DNA of 64,000 bases from Telmatospirillum sp. (GTDB lineage Bacteria; Pseudomonadota; Alphaproteobacteria; CACIAM-22H2). Shown here piece after piece: positions 1 through 64,000 of this stretch. The translations under genes were made by a program, and so were the position numbers. The stretch covers positions 1 through 64,000 of the forward strand of contig JADCGL010000017.1 in the NCBI GenBank assembly GCA_020248985.1. The letters run 5' to 3'. Under the pieces are notes generated by a model. It was given only the letters and a program-made list of their open reading frames with translations, was not told the DNA's origin and made no database searches. Within the stretch, counting starts at the first letter, position 1. Each line of letters opens with the position of its first letter.

Positions 1-32
1 CCATCGGCAACGACCCCCAGGTTGCGTACTGA
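1..32 (+). CDS. possible 3' end of a gene that starts outside the window
   Basis: Reading from base 3, one frame encodes IGNDPQVAY and then stops with TGA at 30-32. That is too little to assign a family. It would be convergent with the DUF3501 gene ending at 94. No terminator-like hairpin separates them. It could equally be chance open frame. Confidence 0.25.
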   Translation, partial: IGNDPQVAY

Positions 33-93
33 GGATCGTTACACGATTTTCAAGGGCGGTCAATCGCGGTTGAATTCTCGGTCAATTGCAGCT

Positions 94-693
94 TCAAACC
101 GCAAAATCTTCGGCCAGGGCCGCGCGCACGTCTTCACCGAGCACAGCCATGTGGCCGTAATTCGGGTGGTCGATGCCGAGCAGCACGCGCGCACCCGGTT
201 TGCGGAAGGCCGCGATCGCGGCGGCGTCGAACGCGAAGCGCAGGAAATGCACCGACGAGGTCTTGCCGTCGTCCTTCGTGCGCTCGACGTCGGTTTCGCC
301 CGCGGCCGCAATGCGCTTGCCGCCGACTTCGAAAGCGATGTGGCGCTCGATATGCCCAAGCTTGGCGAGCGTGGCCGCCCGGCGCACCGGATCGTCGATC
401 TCGATCATCATCGTGGCCACGAGTTCGCTGCCCTGCGGGATCAGCGGGTTGAACGCGGCAAGCTCGTCGGCGATCTGCGCCTCGCCGCCCTTTTCGATGA
501 ACAGCATCTCGTGCACCTGATGCCACATCGTCTGGTAGTTTTCGAAATAGAAGGTCGCGTCGGGGCCGACGGACACGCGGCGCAGGCGCTTGGCGGCGAC
601 CACGCTTTCGCGCAAAGCCTTGCGCTCGAGCGCATAGGCCTCGAGGGGCAGAATGTCGGCGCGCGAAATTTCGCGCTTAACGGCGAGGGCCAT
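94..693 (-). CDS. DUF3501 family protein
   Basis: This encodes 199 residues of a DUF3501-type protein of unknown biochemical role. It is recognised by the N-terminal segment with REISRADILPLEAY, the VSVGPDATFYFENYQTMWHQ stretch and the C-terminal FDHPNYGH-like segment (here IDHPNYGHMAVL). The ATG at 693 was chosen because AAGGAG lies just upstream and the family starts here; an upstream in-frame extension to 831 runs inside the neighbouring gene. It follows the iron-sulfur gene by only 5 bases and is the last gene of the rubrerythrin operon. Genes of this family recur beside rubrerythrin and GlpC-like proteins, which suggests a role in peroxide or iron handling; that is inference. Confidence 0.85.
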   Translation of the reverse strand: MALAVKREISRADILPLEAYALERKALRESVVAAKRLRRVSVGPDATFYFENYQTMWHQVHEMLFIEKGGEAQIADELAAFNPLIPQGSELVATMMIEIDDPVRRAATLAKLGHIERHIAFEVGGKRIAAAGETDVERTKDDGKTSSVHFLRFAFDAAAIAAFRKPGARVLLGIDHPNYGHMAVLGEDVRAALAEDFAV

Positions 694-698
694 ATTCG

Positions 699-2054
699 TC
701 ACTCCTTGGATGCAAGCCCGTAGGCTTTGGCAAAAAGTTCGATGGGATGCAGCGAATGGTCGATCTGCGGCTTGTCCGCCATGTCGAGCCGCTCGACCCC
801 TTGCACCAAATGCTCGCCCGCAAGCGGGCATTCGGAAGAAAGATAGGTCTTCTTGTTGGCCGCGACAGCCTTGATCGCCGGTTTTCCCACTTTAAGCGCG
901 GTCTCGAAATTGTTCTTCATCACGCCCCACGAGCCGCCGTGGCCCGAGCAGCGCTCGATGATGGCCACGCTCACTTTGGGGATGAGGCGCAGCATTTCGG
1001 CAGCCTTCGGACCCATATTCTGGGCGCGCGCATGGCAGGCGAAATGCATCGAAATGCCGCCGTCCAGTTCGCTCAAGCCGGGGGCAAGCCCGTGCTTCTT
1101 GTGGATGTCGACGACGTATTCGGACGCGTCGAACGTCGCTTTGGCGAGTTTGGCCACGAACGGATCGTCGGGCAGGATCAGCGGCCATTCGAATTTGAGC
1201 ATTAGCGCGCAAGACGGGATCAGCGCCACGATGTCGTAGCCCTCGTCGATGAGCGGGCTCAATTCGCGCGCGACGAGAGCCGCGTTCGCCGCGACCTTGT
1301 CGATCTCGCCATGCTCGAGCTGCGGCATGCCGCAGCATTTCGGGTAGACGACCTTGCTGTCGACGCCGTTTTTGGCGAGCACGGCGCGCATCGCCATGCC
1401 GATATTCGGGTTGTTGTAGTTCACGAAACAGGTCGCGTAGAGCGCGGCCTTGCGCTTGCCGAAGGCGGGCGCTTCCGGATTGAGCGTCAGCGCATCGCGC
1501 TTGGCGCGCACTTCGAACGTCGCGCCGTGGAATTTCGGCAGGGCGGCTTCGCGATGCACGTCCGCGACGTTTTCGAGCAACGCACGCGTCGTCGTGTTCT
1601 TCGTGTCGGTCGCCCAATTGGCGATGCCCGACACGAGACCGGCCAGGCGGCCGTTGCGGTCGGTCTTGGTGAGTTCCTTTTCCGCAAACGGCACCTTGCC
1701 CTTTTTGGCTTCGATGGCGCGGTAGCGCAGCATCAGATGCGGAAAATCGAGATTGAATTCGTGCGGCGGCACGTAGGGGCATTTGGTGAGGAAGCACATG
1801 TCGCAGAGCGTGCAGGCGTCCACCACGCCCTTGAATTCGCTCGACGGCACTTCTTCCAGCACTTCGCCCGGCGTTGCGTCCACCAGATCGAACAGCTTGG
1901 GGAACGAGTCGCACAGATTGAAGCAGCGGCGGCAGCCGTGGCAGATGTCGAACACGCGCCGCAATTCGGCGTCGAGTTTTTCCTCGTTCCAGAAATCCGG
2001 ATTGGTCCAGTCGAGCTTGTGCCGGATCGGCGCTTCGAGACTGCCTTCGCGCAT
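699..2054 (-). CDS. GlpC/HdrD-like iron-sulfur protein, rubrerythrin-associated
   Basis: This 451-residue cytoplasmic protein resembles the iron-sulfur subunits of anaerobic glycerol-3-phosphate dehydrogenase (GlpC) and heterodisulfide reductase. Two 4Fe-4S motifs are visible: Cys38, 41, 44 and 48, then Cys81, 84, 87 and 92. The C-terminal half has two cysteine-rich CCG-type motifs, CCGMPQLEHG and RCSGHGG. ATG 2054 is the natural start; further upstream the frame runs into the rubrerythrin gene region. It lies between rubrerythrin and DUF3501 in one operon, with no GlpA or GlpB partner nearby, so electron transfer to rubrerythrin is more likely than glycerol metabolism. The redox partner is inferred, not shown. 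Confidence 0.85.
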   Translation of the reverse strand: MREGSLEAPIRHKLDWTNPDFWNEEKLDAELRRVFDICHGCRRCFNLCDSFPKLFDLVDATPGEVLEEVPSSEFKGVVDACTLCDMCFLTKCPYVPPHEFNLDFPHLMLRYRAIEAKKGKVPFAEKELTKTDRNGRLAGLVSGIANWATDTKNTTTRALLENVADVHREAALPKFHGATFEVRAKRDALTLNPEAPAFGKRKAALYATCFVNYNNPNIGMAMRAVLAKNGVDSKVVYPKCCGMPQLEHGEIDKVAANAALVARELSPLIDEGYDIVALIPSCALMLKFEWPLILPDDPFVAKLAKATFDASEYVVDIHKKHGLAPGLSELDGGISMHFACHARAQNMGPKAAEMLRLIPKVSVAIIERCSGHGGSWGVMKNNFETALKVGKPAIKAVAANKKTYLSSECPLAGEHLVQGVERLDMADKPQIDHSLHPIELFAKAYGLASKE

Positions 2055-2146
2055 GGAACGGACTTCCCTGTGAGATCTCGCGGAAAAAGAAACGGCCCCT
2101 TCGCGGCGGCACGAGAAAGGCCGCCGGAAGGAGCCGCTTGGGGGTC

Positions 2147-2575
2147 TTAGGCCGAAGCCTTCATCGCTTCGAGCGTCTTGGCGAACTTGCCGGCGTGCGA
2201 CTTTTCGGCCTTGGCCAAGGTCTCGAACCAGTCGGCGATTTCGTCGAAGCCTTCTTCGCGCGCGGCCTTCGCCATGCCCGGATACATGTCGGTGTATTCG
2301 TGCGTTTCGCCGGCGATCGAGGCCTTCAGGTTCTGCTCGGTCGTGCCGATCGGCTCGCCCGTGGCCGGGTCGCCGACTTCCTCGAGGAACTCGAGATGGC
2401 CGTGCGCATGGCCCGTTTCGCCTTCGGCCGTCGAGCGGAAGACGGCGGCGACGTCGTTGTAGCCTTCGACGTCGGCCTTTTGCGCGAAATAGAGATAGCG
2501 GCGATTGGCCTGGCTTTCGCCGGCAAAGGCTTCCTTCAGATGCTTTTCGGTCTTGGTCCCTTTGAGTGCGGGCAT
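2147..2575 (-). CDS. rubrerythrin without rubredoxin domain
   Basis: A 142-residue ferritin-like di-iron protein. The iron ligands expected for rubrerythrin are present: Glu20, Glu53-x-x-His56, Glu90/Glu93 and Glu124-x-x-His127. Classical rubrerythrins of about 190 residues end in a rubredoxin domain with CxxC pairs; this one stops after the four-helix bundle and has no cysteines. It probably reduces hydrogen peroxide in the cytoplasm using electrons from another protein, perhaps the iron-sulfur protein encoded downstream. It is the first gene of a three-gene operon. Its promoter at 2659-2687 is preceded by an Irr-box-like sequence at 2691-2707, so iron- or heme-dependent control by the adjacent irr product is likely. 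Confidence 0.93.
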
Positions 2576-2658
2576 GGGCAGGCTCCCTCTGGCGCAAAAT
2601 AGAAAACGGCGGGGCGGTATCGCACCCGAAAGCGGACCGACCGGCCCGCTCGGCGTCT

Positions 2659-2687
2659 TATATGGGCCTTGGGGATGACTTCGTCAA
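2659..2687 (-). promoter_or_regulatory. predicted sigma70-type promoter of the rubrerythrin operon
   Basis: On the minus strand, TTGACG (2682-2687) and CATATA (2659-2664) are separated by exactly 17 bases. The ATG of rubrerythrin is about 85 bases further on. The same hexamers and spacing recur before katG. Confidence 0.6.
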
Positions 2688-2690
2688 TAG

Positions 2691-2707
2691 CCTGGAATCG
2701 TTCCAAA
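2691..2707. promoter_or_regulatory. Irr-box (ICE-like) operator upstream of rubrerythrin
   Basis: CCTGGAATCGTTCCAAA matches 15 of 17 positions of the iron control element consensus TTTRGAAYNRTTCYAAA known for alphaproteobacterial Irr. It lies three bases upstream of the -35 hexamer, exactly as at katG. Binding is inferred. Confidence 0.65.
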
Positions 2708-2736
2708 ATGATTTTGAACGATTTGTTATATTTTGG

Positions 2737-3165
2737 CTATTTCTGCTCGGATTCGAGGCGAATCACGACCTCGACGCGCGCCACTTTGGTGCCCATAGGT
2801 GCCGGCGGCAGGTCGGAAACCGACACCGCATCGACCGGAATGTCCTGCAGGCGCCGCTCTTCTTCGAAATAGAAATGGTGGTGAGGACCAATATTGGTGT
2901 CGAAATACGAAATTCCAGGGGCGATCACCACTTCGCGCAGCAAACCGCTTTGCGTGAATTGATTCAACGCATTGTAGACCGTGGCCAGCGACACCGAAAG
3001 GCCGACTTTCTTGGCCTCGCGCGCCAGATCGTCCGCACTCAAATGGCGATTGCCGCCAGCACGCAACAAATGCAGCAGCTGCACACGCTGGCGCGTCGGG
3101 CGCAATCCAGCTTCTTTAAGGGCGTCGACCGCCAGGGTAAAAGTCCGATCGCGAGTCATAATCAT
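2737..3165 (-). CDS. irr: Irr-type Fur family transcriptional regulator
   Basis: This 142-residue protein has the Fur-family winged helix (RPTRQR at about 23-28, SLATVYNALNQ recognition segment at 59-69) followed by the Irr signature GISYFDTNIGPHHHFYFEEE. The His-His-His run at 95-97 is the second heme/metal site of Irr, and the LxDIP and RVEVVIRL segments are also Irr-like. The N-terminal Cys-Pro heme regulatory motif of Bradyrhizobium Irr is absent. Irr senses heme supply and binds ICE boxes; two such boxes lie beside the flanking rubrerythrin and katG promoters. The start may be ATG 3165 or ATG 3159; neither has a clear Shine-Dalgarno sequence. A PerR-like role cannot be excluded. Confidence 0.88.
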   Translation of the reverse strand: MIMTRDRTFTLAVDALKEAGLRPTRQRVQLLHLLRAGGNRHLSADDLAREAKKVGLSVSLATVYNALNQFTQSGLLREVVIAPGISYFDTNIGPHHHFYFEEERRLQDIPVDAVSVSDLPPAPMGTKVARVEVVIRLESEQK

Positions 3166-3218
3166 TTAAATAGGGCAAACCGGTGCGGAAGGGAAGAGGC
3201 GGTATCGAGAAACCGATG

Positions 3219-3256
3219 CCCCGCCGTGCGATTTTCGGGAAAATCGCACGGCGGGG
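3219..3256 (-). terminator. perfect 17-bp hairpin after katG
   Basis: A 17-base arm (3219-3235) is exactly complementary to 3240-3256 around a four-base CGGG loop. It starts 21 bases past the katG stop codon. No T-run follows on the minus strand, so it may end transcription weakly or mainly protect the katG 3' end. It also separates katG from irr. Confidence 0.6.
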
Positions 3257-3277
3257 ACCGGGTTTACGTCAGCAACC

Positions 3278-5515
<2,238 letters not shown>

Positions 5516-5524
5516 TTAGAGTTC

Positions 5525-5553
5525 AATATGGGATCGCCTTCGGATGCCGTCAA
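5525..5553 (-). promoter_or_regulatory. predicted sigma70-type promoter of katG
   Basis: On the minus strand, TTGACG (5548-5553) and CATATT (5525-5530) are 17 bases apart, about 55 bases before the katG ATG. The design is almost identical to the rubrerythrin promoter. Confidence 0.62.
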
Positions 5554-5556
5554 TAG

Positions 5557-5573
5557 ATTAGAATAATTCCAAA
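5557..5573. promoter_or_regulatory. Irr-box (ICE-like) operator upstream of katG
   Basis: ATTAGAATAATTCCAAA matches 16 of 17 positions of TTTRGAAYNRTTCYAAA. It ends three bases upstream of the -35 hexamer. The stretch from here to 5750 is AT-rich and shows no further gene. Confidence 0.72.
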
Positions 5574-5750
5574 CTAAAATTCAGAAGACTGAAATATTTC
5601 GAAAAAATATGACAATCTGATATGAATACCCTCGTTTCCAGTAGGGACATCGCCACGCTGCAAGCGAATCCGAGCCGTCAAATCCACTTTTATCTTAAGA
5701 TGTATTCGACTCGGCACTTGCGGCTGCGGCGGCGGATAGCGCCCCCCATG

Positions 5751-6770
5751 TCAGCCCGGCACGCCCTTGGTGGTCGAGTATTCGAAATGCAGCACTTCAC
5801 CCGGATGGACGAGCTTGTGCGCGGCATGCGCGGCCATCGCGGCTTCGGCGAAGCCCTGCAGGATCAGTTTGAGCTTGCCCGGATAGTCGGCGATGTCGCC
5901 GATCGCGAAAATGCCGGGCACGGACGTTGCGAGCGTGGCCGCTTCGACCGCGATATTGCCCTTGTGCAGAGCAAGGCCCCAGCCTGCGATGGGGCCGAGA
6001 TTCATTGCGAGGCCGAAAAAGGCGAGCAGCGCATCGGCCTCGAGCTTGCGGACATTGCCGTCGAGATCTTTCAGCACCACGTGCTTGAGCGCGCCGGGCT
6101 CCCCTTCCAGCGCTTCGAGCTGGTAGGGCGTCACGAGATCGATTTTTCCGTCCCTGGCGAGGTCCATCACTTTGGCGACCGTGTCGGGCGCACCGCGAAA
6201 CTTGTCGCGCCGGTGGATGACCATCACGCGGGCGGCCACATCGGCCAAGGACAGCGTCCAGTCGAGCGCCGAATCGCCGCCGCCAGCGATCGCCACGCGC
6301 TTGCCGCGGAAATCTTCGCGCCGCGACACGAAATAATGCACGCCTTTGTTTTCGAATTCGTCGATGCGGGCGAGCGGCGGCTTGTTGGGGCCGAACGCCC
6401 CCACGCCCGCCGCCAGAATCACGGCCTTGGCGCGGATGCGCGTCCCCTTGGCGGTCTCGAGTTCGAGCCAGCCATCGTCCTGGCGCACCAATTTTTCCAC
6501 ACGCTGGCCCAGATGGTAGACCGGGTTGAAGGGGGCCGCCTGGGCCTGCAGATTTTCGATGAGTTCGAGGGCCCCCACTTTGGGATAGCCCGGAATGTCG
6601 TAGATCGGCTTTTCGGGATAGAGGGCGGCACATTGCCCGCCCGCCATGTCGAGCGCGTCGACCACATGCGTTTTCATCTTCAGCATGCCGCATTCGAAGA
6701 CGGCAAACAGCCCTACGGGGCCGGCACCGATGATCGCAACGTCGGTCGTGTGGACGGGCTGTTCGGACAT
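5751..6770 (-). CDS. ferredoxin/flavodoxin-NADP+ reductase, thioredoxin-reductase-like type
   Basis: A 339-residue FAD enzyme of the TrxR-like ferredoxin-NADP+ reductase class (as in Bacillus YumC and Rhodopseudomonas FNR). The FAD-binding IIGAGPVGL motif is near residues 14-22, and the NADP-binding IAGGGDSALDW motif in the middle. The conserved FAIGDIADYPGKLKLILQGFAEA segment binds FAD near the C-terminus. There is no CxxC redox pair, which separates it from thioredoxin reductase. It transfers electrons between NADPH and ferredoxin or flavodoxin in the cytoplasm. It is transcribed away from tsaE and appears to be a single-gene unit. Confidence 0.93.
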   Translation of the reverse strand: MSEQPVHTTDVAIIGAGPVGLFAVFECGMLKMKTHVVDALDMAGGQCAALYPEKPIYDIPGYPKVGALELIENLQAQAAPFNPVYHLGQRVEKLVRQDDGWLELETAKGTRIRAKAVILAAGVGAFGPNKPPLARIDEFENKGVHYFVSRREDFRGKRVAIAGGGDSALDWTLSLADVAARVMVIHRRDKFRGAPDTVAKVMDLARDGKIDLVTPYQLEALEGEPGALKHVVLKDLDGNVRKLEADALLAFFGLAMNLGPIAGWGLALHKGNIAVEAATLATSVPGIFAIGDIADYPGKLKLILQGFAEAAMAAHAAHKLVHPGEVLHFEYSTTKGVPG

Positions 6771-6909
6771 GGGGGGCAGACTTTCGCTTGGCGAGACGAG
6801 ACGGCAACATTGATAGCGTGCGGCCCGGCAAATTCAATCGGATTTGCCGGGAGTATTTGGCCCGGCCAGCTTCTTCCCAAGCCTTGGCGGCACGCGCTAG
6901 AAAGGGGCG

Positions 6910-7386
6910 ATGGAAACGCAAGGTGCGAGTCGCGCAACGACGCTCGAGAATCCGGCTGCGACCGCTGCCCTGGCGGCGCAATTGGCGGGGATTGCGCGCG
7001 TGGGCGACGTGCTCGCTTTGTGGGGCGATCTCGGCATGGGCAAGACCGCGTTTGCGCGCGCTTTCATCGCCGCCCGTGCCGGCGAAGCGCTCGTGGTGCC
7101 AAGCCCGACTTTTACGCTGCTGCAAACCTACGATCTGCCGAACGGTGCCGTCTGGCATTTCGATCTCTACCGGCTTGCGAGCCCCGACGACGTATGGGAA
7201 CTCGGGCTGGAGCAAGGCCTGAGCGACGCGATTCTGCTTGTCGAATGGCCGCAGCGCTTGGGCGATCTGCTGCCCGCCGACCGGCTCGATATTTCTTTCA
7301 TGCAAGGCGACAGCCCCGAGCAGCGCCGCGTGAAACTCGTCGCGGCAGGCGACTGGGCCGCGCGCCTCGAGGCTTGCCATGTTTGA
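6910..7386 (+). CDS. tsaE: tRNA threonylcarbamoyladenosine biosynthesis ATPase TsaE
   Basis: A 158-residue P-loop ATPase that works with TsaB and TsaD to make the t6A37 modification of ANN-decoding tRNAs. The Walker A motif GDLGMGKT is at 39-46, followed by the SPTFTLLQTY and HFDLYRL segments and the LVEWPQRL motif typical of TsaE. AAAGGGG precedes ATG 6910. The 3' end overlaps the next gene by 8 bases. It heads a run of five overlapping genes (tsaE-amgK-murU-addB-addA). Confidence 0.95.
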   Translation: METQGASRATTLENPAATAALAAQLAGIARVGDVLALWGDLGMGKTAFARAFIAARAGEALVVPSPTFTLLQTYDLPNGAVWHFDLYRLASPDDVWELGLEQGLSDAILLVEWPQRLGDLLPADRLDISFMQGDSPEQRRVKLVAAGDWAARLEACHV

Positions 7387-8389
7387 GCCGCGCGCCGAAG
7401 CGCGGCCGTTTCTCGACGCAAACGGCTGGGCCGGCATCGCGCCGGCGCCGCTGGCGGGCGACGCGAGCTTCCGGCGCTATTTTCGGCTGATCGACGGGCC
7501 CCGCCGCGCCGTGCTGATGGATGCCCCGCCGCTGCACGAAGACGTGCGGCCGTTTGTGGCCGTCGGCGATCACCTCGCGGCACTCGGCTTTTCGGCGCCG
7601 CGCATCGCCGCCAAAAATCCGCATGACGGGTTTCTGCTGCTCGAAGATCTCGGCGATGCGACTTTCACGCGCGCGCTGCACGAGGCCCCGACGCGCGAAG
7701 CCGAACTCTATGCGCTTGCGACCGACACGCTGATCGCGTTGCACAAGCACCCGGCCCAAACGAACGTCGACGTACCGGCCTACGATGCCGAAACGCTCGA
7801 CCGCGAAGCGGCCTTGCTGGTCGATTGGTTCCTGCCGGCCTGGACGGGGGCGCCCCCGTTGCCCGCCTTGCGCCGCGACTATCTCGAATTGTGGCGCAAG
7901 CTCTATGCGCTTGCCGACATCGGCAGCCCCTGCCTTGTGCTGCGCGACTACCACGTGGACAATCTTGTGCTGCTTGGCCAGCGGCCCGGCATTGCCGCGT
8001 GCGGCCTGCTGGATTTCCAGGACGCGCGGCTGGGGAGCTGCGTCTACGATCTCGCAAGCCTCGTCGAAGATGCGCGCCGCGACGTCTCGCGCGAGGTGCG
8101 CGATGCGTGCGTCGCGCGTTATCTCGCGGCCTTCCCGAACGTCGAAAAAGCCGCGTTCGACGCGGCCCTCGCCGCGCTGGGTGCGCAGCGCAGCGCCAAG
8201 ATCATCGGCATTTTCGTGCGCCTCGCCTTGCGCGACGGCAAGCCGCACTATCTCGGCCATATCGCGCGCGTGTGGCGCCTGCTCGAAGCGAGCCTCGCCC
8301 ACCCCGCGCTTGCCGAACTCGCACGCTGGTTCGACGCGAACGTGCCGCTCGATTGGCGCACCGCCCCCAAAATCGAGAGCGCGGCATGA
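7379..8389 (+). CDS. amgK: N-acetylmuramate/N-acetylglucosamine kinase AmgK
   Basis: This 336-residue aminoglycoside-phosphotransferase-fold kinase phosphorylates the anomeric position of MurNAc and GlcNAc recovered from peptidoglycan. The catalytic segment VLRDYHVDNL and the metal-binding LLDFQDARLG segment are intact. It overlaps tsaE by 8 bases and murU by an ATGA. The pairing with MurU identifies it as AmgK rather than an antibiotic phosphotransferase. The two enzymes form the shortcut to UDP-MurNAc that bypasses de novo synthesis and is linked to intrinsic fosfomycin tolerance in other bacteria. Confidence 0.9.
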   Translation: MFEPRAEARPFLDANGWAGIAPAPLAGDASFRRYFRLIDGPRRAVLMDAPPLHEDVRPFVAVGDHLAALGFSAPRIAAKNPHDGFLLLEDLGDATFTRALHEAPTREAELYALATDTLIALHKHPAQTNVDVPAYDAETLDREAALLVDWFLPAWTGAPPLPALRRDYLELWRKLYALADIGSPCLVLRDYHVDNLVLLGQRPGIAACGLLDFQDARLGSCVYDLASLVEDARRDVSREVRDACVARYLAAFPNVEKAAFDAALAALGAQRSAKIIGIFVRLALRDGKPHYLGHIARVWRLLEASLAHPALAELARWFDANVPLDWRTAPKIESAA

Positions 8390-9123
8390 GCAATATCCGC
8401 ACGGCGATGGTGCTCGCTGCCGGTTTGGGCAAGCGCATGCGCCCGCTTACCGATACGCTGCCAAAGCCGCTCGTCGAAGTCGCAGGCCGCAGCCTGATCG
8501 ACCGCGTGTTCGACCGGCTGATCGCAGCGGGCGTCACGCGCATCGTCGTCAATTTGCACCACCATCGTGCGACGCTTGAAGCGCATATCGCCAAGCGCAG
8601 CGATGCCGATTTCGTGCTGTCGCCGGAGGCCGAGTTGCTGGAGACCGGCGGCGGCGTTTTGAACGCGCTGCCGTTGCTGGGATCCGAGCCCTTCTATTGC
8701 GCGAATGCCGACGTGCTGTGGTTCGACGGCGCCACGCCGGCACTCGTGCGCATGGCCCAAGCCTGGGCGGCCCAGCGCCCAAACGCGCTGCTGCTGATGA
8801 ACTCGGCCGCAAGCGCGCGCGGCTACGAGGGGCGCGGCGACTATTTCATGGACGGGTTTGGCCGTGCGCGCCGCCGCCAAGGCAACCAGATCGCCCCGTT
8901 CGTCTATGCCGGCGTGCAGATCCTCACACCCGGCTGTTTTGCGGGCCAAGAACCTGGCCGCTTTTCGCTGAACCGCGTCTACGACGCGCTCGAAGCGGCC
9001 GAGGGCCTTGTCGGCATCGCGCATGACGGTTTGTGGTTCCATGTCGGCACGCCCGAAAGTGTCGCGGAAACCGAGTTCGAGTTGGGCTGGTCGCACGCGC
9101 GACCCTATCCGCCGCATCGATGA
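8386..9123 (+). CDS. murU: N-acetylmuramate-1-phosphate uridylyltransferase MurU
   Basis: A 245-residue nucleotidyltransferase that makes UDP-MurNAc from MurNAc-1-phosphate. The N-terminal nucleotide-binding segment LAAGLGKRMRPLTDTLPKPL is typical of sugar-1-phosphate nucleotidyltransferases, and FYCANADVLWFDG carries the metal-binding aspartate. ATG 8386 overlaps the amgK stop (ATGA). Genomic pairing with amgK favours MurU over a generic mannose- or glucose-1-phosphate nucleotidyltransferase. Confidence 0.88.
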   Translation: MSNIRTAMVLAAGLGKRMRPLTDTLPKPLVEVAGRSLIDRVFDRLIAAGVTRIVVNLHHHRATLEAHIAKRSDADFVLSPEAELLETGGGVLNALPLLGSEPFYCANADVLWFDGATPALVRMAQAWAAQRPNALLLMNSAASARGYEGRGDYFMDGFGRARRRQGNQIAPFVYAGVQILTPGCFAGQEPGRFSLNRVYDALEAAEGLVGIAHDGLWFHVGTPESVAETEFELGWSHARPYPPHR

Positions 9124-12029
9124 CGGCGGCAGCGCCGAAGCTTTTCGACATTCCCGCCGGCACGCCGTTCCTGGCGGCTCTGGCAAGCGGCATTCGCAGC
9201 GAACTCGGGTCCGATCCGCTGGCTTTGTCGCGCGCGACGGTGCTGCTGCCCAATCGCCGCGCAGTGCGCGCGCTAGGCGAAGCGTTTCTGGCCGCGGGCG
9301 ACGGTGCGGCCCTTCTGCTGCCGCGCATCGCGGCGATCGGCGACGTCGATGAAGACGAATTGACGCTGGCGGCCGAGACCGCGTCGCTTGCCGCCGAATT
9401 GCCGCCGGCGATCGACGCGCTCGCGCGCCATTTGCTGCTCGCCCGCCTCGTTGCCGCACGCGGCGATCTGGTGCCCACGCCTGCCGCCGCCTTCAAGCTT
9501 GCCGAAGCGCTGGCAAGTTTGCTCGACGAAATGCAGATCGAAGAGGTCGGCTTCGAACGCTTCGCCGATCTCGTGCCCGCCGACTATGCCGCCCATTGGG
9601 GCGAGACCTTGGCCTTCCTCGACATCCTGCGCGAGGCATGGCCCAAGATTCTCGCATCGCGCGGCGAGATGGACGGCCAGGCACGCCGCGCCAAGCTGAT
9701 CCGGGCACTTGCAGCACATTGGGCGCGGATACCGCCTGCCGGCCCGATCTGGGCGGCAGGTTCGACCGGCTCGGTGCCCGCAACCGCCCATCTGCTCGCC
9801 ACGATCGCGCGCCTCGCGTCGGGTGCCGTGGTGCTGCCGGGGCTCGACCGCACGGCGGACGCCGCAACGTGGGAAGCGATCGGCGAAGACCCGAGCCATC
9901 CGCAATACGGGCTCAATCTGCTGCTGCGCCGCATGGAAGCCACGCGCGCCGACGTGCGCGACTGGCCCGGCACCTTGCCGGGACCGCGCGCAAGCCTCGT
10001 GGCATCCGTTCTGCTGCCTGCCCCTGCCACCGAGAGTTGGCGCGACATGCCGGCATTCGCGCCCGAGGCGTTTGCGGGCCTCAAACGCCTCGAGGCGCCC
10101 GATTCCGACAGCGAAGCAGGAGCGATCGCACTCCTGCTGCGGGAGACGTTGGAAACGCCGGGCCGCACGGCCGCCCTCGTCACGGCCGACCGCAATCTCG
10201 CACGCCGCGTGGCGGCCGAACTCAAACGCTGGAACGTGACGGTCGACGACACGGCCGGCCTGCCGCTGGCGCGCACGGCCCCGGCGACGTTGCTGCGCTT
10301 GGCTGCCCACGCCGCCAACGAAGAATTTGCGCCCGTCCCGCTGCTGGCTCTGCTCAAACATCCGCTGGTGCAGCTCGGCCAAACGCGCAGCGCGCACCTA
10401 GCCCGCACGCGCAGTTTCGAGCGCGATCATTTGCGCGGGCCCCGCCCGGCCCCGGGCCTTGCGGGCCTGCAAGCGCTCGAGGCCGACAATGCGCTTTTGG
10501 CCGCCCTCGCTGCCGCCTTTGCCGAAGCCACCACGGCAGGCGAAACATTGCCCGAATTGCTGCCCGCCTTCCTTGCCGCCGCCGAAGCTTTGGCGCGCGA
10601 CGAAACCGGCCAGACGCGTTTGTGGGACGGCGATGCGGGCGAAGCCGCGGCGGCGTTCGCAGCCCGCCTCGCGGAAGCCGCCGACGCATTCGGACCGCTC
10701 AAGCGCCGCCATTTTGCCGATTTTCTCGATACGGTGCTGGCGACCGAAGCCTATCGCCCGCCTTACGGCGGCCATCCGCGCCTGGCCATTCGCGGCACGC
10801 TCGAGGCGCGCCTCGTGGCCGCCGACCGCGTCGTGCTGGGCGGGCTCAACGAAGGCGTGTGGCCCGGCGAAGCGCGCGAAGATCCGTGGCTGTCGCGCCC
10901 GATGCGCAAAGCCACCGGCCTGCCGCCGCCCGAGCGCCAGATCGGCCTGGCCGCCCACGATTTCGCGCAGGCGCTCGCAGGCGCCGACGTGGTGCTGTCG
11001 CGCGCGCGCAAAGCCGAAGGCACACCCACCTTGCCCGCACGCTGGCTGCTGCGCTTCGAAGCGCTTGTCGGCAAAGACAATCCGCAATGGCAGGGGCTGC
11101 TGTGGCAGCCGCCGCTCGGCTGGGCACGATTGCTGGCAGGCTCCGACGAAAAAGGCCGCATGCTCGCAAAGCCGCGCCCCGCCCCGCCGGTTTCCGTGCG
11201 GCCTGCGAAGCTCGCCGTGACCGGTATTGAAACGCTGGTGCGCGATCCCTACGCGATCTATGCGCGCTATGTGCTGCGCTTACGTCCGCTCGATCCCATC
11301 GACGCCGACGTCGATGCGCGCGACCGCGGCAACATGATCCACGAAGCGCTCGAAAATTTCGCCAAGCGTTTTCCGGGCGAACTGCCGAAGCTGCCCGAGG
11401 CCGAACTTGTCGAGATCGGCCGCCAGATTTTCGCCAAGCATTTGGATCGCCCGGCCGTGGCCGCCTTCTGGTGGCCGCGCTTCGTGCGCATCGCCGAATG
11501 GTTTGCCGCCCTCCAGACCGAACGCCAAGCCGACGGTTTTCGTATCGCGGGCGTGGAATGTGCGGGCGAACTCGATCTCGGCGGCTTCACGCTGACCGCC
11601 CGCGCCGACCGCATTGATCGCGGCCCCGACGGCCGCCTCGTCGTGATCGACTACAAAACCGGCTCGACGCGCACGGCCAAACAAGTGCTGTCGGGCATTG
11701 CCCCGCAATTGCCGCTGACCGCCGCCGTCGCGAAGGCCGGTGCGTTCGCCGGCATTCCGGCCGCCGCGATCGGCGCACTCGTCTACGCCAAACTCGGCGG
11801 GGCCAAACAAGCAGGCGACTGGCAAACGGTGGCACCGGGCAAGGAAATCGCCGATGCCGACGCGTTTGCCGACGAAGCGCTTGCAAGGCTGCGTGCCTTG
11901 CTGCAGCGCTACGGCGATCCGGCACAGCCCTATCTTTCGCGCCCACGCCCGCAATTCGTTTCGCATGCGGGCGACTACGACCATCTGGCGCGCTGGCTCG
12001 AATGGTCGCGCGACGGGGACGACGAATGA
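9120..12029 (+). CDS. addB: double-strand break repair protein AddB
   Basis: A 969-residue subunit of the AddAB helicase-nuclease, which resects DNA ends and loads RecA. It is the alphaproteobacterial type: the N-terminal half looks like a decayed helicase without an obvious Walker A motif, and the C-terminus has a RecB-family nuclease domain with GNMIHEALE and LVVIDYKTGS. The iron-sulfur cysteines seen in Bacillus AddB are not evident around the nuclease domain. ATG 9120 overlaps murU by ATGA, and the 3' end overlaps addA in the same way. Confidence 0.93.
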   Translation: MTAAAPKLFDIPAGTPFLAALASGIRSELGSDPLALSRATVLLPNRRAVRALGEAFLAAGDGAALLLPRIAAIGDVDEDELTLAAETASLAAELPPAIDALARHLLLARLVAARGDLVPTPAAAFKLAEALASLLDEMQIEEVGFERFADLVPADYAAHWGETLAFLDILREAWPKILASRGEMDGQARRAKLIRALAAHWARIPPAGPIWAAGSTGSVPATAHLLATIARLASGAVVLPGLDRTADAATWEAIGEDPSHPQYGLNLLLRRMEATRADVRDWPGTLPGPRASLVASVLLPAPATESWRDMPAFAPEAFAGLKRLEAPDSDSEAGAIALLLRETLETPGRTAALVTADRNLARRVAAELKRWNVTVDDTAGLPLARTAPATLLRLAAHAANEEFAPVPLLALLKHPLVQLGQTRSAHLARTRSFERDHLRGPRPAPGLAGLQALEADNALLAALAAAFAEATTAGETLPELLPAFLAAAEALARDETGQTRLWDGDAGEAAAAFAARLAEAADAFGPLKRRHFADFLDTVLATEAYRPPYGGHPRLAIRGTLEARLVAADRVVLGGLNEGVWPGEAREDPWLSRPMRKATGLPPPERQIGLAAHDFAQALAGADVVLSRARKAEGTPTLPARWLLRFEALVGKDNPQWQGLLWQPPLGWARLLAGSDEKGRMLAKPRPAPPVSVRPAKLAVTGIETLVRDPYAIYARYVLRLRPLDPIDADVDARDRGNMIHEALENFAKRFPGELPKLPEAELVEIGRQIFAKHLDRPAVAAFWWPRFVRIAEWFAALQTERQADGFRIAGVECAGELDLGGFTLTARADRIDRGPDGRLVVIDYKTGSTRTAKQVLSGIAPQLPLTAAVAKAGAFAGIPAAAIGALVYAKLGGAKQAGDWQTVAPGKEIADADAFADEALARLRALLQRYGDPAQPYLSRPRPQFVSHAGDYDHLARWLEWSRDGDDE

Positions 12030-15000
12030 ACGCGCCCGCCGCAAGCGTCGATCCGAACGCAAACCAGCTCGCCGCCGCCAACCCGGCCCAATCGGTGTGG
12101 GTCGTGGCCAATGCGGGCTCGGGCAAAACCTACGTCTTGACCACGCGCATCGTGCGCCTGCTGCTGGCGGGTGCGCGGCCCGGCGCCATTCTGTGCCTGA
12201 CTTTCACCAAAGCGGCGGCGGCCGAAATGCATGCGCGGTTGAGTGCACTTCTGGCCGGCTGGGCGACCGCGCCCGATACAACGCTCGATGCCGACCTGCG
12301 CCAGCGCCTGGGCCAAGTGCCGGACGAAAGCACTCGGCGGGCTGCGCGCACATTGTTTGCGCGCGTGATCGATGCACCCGGTGCCTTGCGCATCCAGACC
12401 ATCCATGCGTTCTGCGAATCCTTGCTGAAGCGCTTCCCGGTCGAAGCGCGCGTGCCGCCGCACTTCGCCGTCGCCGACGAGGGCGTTGCCGCCGAATTGA
12501 TGGCGCAGGCGCGCAACCAGCTGCTCGCCGATGCGATGCACGAAGTACCTTTGCGCGAAGCGCTCGCGGTCGCGGTCGGGCGCGCGGACGAGCGCATGTT
12601 CGCCGAAGCGATCGACTATCTGCTGGCCGGGCGGCGACGCCTGCGCAGTGCGATCGGCCCCACAGGCGAGGGTCTCGAGGCCGCAATCGCCGAGCTCTGG
12701 CGCGAGTTTGGCGTTGCCCCCGGCGACAATCCGCAGCTTGCCGTTTCCCGACATTTCGAAAGCGTGGACCGCGCCGGCTTCGCTGCCGCCATCGCCGCTT
12801 TGGCAGCGGGCAAACCGACCGACCGCGATCGCGCCGACCGCCTCAAGGCCGCCCTTGCAGCACCGACAGCGCCCGAATTCTACGCGCTGTGGCGGCGCGC
12901 GTTTTTGACCGCCGAAGGCAAGCAAGCCGCACGCCTTGCGACCAAAGACGTGCAGACCGCGAACCCCGCAAGCTTTGCGCTGCTGCAGGAAGAGCAAGCG
13001 CGCATCGTCGCCCTCGATGCGTCGCTGAACGGCATTGCGGCGGCGAGCGCTTCAGCGGCCTTGCTGCGTTTGGGACAAGCGCTGCTGCACCGCTACGACC
13101 GCCTCAAACAAGCGCGCGCTTTGCTCGATTACGACGATCTGATTTTGCGCGCGGTCGCCTTGCTGCAAGGGGCCGCGCCTTGGGTGCTCTACAAGCTCGA
13201 TGGCGGCATCGACCATCTGCTCGTCGACGAAGCGCAAGACACCGCCCCCGAGCAATGGCAGGCCGTCGCCGCCCTTGTCGAAGAATTTTTCGCAGGCGAC
13301 GGTGCGCGCGAAACGCGGCCGCAGCGCAGCGTGTTCGTGGTCGGCGACGAGAAGCAGTCGATCTTCAGCTTCCAGGGGGCCGATCTTGCGGCGTTCGAGC
13401 GCATGCGCACCACGCTTGCCGCCAAAGCGCGCGAGGCGTGGCGCGAAGTGCCGCTCGAAGTTTCGTTCCGCTCGTCGCAATTGCTGCTCGATCTCGTGGA
13501 CCGCACATTTGCGTCGCCCACCTTGGCGGCAGGCGTGGTGAGCGGCGGCAAGGCCGTGCTGCATCGCGCGCACCGCCTGGGGGCGGCGGGCCATGTCGAA
13601 TTGTGGCCGCCGCTGACGCCGGACGCCGCCGCCGATCCGGTCGCGTGGGATGCCCCGCTCGACTATGTGTCGCTCGAGCATCCCTCCGTGCGGCTTGCCA
13701 CGCGCATCGCGCGCACGGTCAAAGGCTGGATCGGCACCGAATATCTGCCCGCCCTCGGCCGCACGGTGCGCGCGGGCGACGTGCTGGTGCTTGTACGGCG
13801 GCGAAATCGGTTTTTCGAAGCTTGCGTGCGCGCCTTCAAGGACGCGGGCGTGCCGGTCGCGGGCGCCGACCGCATGCGCCTCCTCGACCAGATCGCGATC
13901 ATGGATCTGCTGGCGTTGGCGCGTTTCTGCCTGCTGCCCGGCGACGATCTTGCTTTGGCCGAATTGCTCAAATCGCCGCTCTACGGTTTCGACGACGACG
14001 ATCTGTTTGCGCTTGCCCATCTGCGCGGCGGCACGCTGTGGCAGGCCTTGCGCACGCGCAGCCGCGAAAATCCCAAATGGCAGATTGCCGCCGACGAGCT
14101 TTCCGAGCTCCTCGCGCGCGCCGACTATGTGCCGCCCTACGAATTCTACGCCGATCTTTTGCACGCGCGCAGCGGACGCAAGCGCATGCTCGCCCGCTTG
14201 GGCCCCGACGCGGCCGACCCGATCGACGAGTTTCTGGCCAAGTGCCTCGCCTTCGAGCGCCTGTCGGCGCCCAGCCTGCAGGGCTTCGTGCACTGGTTCC
14301 AGTCGGGTGCGACCGACATCAAGCGCGACATGGAGCAGGGCCGCGACGAGGTGCGCGTGATGACCGTGCACGGCGCCAAAGGCCTCGAGGCCGAAATCGT
14401 GTTCCTGCCCGACACGTGCGGCGTGCCGGCGGTCAACGACCGCGTGGTGTGGCGCAGCGAAGGCAAGCCGCTGTCGCTGTGGCCGCCCGCCGGCGTCGGG
14501 CTCGCCCCCGTAAAAGCCGCGCGCGACGCGGCCAACGAAGCCGCGAAGGCCGAGTATCGCCGCTTGCTCTACGTCGCAATGACGCGTGCGCGCGACCGGC
14601 TTTATGTGTGCGGCTGGACGAGCCGGCCGCCCAGCGCCGATTCCTGGTACGCCGCCATCGCGGCCGGGTTCGAAACACTCGCCCAGGAACATACTGGCAT
14701 GCAGGACGACGGCGTGCCGCGCGTGACGCAAGCCGAGGTCGACAGCCTCACGGTCCGCACAATCCGCACGCCGCAGACGGGTCCCGTCAAAGCCACGCCA
14801 GCCGCCGCGGCTTCCGCAGCTGCCGCGCCCTTGCCCGCTTGGGCGCAGACGCGCGACGCCCCGCTTGAGCCGCAACCGCCGCGCCCGCTCGTCCCCTCGC
14901 AGCCGCAAACGGCCCCGCGCGTGGCAAGCCCCTTGGCGGCCAAGAACCGCGACGCGTTTTTGCGCGGCAAGCTGATCCATCGCCTCTTGCAAAGCCTGCC

Positions 15001-15451
15001 AGATCTCGAACCGACCGGCCGCGAGGCCGCTGCCCGCCGCCTGCTCGCCCGCGCCGCCTACGGGCTCGACGCCGCACAGATCGACGAGATTGCGGCCGAA
15101 ACCTTGCGCGTGCTGGCCGATCCCGCCTTCGCGGCGGCGTTCGCACCCGGCAGCTTGGCAGAAGCGCCCATCGTGGCGCGGATCGGGACGCGCGCTTTGG
15201 CCGGGCGCATCGACCGGCTCGCGATCGCGGCCGATCGCGTGCTCGTCGTCGATTTCAAAACCAACCGCCCGCCGCCCGCGGACGCCGCCGCCGTCGATCC
15301 CGTCTATCTCGCCCAGCTTGCGGCCTATCGCGCGGCGCTGCGCCCGCTCTTTCCGGGGCGCGCGATTTCCTGCGCGCTGCTCTGGACCTATGCGCCGCGC
15401 CTGATGGCCATCGACGACACGCTGCTCGACCGCCATGCGCCGCTCGCGTGA
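12026..15451 (+). CDS. addA: double-strand break repair helicase AddA
   Basis: A 1141-residue UvrD-like helicase with a C-terminal nuclease. Walker A is ANAGSGKT at 28-35. Further helicase motifs are LTFTKAAAAEM, LVDEAQDT, VGDEKQSIFSFQGA, VMTVHGAKGLEAEIVF and LLYVAMTRARDRLYV. The C-terminal nuclease has RGKLIHRLL and VLVVDFKTN. ATG 12026 overlaps the addB stop. It forms the motor and one of the two nucleases of AddAB. A proline/alanine-rich linker at about 915-980 joins the helicase to the nuclease. Confidence 0.96.
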   Translation: MNAPAASVDPNANQLAAANPAQSVWVVANAGSGKTYVLTTRIVRLLLAGARPGAILCLTFTKAAAAEMHARLSALLAGWATAPDTTLDADLRQRLGQVPDESTRRAARTLFARVIDAPGALRIQTIHAFCESLLKRFPVEARVPPHFAVADEGVAAELMAQARNQLLADAMHEVPLREALAVAVGRADERMFAEAIDYLLAGRRRLRSAIGPTGEGLEAAIAELWREFGVAPGDNPQLAVSRHFESVDRAGFAAAIAALAAGKPTDRDRADRLKAALAAPTAPEFYALWRRAFLTAEGKQAARLATKDVQTANPASFALLQEEQARIVALDASLNGIAAASASAALLRLGQALLHRYDRLKQARALLDYDDLILRAVALLQGAAPWVLYKLDGGIDHLLVDEAQDTAPEQWQAVAALVEEFFAGDGARETRPQRSVFVVGDEKQSIFSFQGADLAAFERMRTTLAAKAREAWREVPLEVSFRSSQLLLDLVDRTFASPTLAAGVVSGGKAVLHRAHRLGAAGHVELWPPLTPDAAADPVAWDAPLDYVSLEHPSVRLATRIARTVKGWIGTEYLPALGRTVRAGDVLVLVRRRNRFFEACVRAFKDAGVPVAGADRMRLLDQIAIMDLLALARFCLLPGDDLALAELLKSPLYGFDDDDLFALAHLRGGTLWQALRTRSRENPKWQIAADELSELLARADYVPPYEFYADLLHARSGRKRMLARLGPDAADPIDEFLAKCLAFERLSAPSLQGFVHWFQSGATDIKRDMEQGRDEVRVMTVHGAKGLEAEIVFLPDTCGVPAVNDRVVWRSEGKPLSLWPPAGVGLAPVKAARDAANEAAKAEYRRLLYVAMTRARDRLYVCGWTSRPPSADSWYAAIAAGFETLAQEHTGMQDDGVPRVTQAEVDSLTVRTIRTPQTGPVKATPAAAASAAAAPLPAWAQTRDAPLEPQPPRPLVPSQPQTAPRVASPLAAKNRDAFLRGKLIHRLLQSLPDLEPTGREAAARRLLARAAYGLDAAQIDEIAAETLRVLADPAFAAAFAPGSLAEAPIVARIGTRALAGRIDRLAIAADRVLVVDFKTNRPPPADAAAVDPVYLAQLAAYRAALRPLFPGRAISCALLWTYAPRLMAIDDTLLDRHAPLA

Positions 15452-15503
15452 GCGCTGCAAACCGCTGGAAAGCTTTGCAAAAGAGTGCCCAACCAGACGC
15501 AGC

Positions 15504-15532
15504 TTGACCCGGCCCGTGCGGCTTCCTACGTT
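15504..15532 (+). promoter_or_regulatory. predicted trxA promoter
   Basis: TTGACC (15504-15509) and TACGTT (15527-15532) are 17 bases apart, about 30 bases before the trxA ATG. This would let trxA be expressed independently of the addBA operon. Confidence 0.5.
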
Positions 15533-15562
15533 TCATGTCCGTCGAATCGAGAGGAACGTCCC

Positions 15563-15889
15563 ATGAGCGCCACCACCACCAAAGTTACCGATGCCAGCTT
15601 CCAGGCCGACGTGCTGCAATCCGGCACGCCCGTGCTCGTGGATTTCTGGGCCGAATGGTGCGGGCCGTGCAAGCAGATTGCCCCTGCCCTCGACGAGCTC
15701 GCCAAAGAAATGGGCGACAAGCTGACGGTCGCCAAGATCAATATCGACGAAAACCCGATGACGCCGTCCAAATACGGCGTGCGTGGCATCCCAACTTTGA
15801 TGCTGTTCAAAGGCGGCGAAGTGGCCGCGACGAAAATCGGCTCGCTGCCCAAGAGCAAGCTCTACGAATGGGTGCAAGCCAACGTGTGA
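15563..15889 (+). CDS. trxA: thioredoxin 1
   Basis: A 108-residue thioredoxin with the active site WCGPC at residues 32-36 and the cis-proline segment GIPTLMLF. It reduces cytoplasmic disulfides with electrons from thioredoxin reductase. ATG 15563 has GAGAGGA upstream; an in-frame upstream ATG at 15485 lies in or before the predicted promoter and is unlikely. The gene is followed closely by a strong intrinsic terminator. Confidence 0.97.
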
Positions 15890-15917
15890 AGCTTCGCGCC
15901 GGAAATGCGCAACGCAG

Positions 15918-15946
15918 AAACCCCGCCCAAGTGGCGGGGTTTTTTG
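15918..15946 (+). terminator. intrinsic terminator of trxA
   Basis: CCCCGCC (15921-15927) pairs with GGCGGGG (15933-15939) around CAAGT, followed by six T. An A-run on the other side means it may also work for the minus-strand glycan operon ending at 15956. Confidence 0.9.
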
Positions 15947-15955
15947 TTTCGGGGC

Positions 15956-17200
15956 CTATTTCAGCTGGGCTTGGAACCACGTCGAAAGTCGGTCGCCGTA
16001 ATGCGCCCAGGTGAATTGTTCGGCGCGCGCGCGCGCGGCGACGCCCATGCGGGCGCGCAGATCGGGGTCGCGGGCAAGCAGGCGCAAGCGCTCGACCAAC
16101 GCGTCCACGTCGCGGATCGGGACGAGGAATCCTTCGACGCCGTCCTGCACAACGCTGCCGGTGTTGGGCGTGCACACGACCGGCAGGCCCGAGGCGAGCG
16201 CTTCGTAGCTCGCGAAGGCCGAGCCTTCGTGCAGCGAGGGATACGCAAACGCGTCGGCCGTCTGGTAGAGGCGGTGCACCTCGTGGAACGGCACATGCGG
16301 CACATGCCGGAAGAATTCGGCATAGGGGGCAAAGGCCGCGTCGCTGCCCAGTTTCTTGCCCACGCACACAAGCTCGAGATTGGGGATCGCCGCGCGCTTG
16401 GCGGCTTCGAGCAGGTATTTGATGCCCTTGCGCTGCGTAAGGCCGCCCACGAACAGCACGCGGAATTTGCCGTCCTCGGCGCGCTTGGTCGGGGCCGGGC
16501 AAAAGCGCTTGGTATCCACGCCGTAGGGAAGCACGAAAATACGCGAGGGATCGGTGCCGTTTGCGGCCATCGTGTCGGCGACGTAAGCGGACGGCACGAT
16601 CACGCGGTCGGCCTCGACCGCTTCGGTGGTGCATTGCGCGATGACGCGGGCCGGCGGCAGCGGCAGCGTCTCGGCGAATTCGGGGGCAAGCCGCGCTTCC
16701 TGCGCAAACAGATCGAGGCCCGTGGCGATATGGCCGATGACTTGATTGAGAATCGCCAAGCCGCCATAGCGCTGCGCCGCACGCTGGGCGGCCAGCGCCG
16801 AACTGTCGTGGCCGATAACGAAAGCTGGGCGTTCGTCGGCGACGCGCGCCGCGAACTGCGCGTCGAACAGATCGTTGCGCCACGCGATCGCAGCAAGCTG
16901 CGTTTCGGGCGCGAGCTTCAGGCGCGTCGTGGCGATATAGAGAAGTTCGGCAAGCGGGCGCTGCACAACGCTTGCCGGGTCCACGCCCGCATGCGATCGG
17001 CGTTTGAGTTCGCGCTCGAGTTTGGCGCGCATCGCGGCGGGCAGCAGGGCGGTTAGTTTGGGCACGAGGCCCGTGCCCGTCCAGAACACGCCGGTTTCGA
17101 AACCGACGTCGAAACCGTGGCGCTGCAACGCCGCCACAAGCTGGTAGGCCAAGTGGTTCGAGCCCGGATGGCCGACAAGGCCGCGCACCCGCGCGCTCAT
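15956..17200 (-). CDS. glycosyltransferase, GT4-like
   Basis: A 414-residue cytoplasmic or peripheral GT-B glycosyltransferase. The C-terminal domain has the FVGGLTQRKGIKYLLEA segment, and the GT4 nucleotide-sugar motif EGSAFASYEALASGLPVVC carries the E-x7-E pattern. The N-terminal acceptor domain begins VRGLVGHPGSNHLAYQLVAAL. Its ATG overlaps the flippase stop (ATGA), so it is the last gene of the minus-strand glycan operon. It probably adds one sugar to a lipid-linked intermediate; sugar and acceptor are unknown. Confidence 0.85.
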   Translation of the reverse strand: MSARVRGLVGHPGSNHLAYQLVAALQRHGFDVGFETGVFWTGTGLVPKLTALLPAAMRAKLERELKRRSHAGVDPASVVQRPLAELLYIATTRLKLAPETQLAAIAWRNDLFDAQFAARVADERPAFVIGHDSSALAAQRAAQRYGGLAILNQVIGHIATGLDLFAQEARLAPEFAETLPLPPARVIAQCTTEAVEADRVIVPSAYVADTMAANGTDPSRIFVLPYGVDTKRFCPAPTKRAEDGKFRVLFVGGLTQRKGIKYLLEAAKRAAIPNLELVCVGKKLGSDAAFAPYAEFFRHVPHVPFHEVHRLYQTADAFAYPSLHEGSAFASYEALASGLPVVCTPNTGSVVQDGVEGFLVPIRDVDALVERLRLLARDPDLRARMGVAARARAEQFTWAHYGDRLSTWFQAQLK

Positions 17201-18486
17201 CGACGAACCTTCGCAAGTGCTGCGGTGAGCTGCGCCCAATCGTCGGGCGTGGGCTTGAACATCGCGAGCACGGGCGCGCCGATCTGGCGGTTGAGCGAAC
17301 CCGCCATCGCACCCAGGGCCGCGATGTTGGCCACCACGAGCGCCCAGGCCGCCCCTTCGATGCCGAGCCACGGCAGCAGCACGAACAAAGCGCCAAGGGC
17401 CGCCGCAAGGCCGAACGCCTCGGCCCAGCCGATGGCAAGCGAACGGTCGAACGCATTGAGGGCCTGGATGAACATGAGCTTGGCCGCGAAGAAGGGCAGC
17501 CCCAGCAGCATGATCTGGCACAAGGTCGCACTCTGGTCGAAAGCCTGGCCGAAAATCAGCGGCACCACCCATTCGGCCAGCACCGCGAGGCCAAGCGCGC
17601 TTGCGACCGACATCGCCATGGCAAGGCGCAGATAGATGCCGAAGATGCGCAGCTTCTCCTGCGCGCTGGGCGCACCGCTGATTTTGGGAAACGCCACGCC
17701 CGCGATCGTGTTCACGAGGATCATCGGGCCGTTGGCCACGGTCAGCGCCACGACGTAGAGCCCCATGTCGTGCGAGGTGAGAAAGGTCGCCACGCCGATC
17801 TGGTCCACGCGCTGGCGCAGGCTGTTGATCATCTCGCCCAGATGCACGCGGGCGCCGTAGCCGAGCATCGCCTTGGCCACGCCGAAATCGGGGCGCCAGC
17901 CGGTCCACCCTTTCCGGTAGAGCCAAACGAGCCCCACAATGCCTGAGAGTGCCGTGCCCGCCACATACGCCATCGCGAAATGCCCGACGTCGCTGAAGCC
18001 GGCCGCGAGGAAAATCCCGATGAAGGCGAGATATCCCAAGCCGACGATCGCGCGCACGACGTTCCAGCCGAACAGATCGAGATGGCCCTGGAACATCACC
18101 GCCACGAACAGCGCAAACAGATAGATCGGCACGAAGGCGGCGAGGTACCAGCTTTCGACCATCTGGACGGTGGCGGTTTCGCGCGCAAGCAGCAGCGGCA
18201 TCAGCATGTAACCGACCGCAACCAGAACGGCTGCCATCGCAACGCCGATCCACATCACGGTCGCGAACAGCACCTTGGGCGGGGCAAGGCGCGTAGCGGC
18301 GCGGTAGAGCAGCGCATCCGACATCGCGAGGATGCCGAACTCCAGCAGCAGGCCCGGCCACAGCATGATCTCGGCAAGCTCGCCGCGCCCTTCGGGCAGC
18401 AGGATGCGCGCGGCAAGCAGGCCCGTGAGGATATTCACGATCTGGATCAGGATCGTGGTCGCAAAGGACATCGACATGTCCTTCAT
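17197..18486 (-). CDS. polysaccharide/oligosaccharide flippase (Wzx-like, MATE/MVF superfamily)
   Basis: A 429-residue inner-membrane protein with many hydrophobic segments spaced along its full length and the short charged loops of Wzx-type flippases. It begins MKDMSMSFATTILIQIVNILTGLLAARILLPEGRGELAE, an N-terminus seen in oligosaccharide flippases. It would move undecaprenyl-linked glycans across the membrane. Both ends overlap neighbours by ATGA. Internal ATGs a few codons in are possible starts. No Wzy polymerase or Wzz is evident nearby. Confidence 0.85.
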   Translation of the reverse strand: MKDMSMSFATTILIQIVNILTGLLAARILLPEGRGELAEIMLWPGLLLEFGILAMSDALLYRAATRLAPPKVLFATVMWIGVAMAAVLVAVGYMLMPLLLARETATVQMVESWYLAAFVPIYLFALFVAVMFQGHLDLFGWNVVRAIVGLGYLAFIGIFLAAGFSDVGHFAMAYVAGTALSGIVGLVWLYRKGWTGWRPDFGVAKAMLGYGARVHLGEMINSLRQRVDQIGVATFLTSHDMGLYVVALTVANGPMILVNTIAGVAFPKISGAPSAQEKLRIFGIYLRLAMAMSVASALGLAVLAEWVVPLIFGQAFDQSATLCQIMLLGLPFFAAKLMFIQALNAFDRSLAIGWAEAFGLAAALGALFVLLPWLGIEGAAWALVVANIAALGAMAGSLNRQIGAPVLAMFKPTPDDWAQLTAALAKVRR

Positions 18487-19706
18487 GGCGCAATCCTTCC
18501 CGGAAGCACATGCGCAAGTGCGGCGCGCAGGCCCGCCACATCTTCGGCGAAGCTCCAGTGCGCGATGATGGCGCGCGATTCTTCGCCCATCTTCGCAAGC
18601 CGCGTTTCGTCGCCGAGCACGTCGGCCAAGGCGCGCGCAAGATCTTCCTCGTCGTCGGTGCGGAAGATGGCGCCGTTGCGGCCCGGATGCACAAGATCGG
18701 GCGCAGCCCCGATCTGGTCGGAGCAGATCACGGCTTTGCCGGCACACATGACCTCGTTCACGACGAGGCCCCACGCTTCCTGGCCCGAGGGCAGCACGAA
18801 CACGTCGGCAAGATCGTAGCAAGCCGGCAATTCGTTCTGCGACTTGAAGCCGAGGAAGCGCACGGCATCTGGCCCGAGTGCCGATGCAGCCGCCTCGAGC
18901 TCGGCGCGCTGCGGCCCGTCGCCCACGAAAGCGAGCACGGGATTGCGCATGTTCCGGTCGGACGCAATGCGCGCGAATGCCCGCATCAGCAGTCCCGGGC
19001 GTTTGCGCTCGATGAGCTTGGCGCAGAACAGCACCACGGGACGGCCGGGCGCAATGCCGAGCTGCCGCTTGAACGCATCGCGCGAAGCCGACGCCGTCGC
19101 CGCTTGGGCGGCAAAACGATCGTTGTCGACCGCATAGGGAACGGTGAAAATGTCGGAGTCGGCGACGCCGTAGCTGCGGTAATAGGCGCGATTCAAAGCG
19201 CCGATCGCGAGATACGCATCCACGCCCATTCTGAGCGCGGCGAAGAAAGCGCGTTTGGCGAGCTGCTTGGCCGGCGAGCGCGTGGCCGAGATCGCGTGCG
19301 CCTCGTCGCGCAGCAGCACTTTGACGCCGCGGCGTTTTGCACTCAGCATCGCGGTCCAATGGCTCGCATGCGCGTAGCCATGGATCCACAGCGCATCGAA
19401 TTTCTCCGCATCGAGCGCTTTGGCGAGCCCACGCGAAAACGGCCGCCACAGATCGAGCGGTTCGAGAATGCCAGGCGGCGGCTGCGGATCGAGGCGCGGC
19501 AGCACATGGCTGCGATAGCCTTCGAGCAGCGGCACGTCCCACACGATCCTCTGGCCGAACTCGCCGGCCACGAACGGCCTTGTGGTGAAATCGGTGCCGA
19601 AAAACGCCGTGAAGTCGATGTCGGGCTGCTGCGCCACCAGGCGCAGCAGCGGCGCCTGGTAGGGGATCGGATGCGTCACGAGATAGGCGAGTTTGAGCTT
19701 CGCCAT
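18483..19706 (-). CDS. glycosyltransferase, GT4-like
   Basis: A 407-residue GT-B glycosyltransferase. The N-terminus LKLAYLVTHPIPYQAPLLRLVA and the C-terminal VLFCAKLIERKRPGLLMRAFA plus LPSGQEAWGLVVNEVMCAGKAVI segments fit the GT4 family; the last has an E-x7-E-like pattern. It ends inside the flippase start codon (ATGA) and begins 3 bases after asnB ends. It presumably adds one residue of the repeat unit made by this operon. Confidence 0.86.
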   Translation of the reverse strand: MAKLKLAYLVTHPIPYQAPLLRLVAQQPDIDFTAFFGTDFTTRPFVAGEFGQRIVWDVPLLEGYRSHVLPRLDPQPPPGILEPLDLWRPFSRGLAKALDAEKFDALWIHGYAHASHWTAMLSAKRRGVKVLLRDEAHAISATRSPAKQLAKRAFFAALRMGVDAYLAIGALNRAYYRSYGVADSDIFTVPYAVDNDRFAAQAATASASRDAFKRQLGIAPGRPVVLFCAKLIERKRPGLLMRAFARIASDRNMRNPVLAFVGDGPQRAELEAAASALGPDAVRFLGFKSQNELPACYDLADVFVLPSGQEAWGLVVNEVMCAGKAVICSDQIGAAPDLVHPGRNGAIFRTDDEEDLARALADVLGDETRLAKMGEESRAIIAHWSFAEDVAGLRAALAHVLPGRIAP

Positions 19707-19709
19707 CGC

Positions 19710-21467
19710 TCAAGCATCCACGAACGTGCTGTAGACGTGGTTGGCCCAGCCGCGAAGCCCGCGCAGATGCCCGTGGCGGTCGCCCGCACCGACGAGCCAT
19801 TCGCGCACCGGCACCACGAAGCCGGTCTTGGGCCGGTCGCTGAGCGAAGCGGGCAAAGGCGGCTTGGGAGTGGCCGCCAAATCGCGTTTGCCGGCGTGCG
19901 CCAAATGCGGCAGCGCGTTTGCGAGGAACACCGGATCGACGAACGGCACGCGGATCTCGATCGAATGCGCCATGCCGGCCCAGTCGCTGTCGCGCAAGAG
20001 CCGATCGCGCATATAGTTCGCGATCTCGAGGGCCGAGACTTTGAGCCGGTCGCTGGGAACGGCACCCAAGCCGCGGTCGAGCGTGTCGGGATAGCCCAGC
20101 TCGGCCAAACCTTCTTCGGCCATGCCGCGCGGCAAGAGCTTGGCGATTTCCCACGGCATGTAGAGCGCGCGGCGCAAGAGATAAGCGCCCTCAAACGTGC
20201 CGCCATATTCGAGCAGGCCTGCATATTTCGGCGAGGCAATGCGGCCGATCCAGTCTTGCGTGGCAAGCCGCACGGCCGGTCCCATGAAGCCGAAGGGCGC
20301 GGCTTGGCGCACGAGCTTCGGGATCTGCGCGAAGCTCGGGTAGCCTGCAAAAATCTCGTCGCCGCCGAGGCCCGACAATGCGACTTTGAGGCCCGCCTGC
20401 TTGGCAGCTTCGGCGACGAAATAGGTGTTGATGCCGTCCACGGTCGGCTGGTCCATCGCCGCGAACAAGGCCTCGCGCGCGGCCGAAAAGTGCTTGGCGT
20501 CGATCCAGGACGTGTGCTGGCGGGTACCGCGCGCGGCCGCGAATTCTTCGGCAAGCGCCGTCTCGTCGTTCGCCGAGCCGCGGAAAGCGTCGAAGCCGAG
20601 CGTGACCGTATCGAGCTGGCTCGCGTTCGTTTCGGCGGCAATACCCGCAAGCACGGTCGAATCGATCCCGGCCGACAGGAACACGCCGACAGGCACGTCG
20701 GCGATCATGTGATGGCGCACCGTATCGACGACCGCAGCGCGCAGATCCATCGCAGGCGCACCGCGCGCAGATAGTGCTGCGCACAAATCGAAAAACGGCA
20801 CGGGTGCGCGCATGCCGCGTGCATCGACGATCGCGAAATGGCCGGCGGGCAGTGCCGAAATGCCGCGATGGAGCGTGTGCGGATCCGGCACATGGCCCCA
20901 CAGGAAGAAGCCCGCGTGGCCGGCCGGATTGGGCCGCCGATCGACGCGGTCGGAGGCGAGCAGCGCTTTGACTTGGCTCGCAAAGCGCAGCGTGCCGCCG
21001 TCGTCGGCGATGTAGAGCGGCTTGATGCCGAACGGATCGCGCGCAAGGAACATCTCGCCCTTGGCCGCATCGTGGATCGCCAGCGCGAACATGCCGCGCA
21101 GGCGGCCGAGCATTGCGGCCCCGTCGCGCGCGTAAAGATGCAGCAGCACTTCGGTGTCGGACTCGGTTTCGAACACCGCCCCCTGCGCGGTCAATTCGTC
21201 GCGCAGCGCCTGGTAGTTGAAAATCTCGCCGTTGAAGACGATGCGCAGATCGGTTCCGCCCAGTCGCATCGGCTGGTCGGCCACGCTGCGCAGATCGACG
21301 ATGGCCAGACGCCGATGGCCGAATGCCAAGCGCCCGTCCGGCGAGAAATACTCGCCCGTCCCATCGGGCCCGCGCAGCGCCATCGCATCGCGCATCGCGC
21401 GCAATTCGGATTCGCGCAGTGCCGGCGCATTGCCCCCGTACGCAAAGGCACCGGCAATGCCGCACAT
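19710..21467 (-). CDS. asparagine synthase-like glutamine amidotransferase
   Basis: A 585-residue AsnB-family protein. The N-terminal class II glutaminase domain begins with the catalytic Cys2 (MCGIAGAF) and has RLAIVDL, NGEIFNY and ESDTEVLL. The C-terminal synthetase domain has the ATP pyrophosphatase loop in VGVFLSAGIDSTV and the GLGGDEIFAGYPS segment. Its position inside a glycan operon, touching the methyltransferase gene with no gap, suggests that it amidates a sugar acid rather than making free asparagine. That is inference from context; an ordinary asparagine synthetase cannot be excluded. Confidence 0.85.
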   Translation of the reverse strand: MCGIAGAFAYGGNAPALRESELRAMRDAMALRGPDGTGEYFSPDGRLAFGHRRLAIVDLRSVADQPMRLGGTDLRIVFNGEIFNYQALRDELTAQGAVFETESDTEVLLHLYARDGAAMLGRLRGMFALAIHDAAKGEMFLARDPFGIKPLYIADDGGTLRFASQVKALLASDRVDRRPNPAGHAGFFLWGHVPDPHTLHRGISALPAGHFAIVDARGMRAPVPFFDLCAALSARGAPAMDLRAAVVDTVRHHMIADVPVGVFLSAGIDSTVLAGIAAETNASQLDTVTLGFDAFRGSANDETALAEEFAAARGTRQHTSWIDAKHFSAAREALFAAMDQPTVDGINTYFVAEAAKQAGLKVALSGLGGDEIFAGYPSFAQIPKLVRQAAPFGFMGPAVRLATQDWIGRIASPKYAGLLEYGGTFEGAYLLRRALYMPWEIAKLLPRGMAEEGLAELGYPDTLDRGLGAVPSDRLKVSALEIANYMRDRLLRDSDWAGMAHSIEIRVPFVDPVFLANALPHLAHAGKRDLAATPKPPLPASLSDRPKTGFVVPVREWLVGAGDRHGHLRGLRGWANHVYSTFVDA

Positions 21468-22202
21468 CTATTTCACCGCCACGGCGTAGAGATTCTGCGT
21501 GAGCACGCGATGCTCGCGCGAACCGGTTTCGGCCAGCAGATAGAAACGCAAGAGGGCGCGGATCATGCGCCACGCCGCATAGCGCAACGCGCTCTTGAGG
21601 CCGTGCACGGCCGGCGGATCCTCGAAGCTCGCCACACTCGTCCAACCCGACGCGAGGAACAGCTGCGCCAAGCTTTCCGGCGTGAAGGCCACCTCGTGCG
21701 TGAAGTCGGAATAGATCATCAGCGTGCCAAACGGCGAAGCCCCGTTGGGCACATGCAGGATCAGCCGACCACCGGGTTTGAGCACGCGCGCGATCTCGTC
21801 GATGGCGGCCACGATCTCGTCGCGCGTGAGATGTTCGAGCACGTCGAACGCCACCACCGCATCGAGGCTTGCAGGGGCCGTGCGCGCCAGCGCTTCCATG
21901 AGCTGGCCTTCGCGCACGCCCGCAATGCCGAGCCGGGCGGCGGCGGCGACTTGGGCGCTCGAGCCGTCGATGCCTTCCATGTTCGCGTAGCCTGCCGCCT
22001 GCGCGAAATGCAGCAAGGCGCCATGGCCGCAACCGAGTTCGAGAATGCGCGCCTGCCGGTCGGCCGGGAAATGTGCGGCAATCAGCCGACGCAGATTGGC
22101 GGCACGCGGGGCCAAGCCCGCCACGGTTTCGGGGGCGAGCGGCGCATTGGTCGCCGAGGTGTATTTGGCGTAGATGCGCGCGCGATAGGCGGTCTCGGTC
22201 AT
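21468..22202 (-). CDS. class I SAM-dependent methyltransferase (glycan operon, copy 2)
   Basis: A 244-residue methyltransferase with the SAM motif ILELGCGHGALLHFA, followed by AFDVLEHL and VLKPGGRLILHVPN. The C-terminal segment FEDPPAVHGLKSALR closely matches the methyltransferase at 23353-24099, so the two are paralogs. The ATG overlaps the glycosyltransferase stop by 4 bases. It probably methylates a sugar hydroxyl or the end of a glycan chain; the substrate is unknown. Confidence 0.85.
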   Translation of the reverse strand: MTETAYRARIYAKYTSATNAPLAPETVAGLAPRAANLRRLIAAHFPADRQARILELGCGHGALLHFAQAAGYANMEGIDGSSAQVAAAARLGIAGVREGQLMEALARTAPASLDAVVAFDVLEHLTRDEIVAAIDEIARVLKPGGRLILHVPNGASPFGTLMIYSDFTHEVAFTPESLAQLFLASGWTSVASFEDPPAVHGLKSALRYAAWRMIRALLRFYLLAETGSREHRVLTQNLYAVAVK

Positions 22203-23341
22203 GCCGCCCTCGCCGCGTTGGCCGTCACGAAGCGCGCCAGCAAGCGTTCCTGCTGTTCGACATAGCGCTCGAAGGCGAAGAGTTTTTCGACCGTGCGCAC
22301 GCCTGCGTCGCCCATGCGCATGCACAAAGCCGGATCGTCGCGCAGAGTGCGCAAAGCATCCGCGATCGCGTCCACGTCGAGCGGCCCGAGTGCCACGCCG
22401 CACGGATCGGCCGCGTCGATCGCTTCGGGCGAGCCGTCTTCGTTGCCGCACAAGAAAGCCGTCCCGCACGCGGCCGCCTCGATGAGACCGAGGGGCACAG
22501 CCTCGCCCCAGCCGGGCCCCCCGCGCGCGATCAAGGTCGCAACGTCGGCGGCGGCATAGAGAACCGGCAGATGTTCTTGCGGGGCGCGGCCCGTGAAACG
22601 CACGCGGCCGTCGAGGCCTTTGGCGTGCACGTACGCTTCGAGATCCGCACGATCGGGTCCCGAGCCCACCACGATATAGACGATGCGCGGATCGTCGAGC
22701 TTGGCGATCGCGTCCATCGTCTGGCGCTGGCCCTTGTTGGGCGGCAGCAGCATCGCAGCGACGGTCGTCACCACGAATTTGCCGGCAAGGTCGTCCCACC
22801 CGTAGTCGGCAGCAAGGCGCGCGCGTGCGGCACCCTTGGCGAGCGGCTTGAAGAAGCCCACGTCGACCGGATCGTAGAGCAGGCCAGTGGGCGGCACGAA
22901 GCGCCGGTATTTGGGCATCCAGTCGATCGTGTATTGGCAATCCGCGATCACGAGATCGGCCGCCGCGAACGCCGCCTCGCGCAAGGCCGGCAGCTTCGCC
23001 AGAATGTCGATATTGTAGACATTGACCGTGAAGGGCGTGCCCGAGGTCTTTTTGACGAGCCAGCCGAGGCCCGCCAGATAGACGTGGTTGAGCATCACAA
23101 GATCGTAGCGCCCGCGCGCGGCGGCCGCCTCGCGCACCAAGGTCGCCACGGCCGCAAAGCGGTTGCCGAAGGGGACTTTGCGGTCGGCAATGCCTTGCGC
23201 CAAGCCGGGGCCGGTCTGCTTGTCGATCGACACGACCGTCGTCGTGTGGCCGAGGCGCTTCAGCGCGGCGATCTGATAGCGGCTATAGGTCGCAATACCG
23301 CCATAGCCTTCGATGTCGAAGCCCAGAAAGAGGATGCGCAT
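22199..23341 (-). CDS. glycosyltransferase, GT4-like
   Basis: A 380-residue GT-B glycosyltransferase. It begins MRILFLGFDIEGYGGIATYSRYQIAALKRLGH, with the glycine-rich donor loop typical of GT4. It carries VVGSGPDRADLEAYV and the segment GWGEAVPLGLIEAAACGTAFLCG with an E-x7-E pattern. It sits between the two paralogous methyltransferase genes and overlaps the downstream one by 4 bases. Confidence 0.87.
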   Translation of the reverse strand: MRILFLGFDIEGYGGIATYSRYQIAALKRLGHTTTVVSIDKQTGPGLAQGIADRKVPFGNRFAAVATLVREAAAARGRYDLVMLNHVYLAGLGWLVKKTSGTPFTVNVYNIDILAKLPALREAAFAAADLVIADCQYTIDWMPKYRRFVPPTGLLYDPVDVGFFKPLAKGAARARLAADYGWDDLAGKFVVTTVAAMLLPPNKGQRQTMDAIAKLDDPRIVYIVVGSGPDRADLEAYVHAKGLDGRVRFTGRAPQEHLPVLYAAADVATLIARGGPGWGEAVPLGLIEAAACGTAFLCGNEDGSPEAIDAADPCGVALGPLDVDAIADALRTLRDDPALCMRMGDAGVRTVEKLFAFERYVEQQERLLARFVTANAARAA

Positions 23342-23352
23342 CGGTGCGGGGC

Positions 23353-24099
23353 CTATTTGCGCGCCACGGCGACGAAGGTCTGGCTGAAAATGGCGTCGCC
23401 GCCAGTTTCGCCTGTTTCCGCCGCCAGCGCCAGCCGCAGCACGAAGCGCACGCACGTCCACAAAACGCCGCGCACCGCACTCTTGAGGCCGTGCACGACG
23501 GGCTTGTCTTCGAAACAAGCCACGTCCTTGAAGTCGCACACGAGCAGAAGCTGCTCGATCGAGCGGCGCGTGAAGGAGCCGGTCGCCATGATGTCCCAAT
23601 AGCGCACGCGGCCCGAAAACAGCGCTTCGCCGTTCGGCAAATGCAGGATGAAGCGCCCGCCCGGCTTCAGCACGCGGCGCACTTCGTCGGCCAGGCGCAG
23701 CTGCGTGGCCGGATCGAAATAATGGTAGAGGTCGAACAGCACGATCGCGTCCAAGCTTTCGCCGGGCATCGCGCGCAATTCGGCCATCAGATCGCCCTGG
23801 CGCACGCCGTCGATCTTGAGCGTGGCCGCCATCGCAACCTGCTCGGGGCTCGCATCGACACCCGAGACGGCGGTGTAGCCCAAGCGCTGAGCGGCCCACA
23901 CGATCGCGCCGTGTCCGCAGCCCAGATCGACGATCTTGGCGCTTTTGTCAGGCGGAAAATGCGCACCCACGAATTGCCGCAGGAACGGCCAGCGCCGGTC
24001 GAGATTGCCGGCCGCGTCCGAAACGGCGGCATGGGTCGAAACGTAGCGGGCGAGAAAACGCTGGCGCCAGTCGGTCGCGGGATTCTGTTCGTGTTCCAT
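23353..24099 (-). CDS. class I SAM-dependent methyltransferase (glycan operon, copy 1)
   Basis: A 248-residue methyltransferase with IVDLGCGHGAIVWAA, LFDLYHYF and VLKPGGRFILHLPNG, and a C-terminal FEDKPVVHGLKSAVR segment shared with its paralog at 21468-22202. It is the first gene of the glycan operon. It contains no membrane segment and is likely cytoplasmic. Acceptor unknown; an O-methyltransferase on a nucleotide sugar or lipid-linked glycan is the simplest reading. Confidence 0.85.
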   Translation of the reverse strand: MEHEQNPATDWRQRFLARYVSTHAAVSDAAGNLDRRWPFLRQFVGAHFPPDKSAKIVDLGCGHGAIVWAAQRLGYTAVSGVDASPEQVAMAATLKIDGVRQGDLMAELRAMPGESLDAIVLFDLYHYFDPATQLRLADEVRRVLKPGGRFILHLPNGEALFSGRVRYWDIMATGSFTRRSIEQLLLVCDFKDVACFEDKPVVHGLKSAVRGVLWTCVRFVLRLALAAETGETGGDAIFSQTFVAVARK

Positions 24100-24128
24100 C
24101 CGATTCTCTTCTACGCCGTTTCAACGGC

Positions 24129-24593
24129 TCAGCCGCCAAAGCATTCCCGCCGCACGACCAGCTGCTCGGGCTCGCGCATCATGGCGGCATCGCCTTGCTG
24201 GTCGTTCAGTAGCATGACAAAGCGGTCCGGCACCGCCCGAATCCGTCCCTCGGCCGCAATCAGCCAGTCGAACCGCACGATCCGCCGGCGGCGGTCGGCC
24301 GGATCGCCGTCGATGCCGTTGATGCGCGCATGCGGCCCCACACCGTCCAGCAGGATCGGGTCGGTCGCCATTTCGGATGCGCCGAACGTGCCCGGTTCCA
24401 GGAGCTTGAGGTCGAGTTTTTCGAGGCATTCGGGCACCGGATCGGGCAGCCGCCAGCCCGCAAGCTCCAGGGCAAGAAAATCGAGCGCCAGCGCCGTTTC
24501 CGCACCGCGCGCATCGCGCTGGGCAAAAGCGGGAGCGGCGCACAGCAGGGCCGCCAGAGCAGCCGACACGAAAATGGCAGGAAACGACCGCAT
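24129..24593 (-). CDS. secreted hypothetical protein
   Basis: 154 residues with a clear Sec signal peptide (charged MRSF, a hydrophobic core and an AFA-type cleavage site near residue 24-25). The mature part is about 130 residues, acidic to neutral, with two cysteines (one in PECLEKLDLKLLEPG, one in RRECFGG) that could form a disulfide in the periplasm. I do not recognise the family. It lies upstream of the glycan operon on the same strand, 29 bases before its first gene, and may be cotranscribed. Confidence 0.7.
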   Translation of the reverse strand: MRSFPAIFVSAALAALLCAAPAFAQRDARGAETALALDFLALELAGWRLPDPVPECLEKLDLKLLEPGTFGASEMATDPILLDGVGPHARINGIDGDPADRRRRIVRFDWLIAAEGRIRAVPDRFVMLLNDQQGDAAMMREPEQLVVRRECFGG

Positions 24594-24780
24594 GGGGCCC
24601 TCGGGGGCGGGGTGCAGGCGCTAGGTAGCGCGTTCGCCCGCCTTGCGGCAAGCGGCCTTTGCGCCGCAACGGCCCCAAATACCGCCGCCGCCGGCGCAAA
24701 TGCCAAAGGCCACGCAAATGCTTGTCGCAAGCAGGCAATCCGGGCTACCACGCTCCCCTCCTTCCCTGATCGCCCGGTCC

Positions 24781-25314
24781 ATGAAAAAAGCCGCCACTGC
24801 AGACGAATTCAAACGCGCCATGCGCCGCTTTGCCGCCGGCGTGACGCTGGTGACGACGGCCGGGCGCGGCGGGCGGGCGGGCTTGACTGCAACCGCCATG
24901 TGCTCGCTGTCGGCCGATCCGCCGCGCCTGCTGGTCTGCGTCAACCGCGATTCGGCCCCCAACCGCGCCATCGCGGCGTCGAAGCGCTTCTGCGTGAACA
25001 TCCTGGGCCAGAAACATCGCGCCCTTGCCTTGCGCTTTGCAGGCGCCACCGGCGTGCAGGGCGAGGAGCGTTTCGCGCACGGGCGCTGGGGCAAGGCCGT
25101 GACGGGGGCGCCCGTACTCGAAGACGCGCTTGCGAGTTTCGACTGCACGCTTGCCGACGCCATCGAATCCGGCACGCACACGATCTTCGTGGGCAACGTG
25201 CGCGCGGCAACATCCGCCGCGCGCGGCGCACCGCTCGTCTACGAAGGCGGCGGCTTCCATGCGCTGGCCGCCCTCGCGGCACCGCGCAAAGCAAAAGCCA
25301 AAACCCGAAAATGA
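24781..25314 (+). CDS. flavin reductase family protein
   Basis: A 177-residue FMN-binding split-barrel protein of the HpaC/DIM6 flavin reductase family. Recognisable segments are FKRAMRRFAAGVTLVTT, GLTATAMCSLSADPPRLLVCVN, RFCVNILG and the C-terminal LVYEGGGFHAL. Such enzymes use NAD(P)H to supply reduced flavin to a monooxygenase; no obvious monooxygenase partner is adjacent. ATG 24781 is chosen because the family starts with a short helix before FKRAMR. Its stop overlaps the MFS gene start (ATGA). Confidence 0.86.
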   Translation: MKKAATADEFKRAMRRFAAGVTLVTTAGRGGRAGLTATAMCSLSADPPRLLVCVNRDSAPNRAIAASKRFCVNILGQKHRALALRFAGATGVQGEERFAHGRWGKAVTGAPVLEDALASFDCTLADAIESGTHTIFVGNVRAATSAARGAPLVYEGGGFHALAALAAPRKAKAKTRK

Positions 25315-26552
25315 GGGCCTTCGCACCGCTGCGCGATCCGATCGTCGCACGGCTGTGGAGTGCTTTGTCTGTTTTCACCATGGGCGACGAGCTGTATCGC
25401 GTGGCCCTCGTCTGGCTCGCGATCGAACTTGTCGGTCGCCAGGCGGGCTATTTGGGGGCCGTGCAGTCGGCCTGCATGCTGGCGGGCGCGATCTTCGGCG
25501 GCGCGTTCGCCAGCGCCATCGATCCGCGCCGTGCGATGTCCATCCTGCTGGCGGCCGGGGCAACGGCCGCCCTGGTGCCGGCGGTCGCCTGGGATTTGGG
25601 CGTGCCGAGCATGCTCGCCCTTGCGATCCCGGCAGTCGGGATATCGCTGATGCGCGCCCAACTCGAACCCGCCATCCAAGGCCATCTGCCGCAGCTGGTC
25701 GCCGACCGCGACGTGCTGTTTGCGGCCAACAGCCTCATCGACGGCGTGCGGCGCATGGCGCGCCTGTCGGGGCCGGCTTTGGCGGCGGGACTGGCACTGC
25801 TGATGCCGGTGCACGATCTTTTCTACGTCTATGCGCTCGCACTCGGGCTTTCGGCCTATCTGCTGCTGCGCGTGGGCGACGCTCTGCCGGGCCGCGAAAA
25901 AAGCGGCAGCAGCAGCTTTCTCGTCGGCTGGAAGATCGTGCGCGCGGCCCCCACTTTGCGCCGCCTCTTGGCGCTCAAATTTTTCACCGACGGCAGCTGG
26001 GGCCTTGTGATCGGCTACGGGCTGCCTTTGATCGTCGAACAGCGCAACGCGAGCTGGGGCCCGCTTGTCGGCATTGGCGCCTACGGGGCCGGGCTTGCGA
26101 CCTACGGTGTGTGCAATCTCGCGGCCTCGATCGTCGTCGGCTCGATGAAACCCACACTCGGCCTCAACCGCATGATGGCGGGTTTGACCGTGACGGGGCT
26201 TGGCTTGGCCGCAACCGGGGCGGCGGCCGTCTACGCATCCGACGACTGGCTGTTGCCCGGCCTTTATCTGGGGCTCGGCTTTGCCGCCATAGGGCCGCCC
26301 TTTTTCGAAGTGCCGCTGACCTTGCGCGTGCAGCTCGCGGGCTCGGCGCAGTCGCAGGCGGCGGCGGCGAGTGTGCATCGCGTGCGCATCGTCGCCGTGT
26401 TCGGCGGCATCATGATGGCGGGCCTGTTTTCGCCGACTTTGTTCGGCCTGCTCGGCACGGCCGTCGCCATGACCGCGGCGGGTGCGGCAAGTGCCCTTGC
26501 GACTCTCGCCGTGTGGTACTGGCTGCCGCCCGAAAAACTTGCCGCCGACTGA
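25311..26552 (+). CDS. MFS transporter
   Basis: A 413-residue inner-membrane protein with about 12 predicted membrane helices and the MFS-like central loop between two six-helix halves. It resembles the MFS_3/enterobactin-exporter-like group (FTMGDELYRVALVWLAIEL at the start, LPQLVADRDVLFAANSLIDGVRRMARLSGPALA in the middle). Substrate unknown; export is more likely than uptake. It overlaps the flavin reductase gene by ATGA. Confidence 0.85.
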   Translation: MRAFAPLRDPIVARLWSALSVFTMGDELYRVALVWLAIELVGRQAGYLGAVQSACMLAGAIFGGAFASAIDPRRAMSILLAAGATAALVPAVAWDLGVPSMLALAIPAVGISLMRAQLEPAIQGHLPQLVADRDVLFAANSLIDGVRRMARLSGPALAAGLALLMPVHDLFYVYALALGLSAYLLLRVGDALPGREKSGSSSFLVGWKIVRAAPTLRRLLALKFFTDGSWGLVIGYGLPLIVEQRNASWGPLVGIGAYGAGLATYGVCNLAASIVVGSMKPTLGLNRMMAGLTVTGLGLAATGAAAVYASDDWLLPGLYLGLGFAAIGPPFFEVPLTLRVQLAGSAQSQAAAASVHRVRIVAVFGGIMMAGLFSPTLFGLLGTAVAMTAAGAASALATLAVWYWLPPEKLAAD

Positions 26553-26606
26553 TTTGCCGTTAAAATCCGCAGCCTTCGACATCATCGGAAAGAAAAGAGA
26601 AGAACA

Positions 26607-27455
26607 ATGAAGCTCGCCAGCATTCGCGTCGGAAAAAAGGAAACCTACGGGGCCGTGGTGGCGGGCGGGATCGTCGATCTCGGCAAGAAATTCGGCAAAA
26701 AATGGCCAACGCTGCGCTTGGCGCTGCTGGGTGCGGGCCTGCCGACGCTGAAAGCCTATGCCAAGGGCCGCAAGCCCGACATCAAGGACGGCAAATTCGC
26801 CTGGATGCCGGTCGTCCCGGACGCCACGCGCATTTTCTGCGCGGGCGTGAACTACCGCGAGCACCGGGCGGAAACCGGCCGCCCCGACACGCTGCACCCA
26901 ACGATTTTCACGCGCTTTGCCTACACGCAAATGGGCCACGAGCAGCCGATGCTGAAGCCCGTCGAAAGCGAGCGGCTCGACTGGGAAGGCGAGCTTGCGA
27001 TCGTGATCGGCAAGAAGGGCCGCCGCATCGCGCGCGAGAAGGCGATGAGCCACGTGGCGGGCTACGCCTGCTACAACGACGGCTCGGTGCGCGACTACCA
27101 GCGCCATACCTCGCAATTCACGCCCGGCAAAAACTTCGTCGCGACCGGCGGTTTCGGCCCGTGGATGGTGACGTCGGACGAGATGAAGAACATCACGGCC
27201 CAGACGCTGACCACGCGCGTCAACGGCGTTGTGAAGCAGCAGGCCACGATCGACATGCTGATCCACGACATCCCGCAGCTGATCGCCTACATCTCGACCT
27301 TCTGCCCGCTCGAACCCGGCGACGTGATCGTAACCGGCACGCCCGGCGGCGTGGGGGCCGCGCGCACGCCGCCCGAATTCATGTTCCCGGGCGACACGGT
27401 CGAGGTCGAAATCACCGGCGTGGGCCTGCTGCGCAACACGATCAAAGCAGGCTAG
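26607..27455 (+). CDS. fumarylacetoacetate hydrolase family protein
   Basis: A 282-residue FAH-fold enzyme. The metal-binding core is visible in CAGVNYREH, WEGELAIVIGKKGRRI, GYACYNDGSVRDYQ, TGGFGPWMV and VIVTGTPGGVGAARTPP. Members cleave C-C bonds in acylpyruvates or hydrate 2-oxo-pentenoates. Convergence with a gentisate 1,2-dioxygenase gene suggests fumarylpyruvate or maleylpyruvate hydrolysis, the last step of the gentisate pathway; the two are not in one operon, so this is inference. AGAGAAG lies before ATG 26607. Confidence 0.88.
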   Translation: MKLASIRVGKKETYGAVVAGGIVDLGKKFGKKWPTLRLALLGAGLPTLKAYAKGRKPDIKDGKFAWMPVVPDATRIFCAGVNYREHRAETGRPDTLHPTIFTRFAYTQMGHEQPMLKPVESERLDWEGELAIVIGKKGRRIAREKAMSHVAGYACYNDGSVRDYQRHTSQFTPGKNFVATGGFGPWMVTSDEMKNITAQTLTTRVNGVVKQQATIDMLIHDIPQLIAYISTFCPLEPGDVIVTGTPGGVGAARTPPEFMFPGDTVEVEITGVGLLRNTIKAG

Positions 27456-27476
27456 GCCGCGTCGCGGAGGCAAAAA

Positions 27477-27503
27477 GCGCGGCAATCTCACCCATTGCCG
27501 CGC
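27477..27503 (-). terminator. intrinsic terminator of the gentisate dioxygenase gene, with the stop codon in its loop
   Basis: A perfect 10-bp stem (27477-27486 with 27494-27503) encloses a 7-base loop and is followed on the minus strand by five T. The TGA stop of the dioxygenase gene (27488-27490) lies in the loop, so the last codons form the 5' stem arm. Confidence 0.85.
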
Positions 27504-28555
27504 ATTTCGCGCCACAGGCCGAGTTTTTCCTGGGCCGGGCGGTCGGAGAAGGCGAACAGCACGCAATCGCTCGTCGCCTCGAAGCGGCGCCATTGCCAAG
27601 ACGGCACGACGAAAATGTCGCGCGGGCCGAATTCGAAGCTTTCGAGCTTGCCCCCCGGTGCGAACACATAGACGCGGCCCGTGCCCTCGACGCAGCTGAA
27701 AACGGTTGCGTCCGTCGCGCGGTAGGGGGCGCCCGAAAAATCTTTGGGCAGCAGATGCAGCCATGTGCCGATGGTCGGCATCGCCCAGCCGCCGTCGAGC
27801 GGATTGGCATAGCGCATCGCAAGACCGTGGCACGCATCGAGCGGGCCGCTACGGCGCAGTTTTTCGAGCGCTTCGCGCGAGCGCGCATAGGGATAGTTGA
27901 AGACGGGACTCGCCGCGTTCGTGCGCACATGCCCCAGCGGCAGCAGCCCTTCGCCGAAGCGCGCTTGCGAATCCCCGACCGGTTTGGCTTGCGTCTGCAA
28001 TTCGGCTTCGAAGCCTTCGGCGAACGAGGCTTCGAAGAAGCCGACGATCGGGATGTCGAGCCCGTCGAGCCACACCATCGGTTCTTGGGTTTCGTTGCCG
28101 TGGTCGTGCCACGCCCAAGACGGCGTGATCACGAAATCGCCGGGTCGCATCAAGGTGCGCTCGCCATCGACGGCCGTGTAGGCCCCGCTGCCCTCGACCA
28201 CGAAGCGCAGCGCCGATTGCGTGTGGCGATGCGCGCGCGCGACCTCGCCCTGCAGGATCAGCTGCAGGCCCGCATAAAGCGTGTTGGTGATGCGCGACTG
28301 GCCGGGCAGGCCCGGATTTTCAAGGATCAGCACGCGCCGCTCGGCCTCGGCCGCCGAGATGACCGAACCCGCTTCGAGCACGAAAGGCCGCACGTCCGCC
28401 CAGCGCCAGCAATGGGCGACGGCCGCCGATTTGGGTTCTTTGGCGACGAGGCTTTTCAAGACTTCCCACAGCGGCGTGAGCGACGACGACGCAATGCGGT
28501 CGTAGAAAGCCTGGCGGGTCGGGTCGGGGCTTTGGTCGGGGCGGGGGTCGGACAT
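27488..28555 (-). CDS. gentisate 1,2-dioxygenase
   Basis: A 355-residue bicupin dioxygenase that opens gentisate to maleylpyruvate with Fe(II). The first cupin holds the likely iron ligands in ARAHRHTQSALRFVVEG and SWAWHDHGN. The second, degenerate cupin is near VFSCVEGTGRVYVFAPGG and VVPSWQWRRFEA. Length fits the family. ATG 28555 is preferred to a TTG two codons upstream. It is transcribed toward the FAH-family gene and away from the SulP gene. Confidence 0.88.
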   Translation of the reverse strand: MSDPRPDQSPDPTRQAFYDRIASSSLTPLWEVLKSLVAKEPKSAAVAHCWRWADVRPFVLEAGSVISAAEAERRVLILENPGLPGQSRITNTLYAGLQLILQGEVARAHRHTQSALRFVVEGSGAYTAVDGERTLMRPGDFVITPSWAWHDHGNETQEPMVWLDGLDIPIVGFFEASFAEGFEAELQTQAKPVGDSQARFGEGLLPLGHVRTNAASPVFNYPYARSREALEKLRRSGPLDACHGLAMRYANPLDGGWAMPTIGTWLHLLPKDFSGAPYRATDATVFSCVEGTGRVYVFAPGGKLESFEFGPRDIFVVPSWQWRRFEATSDCVLFAFSDRPAQEKLGLWREMRGNG

Positions 28556-28614
28556 GCGCAAAGTCTAGCGCCCTGACCGAACTTGCGCCATGCCGCGCGC
28601 GGCGCAATTGGTCT

Positions 28615-30330
28615 ATGATCAGGACCATGCAGGCTGCCTCGACCGGTCCAAGTTTTGTCGATCTGTTCACGCCCAAGCTTCTGACGGTGCTGCGCGAGGG
28701 CTACGATCTCGCGAAACTGCGCGCCGATGCGCTTGCGGGCCTCACCGTCGCGATCGTGGCCTTGCCGTTGTCGATGGCGATCGCGATCGCTTCGGGGGCG
28801 ACCCCGGCGCAAGGCCTCTACACCGCCATCGTCGGCGGTTTCCTCGTGTCGGCCTTCGGCGGCAGCCGCTTCCAGATCGGCGGACCGGCGGGCGCTTTCA
28901 TCGTTCTGGTCGCCGCAACCGTCGCGCTGCACGGCATGGACGGGCTCATTCTTGCGACGATCCTGTCGGGGCTGATGCTTGCGGCGATGGGGCTCTTGCG
29001 CATCGGCACCTACGTGAAATTCGTGCCCTATCCGGTCACGGTCGGCTTCACGGCCGGAATCGCCGTCATCATCTTCGCAAGCCAAATCAAGGAAATCTTC
29101 GGGCTCACGCTGTCGGCCCCCGAGCCCGGCGCGTTGCTGGCCAAGTTGCCCGTGCTGTGGCAAGCGCTGCCGAGCGTCAATGCCGCCGCCGCGTGCGTGG
29201 CGGGGGCGACGATCGCGACCATTCTGGGCTTGCGGCGTTGGCGCCCGCATTGGCCGGGCTTGTTGATCGCGGTTGCCGGCTCGGCCGTCGCGACCTGGGC
29301 TTTCGGCTTGCCGGTCGAGACGATCGGCACGCGCTTCGGCGGCATTCCGGCCGTCTTTCCGATGCCGGCATTGCCCGAGCTGAGCTGGACGAAGATCGTG
29401 GCCGTGCTGCCGAGTGCGGTGTCGTTCGCGATGCTGGGGGCGATCGAATCGCTGCTGTCGGCGGTGGTCGCCGACGGCATGACCGGGCGGCGCCACCGCT
29501 CGAACTGCGAACTGGTCGCCCAAGGCATTGCCAATGTCGGATCCGGCCTGTTCGGCGGCATTTGCGTGACGGGAACCATCGCGCGCACGGCCACGAACGT
29601 GCGCAGCGGCGCCCACGGCCCCATCGCCGGCATGCTGCATGCGCTGTTTTTGCTGCTGTTCGTGCTGCTGGCGGCGTCCGCCGCCAACCATATCCCGTTG
29701 GCCGCCCTTGCGGGCGTGCTCGCCGTCGTCGCGTGGAACATGGTCGAACGCCAGGCGGTCGCGACCTTGCTGCGCGTCTCGACCGGCGACGCGGCCGTGC
29801 TGGCAACGACGTTTTTTCTCACGATCTTCCGCGATCTCACCGAGGCGATCGTCGTCGGCTTCGCGATGGGGGCGATGCTGTTCATCCACCGCATGTCGAC
29901 GAGCGTCGCGGTCAGCGGCGAGCGCGGCCTCGGGTTCGAAGACCGCGCCGACACGCAAGGCGAGGACCGCATCCCCTATCGCGACGAATCCGCCGGCGAC
30001 CGCGACATTGCAGTCTACCGCATCAGCGGCGCGTTCTTTTTCGGAGCGGCCGCGTCGATCGGCTCGGTGCTCGACAATATCGGCGAAGCGCCCAAGGCGC
30101 TTGTCGTCGATTTTGCGGCCGTGCCGCTGCTCGATTCGACGGCGGCCCACATCATCGAAGGGCTCGCGCACAAATGCGCGCGCGACGGCGTGCGCCTGTG
30201 CCTGACGGGGACGAACCACGACATGCGCCAGACGCTGTTTGCGCTGGGCGTCAAACCGCCGCTGGCGCGCTACGAGAAGTCGGTCGAAAAAGCGGTGGCC
30301 GACTTGCGCCGGCCGGCCGAGACGATTTAG
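28615..30330 (+). CDS. SulP family anion transporter with STAS domain
   Basis: A 571-residue inner-membrane transporter. Residues from about 40 to 420 form the SulP membrane domain (GLTVAIVALPLSMAIAIASG and TGTIARTATNVRSGA are family hallmarks). A cytoplasmic STAS domain follows (DIAVYRISGAFFFGAA, LVVDFAAVPLLDSTAA). Relatives carry sulfate, bicarbonate or dicarboxylates, and the substrate cannot be read from sequence. A second possible start is ATG 28627, four codons in; neither has a strong ribosome site. Confidence 0.92.
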   Translation: MIRTMQAASTGPSFVDLFTPKLLTVLREGYDLAKLRADALAGLTVAIVALPLSMAIAIASGATPAQGLYTAIVGGFLVSAFGGSRFQIGGPAGAFIVLVAATVALHGMDGLILATILSGLMLAAMGLLRIGTYVKFVPYPVTVGFTAGIAVIIFASQIKEIFGLTLSAPEPGALLAKLPVLWQALPSVNAAAACVAGATIATILGLRRWRPHWPGLLIAVAGSAVATWAFGLPVETIGTRFGGIPAVFPMPALPELSWTKIVAVLPSAVSFAMLGAIESLLSAVVADGMTGRRHRSNCELVAQGIANVGSGLFGGICVTGTIARTATNVRSGAHGPIAGMLHALFLLLFVLLAASAANHIPLAALAGVLAVVAWNMVERQAVATLLRVSTGDAAVLATTFFLTIFRDLTEAIVVGFAMGAMLFIHRMSTSVAVSGERGLGFEDRADTQGEDRIPYRDESAGDRDIAVYRISGAFFFGAAASIGSVLDNIGEAPKALVVDFAAVPLLDSTAAHIIEGLAHKCARDGVRLCLTGTNHDMRQTLFALGVKPPLARYEKSVEKAVADLRRPAETI

Positions 30331-30334
30331 CGCG

Positions 30335-30463
30335 TTAGCGGGCGGCCGCGACCGACATCATGTCGGGGTTGGTCACAAGCAGCGAGTCGCTGGCGGAATC
30401 GTGGGCCAAAGCCAACGCCGTCACCACCGCAACCATCGCCGCCAAAGCCAAAAACGCAAACAT
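30335..30463 (-). CDS. small 42-residue secreted or membrane peptide
   Basis: A short gene of 43 codons. It begins MFAFLALAAMVAVVTALALAH, a hydrophobic stretch like a signal peptide or single membrane helix, followed by a short polar tail with DSASDS. GGAG lies at proper distance (5-6 bases) before ATG 30463. It converges on the SulP gene, its stop lying only 4 bases beyond the SulP stop. Codon third positions are GC-rich, as in real genes here. I do not recognise a family. It may be a small inner-membrane or periplasmic peptide. Confidence 0.6.
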   Translation of the reverse strand: MFAFLALAAMVAVVTALALAHDSASDSLLVTNPDMMSVAAAR

Positions 30464-30777
30464 TGGTATCTCCAAAGCCGACGGTCATGTCCGTCGCGCC
30501 AAAACACTATGCCGCGGTACTGCCGGAAGTTTTATTGCTAAGGCCACAGCCAAGCCATGCATTTTTATCATGTATCGATACATATTTCCGGCGTTTTTCA
30601 CATGTCTAAACGCCAAAATTCATGCTTTGGCCACAAAGCGGCCCGAATAAAGCCTTCGACGCCTCGTTATATGGACAGATCGACGGAAGCGTTTTTGCGA
30701 TCGCGTACGCAAGGATCCGTTGGACGGCCGCACGAGGGACACCCGGACTCCACCCTTGCTGCGGCAACTTGCGCGAA
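30464..30777. other. AT-rich intergenic region and ccmA leader
   Basis: No convincing protein gene in this stretch. It holds a 14-bp palindrome (30570-30583), an AT-rich block (30555-30675) that may contain promoters in both directions, and the sequence leading into the terminator before ccmA. A TATATG-like -10 is at 30668-30673, but no good -35 accompanies it. Confidence 0.5.
30570..30583. promoter_or_regulatory. 14-bp perfect palindrome, candidate operator
   Basis: ATGTATCGATACAT is exactly self-complementary and lies in AT-rich DNA between the small peptide gene (minus) and the ccm operon (plus). It could bind a dimeric regulator acting on either side. No known box was recognised. Confidence 0.4.
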
Positions 30778-30824
30778 GGCGGATGCGAGCCCGGATGTAC
30801 GGTTCGCATCCGCCCTTTTTTTTT
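30778..30824 (+). terminator. strong intrinsic terminator immediately upstream of ccmA
   Basis: An 11-bp perfect stem (30778-30788 with 30804-30814), extendable by three pairs including one G-U, is followed by C and nine T. The T-run ends only 16 bases before the ccmA ATG. No plus-strand protein gene precedes it, so it ends either a small RNA or a regulated leader of the ccm operon. Confidence 0.9.
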
Positions 30825-30840
30825 CGCTAAGCTCCCTTCC

Positions 30841-31503
30841 ATGACTGGCGAATCGGCAGCAGGCCTCTCGGGCCGCGAATTGGCATGCATGCGCGGCGGC
30901 AGAACCGTGTTCGCCAAGCTCGATTTCGGTTTTGCCCCCGGCGACCTCGTGGTGCTGCGCGGGCCCAATGGGGCCGGCAAATCGAGCCTGCTGCGCGTGC
31001 TGGCGGGGCTCGTGGCGCCGGCTGCCGGCACGCTCGCCTGGCACGGGGCCGACATTGCCGAAGACCCAGCCGGCCACCGCGCGCGCCTGCAATATGTCGG
31101 GCATCTCGACGCGCTCAAAGCCAACCTCACCGCGCGCGAACATCTGCGCTTCCATGCGGCCTTGCGCGACATGGGGGCGCGCGACGTGGGGGGGCGCGAC
31201 GTCGAAGGCCACCACATCGCACACGCCCTCGACATGTTCGGCCTTGCGAAGCTCGCCGACCGCCCGGCGCGCTTTTTGAGCCAAGGCCAAAAAAGGCGCG
31301 TGGCCTTGGCGCGCCTATGCGTGGCCCCCGCCGCCTTGTGGCTGCTCGACGAGCCGACCAACGGGCTCGATGCCGAAGGCGTCGCGTGCCTTGCGGCCGC
31401 CATCGCCGACAAGCGCGAGGGCGGCGGCATTGTGGTTGCGGCCACACATCTCGATTTTCCGGGCGGCCAGGCGCGCACGCTGACGCTGCGTGCGGCCGCA
31501 TGA
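30841..31503 (+). CDS. ccmA: heme exporter ATP-binding protein CcmA
   Basis: A 220-residue ABC ATPase of the CcmAB(CD) complex that releases holo-CcmE during cytochrome c maturation. Walker A is GPNGAGKS at 41-48, the signature is LSQGQKRRVALARL and Walker B is LWLLDEP. The ATG at 30841 lies 16 bases after a terminator T-run and lacks a clear Shine-Dalgarno sequence. The open frame continues upstream through the terminator, but no better start is visible. The stop overlaps ccmB (ATGA). Confidence 0.94.
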   Translation: MTGESAAGLSGRELACMRGGRTVFAKLDFGFAPGDLVVLRGPNGAGKSSLLRVLAGLVAPAAGTLAWHGADIAEDPAGHRARLQYVGHLDALKANLTAREHLRFHAALRDMGARDVGGRDVEGHHIAHALDMFGLAKLADRPARFLSQGQKRRVALARLCVAPAALWLLDEPTNGLDAEGVACLAAAIADKREGGGIVVAATHLDFPGGQARTLTLRAAA

Positions 31504-32165
31504 GTGCGACCCTCGCCCTGTTGCGGCGCGATCTGTCGCTGGCCCTTCGCAATGTCGGCGAAACGCTGACCGTGCTCGCATTCTTCGTCATTGCCGCCAC
31601 ATTGTTTCCGTTCGGCATCGGCCCTGAGCCGCAGATCCTCGCGCGCGTGGCGACCGGCATTGTATGGGTCGTGGCCTTGCTTGCGAGCCTGTTGCCGCTC
31701 GAACGCTTGTTCCAATCGGAAGCCGACGAAGGCGGGCTCGACCAGCTGCTGCTCGCCCCTGCCCCGCTCGAAGCGCTTGTGCTGGCGAAGTGTGCGGCCC
31801 TGTGGATCGGCAGTGCGCTGCCGCTGATCGCCGTGTCGCCGATCGTGGCGACGATGCTGCAATTGCCGACCGAAGCCTACGGCACTTTGCTCGCCTCGCT
31901 GCTGCTCGGCACGCCGAGCCTTGCCTTGCTCGGCGGCATTGGCGCGGCCCTGGCCGTGGGCGCGCGCAAAGGCTCGGCCTTGCTCGCGTTGATCGTGCTG
32001 CCGCTCGCGATCCCGGTGCTGATTTTCGCGGTCGCGGCTGTAGAAGCGCAGATCGGCGGCCTCAGCGTGCGGCCGCATTTGTTCTTGTTGGCGGGCTTTG
32101 CGGTGTTCTGGTTGACGGTCGCCCCCTTCGCCATGGCAGCCGCCTTGCGCCAAGCGGCGTCTTAA
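31500..32165 (+). CDS. ccmB: heme exporter membrane protein CcmB
   Basis: A 221-residue membrane subunit with about six helices, beginning LALLRRDLSLALRNVGETLTVLAFF. The cytoplasmic EADEGGLDQLLLAP segment is the CcmB hallmark that couples to CcmA. It overlaps ccmA by ATGA. A 102-base gap follows before ccmC. Confidence 0.94.
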   Translation: MSATLALLRRDLSLALRNVGETLTVLAFFVIAATLFPFGIGPEPQILARVATGIVWVVALLASLLPLERLFQSEADEGGLDQLLLAPAPLEALVLAKCAALWIGSALPLIAVSPIVATMLQLPTEAYGTLLASLLLGTPSLALLGGIGAALAVGARKGSALLALIVLPLAIPVLIFAVAAVEAQIGGLSVRPHLFLLAGFAVFWLTVAPFAMAAALRQAAS

Positions 32166-32189
32166 CGCCATATTCCCGCCGCGAATGGG

Positions 32190-32219
32190 TTGGAAATTGG
32201 CGCCGATCCGACCATTATA
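32190..32219 (+). promoter_or_regulatory. possible internal promoter before ccmC
   Basis: TTGGAA (32190-32195) and ATTATA (32214-32219) are 18 bases apart in the only sizeable gap of the ccm operon. It could give ccmC-I expression independent of the leader before ccmA. Confidence 0.3.
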
Positions 32220-32267
32220 TCTGCCAGGGGAAACCGCGACGCCGATGGGACCGTTTAGGGGACTGTC

Positions 32268-33014
32268 TTGAACTGGCAAGCTCTTGCAAATCCGGCGCGT
32301 TTCAAGCGCCTGTCTGATCGGCTGCTGCCGTGGTTTGCGGGCGGTGCGGCCCTGTGCCTTGCGGTCGGCCTCTATCTCGGGCTCGTGGCGTCGCCCCCGG
32401 ACTACCAGCAGGGCGACAGCGTGCGCATCATGTATGTGCATGTGCCCGCCGCCTGGATGGCGATGTTCGTCTACGCCAATCTCGCCGTTGCGGCCGCCGC
32501 CTCGCTCGTGTGGCGCCATCCTTTGGCCGACGTCGCGGGCCGCGCCATGGCGCCGATCGGGGCGGCCTTCACCTTTCTGTGCCTTGCCACGGGCTCGCTG
32601 TGGGGCAAGCCCATGTGGGGCACGTGGTGGGTATGGGATGCGCGCCTCACCTCGGTGCTGATTCTGTTTTTCGTCTATATCGCCTACATGGCGCTCAACT
32701 CGGCCTTCGACGACGACACGCGCGGGGCGCGCAGCTCGGCGATCCTGGCACTGGTGGGGGCGATCAATCTGCCGATCATCAAATTTTCGGTCGATTGGTG
32801 GAACACGCTGCACCAGCCCGCTTCGGTGTCGCGCCTCGACGGGCCCAGCATCCACGCCTCGATGCTGACCCCGCTGCTGCTGATGGCGGTGGGATTCACG
32901 CTGCTCTTCTTCGCCCTCGCCCTCGTGCGCATGCGCGCGGGCCTCATCGAGCGGCGGCTTGCCGCCCTCTCCTACACGCGCAGCGCCGACGCGGGCGTAG
33001 CGAGTTTCCGCTGA
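32268..33014 (+). CDS. ccmC: heme exporter protein CcmC
   Basis: A 248-residue six-helix protein that places heme on CcmE. The tryptophan-rich heme-handling motif WGTWWVWDARLTS is intact, with the flanking histidines in YVHVPAAW and NTLHQPAS. The start is a TTG at 32268, with AGGGGA upstream; an ATG at 32245 opens only a nine-codon frame. The stop overlaps ccmD (TGATG). Confidence 0.95.
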   Translation: MNWQALANPARFKRLSDRLLPWFAGGAALCLAVGLYLGLVASPPDYQQGDSVRIMYVHVPAAWMAMFVYANLAVAAAASLVWRHPLADVAGRAMAPIGAAFTFLCLATGSLWGKPMWGTWWVWDARLTSVLILFFVYIAYMALNSAFDDDTRGARSSAILALVGAINLPIIKFSVDWWNTLHQPASVSRLDGPSIHASMLTPLLLMAVGFTLLFFALALVRMRAGLIERRLAALSYTRSADAGVASFR

Positions 33015-33175
33015 TGGCCGAGTTTTTTGCGATGGGCGGCTACGCCGATTTCGTATGGACGGCCTACGGCCTCACGGCCGCCGTGTTGACCGTGCTGGCC
33101 GTATCGAGCGTTCGGCGCCTCAAAACGCTTGAGCGTGATTTGGCCGCCGCCGCCGACGACGAGCACGACAGATGA
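33014..33175 (+). CDS. ccmD: heme exporter protein CcmD
   Basis: A 53-residue protein with one membrane helix (about residues 14-33), the conserved N-terminal GGYADFVWTAYG and a charged cytoplasmic tail. CcmD helps release holo-CcmE from CcmABC. It overlaps ccmC by one base and ccmE by four. Confidence 0.93.
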   Translation: MAEFFAMGGYADFVWTAYGLTAAVLTVLAVSSVRRLKTLERDLAAAADDEHDR

Positions 33176-33684
33176 AATTGCCCAAAGCCCGTGCCGCACG
33201 TCGCCGCCGTCTTGCCGTGCTCTTGCTGGCAGGCCTCGGCCTCGGCACGGCGGCCGCCCTCACGCTGACGGCGTTCGACGACCATCTCGTGTTCTTCCAC
33301 ACGCCCAGCGACATCGCCGACAAAAAAGTGCCGCTCGACCGGCAGATGCGCATCGGCGGCCTCGTCGAAGTGGGCTCGCTCGAGCGCGTGCAGGGCACGG
33401 CCGAAGTGCGCTTCCGCGTGACCGATCTCGAGCATGCCGTCCCCGTCGCCTATGTGGGTGTGCTGCCCGACCTGTTCCGCGAGGGCCAAGGCGTGGTGGC
33501 GAACGGCAAGCTTGCCGCCGACGGCACGTTCCGCGCGCGCGAAGTGCTCGCACGCCACGACGAAAACTACATGCCGCCGGAAGTGGCCGAAGCGCTGAAG
33601 CGCTCGGGCCGGTGGAACGAAACCATGGGTGCGGGTACGGCCCCGCCGGCTGGCCCGCCGCCCGCCCCCGCAACACAGAGGTAG
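33172..33684 (+). CDS. ccmE: heme chaperone CcmE
   Basis: A 170-residue periplasmic heme carrier anchored by an N-terminal helix (residues 13-34). The heme-binding histidine is His129 in LARHDENYMPPEV, with Tyr133 nearby. The last 20 residues are proline- and alanine-rich and probably flexible. Upstream it overlaps ccmD by four bases. Confidence 0.96.
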   Translation: MKLPKARAARRRRLAVLLLAGLGLGTAAALTLTAFDDHLVFFHTPSDIADKKVPLDRQMRIGGLVEVGSLERVQGTAEVRFRVTDLEHAVPVAYVGVLPDLFREGQGVVANGKLAADGTFRAREVLARHDENYMPPEVAEALKRSGRWNETMGAGTAPPAGPPPAPATQR

Positions 33685-33692
33685 CTCCAGCC

Positions 33693-35726
33693 ATGACCGC
33701 CGAACTCGGCCATTACGCGCTTGTGCTGGCTCTGTGCGTGGCCCTCGTGCAGGCGATCCTGCCGCTCGTCGGCGCCCAGAAAAACGACGCCGCTTTGATG
33801 GCGCTCGCCAAGCCCGCCGCGTTTGCGCAGTTCGGGCTCGTGACGCTGTCGTTCGGCTGCCTCGTTTACGCCTTCGTCGTCTCGGATTTCACGGTCAGCA
33901 ACGTCGTCGCCAACTCGCATTCCGACAAGCCGATGCTCTACAAAATCTCGGGCTCGTGGGGCAACCACGAAGGCTCGATGGTGCTGTGGGCGCTGATCCT
34001 CGCTTTGTTCGGGGCAATGGTCGCGGGCTTCGGGCGCAACCTGCCCGACGGGCTCAAGGCGCGCACGCTTGCCGTGCAGGGCATGGTGTGCGTGGCGTTC
34101 CTCGCCTTCATCGTCTTCACCTCGAACCCGTTTTTGCGCGTGCTGCCGCCGCCGCCGGACGGCAACGGCCTCAACCCGCTTCTGCAGGATCCCGGCCTCG
34201 CCTTCCATCCGCCGCTGCTTTACGTGGGCTATGTCGGTTTCTCGATCGTGTTCGCGTTTGCGATGGCCGCCCTCATCGAAGGCCGCGTGGATGCCGCGTG
34301 GGCGCGCTGGGTGCGCCCCTGGACCTTGGCCGCGTGGTCCGCCCTCACGCTCGGCATCGCGCTCGGCTCGTGGTGGGCCTATTACGAGCTCGGCTGGGGC
34401 GGCTGGTGGTTCTGGGACCCGGTCGAAAATGCGAGCTTCATGCCGTGGCTCGTGGGAACGGCGCTGCTGCATTCGGCCATCGTCGCCGAAAAGCGCGACG
34501 CGCTCAAAACCTGGACGATCCTGCTCGCGATCCTCGCCTTTGCGCTGTCGCTGCTCGGCACGTTCCTCGTGCGCTCGGGCGTGCTCACATCCGTGCATGC
34601 GTTCGCGGTCGATCCCGCGCGCGGCGTGTTCATCCTCGCGATCCTCGTGATCGCGGTCGGCGGATCGCTTGCGATGTATGCGTGGCGCGCACCGATGCTG
34701 CGCGGCGGCGGCTTGTTCCAGCCGATCAGCCGCGAAGGCGGGCTCGTGCTCAACAACGTGCTGCTGGCGACCTCGGCCGCCACGGTGCTGATCGGGACAC
34801 TCTATCCGTTGTTCCTTGAGGCCGTCGGCGGCGCCAAAGTTTCGGTCGGCCCGCCCTTCTTCAACGCGACCTTCGTGCCGCTGATGGTGCCGCTGCTGCT
34901 CGCGGTGAGCTTCGGCCCGCTGCTCGGCTGGAAGCGCGGCGATTTGGCGGCCGCCGCCCAGCGCCTGTCTTTCGCGATCGCGGCCTCGGTCGCCGTGATC
35001 GTCGTCGTCTATTGGGCCGATGCGGGGCGCAAGATTTTTGCGGCCCTTGCGATGGGCTTGGCCGCATGGCTCGTCGCGGGTGCGGCCGTCGAATGGAGCG
35101 AGCGCGTGGCTTTGTTCCGCGCCCCCGCAAGCACGGTGTGGTCGCGCATGCGCAATCTGCCGCGCGCGAGCTGGGGCATGACGATCGCGCATGCGGGCCT
35201 CGGTCTCATGGTGATGGGCATTGCGGGCGTGACTGCCTGGCAGACCGAAGTGATCCGCCTCGTGCGCGCGGGCGACGCGTTCGACGTGGCGGGCTATCGC
35301 TTCGTCTTCAAGGGCGTCACACAGCGCGAGGGGGCGAATTTCTTCGCCACCCAAGCCACGTTCGAGGTCTACGACAACGACCGGCTCTATGCCGTGCTCA
35401 CGCCCGCGCGCCGCTTCTTCCCCGTGGCCGGCAGCGCGACGACCGAAACCGCGATCAAGACGAACCTGCTGGCGGACCTCTACGCCACGATCGGCGATCC
35501 CGAATTGGGCACGCCCGCGCTCAACATGCCGGCCTTCCTCGCCCCCACCGACGCCAACACGCAGTGGACTGCGCGCATCTACCATAATCCGCTCGTCCCC
35601 TGGATCTGGATCGGTGCTTGCGTAATGGCGTTCGGCGGCATCGTGTCGCTGACCGACCGGCGCCATCGCGTGGGCGCGCCGAAGCGCGCGTCGATTCCGC
35701 TCGGTGCAGCACAGGCGGCCGAATGA
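33693..35726 (+). CDS. ccmF: cytochrome c heme lyase subunit CcmF
   Basis: A 677-residue polytopic protein that, with CcmH and CcmI, joins heme to apocytochrome c. The WWD domain GWGGWWFWDPVENASFMPW is present, as is SWGNHEGSMVLW near the N-terminus and the periplasmic C-terminal domain before the last helix. GAGGTAG lies before ATG 33693. The stop overlaps ccmG (ATGA). Confidence 0.97.
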   Translation: MTAELGHYALVLALCVALVQAILPLVGAQKNDAALMALAKPAAFAQFGLVTLSFGCLVYAFVVSDFTVSNVVANSHSDKPMLYKISGSWGNHEGSMVLWALILALFGAMVAGFGRNLPDGLKARTLAVQGMVCVAFLAFIVFTSNPFLRVLPPPPDGNGLNPLLQDPGLAFHPPLLYVGYVGFSIVFAFAMAALIEGRVDAAWARWVRPWTLAAWSALTLGIALGSWWAYYELGWGGWWFWDPVENASFMPWLVGTALLHSAIVAEKRDALKTWTILLAILAFALSLLGTFLVRSGVLTSVHAFAVDPARGVFILAILVIAVGGSLAMYAWRAPMLRGGGLFQPISREGGLVLNNVLLATSAATVLIGTLYPLFLEAVGGAKVSVGPPFFNATFVPLMVPLLLAVSFGPLLGWKRGDLAAAAQRLSFAIAASVAVIVVVYWADAGRKIFAALAMGLAAWLVAGAAVEWSERVALFRAPASTVWSRMRNLPRASWGMTIAHAGLGLMVMGIAGVTAWQTEVIRLVRAGDAFDVAGYRFVFKGVTQREGANFFATQATFEVYDNDRLYAVLTPARRFFPVAGSATTETAIKTNLLADLYATIGDPELGTPALNMPAFLAPTDANTQWTARIYHNPLVPWIWIGACVMAFGGIVSLTDRRHRVGAPKRASIPLGAAQAAE

Positions 35727-36259
35727 AGCGCCTGCTGTTTCTGGTTCCGCTCGCGGCGTTTCTGGTGCTGGCGGCCTATCTCGGTTTCGGGCTCACGCGC
35801 GATCCGCAGAAAGTGCCGAGTGCGCTCATCGACCGCCCGGCCCCTGCGTTCGATCTGCCGGCGGTACCGGGCCTCGCCCTTGCCGGCCTGTCGCAGGAAT
35901 CGCTCAAAGGCCAAGTCTCGATCGTCAATGTGTTCGCCTCGTGGTGCCAACCGTGCCGCATCGAGCACCCGATCTTCATGCGCCTCGCGCGCGAAAGCGA
36001 CGTGCCGATCCTCGGCCTCAACTACAAGGACAAAGCCGAAGACGCGCGCAAATGGCTCGGCGATCTCGGCAACCCCTATCGCGCCATCGGCTACGATTTC
36101 GAGGGCCGCGTGGCGATCGATTGGGGCGTGTACGGCGTGCCCGAAACCTTCGTCGTCGACCGCAGCGGCACGATCCGCTTCAAGCATGTGGGGCCGGTGA
36201 CACCCGCCGTGCTCGACGACATGCTGAAACTCATCGCGCAATTGAAGAGGGCGGCATGA
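35723..36259 (+). CDS. ccmG: thiol:disulfide interchange protein CcmG/DsbE
   Basis: A 178-residue membrane-anchored thioredoxin-fold protein. The N-terminal helix spans residues 4-23; the active site is WCQPC at 74-78; the cis-proline segment is YGVPETFVVD. It keeps the CXXCH cysteines of apocytochromes c reduced. It overlaps ccmF and ccmH by ATGA. Confidence 0.96.
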   Translation: MKRLLFLVPLAAFLVLAAYLGFGLTRDPQKVPSALIDRPAPAFDLPAVPGLALAGLSQESLKGQVSIVNVFASWCQPCRIEHPIFMRLARESDVPILGLNYKDKAEDARKWLGDLGNPYRAIGYDFEGRVAIDWGVYGVPETFVVDRSGTIRFKHVGPVTPAVLDDMLKLIAQLKRAA

Positions 36260-36729
36260 TGCGCGTTTTTGCCCTCGCCCTCTTGTGCGCACTCCTGCCC
36301 GCCGCGGCCGGGGCCGTGCTGCCGAGCGAGCGCTTGGCGGATCCCGCCCTCGAAGCGCGCGCGCGCGTGATCAGCCAGGATCTGCGCTGCCAAGTCTGCC
36401 AGAACCAGTCGATCGACGATTCGAACGCGTCGCTCGCGGCCGACCTGCGCCGCCTCGTGCGCGAACGGCTCACGGCCGGCGACAGCAACGAAGCCGTGCT
36501 CGCTTACGTCACGCAGCGCTACGGCGACTATGTGCTGCTGCGCCCGCCGCTGCGCAACGACACGATCCTGTTGTGGTACGGGCCCTTCGGCCTGCTCGCG
36601 GCGGGGCTTGTGGGGGCGGCCATCTATATCCGCCGCCGACGGCCGCGGCCCGCGTCCGAGATCGCGGCCTTGAGTGCCGAGGAAGAACAACGCTTGGCCA
36701 AATTGCTGGCACCCGAGGAACGCAAATGA
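36256..36729 (+). CDS. ccmH: cytochrome c maturation protein CcmH
   Basis: A 157-residue periplasmic thiol oxidoreductase with a signal/anchor (1-20), the LRCQVCQNQSI motif (Cys45 and Cys48) and a C-terminal membrane helix near residues 108-124. It is the short form of CcmH; the TPR part is the separate ccmI gene. It overlaps both neighbours by ATGA. Confidence 0.96.
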   Translation: MMRVFALALLCALLPAAAGAVLPSERLADPALEARARVISQDLRCQVCQNQSIDDSNASLAADLRRLVRERLTAGDSNEAVLAYVTQRYGDYVLLRPPLRNDTILLWYGPFGLLAAGLVGAAIYIRRRRPRPASEIAALSAEEEQRLAKLLAPEERK

Positions 36730-38141
36730 TTTTCGCCGTTCTGGCCCTGGTGACGGCGATCGTCGTGGCCATGTTGGTGTGGCCGATGCTGCGCAAGGCC
36801 AAAGCCCCGCCGACGCGTGCCGCCTTCGACATGGAAGTGCATCGCGACCAGCTCGAGGAGATTGCGCGCGATTTGGCGCGCGGCACCATCGATGCGCGCG
36901 AAGCCCAAGCCGCGCGCGCCGAAATCGGCCGCCGCATGCTGGCGCTCGCAAGCGAACCGGCGGCCGAACCCGTCCATACCGGCGGTTCGCGTTTGCTGGC
37001 CGTGGCATTGGCGGTCGCGATTCCGGCGGCGGCGTTCGCACTCTATATCGACCGCGGCGTGCCGGGTGCGCCCGGCGTGCCGTTTGCCGAGCAAAAAGCC
37101 ACGGGCACCAACCAAGATCCGCAGCTCGTGGAATTCGCGCGCGCCTTGCGCGCGCGCGTGGCGAGCAACCCGAACGACATCGAAGCTTGGGTTCGCCTGG
37201 CCCAGGTTTCGGCCGCGTTCAACATGGCCGAGGACGCGCTCAATGCCTGGCGCACGGCCGACAGGCTCGCGGGCGAACGGCCGGAACTTGCCGGTCCGCT
37301 CGGCGAAGCGGCCGTGCTGGCCGCCAACGGCCAGGTGACGCCCGAAGCCCAGCGCGCCTTCGCGCGCGTGCTTGCCGCCGACCCCGGCGATCCGCGCGCG
37401 CGCTACTACACGGGCCAAGCGCTCGCGCAAGCGGGCGACCTCAACGCCGCCGTGCGCATGTGGTTCGATCTGGCGGCGGCATCCGCGCCCGACGCGCCGT
37501 GGCTTCCGACCGTGCGCGAAGCTTTGGCGCAGGCCGCGCGCGAAGCGCGCATCGATTTGGCGCGGCTGCGCCCGTCGCCCGACAACCGCCCGGCCGCATC
37601 GAGCCTCGCCCCGCCGCAAAGCGTGTTCGCGTCGGCTGCCCCGAACCCATCCGTACCGCCGGGCGGCCAAGCGCTGCTGGCTTTGCCCGAAGCCGAACGC
37701 GCGCAAGCGATCCGCGGCATGGTCGAGGGGCTTGCGGCTCGGCTCGAAGCGCAGCCCGACGATCTCGAAGGCTGGCAGCGTCTGGCGCGCTCGTGGCAAG
37801 CGCTCGACGAGCCCGAGAAGGCGCTTGCCGCCTATGCGCGCACGGCCGAAATCGCGCCCGACCAACTCCCCGTGCTCGACGCCTATGCCGACGCGCTGCT
37901 GGCCCTGCACGATCCCGACACGCGGCTCGATGCGCCCGCGCGCAAGGCGATGGCGAATCTTCTGGAGCGCGCGCCCAACAATGCGCTCGCCCTTTGGCTC
38001 GTTGGGCTCGACGAGGTGGCCGCCGGCAACCAGCTTGCCGCCACGGCCTTGTGGCAGCGCCTGCTGGCGCTGCTGCCGGAAGCAAGCCCCGCGCGCGCCG
38101 AACTCGTCGAGCGCATCGAGAAACTCAAAGCCGGAAACTAG
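36726..38141 (+). CDS. ccmI: cytochrome c maturation protein CcmI
   Basis: A 471-residue apocytochrome c chaperone. Two membrane helices (about 2-20 and 88-106) flank a cytoplasmic loop with a coiled-coil-like stretch. A large periplasmic part with TPR-like repeats follows (PNDIEAWVRLAQVSAAFNMAEDAL, PDDLEGWQRLARSWQALDEPEKAL). It is the last gene of ccmABCDEFGHI and converges on a PAS-like gene, the two stops 4 bases apart within a small GCGCC/GGCGC hairpin. Confidence 0.93.
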   Translation: MIFAVLALVTAIVVAMLVWPMLRKAKAPPTRAAFDMEVHRDQLEEIARDLARGTIDAREAQAARAEIGRRMLALASEPAAEPVHTGGSRLLAVALAVAIPAAAFALYIDRGVPGAPGVPFAEQKATGTNQDPQLVEFARALRARVASNPNDIEAWVRLAQVSAAFNMAEDALNAWRTADRLAGERPELAGPLGEAAVLAANGQVTPEAQRAFARVLAADPGDPRARYYTGQALAQAGDLNAAVRMWFDLAAASAPDAPWLPTVREALAQAAREARIDLARLRPSPDNRPAASSLAPPQSVFASAAPNPSVPPGGQALLALPEAERAQAIRGMVEGLAARLEAQPDDLEGWQRLARSWQALDEPEKALAAYARTAEIAPDQLPVLDAYADALLALHDPDTRLDAPARKAMANLLERAPNNALALWLVGLDEVAAGNQLAATALWQRLLALLPEASPARAELVERIEKLKAGN

Positions 38142-38145
38142 CGCC

Positions 38146-38619
38146 TCAGGCGCCGATCAGGGCGCGACCCACGTCCGCGCGATAGGCGGCGGCGAGGATG
38201 AACGCCACGTCGCCCTTTTGCCCGAGCAGCGGCAGCGACAGGCGCTCCCAGGTCTGCGGCTCTTCTTTGGGTCCGAACCAGCCCGCATAGACGCGCCAAT
38301 AGGGGCGCTGCGTGCGCCGAACCATGCGGTACTCGGCCGTGAGAATCCCGGATTGGGCCGCCGGCAAATCTTCGACGATCGCCCCCGTCATGTCGACGCC
38401 GAAGGCCTTGCGGAACGTGGTGCCGTAGAAGCCGTAGCGGAAACGCGCTTGCGGGCGAACCTCGATCACAATCAGATTGCGCGCCCAGTCGGCAAGGGCC
38501 GGCACGTCGAGGTCGCGCGCACGCGGCGGGCCGCCGGCCGCCGGCGATTGGCGCACCCAGAATCGGTAAAGCTGCCGCAGTTTTTCGCTCTGGATACTGC
38601 GCAGAAATTCGTCGCTCAT
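38146..38619 (-). CDS. PAS-like domain protein
   Basis: 157 residues resembling the small single-domain PAS proteins common in Rhodospirillales (pattern LADWARNLIVIEV...FRYGFYGTTFRKAFGVDMTG, then YRMVRRTQRPYWRVYAGW). There is no output domain. It may sense a ligand or act in a signalling complex, but no partner is adjacent. ATG 38619 is preferred; the frame is open 10 codons further upstream. It diverges from the NADH dehydrogenase gene. Confidence 0.72.
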   Translation of the reverse strand: MSDEFLRSIQSEKLRQLYRFWVRQSPAAGGPPRARDLDVPALADWARNLIVIEVRPQARFRYGFYGTTFRKAFGVDMTGAIVEDLPAAQSGILTAEYRMVRRTQRPYWRVYAGWFGPKEEPQTWERLSLPLLGQKGDVAFILAAAYRADVGRALIGA

Positions 38620-38719
38620 TCCGATACCGCTTGTTGCTCTAAAAATCATACGCGTGTGCGTGCTGCGCGCGCGAATTATATCGATATTGCCTCATTCGGC
38701 ATGTAGATTCGCAAGAGAT

Positions 38720-40048
38720 ATGGACAGGCAAGCGAAGACGAAAAAGACCCAGATCGTCGTGATCGGCGGCGGGGCAGGCGGGCTTGAACTGATGGCGCGG
38801 CTCGGCGCCAAGTTCGGGGGCAAGCATTACGACCTCATTCTGGTCGACCGCAACCGCGCGCATATCTGGAAGCCGCTGCTGCACGAGGTGGCGGCGGGTT
38901 CGCTCGACGCCAATCTCGACGAAGTCGGCTATCGTAGCCACGCCTATCGCTGGGGCTACCGGTTTTTCGACGGCACGCTCGAGGCGATCGACCGCGACAG
39001 CCGCCAAGTCGTGATCGCCCCGATGTTCGACGAAAAGGGCATCGAGATCGTGGCACGCCATCGCATCCGCTACGACTATCTCGTGATCGCGGTGGGCTCG
39101 GTCTCGAACGATTTCGGCACGCCCGGCGTGCGCGAGAACTGCATCTTCCTCGACGAGCGCGCCCAGGCCGACCGATTCCGCCAGCGCCTGCTCAATGCGT
39201 GTTTGCGCGTCTCGCGCGGCATGACGATCGACCCCGGCGCCAATCTCTTCGTCAATGTCGCGATCGTCGGCGGCGGCGCCACGGGCGTGGAACTTGCGGC
39301 CGAACTCTACAGTGCCGCCGCCGCTTTGCGCGTCTACGGCCTCGAAGTTTTCGACGAAAGCCGCCTCAAAATCACGCTGATCGAAGCAGGCCCGCGCATC
39401 CTGCCGGCTCTCCCTGAGAAGCTCGCGGCGGCAGCGCACAAAGAACTCGAAGCGCTCGGCGTGCGCGTGCTCACGGGCACGCAAGTCACGCAAGCGACGG
39501 AAGACGGCATCGTCACCAAAAACGGCGAGACGATATTGGCCGATCTGCGCGTCTGGGCGGCCGGCGTCAAAGGCGGGGAATTCCTCAAGGAGATCGGCGG
39601 CCTCGAGACCAACCGCACGAACCAGCTTGTGGTGCTGCCCACGCTGCAGACTACGCGCGACGAACGCATCTTCGCGATCGGCGATTGCTGTGCCTGCCCC
39701 GTGGAAGGCAGCCCGCGCCCCGTACCCCCGCGCGCCCAAGCCGCCCACCAGATGGCGGCGACGGCGTTCAAAAATCTATGCCGCCTCATCGAGGGCAAAG
39801 CACCCGTGCCCTTCGTCTACAAAGACCACGGCTCCCTCGTGAGCCTGGCACGCTACACGACCGTGGGCAGCCTCATGGGCAATCTGATCGGCGGGCGCAT
39901 GGCGGTCGAAGGCAGGCTCGCGCGCTTCGTCTATGTGTCGCTCTACCGCATGCACATTTTGGCCGTGCATGGCTGGCTCAAAGGCCTGATCATGATCGGC
40001 ATCGGGCATGTGAATCAGGTGATTCGCCCGAAATTGAAACTGCACTGA
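38720..40048 (+). CDS. type II NADH dehydrogenase (NDH-2)
   Basis: A 442-residue membrane-associated flavoprotein that passes electrons from NADH to quinone without pumping protons. Two dinucleotide folds are visible: VVIGGGAGGLEL near the N-terminus for FAD and VAIVGGGATGVELAAEL in the middle for NADH. RVWAAGVKG and IFAIGDCCACP are family motifs, followed by QAAHQMA. The C-terminal 50 residues are rich in hydrophobic and basic residues and probably attach it to the membrane. ATG 38720 is chosen over an earlier in-frame ATG at 38654. Confidence 0.93.
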   Translation: MDRQAKTKKTQIVVIGGGAGGLELMARLGAKFGGKHYDLILVDRNRAHIWKPLLHEVAAGSLDANLDEVGYRSHAYRWGYRFFDGTLEAIDRDSRQVVIAPMFDEKGIEIVARHRIRYDYLVIAVGSVSNDFGTPGVRENCIFLDERAQADRFRQRLLNACLRVSRGMTIDPGANLFVNVAIVGGGATGVELAAELYSAAAALRVYGLEVFDESRLKITLIEAGPRILPALPEKLAAAAHKELEALGVRVLTGTQVTQATEDGIVTKNGETILADLRVWAAGVKGGEFLKEIGGLETNRTNQLVVLPTLQTTRDERIFAIGDCCACPVEGSPRPVPPRAQAAHQMAATAFKNLCRLIEGKAPVPFVYKDHGSLVSLARYTTVGSLMGNLIGGRMAVEGRLARFVYVSLYRMHILAVHGWLKGLIMIGIGHVNQVIRPKLKLH

Positions 40049-40079
40049 TCTGGAAACCTGTCGATTGCCGGAGCGGGGA

Positions 40080-40155
40080 TGGTGGAGCCGATCGGGATCG
40101 AACCGACGACCTCCTCATTGCGAACGAGGCGCTCTCCCAGCTGAGCTACGGCCCC
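40080..40155 (-). tRNA. tRNA-Ala (anticodon CGC)
   Basis: A 76-base tRNA on the minus strand with all four arms. The acceptor stem is fully paired and includes the G3-U70 pair that identifies alanine tRNAs. The anticodon loop TTCGCAA gives anticodon CGC, reading GCG. The T-loop is TTCGATC. CCA is encoded. A promoter lies just upstream (40181-40209). Confidence 0.97.
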
Positions 40156-40180
40156 CTGCTCCGGCATCGAAAGGTGCGGG

Positions 40181-40209
40181 ATAATGCTGGCCCGCCCCGC
40201 CCCTGTCAA
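40181..40209 (-). promoter_or_regulatory. predicted tRNA-Ala promoter
   Basis: On the minus strand, a perfect TTGACA (40204-40209) and CATTAT (40181-40186) are 17 bases apart, about 25 bases before the tRNA 5' end. The GC-rich start region resembles a stringent-type discriminator. Confidence 0.6.
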
Positions 40210-40295
40210 GGGAGCGATTTGCCAAGACCTTGCAAGCGTTTGACGGCTTCGAGTACGATCCGCCCGCACGCTTTTTCCGGGGGAATGGGGCCACC

Positions 40296-40574
40296 ATGCA
40301 GTCGTTGGGCGTTTTGCTGTCGTCGGTCATTCAGATCTATATTTGGATTCTGATCGGCTCGGCCGTGCTGTCGTGGCTGCTGGCCTTCAACGTGCTCAAT
40401 GCGCGCAACCAGGTCGTCTACACGATCGCCGATTTTCTCTACCGCATCACCGAGCCCGCCTTGCGCCCGATCCGCCGCTTCATGCCCAATATCGGCGGCA
40501 TCGACATTTCGCCGGTGGTGCTGATCCTGCTGCTGATCTTCGCGCAGAACCTGATCTACGAATACTGGCTCTAA
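40296..40574 (+). CDS. YggT family membrane protein
   Basis: A 92-residue protein with two membrane helices, beginning QSLGVLLSSVIQIYIWILIGSAVLSWL. The conserved YRITEPALRPIRRFMPNIGGIDISPVVLIL segment identifies the YggT family (cell-shape or osmotic-stress linked in other bacteria, exact role unclear). ATG 40296 follows a G-rich ribosome site. It lies 4 bases before the DUF167 gene, a common pairing. Confidence 0.9.
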   Translation: MQSLGVLLSSVIQIYIWILIGSAVLSWLLAFNVLNARNQVVYTIADFLYRITEPALRPIRRFMPNIGGIDISPVVLILLLIFAQNLIYEYWL

Positions 40575-40578
40575 GCCG

Positions 40579-40878
40579 ATGGGCGGCTATTTGGAGGTCG
40601 CAGCCGACGGCGTCTATTTGGCCGTGCGCGTGACCCCCAAATCGCGCCGCCCCGGTATCGGCGGAATCGGCGACGGCACCAACCTCGCGGTCGCCGTCAA
40701 CGCCGCCCCCGAAGACGGCAAAGCCAACGACGCGACAATCGCGGCCCTCGCCGAATTTCTCGGGCTGCCGAAGCGCCAGATCGCGTTGGTCAAAGGGGCC
40801 ACGTCGCGCCTCAAGCGTTTCAAGATCGCGGGCGCACCCGAAGCGCTGCGCAAAACCATCGAAGGAAAACTCGCATGA
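40579..40878 (+). CDS. DUF167/YggU family protein
   Basis: A 99-residue cytoplasmic protein with the DUF167 core: [12 protein letters not shown], then [46 protein letters not shown]. Function unknown. It overlaps folD by four bases and forms a yggT-DUF167-folD operon. Confidence 0.92.
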
Positions 40879-41732
40879 CCGCCCGCATCATCGACGGCAA
40901 AACCATCGCCGCCAATTTGCGCGCGGATGTCGGCCGAGACGTGGCAGGCCTGCCCTTCCAGCCCGGCCTTGCCGTGGTACTCGTGGGCGAGGATCCGGCG
41001 AGTGCCGTCTATGTGCGCAACAAACACAAGGCCACGCTCGAAGCCGGCATGGCGAGCTTCGAGCATCGCCTCGCCGCCACCACAAGCGAAGCCGATCTGC
41101 TCGCCCTCGTGGCGAAGCTCAATGCCGACGACAAGGTCGACGGCATCCTCGTGCAATTGCCGCTGCCCAAACATATCGACGCCACGAAGGTGCTCGACGC
41201 GATCGATCCGGCCAAAGACGTGGACGGTTTCCACGCGGTCAATGCAGGCCTGCTCGCCAGCGGCCGACCGGGCTTGGTGCCGTGCACGCCCGCGGGCTGC
41301 ATGCGCCTGATCGCGAGCCTCGGCCAAGATATCGCGGGCAAACACGCCGTCCTCGTCGGCCGCTCGAACATCGTCGGCAAACCGATGGCGCATCTGCTGC
41401 TGGCCGCCGACTGCACAGTCACGGTCGCGCACTCGAAGACGGCGAACCTTTCCGCCCTTTGCCGCAAGGCCGACATTCTCGTCGCCGCCGTCGGCCGACC
41501 CGAAATGGTCAAAGGCGATTGGATCAAACCGGGCGCCATCGTGATCGACGTCGGCATCAACCGCGTGGCGACAGCAGACGGCAAAGGCCGCCTCGTCGGC
41601 GACGTGGATTACGAAGCGGCGTTGCCGATCGCGGGCGCCATCACGTCCGTGCCGGGCGGCGTTGGCCCGATGACGATCGCGTGCCTGCTCGCCAACACGC
41701 TTATGGCGGCAAAGGCACGCCGCGGAGCCTGA
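40875..41732 (+). CDS. folD: bifunctional methylenetetrahydrofolate dehydrogenase/cyclohydrolase FolD
   Basis: A 285-residue enzyme that interconverts 5,10-methylene-, methenyl- and 10-formyl-tetrahydrofolate, supplying the formyl donor used by Fmt. The substrate motif [17 protein letters not shown] contains the catalytic tyrosine and lysine. [15 protein letters not shown] and [18 protein letters not shown] (NADP site) are intact, as is PGGVGPMT. Its 3' end overlaps the convergent DUF3253 gene by 32 bases. Confidence 0.97.
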
Positions 41733-41966
41733 CGACGCCGCGCATATCGGCCGCATCCGCGATGGGCTTGCCCTTGCGCAAGATTTCGATCTTGCCTTCG
41801 GCCATCAGCACCAACGCGCGCGCCCGGATTTTCGGCAACAACCCTTGCCAAGCCTTGCCGGGCCCCGCGAGGGCGACCGCCACATCCGAAGGACTGACCG
41901 ACTTCCCCGCCGCGACGCCCGCAAGGATCGCCGCGTCGAGCGCGTCGTTGTCGGGCGGTGTTTGCG

Positions 41967-41970
<4 letters not shown>
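41701..41970 (-). CDS. DUF3253 family protein
   Basis: An 89-residue small protein with the DUF3253 pattern: [21 protein letters not shown], then [30 protein letters not shown]. It resembles a winged-helix domain. The start is a GTG (41970) that overlaps the argG stop (GTGA), so it is translationally linked to argG. Its end overlaps folD by 32 bases tail to tail. Function unknown. Confidence 0.8.
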
Positions 41971-43181
<1,211 letters not shown>

Positions 43182-43232
43182 GGGACGGACCGTTTCGAGC
43201 TTGGACGAGGGGATGCGGCAAAATCGGCGCGG

Positions 43233-43260
43233 AGTATAGGTATTGCGCGGCCCGGGGCAA
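43233..43260 (-). promoter_or_regulatory. predicted argG promoter
   Basis: On the minus strand, TTGCCC (43255-43260) and TATACT (43233-43238) are 16 bases apart, about 50 bases before the argG ATG. Confidence 0.45.
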
Positions 43261-43343
43261 GGGCGGTCTCGTGCCTTTTGGCAATCTACGGGGTAGAATC
43301 GAGATACCCGATTCGACGCGTTCTGCACAAAAAGGGGCGAAAA

Positions 43344-44081
43344 ATGCTGTTCGTCAAACTCGTCGAGCTTTACGGCCGCTACGGCTTCACGATCCGCTCG
43401 AGCATTTCGCCGTTCCTGCTGACCAAATTGTCGCTGAACAGCTCGGAAGACGGCACCTTCACCTATGCGTTCCGCGAGGGCACCAATATCGGCAATCTCG
43501 GCGGCGGCATCAACATGTCGGAGGTCGCACTCATCGAGGATATCGGCCAGGTGCTGGCCCCCAAACGCGTCTTCGCGATCGGCTGCTCGTTCGGCTGGAG
43601 CACGCTTGCCCTGGCACTCGCGATGCCCAAGGCCAAGATCGTGGCGATCGATATCGGCATGGGCAACGGCAAAGAGGGCTTGGCGCTCACCAACCAGATC
43701 GCGAAGGAAAACGGCTTCGACGTGACGGGCGTGTTGGGGTCATCGCCCGACGATCTGGCCGCCACGGTCGCGGCCCATTTCGAAGCACCCATCGACATGG
43801 TCTTCATCGATGCCGACCATACGAACGAAGCGCAGAGCAAAGACTATTTCGGCATCCGCCCGCATTGCACGACCGACGCCGTCTTCATGTTCCACGACGT
43901 GATGGTCTGCCAGATGCTGCCGTCGTTCAAAGAGATCGCAGCCGCCACGCCCACGCACAAAGCGCGCGTGCTCACGCGCACGGCGTCGGGCATCGGCATT
44001 CTGGCGCCCAAAGACAGCCACACGGAATTGCACCGCGTGCTCGACGCCTATTGCGATCCGTTCGGCACAGTGCCGGTCTAG
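43344..44081 (+). CDS. class I SAM-dependent methyltransferase
   Basis: A 245-residue protein with a Rossmann-fold methyltransferase core: [30 protein letters not shown], then [21 protein letters not shown] and FMFHDV. It resembles the Methyltransf_24 / cephalosporin-hydroxylase-like group often found with glycan or small-molecule modification genes. Substrate unknown. AAGGGGCGA lies before ATG 43344. It is divergent from argG, and its stop overlaps the rlmN stop region by four bases. Confidence 0.8.
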
Positions 44082-45256
44082 GACGCGTCGCCGCTGCTCG
44101 CGGCGGCCGCCGCATCGAGCAGGCTGCGGCGGATTTTCTGGCTTTCGCTTTTGAGCTGGCCGCAGGCGGCGGAAATGTCGCGCCCGCGCGGCGTGCGCAC
44201 CGGGCTCGAATAGCCGGCGTCGAACACGATCTGCGAGAATTTTTCGATGGCTTCGTCGGTCGAGCACTCGAAGGGCGCGCCCGGCCACGCATTGAACGGA
44301 ATCAGATTGACCTTGGCCGGAATGCCCGAGATGAGCTTCACCAAGGCGCGCGCATCGGCCGGGCTGTCGTTGACACCCTTCAGCATCACATATTCGAACG
44401 TGATGCGGCGCGCATTCGACAGGCTCGGATAGGTGCGGCACGCCTCCATGAGTTCGGCGATCGGGTACTTCTTGTTGAGCGGGACGAGCACGTCGCGAAG
44501 CTCGTCGGTGACCGCATGCAGCGAGATCGCCAGCATCACGCGCAATTCGTCGCCGCAGCGTTTGATCATCGGCGCCACGCCCGAGGTGGAGAGCGTGATC
44601 TTGCGCTTGGAGATCGCAAGGCCTTCTTCGTCCATCGCGATCTTCATCGCCTTGGCGACGTTGGCGTAGTTGAACAAGGGCTCGCCCATGCCCATCAAAA
44701 CGATGTTGGTGAGCTTTCGGTTGCCTTCGGGGCCGGGCCATTCGTCGAACGTGTCTTTGGCCAGCATGATCTGGCCGACGATTTCGGCGGGCGTCAAATC
44801 GCGCACGAGGCGCTGCGTGCCCGTGTGGCAGAATTTGCAGGTGAGCGTGCAGCCGACCTGGCTCGAAATGCACAGCGTGCCGCGATCTTCCTCGGGGATA
44901 TGGACGGTTTCGATTTCCTGCCCGTCGGGGAAGCGCAGCAGCCATTTTTTGGTGCCGTCGATCGAATCCTGCAGGCGGCTGATCTCGGGCCGGTGCACGG
45001 CGTAGCGCTCGGCCAATTTGGCGCGCAGCTTCTTCGACATGTCGGTCATGTCGTCGAAATCGCGCGCGCCCTTGGCGTAGATCCAGCCCCACAATTGCCG
45101 CGCGCGGAACGCCGGCTCACCGAGCTCTTTGAACAGCTCGGCAAGCTCCTGGCGCGTGAGCCCCACGAGATTGCTGCGCCCGTCCGGACTTTGCGGCGCG
45201 GGCAGGCTTTCCTTGAAGGGGGCAAGGGCGGGGGCGGGGACAATGGGCTCGAGCAT
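44078..45256 (-). CDS. rlmN: 23S rRNA (adenine2503-C2)/tRNA (A37) methyltransferase RlmN
   Basis: A 392-residue radical SAM enzyme. The cluster-binding motif CTLTCKFC (CxxxCxxC) is in [25 protein letters not shown] and the C-terminal segment ISAACGQL, with the second catalytic cysteine, are present. It methylates C2 of A2503 in 23S rRNA and A37 in some tRNAs. The N-terminal HTH-like domain starts [31 protein letters not shown] 45256 is used. Confidence 0.96.
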
Positions 45257-45288
45257 GCCCGCTATATAAGCGTGCCCGGCGGTTCTGG

Positions 45289-45903
45289 CTAGCGGCGCAC
45301 GTTGCACGCGCGGTCGATATCGGCCAAAGCGCGCGCGAAGCCCGTGAGATTGTAGGTGTCGGTCGTCTCGGTGCCGCGCGCGGACACGCCGCGCACAAGG
45401 GCTGTCGCGCGCGGGGCGGCCGCACGCATCGCGTCGATGGCCGTGCGGTTGGCGGCGTCTTCGCGCGTCCACGCACGGTCGGAGCCGGGCTGGTCGAGAT
45501 TGGAAAGCGGCACTTTGACGCGCCCGATTTCGATCTCCATCGCCCCGCCGTCGCGCAGCGGGTAGCCCGCAAACCACGTGAGTTCGTTGGATTTGTTCAC
45601 GCCCGGATAATGCGCCACGCTGAGCGTGGGGTCGGCGCGGCGAGCCCCCGCAGGCTTGCTCTCGACCTTGACCGGGCGGCCGATCACGTAGCACACGCGC
45701 GTGGGTCCCGTGCCCGCTTCGGCCGCGAGCCACCCGTCGTAATTGCCGAGTTGGCGCGGGGCAGCGCTTGCTGCCGGTGCTTGGGCGGGTGCCGCCGGGC
45801 GCGGCTGCGTCTGGGCGCTGGCCGCGGCGGCGGCCAGGAACAAACCCAATACGGCAAACAAGGCGGCGGTTTTTGCGGGGCGAATCGTGATCCGACGGGC
45901 CAT
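45289..45903 (-). CDS. IalB-like (invasion associated locus B family) protein
   Basis: A 204-residue secreted protein. A Sec signal peptide (about 1-31, ending ASA) is followed by an alanine/proline/glutamine-rich linker to about 49, then the IalB-like domain ([58 protein letters not shown]). Two cysteines, one in RVCYV and one in RACNV, could form a disulfide. The family is widespread in alphaproteobacteria, including non-pathogens, so the name does not imply invasion. It diverges from the ECF sigma gene. Confidence 0.8.
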
Positions 45904-45994
45904 GGCTTGCGTATCGCATCGGCAATGATTCTCGTCAACCGCGCAAAAACACCCGACCGACGCCCAGGCCGCGCCAACGTGGCCTTGGACGCGC

Positions 45995-46022
45995 TTGCGC
46001 CGTTCTTGAACCGCTCTATACA
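45995..46022 (+). promoter_or_regulatory. possible promoter giving a leaderless sigma-factor mRNA
   Basis: TTGCGC (45995-46000) and TATACA (46017-46022) are 16 bases apart. The -10 ends 7 bases before the sigma-factor ATG (46030), so transcription would start at or next to the start codon. AAGG also lies 5 bases before the ATG, so a normal leader remains possible. Confidence 0.35.
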
Positions 46023-46029
46023 AGGCGCC

Positions 46030-46629
46030 ATGGCCAACGACACCGATCCGCCCCCCCAAGAAGCCCCGGCGCCGGAAGCCCCGACACTCGAGTCCTTGGT
46101 CCGCGATCTGGGGGCGGTGGCCAAACGCCAGGACCGGGCCGCTTTCGCGCGCCTGTTCGCGCATTTCGCCCCCCGCGTGAAAGGTTATCTGATGCGCCTG
46201 GGTGCGGAGCGCGCCCAGGCCGACGACCTCATGCAGGACGTGATGCTGACCGTGTGGCGCAAGGCGCCCGGCTACGACCCGCAGATGGCGAGCCCCGCCA
46301 CGTGGATTTTCGCGATCGCGCGCAACCGGCGCATCGACGCGCTGCGCCGCGACAAGCGCGCCGATCTCGACCCCGACGATCCCGGCCTGATGCCCGACGC
46401 CGACGCCCTGCCCGACCGCGTGCTCGATGCGCGCATGTGGGAAACGCGGCTGGCAGGCGCCATCGCCGATCTGCCGCCCGAACAGGCGCAGATGCTGCGC
46501 CTCGCCTATTACGAAGACCGCTCGCACGGCGACATCGCGACGAGCCTGCGGCTGCCGCTGGGCACCGTCAAATCGCGCTTGCGGCTTGCCGTGGCGCGGT
46601 TGCGCACTATGTTTGAGAGCGACACATGA
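46030..46629 (+). CDS. rpoE: ECF RNA polymerase sigma factor, RpoE (ECF11)-like
   Basis: A 199-residue group IV sigma factor. Region 2 spans about residues 38-105 (FARLFAHFAPRVKGYLMRLG, ADDLMQDVMLTVW, FAIARNRRIDALRR); region 4 is at about 140-192 (LPPEQAQMLRLAYYEDRSHGDIATSLRLPLGTVKSRLRLAVARLR). A 30-residue proline-rich tail precedes region 2. The next gene encodes a ChrR-like anti-sigma factor overlapping by four bases. In Rhodobacter this pair controls the response to singlet oxygen. Confidence 0.9.
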   Translation: MANDTDPPPQEAPAPEAPTLESLVRDLGAVAKRQDRAAFARLFAHFAPRVKGYLMRLGAERAQADDLMQDVMLTVWRKAPGYDPQMASPATWIFAIARNRRIDALRRDKRADLDPDDPGLMPDADALPDRVLDARMWETRLAGAIADLPPEQAQMLRLAYYEDRSHGDIATSLRLPLGTVKSRLRLAVARLRTMFESDT

Positions 46630-47312
46630 GAACGCACAGCATGACCAACTTGGCCCAGATCCCCGCCCATATTCCGGACGAATGGCTGCTCGACCACGCT
46701 GCCGGCGCCACGCCCGAGCCGGTGGCCGTGCTCGTCGAAGCGCATCTGGCGCTGTCCGCGCCTGCGCGCGCGACCTATGCGCGGCTGGCGGCCGTGGGCG
46801 GCGTGCTGCTCGAGCAGCAGGCCCCGGCCGACGTCGCGCCGGACGCGCTTGCCCGCCTGATGGCGCGCATCGAAGCGAACCCCGCGCCGGTGCGCGCGGC
46901 GGCACCCGCAGCCGCAGGGCTGCTGCCCGCATCGCTCAGCGCCTATACCGGCCCCTCGATCGAAAATCTGGCTTGGCGGCGCATCGTGCGCGGCGTGGAA
47001 CAGGCCACGTTGAAACTCGGCGGGCCAAGCCCCTACGAATTGAGCCTGCTGCGCATTGCGGCCGGCAAGTCGATCCCGCAGCACACGCACGAGGGCGACG
47101 AATTGCTGCTCGTCCTCGCGGGCTCGTTCGAAGACGGGCGCGCCGGCTATGCGCGCGGCGACGTGTGCGCGGCCGACGCGAGCGTGGACCATGCGCCCGT
47201 CGCCGACCGGGCGACGGACTGCCTGTGCCTGCATGTCGCCAACGCGCCCATCAAGCTCACCGGGCCGTTCGGGCGCCTGCTCAATCCGCTGCTGAAACTC
47301 GCGCGCCGCTAG
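46626..47312 (+). CDS. chrR: ChrR-like cupin anti-sigma factor with altered zinc-finger site
   Basis: A 228-residue protein aligned by eye to Rhodobacter ChrR. The C-terminal cupin keeps the metal ligands at identical spacing: His153, His155, Glu159 and His189, plus Cys199 and Cys201. The N-terminal anti-sigma domain keeps two histidines (His15, His40), but the two cysteines expected four and seven residues after His40 are Ser44 and Ala47. It presumably binds the upstream sigma factor and releases it on singlet oxygen or organic peroxide stress. Its start overlaps the sigma gene (ATGA). Confidence 0.88.
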   Translation: MRTHSMTNLAQIPAHIPDEWLLDHAAGATPEPVAVLVEAHLALSAPARATYARLAAVGGVLLEQQAPADVAPDALARLMARIEANPAPVRAAAPAAAGLLPASLSAYTGPSIENLAWRRIVRGVEQATLKLGGPSPYELSLLRIAAGKSIPQHTHEGDELLLVLAGSFEDGRAGYARGDVCAADASVDHAPVADRATDCLCLHVANAPIKLTGPFGRLLNPLLKLARR

Positions 47313-47324
47313 ACGGAGGCGCCG

Positions 47325-47804
47325 CTAAGGTGTTCCGCCCGGCAGGATCGGGCGGGCGTCGTGCGTGCGCATCGACAGCACGCGGTCGTACATCACGAGC
47401 GCGCCCGCGAGCGACACGTTGATGCAGAATTTCGTCGGGATCTTGATCACGAATTTGCACAAGGCCTGCATCGCCGGCGACAGCGAGCCGCGCTCGGGCC
47501 CCAGCACGTAGGCCGCCGCGCGCGGATGGCGGAAGCGCGGCAGGTCGATCGCGTCGTCGGTAAGCTCGATGCCCACAAGCGTGCAGCCGAGCGGCAATTG
47601 CATCGCATCGATCGTCGGCCAATCGTAGATCGGCACGCTCTGCGATGCGTCGGACGTGTCGGCGAGATTGGCCTGGTGGCGGTCGAAAGCCGCCGCGACC
47701 GTGAACACGAACGCCGCGTCGAACGCGTGTGCCGTGCGCGCGAGCGCGCCCAAATTCATGGGTTTCGAGATGCCCTCGACGCCGATGCCGAAATAGCCCT
47801 TCAT
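47325..47804 (-). CDS. SpoU-type (TrmH family) RNA 2'-O-methyltransferase
   Basis: A 159-residue SPOUT protein with the three SpoU motifs: NLGALARTAHAF, VLGPERGSLS and INVSLAGALVMYD, which form the knotted SAM site. It is short, lacking any N-terminal RNA-binding extension, as in TrmL-like enzymes. The target nucleotide (tRNA or rRNA) cannot be assigned. ATG 47804 is used; it diverges from the asparaginase gene by 51 bases. Confidence 0.87.
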   Translation of the reverse strand: MKGYFGIGVEGISKPMNLGALARTAHAFDAAFVFTVAAAFDRHQANLADTSDASQSVPIYDWPTIDAMQLPLGCTLVGIELTDDAIDLPRFRHPRAAAYVLGPERGSLSPAMQALCKFVIKIPTKFCINVSLAGALVMYDRVLSMRTHDARPILPGGTP

Positions 47805-47855
47805 GATCGCCGGACCTTGCCCTTTGGCGCGCAGCAAGGCAAGTTCGCCCGCATC

Positions 47856-48857
47856 ATGAACGCTGCTCTTATCGTTGAAGTCACGCGCGGCACGGCCGTC
47901 GAAAGCCGCCACCGCACGCATGTCGCAATCGCCACGCCGGACGGCGAAATCCTCGAAGCGCATGGCGATGTCGATCTGCCGGTCTTTCCGCGCTCGGCCA
48001 TCAAGCCGATCCAGTCGCTGGGCTTGCTCGAAAGCGGGGCCGCCGACGCGTTCGGCTGCTCGAGCGCGGAGATCGCGATTTCGGCCGCCAGCCACGGCGG
48101 CGAACCCATGCATGTGCAGACGGTCGCAAACTGGCTCAACCGCATGGGCCTCGATGCGGGCGATCTCGAATGCGGCGCCCATCTGCCCACGCATGCGCCA
48201 AGCGCCGAGGGGCTGATCCGCGCCTTCGAGGCCCCAAGTGCGCTCCACAACAATTGCTCGGGCAAACACACGGGCATGCTGGCCGTATGCCGCCATAGAG
48301 GCTGGCCGACCAAGGGCTATATCGAGCCAGCGCACCCGCTGCAGAAACTGATCGTCGCGCGCTTCGAAGAAATGCTGGGGCTCGATCTTGCGGCCGCCGC
48401 AACCGGCTTCGACGGCTGCTCGCTGCCGCAGATCGCGATCCCGGTGCGCAATCTCGCCATCGGCATCGCGCGCCTGGGCAGCCCGGATGGCCTCGAACCC
48501 GCGCGCGCGGCTGCGTGCAAGCGCATGGCCGCATCGATCGTCGAAAACCCGTTCATGCTCGCAGGCTCGGGCCGCTTCTGCACGCGCGCTTTGCAGGCGG
48601 CACGCGGCCGCGTGGTGCTGAAAACCGGGGCCGAAGGCGTGTATATGGCCGCGATCCCCGAACGCCGTATTGGCATCGCCCTCAAGGTCGAAGACGGGGC
48701 GGGCCGTGCGGCCGAAGTTGCGATGGCGCGCCTGCTCGACCGCCTTGGCGGTTTTGCCGATACGCCGCGCGGCGAGGTCGAAGCCCTCGTCAATCCGAAA
48801 CTCGCCAACGCCAATGGCTGGACGGTCGGCGAAATCCGCCCCGCGCCGAGCTGGTAA
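47856..48857 (+). CDS. L-asparaginase II, Rhizobium etli type (class 3)
   Basis: A 333-residue beta-lactamase-like-fold asparaginase, unrelated to E. coli AnsA/AnsB. The catalytic Ser-x-x-Lys pair is Ser47/Lys50 in FPRSAIKPIQS, and the NNCSGKHTGML segment with a cysteine and lysine is conserved. It hydrolyses asparagine to aspartate and ammonia. It starts a three-gene operon; the stop overlaps the next start (TAATG). Signal peptide absent, so cytoplasmic. Confidence 0.88.
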   Translation: MNAALIVEVTRGTAVESRHRTHVAIATPDGEILEAHGDVDLPVFPRSAIKPIQSLGLLESGAADAFGCSSAEIAISAASHGGEPMHVQTVANWLNRMGLDAGDLECGAHLPTHAPSAEGLIRAFEAPSALHNNCSGKHTGMLAVCRHRGWPTKGYIEPAHPLQKLIVARFEEMLGLDLAAAATGFDGCSLPQIAIPVRNLAIGIARLGSPDGLEPARAAACKRMAASIVENPFMLAGSGRFCTRALQAARGRVVLKTGAEGVYMAAIPERRIGIALKVEDGAGRAAEVAMARLLDRLGGFADTPRGEVEALVNPKLANANGWTVGEIRPAPSW

Positions 48858-49834
48858 TGCGCGCGATCGGCTGCAGCGCTTTTGCCGATCCGCCCGTGCT
48901 GCGGCTGGGCGATTTGCCGATCCCGTCGCCGGGGCCCGGCGAAGTGCGGTTGCGCGTGCATGCGGCCGGCGTCAATTTCGCCGACACGCTGATGGTGCGC
49001 GGCAAGTACCAAGCCAAGCCTGAATTCCCCTTTGTGCCGGGCATGGAAATGGCCGGCGAGATCGACGGGCTCGGCGCGGGTGTCACCGGCTTTGCGATCG
49101 GCACACGCGTGCTCGCCACGGCCGAGCACGGCGCTTTCGCCGAGTTTGCGATCGCACGCGCGGCCGACACGGTCGCAATCCCGGACGCGATGGACTACGC
49201 AACCGCCGCCACGTTCCCCATCGTGTACGGCACGGCGCATGGCGGCTTGCTGTGGCGCGCGCGCCTGCAGGCGGGCGAAACGCTGCTTGTGCTCGGGGCT
49301 GCCGGCGGCGTGGGGCTTGCGGCCGTCGAAGTCGGCAAAGCAATGGGCGCGGTCGTCTATGCGGGTACGAGCGACGATGCGCGCGGCCGTATGGCCATGG
49401 CGCACGGGGCGGACACGGCCATCAACTACGCGACCGAAGATCTGCGCAGCGTCGCGCGCACGCTCACGCACGACAAAGGCATCGACGTCGTGTTCGATCC
49501 GGTCGGCGGCCCTGCCTTCGATGCGGCGTTGCGTGCGGTCGCGTGGGAAGGGCGCATCGTCGTGGTCGGCTTTGCGGCCGGTGCGGTGCCGCAGATCCCG
49601 GCCAATCTGCTGCTCGTCAAAAACGCGGCGGCGCTCGGCTTTTTCTGGGGCAGCTACCGGCGCCACGATCCGGCGCGCGTGCAGGCCTCGCTTGCCACGC
49701 TGATCGGCTGGTGGCAGCAGGGGCTGCTCAAACCGCATGTCGATGCGCGCTTCAAATTGGCCGATGCCGCCACGGCCTTGGCCCATCTCACCGACCGCAA
49801 GGGGACCGGCAAAGCCGTGATCGAAATCGCATGA
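48857..49834 (+). CDS. NADPH:quinone oxidoreductase family protein (zinc-free MDR)
   Basis: A 325-residue medium-chain dehydrogenase/reductase of the quinone oxidoreductase type. VHAAGVNFADTLMVRGKY and the NADPH site LVLGAAGGVGLAAVEVGKAMGA are characteristic; zinc-binding cysteines are absent. It probably reduces quinones or enones with NADPH. It overlaps both neighbours, which encode an asparaginase and a PLP enzyme, so a shared pathway is possible but not evident. Confidence 0.88.
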   Translation: MRAIGCSAFADPPVLRLGDLPIPSPGPGEVRLRVHAAGVNFADTLMVRGKYQAKPEFPFVPGMEMAGEIDGLGAGVTGFAIGTRVLATAEHGAFAEFAIARAADTVAIPDAMDYATAATFPIVYGTAHGGLLWRARLQAGETLLVLGAAGGVGLAAVEVGKAMGAVVYAGTSDDARGRMAMAHGADTAINYATEDLRSVARTLTHDKGIDVVFDPVGGPAFDAALRAVAWEGRIVVVGFAAGAVPQIPANLLLVKNAAALGFFWGSYRRHDPARVQASLATLIGWWQQGLLKPHVDARFKLADAATALAHLTDRKGTGKAVIEIA

Positions 49835-50940
49835 CCGATCCCAACGACATCCGCATTGCCAAGCTCCTGCATGCGCGCGCCGATCTCGCACCCGGCGATC
49901 CCATCGCGCCCCCCATTGTGCTGGCAAGCTCCTACCATCTGCCGGGCCTGCCGGCCGAAGCACCCTTCCAATACGGGCGCTTCCACAATCCGAGCTGGGA
50001 TGCGGTCGAACATGCGCTGGCGTTGCTCGAAGATGCGCCGGTCGTCGGCTTCCCCTCGGGCATGGCGGCGATCGCGGCCGTGCTCTATTCCACATTGCGC
50101 AGCGGCGACCGCATTCTGCTGCCGTCGGACGGCTACTACACCACGCGCGCCTTGAGCGAGCGCTTCCTGGGCCCCCTCGGCGTTGCGTTCGACACGCGCG
50201 CCACGGCGAATTTCCTCGACGGCGGTTTTGCGGGCTACCGGCTCGTGTGGATCGAAACGCCGTCCAATCCGGGCCTCGATGTGTGCGACATCGCGGCGGT
50301 CTGTGCGGCAGCGCATGCGGCCGGCGCGATCGTGTGCGTGGACAACACCACGCTCACCCCGCTCGGCCAGCGCCCGCTCGATCTGGGGGCCGATCTCGTG
50401 GTCGCGGCCGACACCAAAGCGCCCGCCGGCCATTCGGACGTGCTGTTCGGCCATGTCGCGTCGCGCGACGAGAAGCTGCTGGCGGCCGTGCGCGACTGGC
50501 GCAAATTCGGCGGGGCCATTCCGGGCCCGTTCGAAGCCTGGCTCGTGCATCGCGGCCTCGAAACGCTCGAGCTGCGCTTTGCCCGCCAATGCGACAACGC
50601 GCTCGCCATCGCCCAGCGCTTGGCCGTGCACAAGGCGACCGTTTCCGTGCGCTATCCGGGCCTCGGCAACGATCCCTCGCACGGACTCGCGCGCAAACAG
50701 ATGCAGCGTTTCGGCGGGCTTGTCGGCGTCACCTTCGCCGATGCGGCTTCGGCCGAAAGCTTCATCGCCTGCCCCTTCATCCGTCCGAGTACGAGCTTCG
50801 GCGGCGTGCACACGAGCGCCGAGCGCCGTGCACGCTGGGGCGATGCCGTCGCACCGGGCTATGTGCGCCTTTCGGTGGGCTGCGAACCGCTCGAAGCCCT
50901 GTGGGCCGCGATGGACGAGAGCCTCGCCCGTCTCGCTTGA
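49831..50940 (+). CDS. Cys/Met metabolism PLP-dependent enzyme
   Basis: A 369-residue fold-type I PLP enzyme of the cystathionine gamma-synthase/lyase family. The PLP lysine lies in AADTKAPAGHSDVLFG, the aspartate in CVDNTTLTP, and the ring-stacking region in FPSGMAAIAAVL. RPSTSFGGVHTSAE near the C-terminus binds the substrate carboxylate. The lysine is followed by APAGHSD rather than the usual YxxGHSD, so substrate preference (cystathionine, methionine or other) is open. It ends the three-gene operon. Confidence 0.87.
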   Translation: MTDPNDIRIAKLLHARADLAPGDPIAPPIVLASSYHLPGLPAEAPFQYGRFHNPSWDAVEHALALLEDAPVVGFPSGMAAIAAVLYSTLRSGDRILLPSDGYYTTRALSERFLGPLGVAFDTRATANFLDGGFAGYRLVWIETPSNPGLDVCDIAAVCAAAHAAGAIVCVDNTTLTPLGQRPLDLGADLVVAADTKAPAGHSDVLFGHVASRDEKLLAAVRDWRKFGGAIPGPFEAWLVHRGLETLELRFARQCDNALAIAQRLAVHKATVSVRYPGLGNDPSHGLARKQMQRFGGLVGVTFADAASAESFIACPFIRPSTSFGGVHTSAERRARWGDAVAPGYVRLSVGCEPLEALWAAMDESLARLA

Positions 50941-50947
50941 ACCGTCT

Positions 50948-51178
50948 TCAGCGCCAATACTCGGCGCGCTGCAGCGTGCGTTCGATGTCGCCGCGCGTGA
51001 GCCCCACATCCTTGAGCATATCCGGCCCCATCTCGCGCAGTCGCGCGCGCTGCTGGGCGCGCTCTTGGGCTGCCATCAAACACCGCACGCTGGCGCCGAT
51101 TGCGCCGCCAAGGGCCACAAAAACCGCGATCCAAGCGCCGCGGACATCCACGCTGTTGCTTTGAACCAAGCTTGCCAT
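50948..51178 (-). CDS. DUF1127 domain protein
   Basis: A 76-residue protein with a hydrophobic helix (about 13-32) and a C-terminal DUF1127 motif (RARLREMGPDMLKDVGLTRGDIE). AAGGAG lies at ideal spacing before ATG 51178. DUF1127 domains bind RNA in some small alphaproteobacterial proteins linked to phosphate and RNA metabolism; this one has an extra membrane-like helix. It diverges from a LysR gene. Confidence 0.85.
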   Translation of the reverse strand: MASLVQSNSVDVRGAWIAVFVALGGAIGASVRCLMAAQERAQQRARLREMGPDMLKDVGLTRGDIERTLQRAEYWR

Positions 51179-51286
51179 GCCACAATCTCCTTCATGTGTG
51201 TTTTCTGGCTTGGTCGTCACAATGCTTGTATATTCGCGCTTCGACAAACGACCTCTTCTCGCATGATGCATGAGGAAATCTAGGGT

Positions 51287-52237
51287 ATGGCCTCGCCCCG
51301 CCAGACGCCGCGCCTGCCGCCGCTCAACGCGCTTCGCGCCTTCGAGGCGGCCGCACGCCATCTGTCGCTGACCAAAGCCGCGCAGGAATTGGGCGTCACG
51401 CAAGCGGCGGTGAGCCACCAGGTCAAAGCGCTCGAAGACGATCTCGGCACGCCGTTGTTCCGGCGGCTCACGCGCGCATTGGCGCTCACCGACACGGGCG
51501 CTTTGCTCGCCCCCGAACTCACCCAAGCCTTCGCGCGCATCGCCGCCGCCGCCCAGCGCGCGCGCGAACGCGAGGCCAAAGGCACGCTCACGATCAGCCT
51601 GCTCTACACGTTTGCGCTCAGGCTCGTCCCCCGGCTCGGCGCGTTTGCGGCTCGCCATCCGGAGATCGTGCTGCGGCTCGACAATTCGAAGCACAAGATC
51701 GATTTCGACCGCGAGCCGCACGACGCCGCGATCCGCTACACGGCGGACGCGAACGCACCCGGCCTCTACGCCGTCAAGCTTTTCGACGACGCGTTGACCC
51801 CGCTCTGCGCGCCCGAGCTCGCCAAAAAAATCCGCAAACCCGCCGATCTGTTCCAATTCGAAATGCCGGACGACCACAATTTCTGGGACGACTGGAAAAC
51901 CTGGCTCGACGCGGCGGGCTTGGACGCCGCACCGCGACGGCGCGCCACCGTCTACGATTCGACGCGCCTTGCGGTCGAAGCGGCGATGGAGGGGCTCGGC
52001 CTCGCCTTGGGCGCGCCCTATCTGTTCGAAAGCCAGATCGAATCGGGCCGCCTCGTGCAGCCGCTCGAACTCGTCGTGCCGGCGGGCAAAGGCTATTGGT
52101 TCGTGTGCCGCAAGGAAGATGCCGACCGCCCGACGCTCAAAGCGTTTCGGGATTGGCTCTTGGAAGAAACCGCCCCGCAGCGCGCGGCCTTCGCGCGCCT
52201 CGGCAAGCGGCGCACGCAGCGCATGCGGCGCGCTTGA
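51287..52237 (+). CDS. LysR family regulator, GcvA-like
   Basis: A 316-residue LysR-type regulator. The N-terminal HTH has the GcvA-type PPLNALRAFEAAARHLSLTKAAQELGVTQAAVSHQVKALEDDLG. The effector domain follows from about residue 95. It is divergent from the DUF1127 gene with a 108-base shared control region, so that gene is a plausible target. Effector unknown. Confidence 0.9.
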   Translation: MASPRQTPRLPPLNALRAFEAAARHLSLTKAAQELGVTQAAVSHQVKALEDDLGTPLFRRLTRALALTDTGALLAPELTQAFARIAAAAQRAREREAKGTLTISLLYTFALRLVPRLGAFAARHPEIVLRLDNSKHKIDFDREPHDAAIRYTADANAPGLYAVKLFDDALTPLCAPELAKKIRKPADLFQFEMPDDHNFWDDWKTWLDAAGLDAAPRRRATVYDSTRLAVEAAMEGLGLALGAPYLFESQIESGRLVQPLELVVPAGKGYWFVCRKEDADRPTLKAFRDWLLEETAPQRAAFARLGKRRTQRMRRA

Positions 52238-52522
52238 ACCCTTCGGCCGAATCGCGGCCAATCGACAATTTTAAGGCGTCTCCGATCAAAAGAAGGCGCT
52301 CGATGTTCTTGAAATATTCTCACTTTTATGCTCGAATTTGCAATCGCCATCGGGTCTGTCGCCGGCCGGCGTGCGCTGTTTGAAATGTGAAGAAAGTCGA
52401 ACGGGTTTCCGCTCCAAAGCCGGTCCCGCGCAACAGGTAACCGCGAATCGCCGTTGTGGTTACATCTACGGAAAATCAACAACTTAAATCGGTTACGGTC
52501 GCTGTTGGTCGCCGAATGTAAC
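52238..52522. other. intergenic region with four GGTTAC/GTAACC repeats
   Basis: No gene seen. The first 200 bases are lower in GC than the surroundings. In 52436-52523, GGTTAC or its complement occurs four times, at 52437-52442, 52458-52463, 52491-52496 and 52518-52523, arranged as two inverted pairs. The last copy touches the truA stop codon. Confidence 0.45.
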
Positions 52523-53269
52523 CTATTCCTTCGGGTAGTCGACGCGGGCCAGATACAGCCCCTCGGGCGGGGCGGTGGGACCGGCGGCGCGGCGGTCGCG
52601 CGCGTCGAGCGCTTGAGCCACGTCGGCGGCGGTCCACGCGCCGTCGCCGACCAGTTTGAGCGTGCCCATCATATTGCGCACCTGGTGGTGCAGGAACGAG
52701 CGCGCTTCGACCCAGGTCACGATTTCGTCGCCTTCGCGGGCGATGTCGAGCCGGTCGAGCGTTTTGAGCGGGCTTTTGGCCTGGCAGTCGCCCGCCCGGA
52801 AGCTCGTAAAATCGTGGTGGCCGACCAGAAGCTGCGCGGCCGCATGCATCGCCGCGGCATCGAGGCGATGGTTGATGTGCCACACGCGGCCCCAATCGAG
52901 CACCGGGCGCGCGCGCCGGTCGCAGATGCGAAACAGATAGACGCGCCGAACGGCCGAGAAACGCGCGTGGAAATCGGGGGCCGCAAGTGCCACCTCGAGG
53001 GCCTGCACCTTTTGCGGTTTCAGGTGCCAATTGAGCGCGTCGCGGATCTTGAGCGGCTCCCAGTCGCGTTCGAGATCGACATGCGCCACCTGCCCCAGCG
53101 CATGCACGCCCGAATCCGTGCGCCCCGCACCCGCCACCGCAACCGCATGGCCGCAGAATTTGGCGAACGCGGTTTCGAGCGCTTCCTGCACGCTGGGCCC
53201 GCCCGCCTGGCGCTGCCAGCCCCGGAAATCGCTGCCGTCGTATTCGAGCGTCAGCCGGTAGCGGGTCAT
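52523..53269 (-). CDS. truA: tRNA pseudouridine(38-40) synthase TruA
   Basis: A 248-residue pseudouridine synthase acting on the anticodon arm of tRNAs. The catalytic aspartate is in [31 protein letters not shown] starts the protein, and [14 protein letters not shown] is near the C-terminus. It overlaps the fmt stop by one base (TGATG) and is third in the def-fmt-truA operon. Confidence 0.96.
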
Positions 53270-54207
53270 CACGGCGGCGCCAGATCGAGCCGGGTGCCCG
53301 TCGGCAGCGCAAGCCCGCGCAACAGTTCTTCGGCCGACATCGGCTTGCCCCCGGCACGCTGCACACGCTCGATCGCAAGCGCGCCTTCGCCGCACGCCAC
53401 CGTCAAGGGGGCCGCGACGATGGTGCCGGGTTCGGCATTCGCCGGTGCCGCCACGACGCGCGCGGCCAGCACTTTGAAGCGTTCGCCGCCCTGCGCGAAC
53501 CACGTGCCGGGGACCGGATCGAAGGCGCGGATGCGGCGTTCGAGTTCGGCCGCCGGGCGGCGCCAATCGAGGCGCGCTTCCTCCTTGGTGAGTTTGCGCG
53601 CGTAGGTGGCACCTTGCGGCTGCGGGGTCGGCACCAGCGTTTCGAGATTCGCGAGCGCTTCGACGATGGCTTTGGCGCCGAGGCCCATCAGCGCATCGTG
53701 CAGGCTGCCGCCGGTTGTGTCCGCGCCGATGGCGATTTTATGCACAAGCAGCGTGGGGCCGGTGTCGAGGCCCGCTTCCATCTGCATGATGGCGATGCCG
53801 GTTTCGTCGTCGCCCGCTTCGATCGCACGCTGGATGGGGGCGGCCCCGCGCCAGCGCGGCAGCAGCGAGGCGTGGATATTGAGGCAGCCGCGTTTGGGCG
53901 CATCGAGGATCGCCTGCGGCAGCAAGAGCCCGTAGGCCGCCACGACCGCCAATTCGAGATCGAGGGCGGCGAACTCGGCGCGCGCGGCTTCGTCCTTGAA
54001 GTTCGCGGGATGGCGCACGGCCAAGCCCAATTCGAGGGCGCGCAGATGCACGGGGCTTTGTTGGACGCCGTGGCCGCGGCCCTTCGGGCGCGGCGGCTGG
54101 GTGTAGACGCAGGCGATGTCGTGGCCGGCAGCTGCGATCGCGTCGAGGGCGGCGGCCGCGAAAGCCGGCGTGCCCATGAAGCAGACGCGCCGGCGCACAG
54201 CGCTCAC
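53269..54207 (-). CDS. fmt: methionyl-tRNA formyltransferase
   Basis: A 312-residue enzyme that formylates initiator Met-tRNA using 10-formyl-tetrahydrofolate. [16 protein letters not shown] starts the catalytic domain; [21 protein letters not shown] holds the catalytic asparagine and histidine, and [16 protein letters not shown] follows. The start is GTG 54207, overlapping the def stop (GTGA). The C-terminal OB-fold domain begins near residue 210. Confidence 0.96.
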
Positions 54208-54728
54208 GCATCCGCCTTGATGCGTTTGGCCTTCTGCAGCTTGCGCAAGATCATCGAGCGCTTGAGGGACGAGATGTGGTCGACGAACAAGGTGCCTTCG
54301 AGATGGTCGATCTCGTGCTGGATGCACACCGACAGCAGGCCCTCGCAGTCGAGCTCCTGCACTTCGTCGTTTTCGTCGCGGTAGCGCACGCGCACTTTGG
54401 CCGCGCGCTCGACGTCGGCATAGTGCTCGGGCACCGACAGGCAGCCCTCTTCGCCGGGCACGCGCTCGTCGGACATCCAGACGATCTCGGGGTCCACGAA
54501 GCGCATCGGGCGCGGCGGCGCGCCCTCTTTTTCGCGCGCGAGATCCATCACGATCACGCGCTTGGAAACGCCGATCTGCGGGGCCGCAAGGCCGATGCCG
54601 TTCGCCGCGTACATGGTTTCGAACATGTCGTCCATGAGGTCGCGGATCGACTGGTCGACCCGGCCGACCGGCTGGGCCTTGATTTTGAGGCGTGGATCGG
54701 GAGCCACGAGAATTTCACGCAGTGCCAT
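54204..54728 (-). CDS. def: peptide deformylase
   Basis: A 174-residue metalloenzyme removing the N-terminal formyl group. The three motifs are GIGLAAPQIG, EGCLSVPE and QHEIDHLEG; Cys in motif 2 and the two His in motif 3 bind the metal. It leads def-fmt-truA. No Shine-Dalgarno sequence precedes ATG 54728, and a good promoter places the transcription start at or beside the ATG. Confidence 0.97.
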   Translation of the reverse strand: MALREILVAPDPRLKIKAQPVGRVDQSIRDLMDDMFETMYAANGIGLAAPQIGVSKRVIVMDLAREKEGAPPRPMRFVDPEIVWMSDERVPGEEGCLSVPEHYADVERAAKVRVRYRDENDEVQELDCEGLLSVCIQHEIDHLEGTLFVDHISSLKRSMILRKLQKAKRIKADA

Positions 54729-54735
54729 AAAACGT

Positions 54736-54764
54736 TAGTTATGATGAGTTGCGGGCTTGGTCAA
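54736..54764 (-). promoter_or_regulatory. predicted def promoter, likely leaderless transcript
   Basis: On the minus strand, TTGACC (54759-54764) and TAACTA (54736-54741) are 17 bases apart, and only 7 bases separate the -10 from the def ATG. Confidence 0.5.
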
Positions 54765-54804
54765 GCCTTGCCCAAAGCACCCTATCGCCCCAAGGAAAAC
54801 CGCC

Positions 54805-55686
54805 ATGAACGCCGCCCACCGCCTGCGCCGCCGCCTCGAAGAAAAACGCCTGTGCGTGATGCCCGGCGTGTTCGACGCGCTCTCGGCCAAACTCGCGGCC
54901 GAAGCCGGGCACGAGGTGCTGTTCATGACCGGCTTCGGCGTCTCGGCCGTGCGCCTCGCTTCCCCCGATGCGGGCCTCATCTCGATGGGGGAAATGCTCG
55001 ACCAGCTGCGCACCTGCATCGCTGCGGCAGGCGATATTCCCGTGGTCGGGGACGGCGATACGGGCTGGGGCAATGCGCTGAACGTGCAGCGCACGGTGCG
55101 CGAATACGCACGCGCAGGGGCGGCCGCGATCATGCTCGAAGATCAGGTAAGCCCCAAAAAATGCGGCCACACGAAGGGCAAACAGGTGGTCTCGCGCCAG
55201 GAAGCGCGCCTCAAGATCCGCGCGGCCTGCCAAGCCCGCGATGCGCTTCGCGCAAACGGGAGCGGCGATATCCTCGTGCTCGCGCGCAGCGATGCGCGCG
55301 CGGTGAACGGCTTCGACGATGCGCTCGCACGCTGCCAGGATTTCGCCGACGAAGGGGCTGACATCCTGTTTCTCGAAGCGCCTGAGAACATCGACGAGAT
55401 GCGCCGTTTTTGCGCATCCGTGAAGCGGCCCTGCATGGCCAACATGGTGTTTCAGGGCAAAACGCCGGTTGTGCCGCCGGCCGAATTGCAGGAAATCGGC
55501 TATCGCCTCGCGGTCTATCCGATCGCGGCTTTGGCAGGCCTCATCGCCAGCTTGCGCCAGACCTATGCGGCCCTGGTGCCGGGCGCGGGCATGGCCCATC
55601 CGCCGCAGCTCGATTTTGCGGCCCTCCAGGAGGCCGTCGGCTTCCCCGCCTATTGGGACGCGGAGAAAAAATACGCGGCCGAATGA
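54805..55686 (+). CDS. isocitrate lyase/PEP mutase superfamily enzyme
   Basis: A 293-residue TIM-barrel enzyme. The superfamily loop KKCGHTKGK is present, as are LCVMPGVFDALSAKLAAEAG, the metal-binding GDGDTGWG and IMLEDQ. Relatives include methylisocitrate lyase, oxaloacetate decarboxylase and carboxyphosphonoenolpyruvate mutase; I cannot choose by sequence alone. No prp or phosphonate genes are adjacent. AAGGAAAA lies before ATG 54805. Confidence 0.86.
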   Translation: MNAAHRLRRRLEEKRLCVMPGVFDALSAKLAAEAGHEVLFMTGFGVSAVRLASPDAGLISMGEMLDQLRTCIAAAGDIPVVGDGDTGWGNALNVQRTVREYARAGAAAIMLEDQVSPKKCGHTKGKQVVSRQEARLKIRAACQARDALRANGSGDILVLARSDARAVNGFDDALARCQDFADEGADILFLEAPENIDEMRRFCASVKRPCMANMVFQGKTPVVPPAELQEIGYRLAVYPIAALAGLIASLRQTYAALVPGAGMAHPPQLDFAALQEAVGFPAYWDAEKKYAAE

Positions 55687-57117
55687 TCAGAGCAGCTCGC
55701 CCTTGGTGAAGGGCTTGGTCGCCACTTCGACGGGGGGAAGCAGAATGTCGGGCGCATTGGGCCCGGCCGCTTCGAAATCGCGCAGCTTGCGCGCACTCGG
55801 CAGCAGGCGCGTTTCGAGCGAAGACACCGATTTGTTGTAGGCGTTGGTCGCGTCGTCGAGCGCCTTGCCGATGCCGGCCACGTGTTTGGCCACCACGCCG
55901 ATGCGCTCGTAGAGATCGGTGCCGAGTTTCTGGATCTCGCGCGCGTTCGCGGCCAAGCCTTCCTGGCGCCAGGCATAGGCGATGACCCACAGCATCGTCT
56001 GCAGCGTGAGCGGGGTCGCCAGCGCCACGCGCTGTTTGGCCGCGAATTCGAGCAGCTCGAAATCGGCTTCGACGGCCGCGCTCAACAGCGCTTCGTTGGG
56101 CAGGAACATCAGCACGAATTCGGGCGAGCCTTCGACCTTCGCCCCGTAGTCTTTGCCGGCAAGCGTGCGCACATGGCCTTTGAGCTGGGCGGCATGCTCT
56201 TTGAGGAAACGCGCGCGCTCGGCCGGATCGGTCGCGTCGTGCGCCTTGAAGTAGGCATCGGCCGGGGCCTTCGCGTCGATCACGATGGCGCGCCCGCCCG
56301 GCAGGCGGACCACCGCATCGGGGCGTGCCGCAGCGCTTTCGTGCGCCACGCTGAACTGCTCGTCGAAATCGATGTGGCTGTTGAGGCCCGCAAGTTCGAA
56401 CGACCGGCGCAGCGTGTTCTCGCCCCATTTGCCGCGCACGGCCGGATTCTTGAGGGCTGCGGCAAGATTGGTCGTCGCCATCGAAAGCCGGTCGCTGCGC
56501 TCGCCCAAGCTTTCGACCTGTTTGGTCAAAGCGCCGTAGCTCTGGGCGCGCGCTTGTTCGATTTCGGCGAGCCGCACGCCCATTTTTTCGAGCGCTTCGC
56601 GCACGGGCGCCACCATCTCGCCCACTGCCTGCTGGCGTTTTTCGAGGTCGCCCTTGGCGATCTCCTGCTCGCCTGCGAAGCTCGCTTTGGCAAGCTCCAG
56701 GAACTGCGCGGTCGTGGCCTGCAGCGTTTTGGCCGATAGCGCATCGAACGTGTCGACGAGGCGTTTTTCGGCCGCCAGCAGCAAAGCTTGTTTCTCGGCC
56801 GCTTGCGCGCGTTCGGCCTTGAGCTCGGCTTCGAGGCTCGCGGCCTTGGCGCGCATTTCGGAGAAGCCTGCCTGCACGCGCGCCAAATCGTCCTCGAGGC
56901 CGGCAATGCGCTGGACCTGCGCTTCGGCCGCACTCTGCGCGCGCGTCGCGGCATCGAGGCGCTCGCGCAGTTCGCGCTCGAGATCGGCCGCCTGGATCAG
57001 CTTTTCCTTGTAGATCGCCTCGCGGTAGATCGCCTCGCGCCCGCGGCCGCGCAGGGCGAAGTAGGTGCCGGCAGCGCCGACCAGCAACCCCACGAGGATG
57101 AAGCCGACAATCTCCAT
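55687..57117 (-). CDS. rmuC: DNA recombination protein RmuC
   Basis: A 476-residue protein with an N-terminal membrane anchor (residues 3-22), a long coiled coil (about 30-190) and the RmuC PD-(D/E)XK-like domain (RGKWGENTLRRSFELAGL, RPDAVVRLPGGRAIVIDAKAPADAY). RmuC limits inversions at short repeats and restricts some mobile DNA in other bacteria. It follows uxs by 3 bases in the same orientation. Confidence 0.94.
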   Translation of the reverse strand: MEIVGFILVGLLVGAAGTYFALRGRGREAIYREAIYKEKLIQAADLERELRERLDAATRAQSAAEAQVQRIAGLEDDLARVQAGFSEMRAKAASLEAELKAERAQAAEKQALLLAAEKRLVDTFDALSAKTLQATTAQFLELAKASFAGEQEIAKGDLEKRQQAVGEMVAPVREALEKMGVRLAEIEQARAQSYGALTKQVESLGERSDRLSMATTNLAAALKNPAVRGKWGENTLRRSFELAGLNSHIDFDEQFSVAHESAAARPDAVVRLPGGRAIVIDAKAPADAYFKAHDATDPAERARFLKEHAAQLKGHVRTLAGKDYGAKVEGSPEFVLMFLPNEALLSAAVEADFELLEFAAKQRVALATPLTLQTMLWVIAYAWRQEGLAANAREIQKLGTDLYERIGVVAKHVAGIGKALDDATNAYNKSVSSLETRLLPSARKLRDFEAAGPNAPDILLPPVEVATKPFTKGELL

Positions 57118-57120
57118 GCG

Positions 57121-58101
57121 CTAGATTTTGGCGCCCACCGGGGCGGGGCCGACATTGCGGCGCAGGAGGTCGTCGAAATAGGCGATCGTTTTCTTGAGGC
57201 CTTCGTCGAGCTGGATCTTGGGCTCCCAGCCGAGCAGGTTTTTGGCTTTGGCGATGTCGGGCTTGCGCTGCAGCGGGTCGTCGGCGGGCAGCGGGCGCTG
57301 CACGAGCTTGGACTTGGCGCCCGTCAGCGCGATCACGCGTTCGGCGAGCTGGCGGATCGTGAATTCGTGCGGATTGCCGAGATTGATCGGGCCCGTCACC
57401 GCATCGGGGCTGTCCATCAGGCGCACGAAACCTTCGATGAGGTCGTCCACGTAGCAGAAGCTGCGCGTCTGGGTGCCTTCGCCGTAGATCGTGATGTCCT
57501 GGCCCTTGAGGGCCTGCACTACGAAGTTCGACACCACGCGCCCGTCGTTGGGATGCATGCGCGGCCCATAGGTGTTGAAGATGCGCGCCACCTTGATCTT
57601 GGTGCCGTGCTGGCGATGGTAGTCGAAGAACAGCGTCTCGGCGCAGCGCTTGCCTTCGTCGTAGCAGGCGCGCGGGCCGATCGGGTTCACGTTGCCGCGA
57701 TATTCCTCGGGCTGCGGATGCACTTCCGGGTCGCCGTACACTTCCGATGTCGAGGACTGGAAGATCTTGGCCTTCACGCGCTTGGCGAGGCCCAGCATGT
57801 TGATGGCGCCGTGCACGGACGTTTTGGTCGTCTGCACGGGATCGAACTGGTAGTGGATGGGCGAAGCCGGGCAAGCGAGATTGTAGATCTCGTCGACCTC
57901 CACGTAGAGCGGCATCGTCACGTCGTGGCGCAGCACTTCGAAATGCGGATTGCCGAACAGCGGCAGGATATTGTCTTTGGAGCCGGTGAAGTAGTTGTCG
58001 ACGCACAGCACGTCGTGCCCGGCCCCCACCAGCCGCTCGCACAGATGCGAGCCCAGAAACCCTGCCCCGCCCGTCACCAGAATGCGCTTGCGCAACGACA
58101 T
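57121..58101 (-). CDS. uxs: UDP-glucuronate decarboxylase (UDP-xylose synthase)
   Basis: A 326-residue extended short-chain dehydrogenase. The NAD site GGAGFLGS is at 11-18. [10 protein letters not shown] and the catalytic Tyr147-x-x-x-Lys151 pair in RACYDEGKR match the UXS family. It converts UDP-glucuronate to UDP-xylose, a donor for exopolysaccharide or LPS. ATG 58101, preceded by AAGG, is preferred over an earlier frame extension. It probably supports the glycan genes in this window. Confidence 0.92.
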
Positions 58102-58217
58102 GAAACGCCCAACCTTTCGAAAAAAGCCCGCCCGCCGAAACCACAAGGCGCCGGAATAGCAGGGCGCCCGTCAAGACACAACGCCCGCAATGCACCGGGA
58201 ATTCCGTCCGCGCGGCG

Positions 58218-58808
58218 CTAAGCCGCCTCGCGCACCAACGCCACCAGGGGCTCGAGGCGTTTTTCGACCGGGCTGCCGTCGCGGATGGCCTTCACGATCG
58301 CCGGGACCGGTCCTTCGAGATGGGCAGTCTCCATGAGCACGCTCGAGAAAGCGCGCTCGGGCTTGGGCTGCAGGCTGGCGGGCAAAACGCCGGGGCCGAG
58401 CTTGAGCAACATGCCCGCAAGCGCCGCGCGCTCCACGTCTTCGCCGCCAATGCCGCGGCTCGCGGCCAGCGTCGTGATGCGTGCCGCCGCGCGGCGCGCC
58501 TGAGCTGCCCCAACAGGATCGCGTTTGTCGGCCAGGGCCAGCAGCGTGCGCGCCATGCGGCGCACGGCATCCTCGGGATCCGGGCCAGCCGCATTCGCCG
58601 CAAAAGGGACCGCCATGGCCGGCGAGATTCCGGCCGGGGCTGCGGGCGTACGCACACGGCGCACCACGCGCACGACCACGTCTTCGAACGGGCGCTTCTC
58701 CTCGCGGCTGCGGTCGAACGCCACGCGCACGCGCGCGAATACCGCCACAGCCGCCACCAGCAGCAGGCCCCAGGTCAAAATGTTGGGATCGAGATCGACG
58801 ACGTCCAT
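58218..58808 (-). CDS. hypothetical membrane-anchored protein
   Basis: 196 residues with one N-terminal membrane helix (about 10-25) and a mainly helical, alanine- and arginine-rich cytoplasmic part. I recognise no family. The 76-176 region (EDAVRRMARTLLALADKRD ... GVLPASLQPKPERAF) might be a small alpha-helical domain. It sits upstream of uxs on the same strand, 116 bases away, and diverges from the WcaJ-like gene. Confidence 0.6.
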   Translation of the reverse strand: MDVVDLDPNILTWGLLLVAAVAVFARVRVAFDRSREEKRPFEDVVVRVVRRVRTPAAPAGISPAMAVPFAANAAGPDPEDAVRRMARTLLALADKRDPVGAAQARRAAARITTLAASRGIGGEDVERAALAGMLLKLGPGVLPASLQPKPERAFSSVLMETAHLEGPVPAIVKAIRDGSPVEKRLEPLVALVREAA

Positions 58809-58855
58809 AACTGAAATGCTACACCCACCTGCCCCGTTTTGTCCCGAGATGGACT

Positions 58856-58884
58856 TTGCGTCAAACCCCGGGGTGGCCTATGCT
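58856..58884 (+). promoter_or_regulatory. possible promoter of the WcaJ-like gene
   Basis: TTGCGT (58856-58861) and TATGCT (58879-58884) are 17 bases apart, 43 bases before the ATG. Confidence 0.4.
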
Positions 58885-58927
58885 CGCACATCTTGAAAGA
58901 CCCCGAGTTTTCGGGCAAACAGCTGAT

Positions 58928-60343
58928 ATGAAACGAAAAACAAGCGTCGTCGCGGCCGATCTGCAGACCTTGGTGCTGGGCGGCCTGCGTGTGGCGGACG
59001 CAAGCGTGGTCGCGGCCTCCGGTTTTGCCGCCTATTGGGCGCGCCACGACAGCCTCGCGGTCCCCGATCTCTATCTGATCGCGATCCTGGCCGCGATGGG
59101 GCTCGCGGCCAATTATCTGCAGGTCGCGCGCGTCTATGTGTTCGAAAATCTGTCGCGCCTCGCCAGCCAGTTCGGCAAGGTCGCGATGGCGTGGACGGGC
59201 GTGATGGCGAGCCTTATCGCCCTCGCCTATTTCACGCAGACGTCGGTCGCGTTCAGCCGCGCCTTCGCGCTGGGCTGGCTGACGCTGGGTTTCGGCGGCC
59301 TCATCCTGGTGCGGCTGCTGCTGCTGGTGCAGATCGACCGCTGGCGCCGCCAAGGGCGGCTGGCGATGAACGTCGCGGTGATCGGTGCCGGCGAAATGGG
59401 CCGCGCGTTCCTCAAACATCTCGCCGACGTCGCAACGCAGGAATACCGCATCGTCGGCGTGTTCGACGACCGCAAAGACCGCTTGCCCGAAACGATCGAA
59501 GGCCATCGCGTGGTCGGCACGGTGGACGATCTGATCGCCTATTGCCGCACCCACGCGCTCGACGAGATCGTGGTGGCGCTGCCGTGGCAGGCCTCGGCCG
59601 ATCTGCAGGATCTCATCAAAAAGCTCAAGGTCGTGCCGGTCGACGTGAAACTGTGCCCGGACTATATCGGCACGTATCTGCCGGCCCGCGGCTTCCACGC
59701 GATCGCTGGCATCCCGATGCTGTCGGTGCTCGAGCGCCCGCTGTCGGGCTGGAGCCTCGTGCTCAAAGCGCTCGAAGACCGCGTCCTTGCGGCCATTCTG
59801 CTGGTGCTGCTGGGGCCGCTGCTGCTCGCGATCGCGGCCCTCGTTAAGCTCGACAGCCCGGGCCCCGCCCTGTTCCGCCAGCGCCGCTACGGCTTCGCCA
59901 ACAACGAGATCGTTGTCTTCAAGTTCCGCACAATGTTCCACGCGCGCGTGGAAGACGCGTCGGTGCCGCAGGCCAAGCGCGACGATCCGCGCATCACGCG
60001 CATCGGCAAATTCCTGCGCCGCTCCTCGCTCGACGAATTTCCGCAGCTTCTGAACGTGCTGCGGGGCGACATGTCGCTCGTGGGGCCGCGCCCGCACGCG
60101 GTCGCCCACAACGAGCAGTACGCCACGATCATCGACGACTATCTCGCCCGCCACCGCGTGAAGCCCGGCATGACGGGCTGGGCGCAGGTCAACGGCCTGC
60201 GCGGCGAAACCGACACGCCCGAAAAGATGCGCCGGCGCGTGCAGTTCGATCTCTACTATATCGACAATTGGTCGCTGCTGTTCGACCTCAAGATCCTGGC
60301 GCTGACGCCCATCGCGATCCTGGGCAAGGAAAACGCGTACTGA
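58928..60343 (+). CDS. undecaprenyl-phosphate sugar-1-phosphate transferase, WcaJ-like
   Basis: A 471-residue initiating enzyme for polysaccharide synthesis. Four or five N-terminal helices, a Rossmann-like region (VAVIGAGEMGRAFLKHLA) and a C-terminal bacterial-sugar-transferase domain (VVFKFRTMF, RRSSLDEFPQLLNVLRGDMSLVGPRP, KPGMTGWAQVNGLRGET) are all present. It moves a hexose-1-phosphate, probably glucose or galactose, to the lipid carrier at the inner membrane. No polymerase is adjacent; it may feed the distant glycan operon. Confidence 0.92.
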   Translation: MKRKTSVVAADLQTLVLGGLRVADASVVAASGFAAYWARHDSLAVPDLYLIAILAAMGLAANYLQVARVYVFENLSRLASQFGKVAMAWTGVMASLIALAYFTQTSVAFSRAFALGWLTLGFGGLILVRLLLLVQIDRWRRQGRLAMNVAVIGAGEMGRAFLKHLADVATQEYRIVGVFDDRKDRLPETIEGHRVVGTVDDLIAYCRTHALDEIVVALPWQASADLQDLIKKLKVVPVDVKLCPDYIGTYLPARGFHAIAGIPMLSVLERPLSGWSLVLKALEDRVLAAILLVLLGPLLLAIAALVKLDSPGPALFRQRRYGFANNEIVVFKFRTMFHARVEDASVPQAKRDDPRITRIGKFLRRSSLDEFPQLLNVLRGDMSLVGPRPHAVAHNEQYATIIDDYLARHRVKPGMTGWAQVNGLRGETDTPEKMRRRVQFDLYYIDNWSLLFDLKILALTPIAILGKENAY

Positions 60344-60357
60344 TCAGCGCACGCTGA

Positions 60358-61830
60358 TCACCGTCCCACGCGGCGATAGAGATAGAAATCGCCGTTCTCG
60401 GCCACGAGCTGCCAGCCGACCGCGGCGGGATCGAGGCCGAGATTGATTTCGACATACCAGTCGGAATCGACGAACCAGCGAATGCCGCGCGCATCGAGAT
60501 AGTCCGGAATGCGCCCCCGCCATTTGAGCGCCTCGGGGTTGACCTTGCCATCGACATTGACCACGCGGTCGCGAAGGAAACCGAGCGTGCCGGACTGGCC
60601 GGCGGCGACCACGTCTTCCGGCGGCACGTGCTCGGCAACGAGCGCTGCCTGGCGATGATGGGCGGATGCGCCGAACAGACCCAGACTTTGCCAAGCCCCC
60701 GCCAGCAGCACAGCCGCACCGAGGGCGGCCGCAATTCCGATCGCCGCACCCGCACGGGGCAAACGGGCGGCGAGCAGCGCCGGCAAATAGACGAACGCGA
60801 TCAGAGACAGCGGTGCGAAATAGCGGATATAGAACCAGTCCGCGAAAAACGTGCGCGTGTAATACACGACGAGGCCCGCATAGCAGAGCAGCAGAAGGCC
60901 TGCAAAACGCAGCAGCGGCGAGGGCCGCACAAGACCGCGCGTGCGCCACACGAGCGCGCCGACGCCGACAAGAGCCGCCACGCGCGCAAGATCGGTCCAC
61001 AAAGCCTCGTGGGCACCGGCAAACAGCCACGGCATTGCGACGACGCGCAAAGCCCACAGCGCCGTCCAAATACGCTCAACGTCGAAAACGGCGTCCTGCT
61101 GGGCGAAACCCGAGCTCGGCATCGGATGGCCGAACAGCAGTGTGTTGTAGAGCCACCAAGGGCCCGAGACGAGCACAGCCAGCGCACCGGCGACGAAGCA
61201 GGTACGAAAGCGCACGGCCCAGCTTGGCGACCCGCGCAGAAACTCGGCCGCGCAGAACACGGCCACGAATACGGCCGCATCGATGCGCGCGAGCACGAGT
61301 GCCCCCAGCGCCAAACCCATCAAGGCCGGACGCGCACGCCAATCGTTCGCGTAAAGCCGCCACACGAGCGCATAGAGGGCGAGTTGCAGGCCGGTTTCGA
61401 GGCCGGTGTAGAAATCATTGAAATTCTTGATCGCCGCCAAATACAGCAACGCAGCAAGCGGCGCCGCCAACGCGCCGGACGTGCGGTCGCGCACCGCATC
61501 GCGCGCAAGGCTTGCAACCAGCAACGCGCCCGCACAATGAACGAGCCAAGCGAGCCCGTAGAACAGCCGCAACTCGGATTCGGGTGTGGGCACGAGCCAA
61601 AAGCACAGCACTTGCAGGGCCGTGAAAAGCGGCTGGAAGCCGTTTGTCCACACCGTGCCGTCGATCGTAATGCCGTTTCCATCTGCGACGTTGCGCGCGA
61701 CGGTCAGCGCATACCAGCCGTCTTCGGCGATCGGCATCGCGAGCAGCGCGTCGAACGGGCGCAGGGCGAGGCCCAGATAGAAGAACGCCAGGGCGAGTGC
61801 CGCACCGGCGATGCGCAGCGGATGGGCCAC
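60358..61830 (-). CDS. polytopic membrane protein, GT-C/ArnT-like glycosyltransferase candidate
   Basis: A 490-residue protein with many membrane helices. The first periplasmic loop has EDGWYALTVARNVADGNGITIDG, like the acidic catalytic loop of GT-C enzymes that use lipid-linked sugars (ArnT/PMT type). The C-terminal 120 residues form a soluble periplasmic part. The start is GTG 61830, overlapping the regA stop by one base (TAGTG), so it is in one transcript with regB-regA. A glycosyltransferase role is inferred; it could be an uncharacterised relative. Confidence 0.68.
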   Translation of the reverse strand: MAHPLRIAGAALALAFFYLGLALRPFDALLAMPIAEDGWYALTVARNVADGNGITIDGTVWTNGFQPLFTALQVLCFWLVPTPESELRLFYGLAWLVHCAGALLVASLARDAVRDRTSGALAAPLAALLYLAAIKNFNDFYTGLETGLQLALYALVWRLYANDWRARPALMGLALGALVLARIDAAVFVAVFCAAEFLRGSPSWAVRFRTCFVAGALAVLVSGPWWLYNTLLFGHPMPSSGFAQQDAVFDVERIWTALWALRVVAMPWLFAGAHEALWTDLARVAALVGVGALVWRTRGLVRPSPLLRFAGLLLLCYAGLVVYYTRTFFADWFYIRYFAPLSLIAFVYLPALLAARLPRAGAAIGIAAALGAAVLLAGAWQSLGLFGASAHHRQAALVAEHVPPEDVVAAGQSGTLGFLRDRVVNVDGKVNPEALKWRGRIPDYLDARGIRWFVDSDWYVEINLGLDPAAVGWQLVAENGDFYLYRRVGR

Positions 61831-62381
61831 TACTGCACTTCGCGCGGCGCGTATTTGGACAAGATGCGCTGCAAGGTGCGCCGATGCATGTTGAGGCGGC
61901 GCGCCGTCTCCGACACGTTGCGGTCGCACTGCTCGAAAACGCGCTGGATATGCTCCCACCGCACGCGGTCGGCCGACATCGGATGCGCGGGCGGGGCGGG
62001 CAACGCGCGGCTCGTCGCCTGCAAGGCCGCGTCGATCGCATCGGCGTCGGCGGGCTTGGGCAAATAGTCGACCGCACCGGCTTTGATGGCGGCGACCGAC
62101 GTTGCGATATTGCCGTAGCCCGTAAGGATCACGATGCGCGCATCGGGCGCCTGCGCGCGGATCACCGGCACGAGATCCAGGCCGGATCCGTCGCCGAGCT
62201 TCAGATCGACGACGGCAAAGTCGGGCGCTTGCGCGCGAATCTGCGTTTCGGCGGCGGCAAAGGATTCGGCAAGCGTAACGACATAGCCGCGCCGCTCCAT
62301 GGCCTGCGCCAAACGCAGGCGAAACGCTTCATCGTCTTCGACGATCAGCAGGCGGCGGACGGGCGGAGCACTTGGAATCAT
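61830..62381 (-). CDS. regA: redox response regulator RegA/ActR/PrrA
   Basis: A 183-residue two-domain regulator. The receiver has the phosphoacceptor Asp59 in VVDLKLGDGSGL and acidic residues 15-17; the C-terminal Fis-like HTH (NVSETARRLNMHRRTLQRIL) is nearly invariant in RegA proteins. It controls respiration, photosynthesis or carbon and nitrogen fixation genes in response to redox state. It overlaps regB by four bases. Confidence 0.95.
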   Translation of the reverse strand: MIPSAPPVRRLLIVEDDEAFRLRLAQAMERRGYVVTLAESFAAAETQIRAQAPDFAVVDLKLGDGSGLDLVPVIRAQAPDARIVILTGYGNIATSVAAIKAGAVDYLPKPADADAIDAALQATSRALPAPPAHPMSADRVRWEHIQRVFEQCDRNVSETARRLNMHRRTLQRILSKYAPREVQ

Positions 62382-63703
62382 GCGAGCTTCTTTTCGGACA
62401 GGGCTGAAAAGGCCGATCGCGGCCATGTTACGACGATTCGGGCGCCCCCATGTGGCCCATTGTCCCACGCGACCGAGGCCGACATGCGCGCAAGCAGAGT
62501 CGAGGCGATGAAAATGCCGAGCCCCATATGGTCGCTCTCGCCGACACGGCTCGAAACATAGGGCTCGCCGAGGCGCGCCAGAATCTCGGGCGCAAAGCCC
62601 GGCCCGTCGTCGAGAATGTCGATGCCGACGGTCAGCAAATCCGACCAGGCGCGGATGTCGATGCGCGTATGCGCGAAACTCGCTGCGTTTTCGATCAGCG
62701 TGCCGAGTGCCTGCACGAGATCGGGGCGGCGCGGCGTGGGCGGATCGACATTGTCGGCATAGTCGATCGTGACGGCGAACTCGACGGGGCCGCCGGCGTA
62801 GCGCGCGCCGATCTCGCGCAGAAGCACCGACAGAGGCGGCCGCGGAAACGGATCGCCGTGCCCGTCGCCGCTTTCGGGCTTGGCCGCCAAACGCGCCAGA
62901 ATGTCGCGGCAGCGCATCGTCTCGCGCAGCAGCAATTCAGCGTCCATCTTGAGCGCTCCGGGCGGGGCGTCGCGCGCCACTTCTTTGGCCACAAGCGCGA
63001 TCGTGGCCAGCGGCGTGCCAAGCTCGTGGGCGGCGGCGGCGGCAAGCCCGCCCACCGCACTCACGCGCTGCTCGCGCTCGAGCGCCGTTTGTGCTGCCGC
63101 AAGTGCATCGGACATCTGGCGCGCGTCCTCGGCAAGCTTGGCGACATTGGCGGCGACCACGACGATCGTCATGGCAATAGCAACCCATACGCCGAAGGAG
63201 AAGAGCGCCGGCAATTCAAGGCCCGGCGGGGCCCAGGGCAGCGGCTCGTGCCAGAACGGCAGCACGGTTGCCGTCGCCATCGCGAGCACGCCCAATGCAA
63301 CGGTGGAGCTGCGCGTGAGCGAGGTGGCCGCGACCGCAACGGGGGCCACGAGCAGAACCGCAAACGGATTCTGCAGGCCGCCGGTGAAATGCAGAAGCGT
63401 GCCGAGCTGCAAAATGTCGTAGGCGAGAACCGCACCGGCAGCCCGGTCGTCGAGCCGCCCGGCGCGCGGGCGATCGAGCATTAGGACTGCATTGAGAATG
63501 GCCGATACGGCCACCGCACCCAGCGCGGCCCAGATCGGCAGCGGATAGCCGAGACCGTAATGCACGCCCAGCACCGCACAGGCTTGGCCGAGCACGGCAA
63601 TCCAGCGCACCACCACGAGCGTGCGCAGCCGCACGCGCCCGACCGGCGGCGGGGGCAGAAGACCTGGCGATTGAATCGCGGGCGGGCTCGCAGGCGCGCG
63701 CAT
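62378..63703 (-). CDS. regB: redox sensor histidine kinase RegB/ActS/PrrB
   Basis: A 441-residue membrane kinase with about six helices (30-185). The quinone-binding loop GGLQNPF is at 108-114; the phosphorylated histidine is His226 in AAAAHELGTPLATI; the redox-active cysteine position is Cys265 in MRCRDIL. The ATPase domain has NAASFAHTRIDI, DDGPGF and GLGIFIASTLL. ATG 63703 is chosen; the frame is open 15 codons further. Confidence 0.94.
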   Translation of the reverse strand: MRAPASPPAIQSPGLLPPPPVGRVRLRTLVVVRWIAVLGQACAVLGVHYGLGYPLPIWAALGAVAVSAILNAVLMLDRPRAGRLDDRAAGAVLAYDILQLGTLLHFTGGLQNPFAVLLVAPVAVAATSLTRSSTVALGVLAMATATVLPFWHEPLPWAPPGLELPALFSFGVWVAIAMTIVVVAANVAKLAEDARQMSDALAAAQTALEREQRVSAVGGLAAAAAHELGTPLATIALVAKEVARDAPPGALKMDAELLLRETMRCRDILARLAAKPESGDGHGDPFPRPPLSVLLREIGARYAGGPVEFAVTIDYADNVDPPTPRRPDLVQALGTLIENAASFAHTRIDIRAWSDLLTVGIDILDDGPGFAPEILARLGEPYVSSRVGESDHMGLGIFIASTLLARMSASVAWDNGPHGGARIVVTWPRSAFSALSEKKLA

Positions 63704-63777
63704 GTCCGTTCCTCGAAGTACCGGGCGGCAAAACACAAGGCTGGTCACGACCCTGTGAACGCGCCATATAACAGCCT

Positions 63778-64000
63778 ATGCCGTCTCTTGCGATCAATGT
63801 CGAAAGCCTGACCAAGATTTTCGTCGCCGGTGCCGCCCCTGCGGTCGATGGGATTGCGTTTGCAGTGCCCCCCGGCCGCATCTGCGGGCTGCTGGGCGGC
63901 AACGGGGCCGGAAAAACCACGACTATTTCGATGCTGCTGGGCATTCTGGTGCCGACCTCGGGGCGAATCGAACTGCTCGGCCACGATATGCGCCGACACC
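63778..64000 (+). CDS. ABC transporter ATP-binding protein (5' part)
   Basis: The first 74 codons of an ATPase that runs off the window. It starts [28 protein letters not shown] and has the Walker A loop [12 protein letters not shown] (residues 39-50). This is the pattern of ABC-2 type exporters (drug, polysaccharide or NodI-like). It diverges from regB with a 74-base gap. Confidence 0.85.

Follow-up and report, generated by a model that had tools for sequence, protein, structure and literature searches.

Within the 64,000-nt stretch of DNA analysed here (the window), ccmA lies at 30841..31503 on the plus strand (ABC_tran, 5e-29) as the first gene of the ccm cluster and is followed by genes for CcmB, CcmC, CcmE, CcmF, a CcmG-like redoxin and CcmH. 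The first-pass annotation held that no plus-strand protein gene lies upstream; this was wrong, as a SulP sulfate permease with a STAS domain (PF00916, 7.8e-78) occupies 28615-30330 on the same strand, although it adjoins the RNA element described below in the closest species only. Between SulP and ccmA there is a minus-strand ORF of 42 codons (30335-30463; MFAFLALAAMVAVVTALALAHDSASDSLLVTNPDMMSVAAAR) with GGAGA upstream, which has no Pfam match, is conserved across the genus (35-100% identity) and always diverges from the RNA gene. We also note a perfect palindrome, ATGTATCGATACAT (30570-30583), in the interval from this small ORF to the promoter box of the RNA; it is retained in the nearest species and in part in others. 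An N-terminally extended CcmA starting from the ATG at 30622, where an in-frame ORF is present in this genome, was considered and rejected because indels in relatives break the frame and homology begins at 30841.

Directly in front of ccmA stands an intrinsic terminator, H3 (30778..30824, plus strand), made up of GGCGGATGCGAGCC-CGGATGTAC-GGTTCGCATCCGCC followed by a C and nine T (30816-30824), with a 14-bp stem and a 9-nt loop. Its 3' end is 16 bases from the ccmA ATG. H3 folds at -29.3 kcal/mol (z -5.1), and it is the sole site with a stem of at least 11 bp and at least seven T on either strand of 300 kb of the genome; two shuffled copies of those 300 kb contain none. Among the 16 genomes in which we find the element, 9 of 13 stem pairs have changed on both sides and so covary, and the loop GGAUGUAC is retained in the genus only. 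Stem, T-tract, fold and covarying pairs all uphold the initial description of this site as a strong terminator.

The terminator appears to be the 3' portion of a longer structured RNA. We propose a small RNA gene of ~145 nt at 30677..30824 on the plus strand (the 5' end is approximate), with a fold z-score of -3.8. A covariance model, R1, and a second model, R2, built with the loop-linker helix nested, match the locus at 30677-30823 with E-values of 1e-36 and 5e-30, respectively. Upstream of H3 the plus strand folds into two further hairpins: H1 (30681..30722), with apical loop AUCGCGUA and inner pairs that covary (97.7% of cells paired), and H2 (30727..30765), which is supported by covariation and presents an unpaired loop, CCCGGACUCC (30742..30751), identical in 16 of 16 genomes from four genera. 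The loop is our candidate for a base-pairing seed. In the alignment of all 16 copies, 89.6% of cells are paired and two-sided changes affect 15 of the 34 pairs. The covariation score reaches 0.311, compared with 0.132 after shuffling and no more than 0.074 after sliding; these figures lean upwards, as the sequences had been aligned to a previous model covering part of the structure. Most of this support comes from the terminator and the H2 stem. One-nucleotide indels between species disrupt every reading frame across the RNA. On the comparative evidence we regard the predicted structure of inner H1, H2 and H3 as shown, and the element is very likely to be a conserved RNA element. The strand UCGCGUA in the H1 loop (30701..30707) is complementary to UGCGCGA in the linker (30770-30776) in all 16 sequences, and RNAalifold picked this helix unprompted; the two may form a pseudoknot, which is without covariation support because the core of the helix is invariant in 16 of 16.

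A DNA search locates the RNA region in each of the 10 remaining genomes of the genus (Tagaea-like Rhodospirillales) and in none of the family's other genera. In all 11 genomes it is flanked by the small minus-strand ORF on one side and ccmA on the other. R1 adds five copies from three further genera (G001-G003, G005, G007; E 3e-12 to 2e-5), each directly upstream of ccmA, and R2 scores all 16 copies at an E-value of ~1e-15 or better. The covariance search of relatives that had been suggested for a leader upstream of ccmA thus reveals conservation in 11 genus genomes and three further genera. Beyond the 16 copies, R2 gives no convincing match in 385 genomes of the class; its matches in other families of the class have E-values above 0.003, lie away from ccmA and look like chance. 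Within the family, there is no RNA match and no recognisable ccmA in G004 and G008 (both ~75% complete), and no RNA match in G006 and g7, where another gene abuts ccmA. Genus g6 has no covariance-model match, yet it keeps a terminator and the box TGCCACAATC, and the element at its ccmA is probably a diverged copy of the RNA. We note that at the two g6 loci (L139 and L141) the terminator is a different strong one (GGGCCGGCGC..GCGCCGGCCC) and that, together with the box, it falls within ~60 nt before ccmA.

Signals that could drive the RNA gene lie just upstream of it on the plus strand. A conserved box, TCATGCTTTGGCCACAAAG (30620..30638; TCAC-N2-4-TTTnGCCAC), is present in the 11 genus genomes, with variants in other genera and families, and is likely an activator site or the -35 region of the RNA gene. 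It is followed by a genus-level candidate for the core promoter, GCCCGAATAAAGCC-N10-CGTTATAT (30641..30672), of the form CGAAT-N16-CGTT with spacing invariant in 11 of 11. The same order, a TCAY...TTY-n-GCCAY box, then GCCCGAATA, then CGTT, is seen in all 11 genomes. In the other genera the first box is kept (GCCACGAT) but CGTT is not seen, which is why we do not tie CGAAT-N16-CGTT to any sigma factor. A standard sigma-70 scan returned no promoter.

We have also obtained evidence suggesting that ccmA is served by a promoter of its own. According to the first-pass annotation, the 16 bases between terminator and start codon leave no room for a promoter; this is doubtful, as TAAGCT (30828..30833, plus strand), which ends 7 nt before the ATG, would suit as the -10 of a leaderless promoter. 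A TAnnnT sequence occurs 6-8 nt before the ccmA ATG in 11 of 11 genus genomes: in the seven where ccmA comes right after the T-tract it ends 7 nt before the ATG and the intervening letters vary, and in the other four, which have a longer spacer, it reads TAGATT and ends at a distance of 6-8 nt. In genome G000, TAnnnT ends 7 nt before the predicted ATG in 6 of 213 genes, as against ~0.9 for other spacings, and every gene with TAnnnT at a spacing of 6-8 nt lacks a Shine-Dalgarno (SD) sequence; in G019 the peak at spacing 7 is weak. Leaderless mRNAs are documented in Magnetospirillum (5%; PMC9549626) and Bradyrhizobium (320 transcription start sites; PMC4842269). It is likely, then, that ccmA has its own leaderless promoter with TAAGCT as its -10.

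Three other accounts of the element deserve consideration. The first-pass annotation offered control of ccm transcription through this site as one possibility: transcription starting upstream would meet a conditional terminator, an attenuator or riboswitch leader, that lets it into ccmA upon a heme, redox or other signal. The terminator is indeed just 16 nt from the ATG in the window and always beside ccmA, and in 5 of 11 species (G000, G018, G019, G011, G016) a segment of the terminator 5' arm can pair with the H1 region while the 3' arm is still untranscribed. In the remaining species, however, this pairing is missing or takes another form, so that no antiterminator is common to all; the distance from terminator to start codon ranges from 16 nt to more than 100 nt in relatives and reaches ~350-400 nt in another family (L241); and ccmA carries a conserved -10 of its own. 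No Rfam riboswitch is found either, and no Rfam family matches the RNA at gathering score or credibly below it, which agrees with the earlier observation that no known riboswitch motif could be recognised. We consider such a leader unlikely, and nothing points to the responsiveness to heme that had been suggested. Attenuators of biosynthetic operons resemble this locus in placing a strong terminator just 5' of the first gene, but differ from it in that the window locus is without a conserved antiterminator and ccmA has its own promoter signal.

That the RNA is made separately and works mainly in cis on ccmA, through transcriptional interference or through access to the overlapping ccmA promoter, strikes us as improbable to a similar degree. 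Linkage to ccmA persists across families and the ccmA promoter abuts the T-tract in Tagaea, both of which would fit such a role; against this, the spacing between RNA and ccmA is not fixed, and the loop is conserved at the level of sequence, something that an effect exerted purely in cis would not require. Far less plausible still is that the site simply terminates transcription of SulP or of another gene upstream and is conserved for a different reason. Although SulP on the plus strand ends ~450 nt before the terminator, it is not adjacent in most genus genomes and the element remains; in addition, the conserved minus-strand ORF intervenes and the 145 nt 5' of the terminator are structurally conserved.

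The reading that we favour, and hold to be probably correct, is that of an autonomous small RNA gene of ~145 nt whose 3' end is the terminator, with ccmA expressed separately as a leaderless mRNA and the RNA acting in trans. The other possibility raised in the first-pass annotation, a small RNA of 100-150 bases ending here, is supported, given a length of ~145 nt, a conserved structure and upstream box, a terminator of its own and a presence in four genera. The transcription start, independence from ccmA, action in trans and targets are what we infer, with differing degrees of assurance. The RNA would be transcribed from its own promoter within 30620-30676, and its transcription is, we think, quite likely independent of that of ccmA. 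It would then fold into three hairpins, with the loop-linker pseudoknot as a possible addition, and transcription would stop at 30824. The ccmA gene would be transcribed apart from it, as a leaderless mRNA, with the -10 TAAGCT just behind the T-tract. The likeliest role would be pairing in trans of the exposed loop CCCGGACUCC with the ribosome-binding sites of mRNAs, and in relatives the pairing loops would also include CCUCUCCCC and C-rich loops; by analogy with other small RNAs, we give action by loop pairing in trans an even chance. A perfect 11-nt complement of the loop, TGGAGTCCGGG, is found nowhere in this genome outside the RNA itself, and an 8-nt complement at an SD sequence occurs once in 300 kb, about the level expected by chance, so the seed role of the loop is weakly supported. 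The loop (30742-30751) includes GACTC, a GANTC (CcrM methylation) site, which may help account for the rarity of its complement in the genome. The single 8-nt match falls on the SD sequence GAGGAGTCCG of an ABC-transporter binding protein (L175 ~14844; contig C9 ~174,845), whose mRNA is a possible target of the RNA.

The RNA has counterparts among known alphaproteobacterial small RNAs without appearing to belong to any of these families. The rhizobial and Rhodobacter anti-SD (aSD) hairpin RNAs (SmelA075/SmelA099, RS0680a) are likewise short and intergenic, with C-rich-loop hairpins on variable stems, and pairing of the C-rich loops of SmelA075/A099 with ribosome-binding sites has been proposed (PMC3927594). 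Their defining loop is CCUCCUCCC, present on two or more hairpins, however, and here there are no such loops and no Rfam match; the Tagaea loop is CCCGGACUCC, at a single locus at ccmA. GsrN of Caulobacter has an exposed C-rich loop that is its most conserved part and pairs with mRNA, specifically with the katG leader (PMC5869019), but it lies near sigT-phyR under an EcfG promoter (GGAAC-N16/17-CGTT). The window RNA is linked to ccmA, not sigT-phyR, and has another upstream box, with CGAAT-N16-CGTT in the genus only. The trans-acting alpha-R8/SisA-D RNAs (PMC12559287) resemble it in that their unpaired core is conserved and that they have a terminator, but their core, UUUCCUCCCU, is absent from the window RNA, and their promoters have no common motif whereas the ccmA-linked RNAs share a box. 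Two further candidates were rejected: 6S RNA (RF00013), which has no match here and is encoded elsewhere in the genome on contig C40, and a CsrA sponge of the CsrB/RsmY type, as PF02599 is absent from this genome (98.9% complete) despite the presence of GGAUGUAC in the H3 loop. No small RNA at ccmA is described in Rfam or in the freely accessible literature searched. The small RNA gene is apparently real, conserved and undescribed, of a known kind, with a tie to ccmA that is unusual and probably old.

To look beyond the family we collected regions upstream of ccmA from 51 other families (set 1) and from 60 further genomes fetched after set 1 (the held-out set), 111 in total. Several set 1 loci carry the same box, a CCTCCCC stretch, C-rich-loop hairpins and a terminator before ccmA; these loci have no Rfam match. 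Because the RNAs do not align, we abandoned a covariance model for the class and relied on strand bias and on the held-out set instead. C-rich-loop hairpins on the ccmA strand versus the opposite strand number 25 versus 2 in set 1, 38 versus 6 in the held-out set, where the hairpin rule was left unchanged, and 63 versus 8 in all 111. For the box combined with a C-loop the counts are 14/60 versus 1/60 in the held-out set, which is the fair test because the box regex was written after viewing set 1 but is not fully independent since many of its genomes come from set 1 families, and 24 versus 1 in all 111; none of 28 recA upstream regions used as a control has the combination. At the remaining class loci beyond these 24 of 111, the box and C-loop are missing or diverged. 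A looser box regex, TT-N0-2-GCCAY, is not significant by itself (15/51 versus a shuffled mean of 9.6 and maximum of 15). The class boxes align as AAATCACAATTTCGCCACATTC-N12-GnCACAATC, that is, as CACAWT units ~11 and 22 bp apart. We note direct repeats of CACAWT upstream of ccmA at L239, L309, L342, L344, L230 and L241; such repeats are suggestive of tandem response-regulator sites.

Relatives of Tagaea connect its RNA to the class-level RNAs: in these relatives (L037-L039) CTCTCCCC precedes a GAGG-type H2 stem with a C-rich loop, much as CCTCCCC precedes a GAGGC stem in L230 and L241. The class-level RNAs vary in hairpin number, as do SmelA075/SmelA099 and RS0680a. The Tagaea RNA is likely homologous to the class-level ccmA RNAs, on the basis of synteny, box and architecture, the basis being limited to these three because the RNA bodies do not align. 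Much of the class thus probably possesses a C-rich RNA locus that evolves fast and is linked to ccmA, and the window carries a derived version of it. Comparable C-rich elements resembling small RNAs are found in front of ccmA in a substantial minority of the Alphaproteobacteria sampled, so that the locus has more the look of a regulatory RNA locus of long standing than of a switch that turns ccmA on and off. A bolder proposal, which we regard as speculative and rather doubtful, is that a class-wide small RNA has been anchored to the ccm operon since deep time, driven from the shared CACAWT box, and keeps the translation of numerous mRNAs, which may be respiratory, in step with heme and cytochrome c assembly.

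The locus shows that a leaderless promoter, if ccmA has one as seems likely, can be tucked against a terminator. If the small RNA gene is real, it would add a layer of RNA beside cytochrome c biogenesis, and ccmA would provide a syntenic anchor by which a fast-evolving small RNA may be traced through much of a bacterial class. It would also pose a testable question, namely what a small RNA kept beside ccmA regulates.
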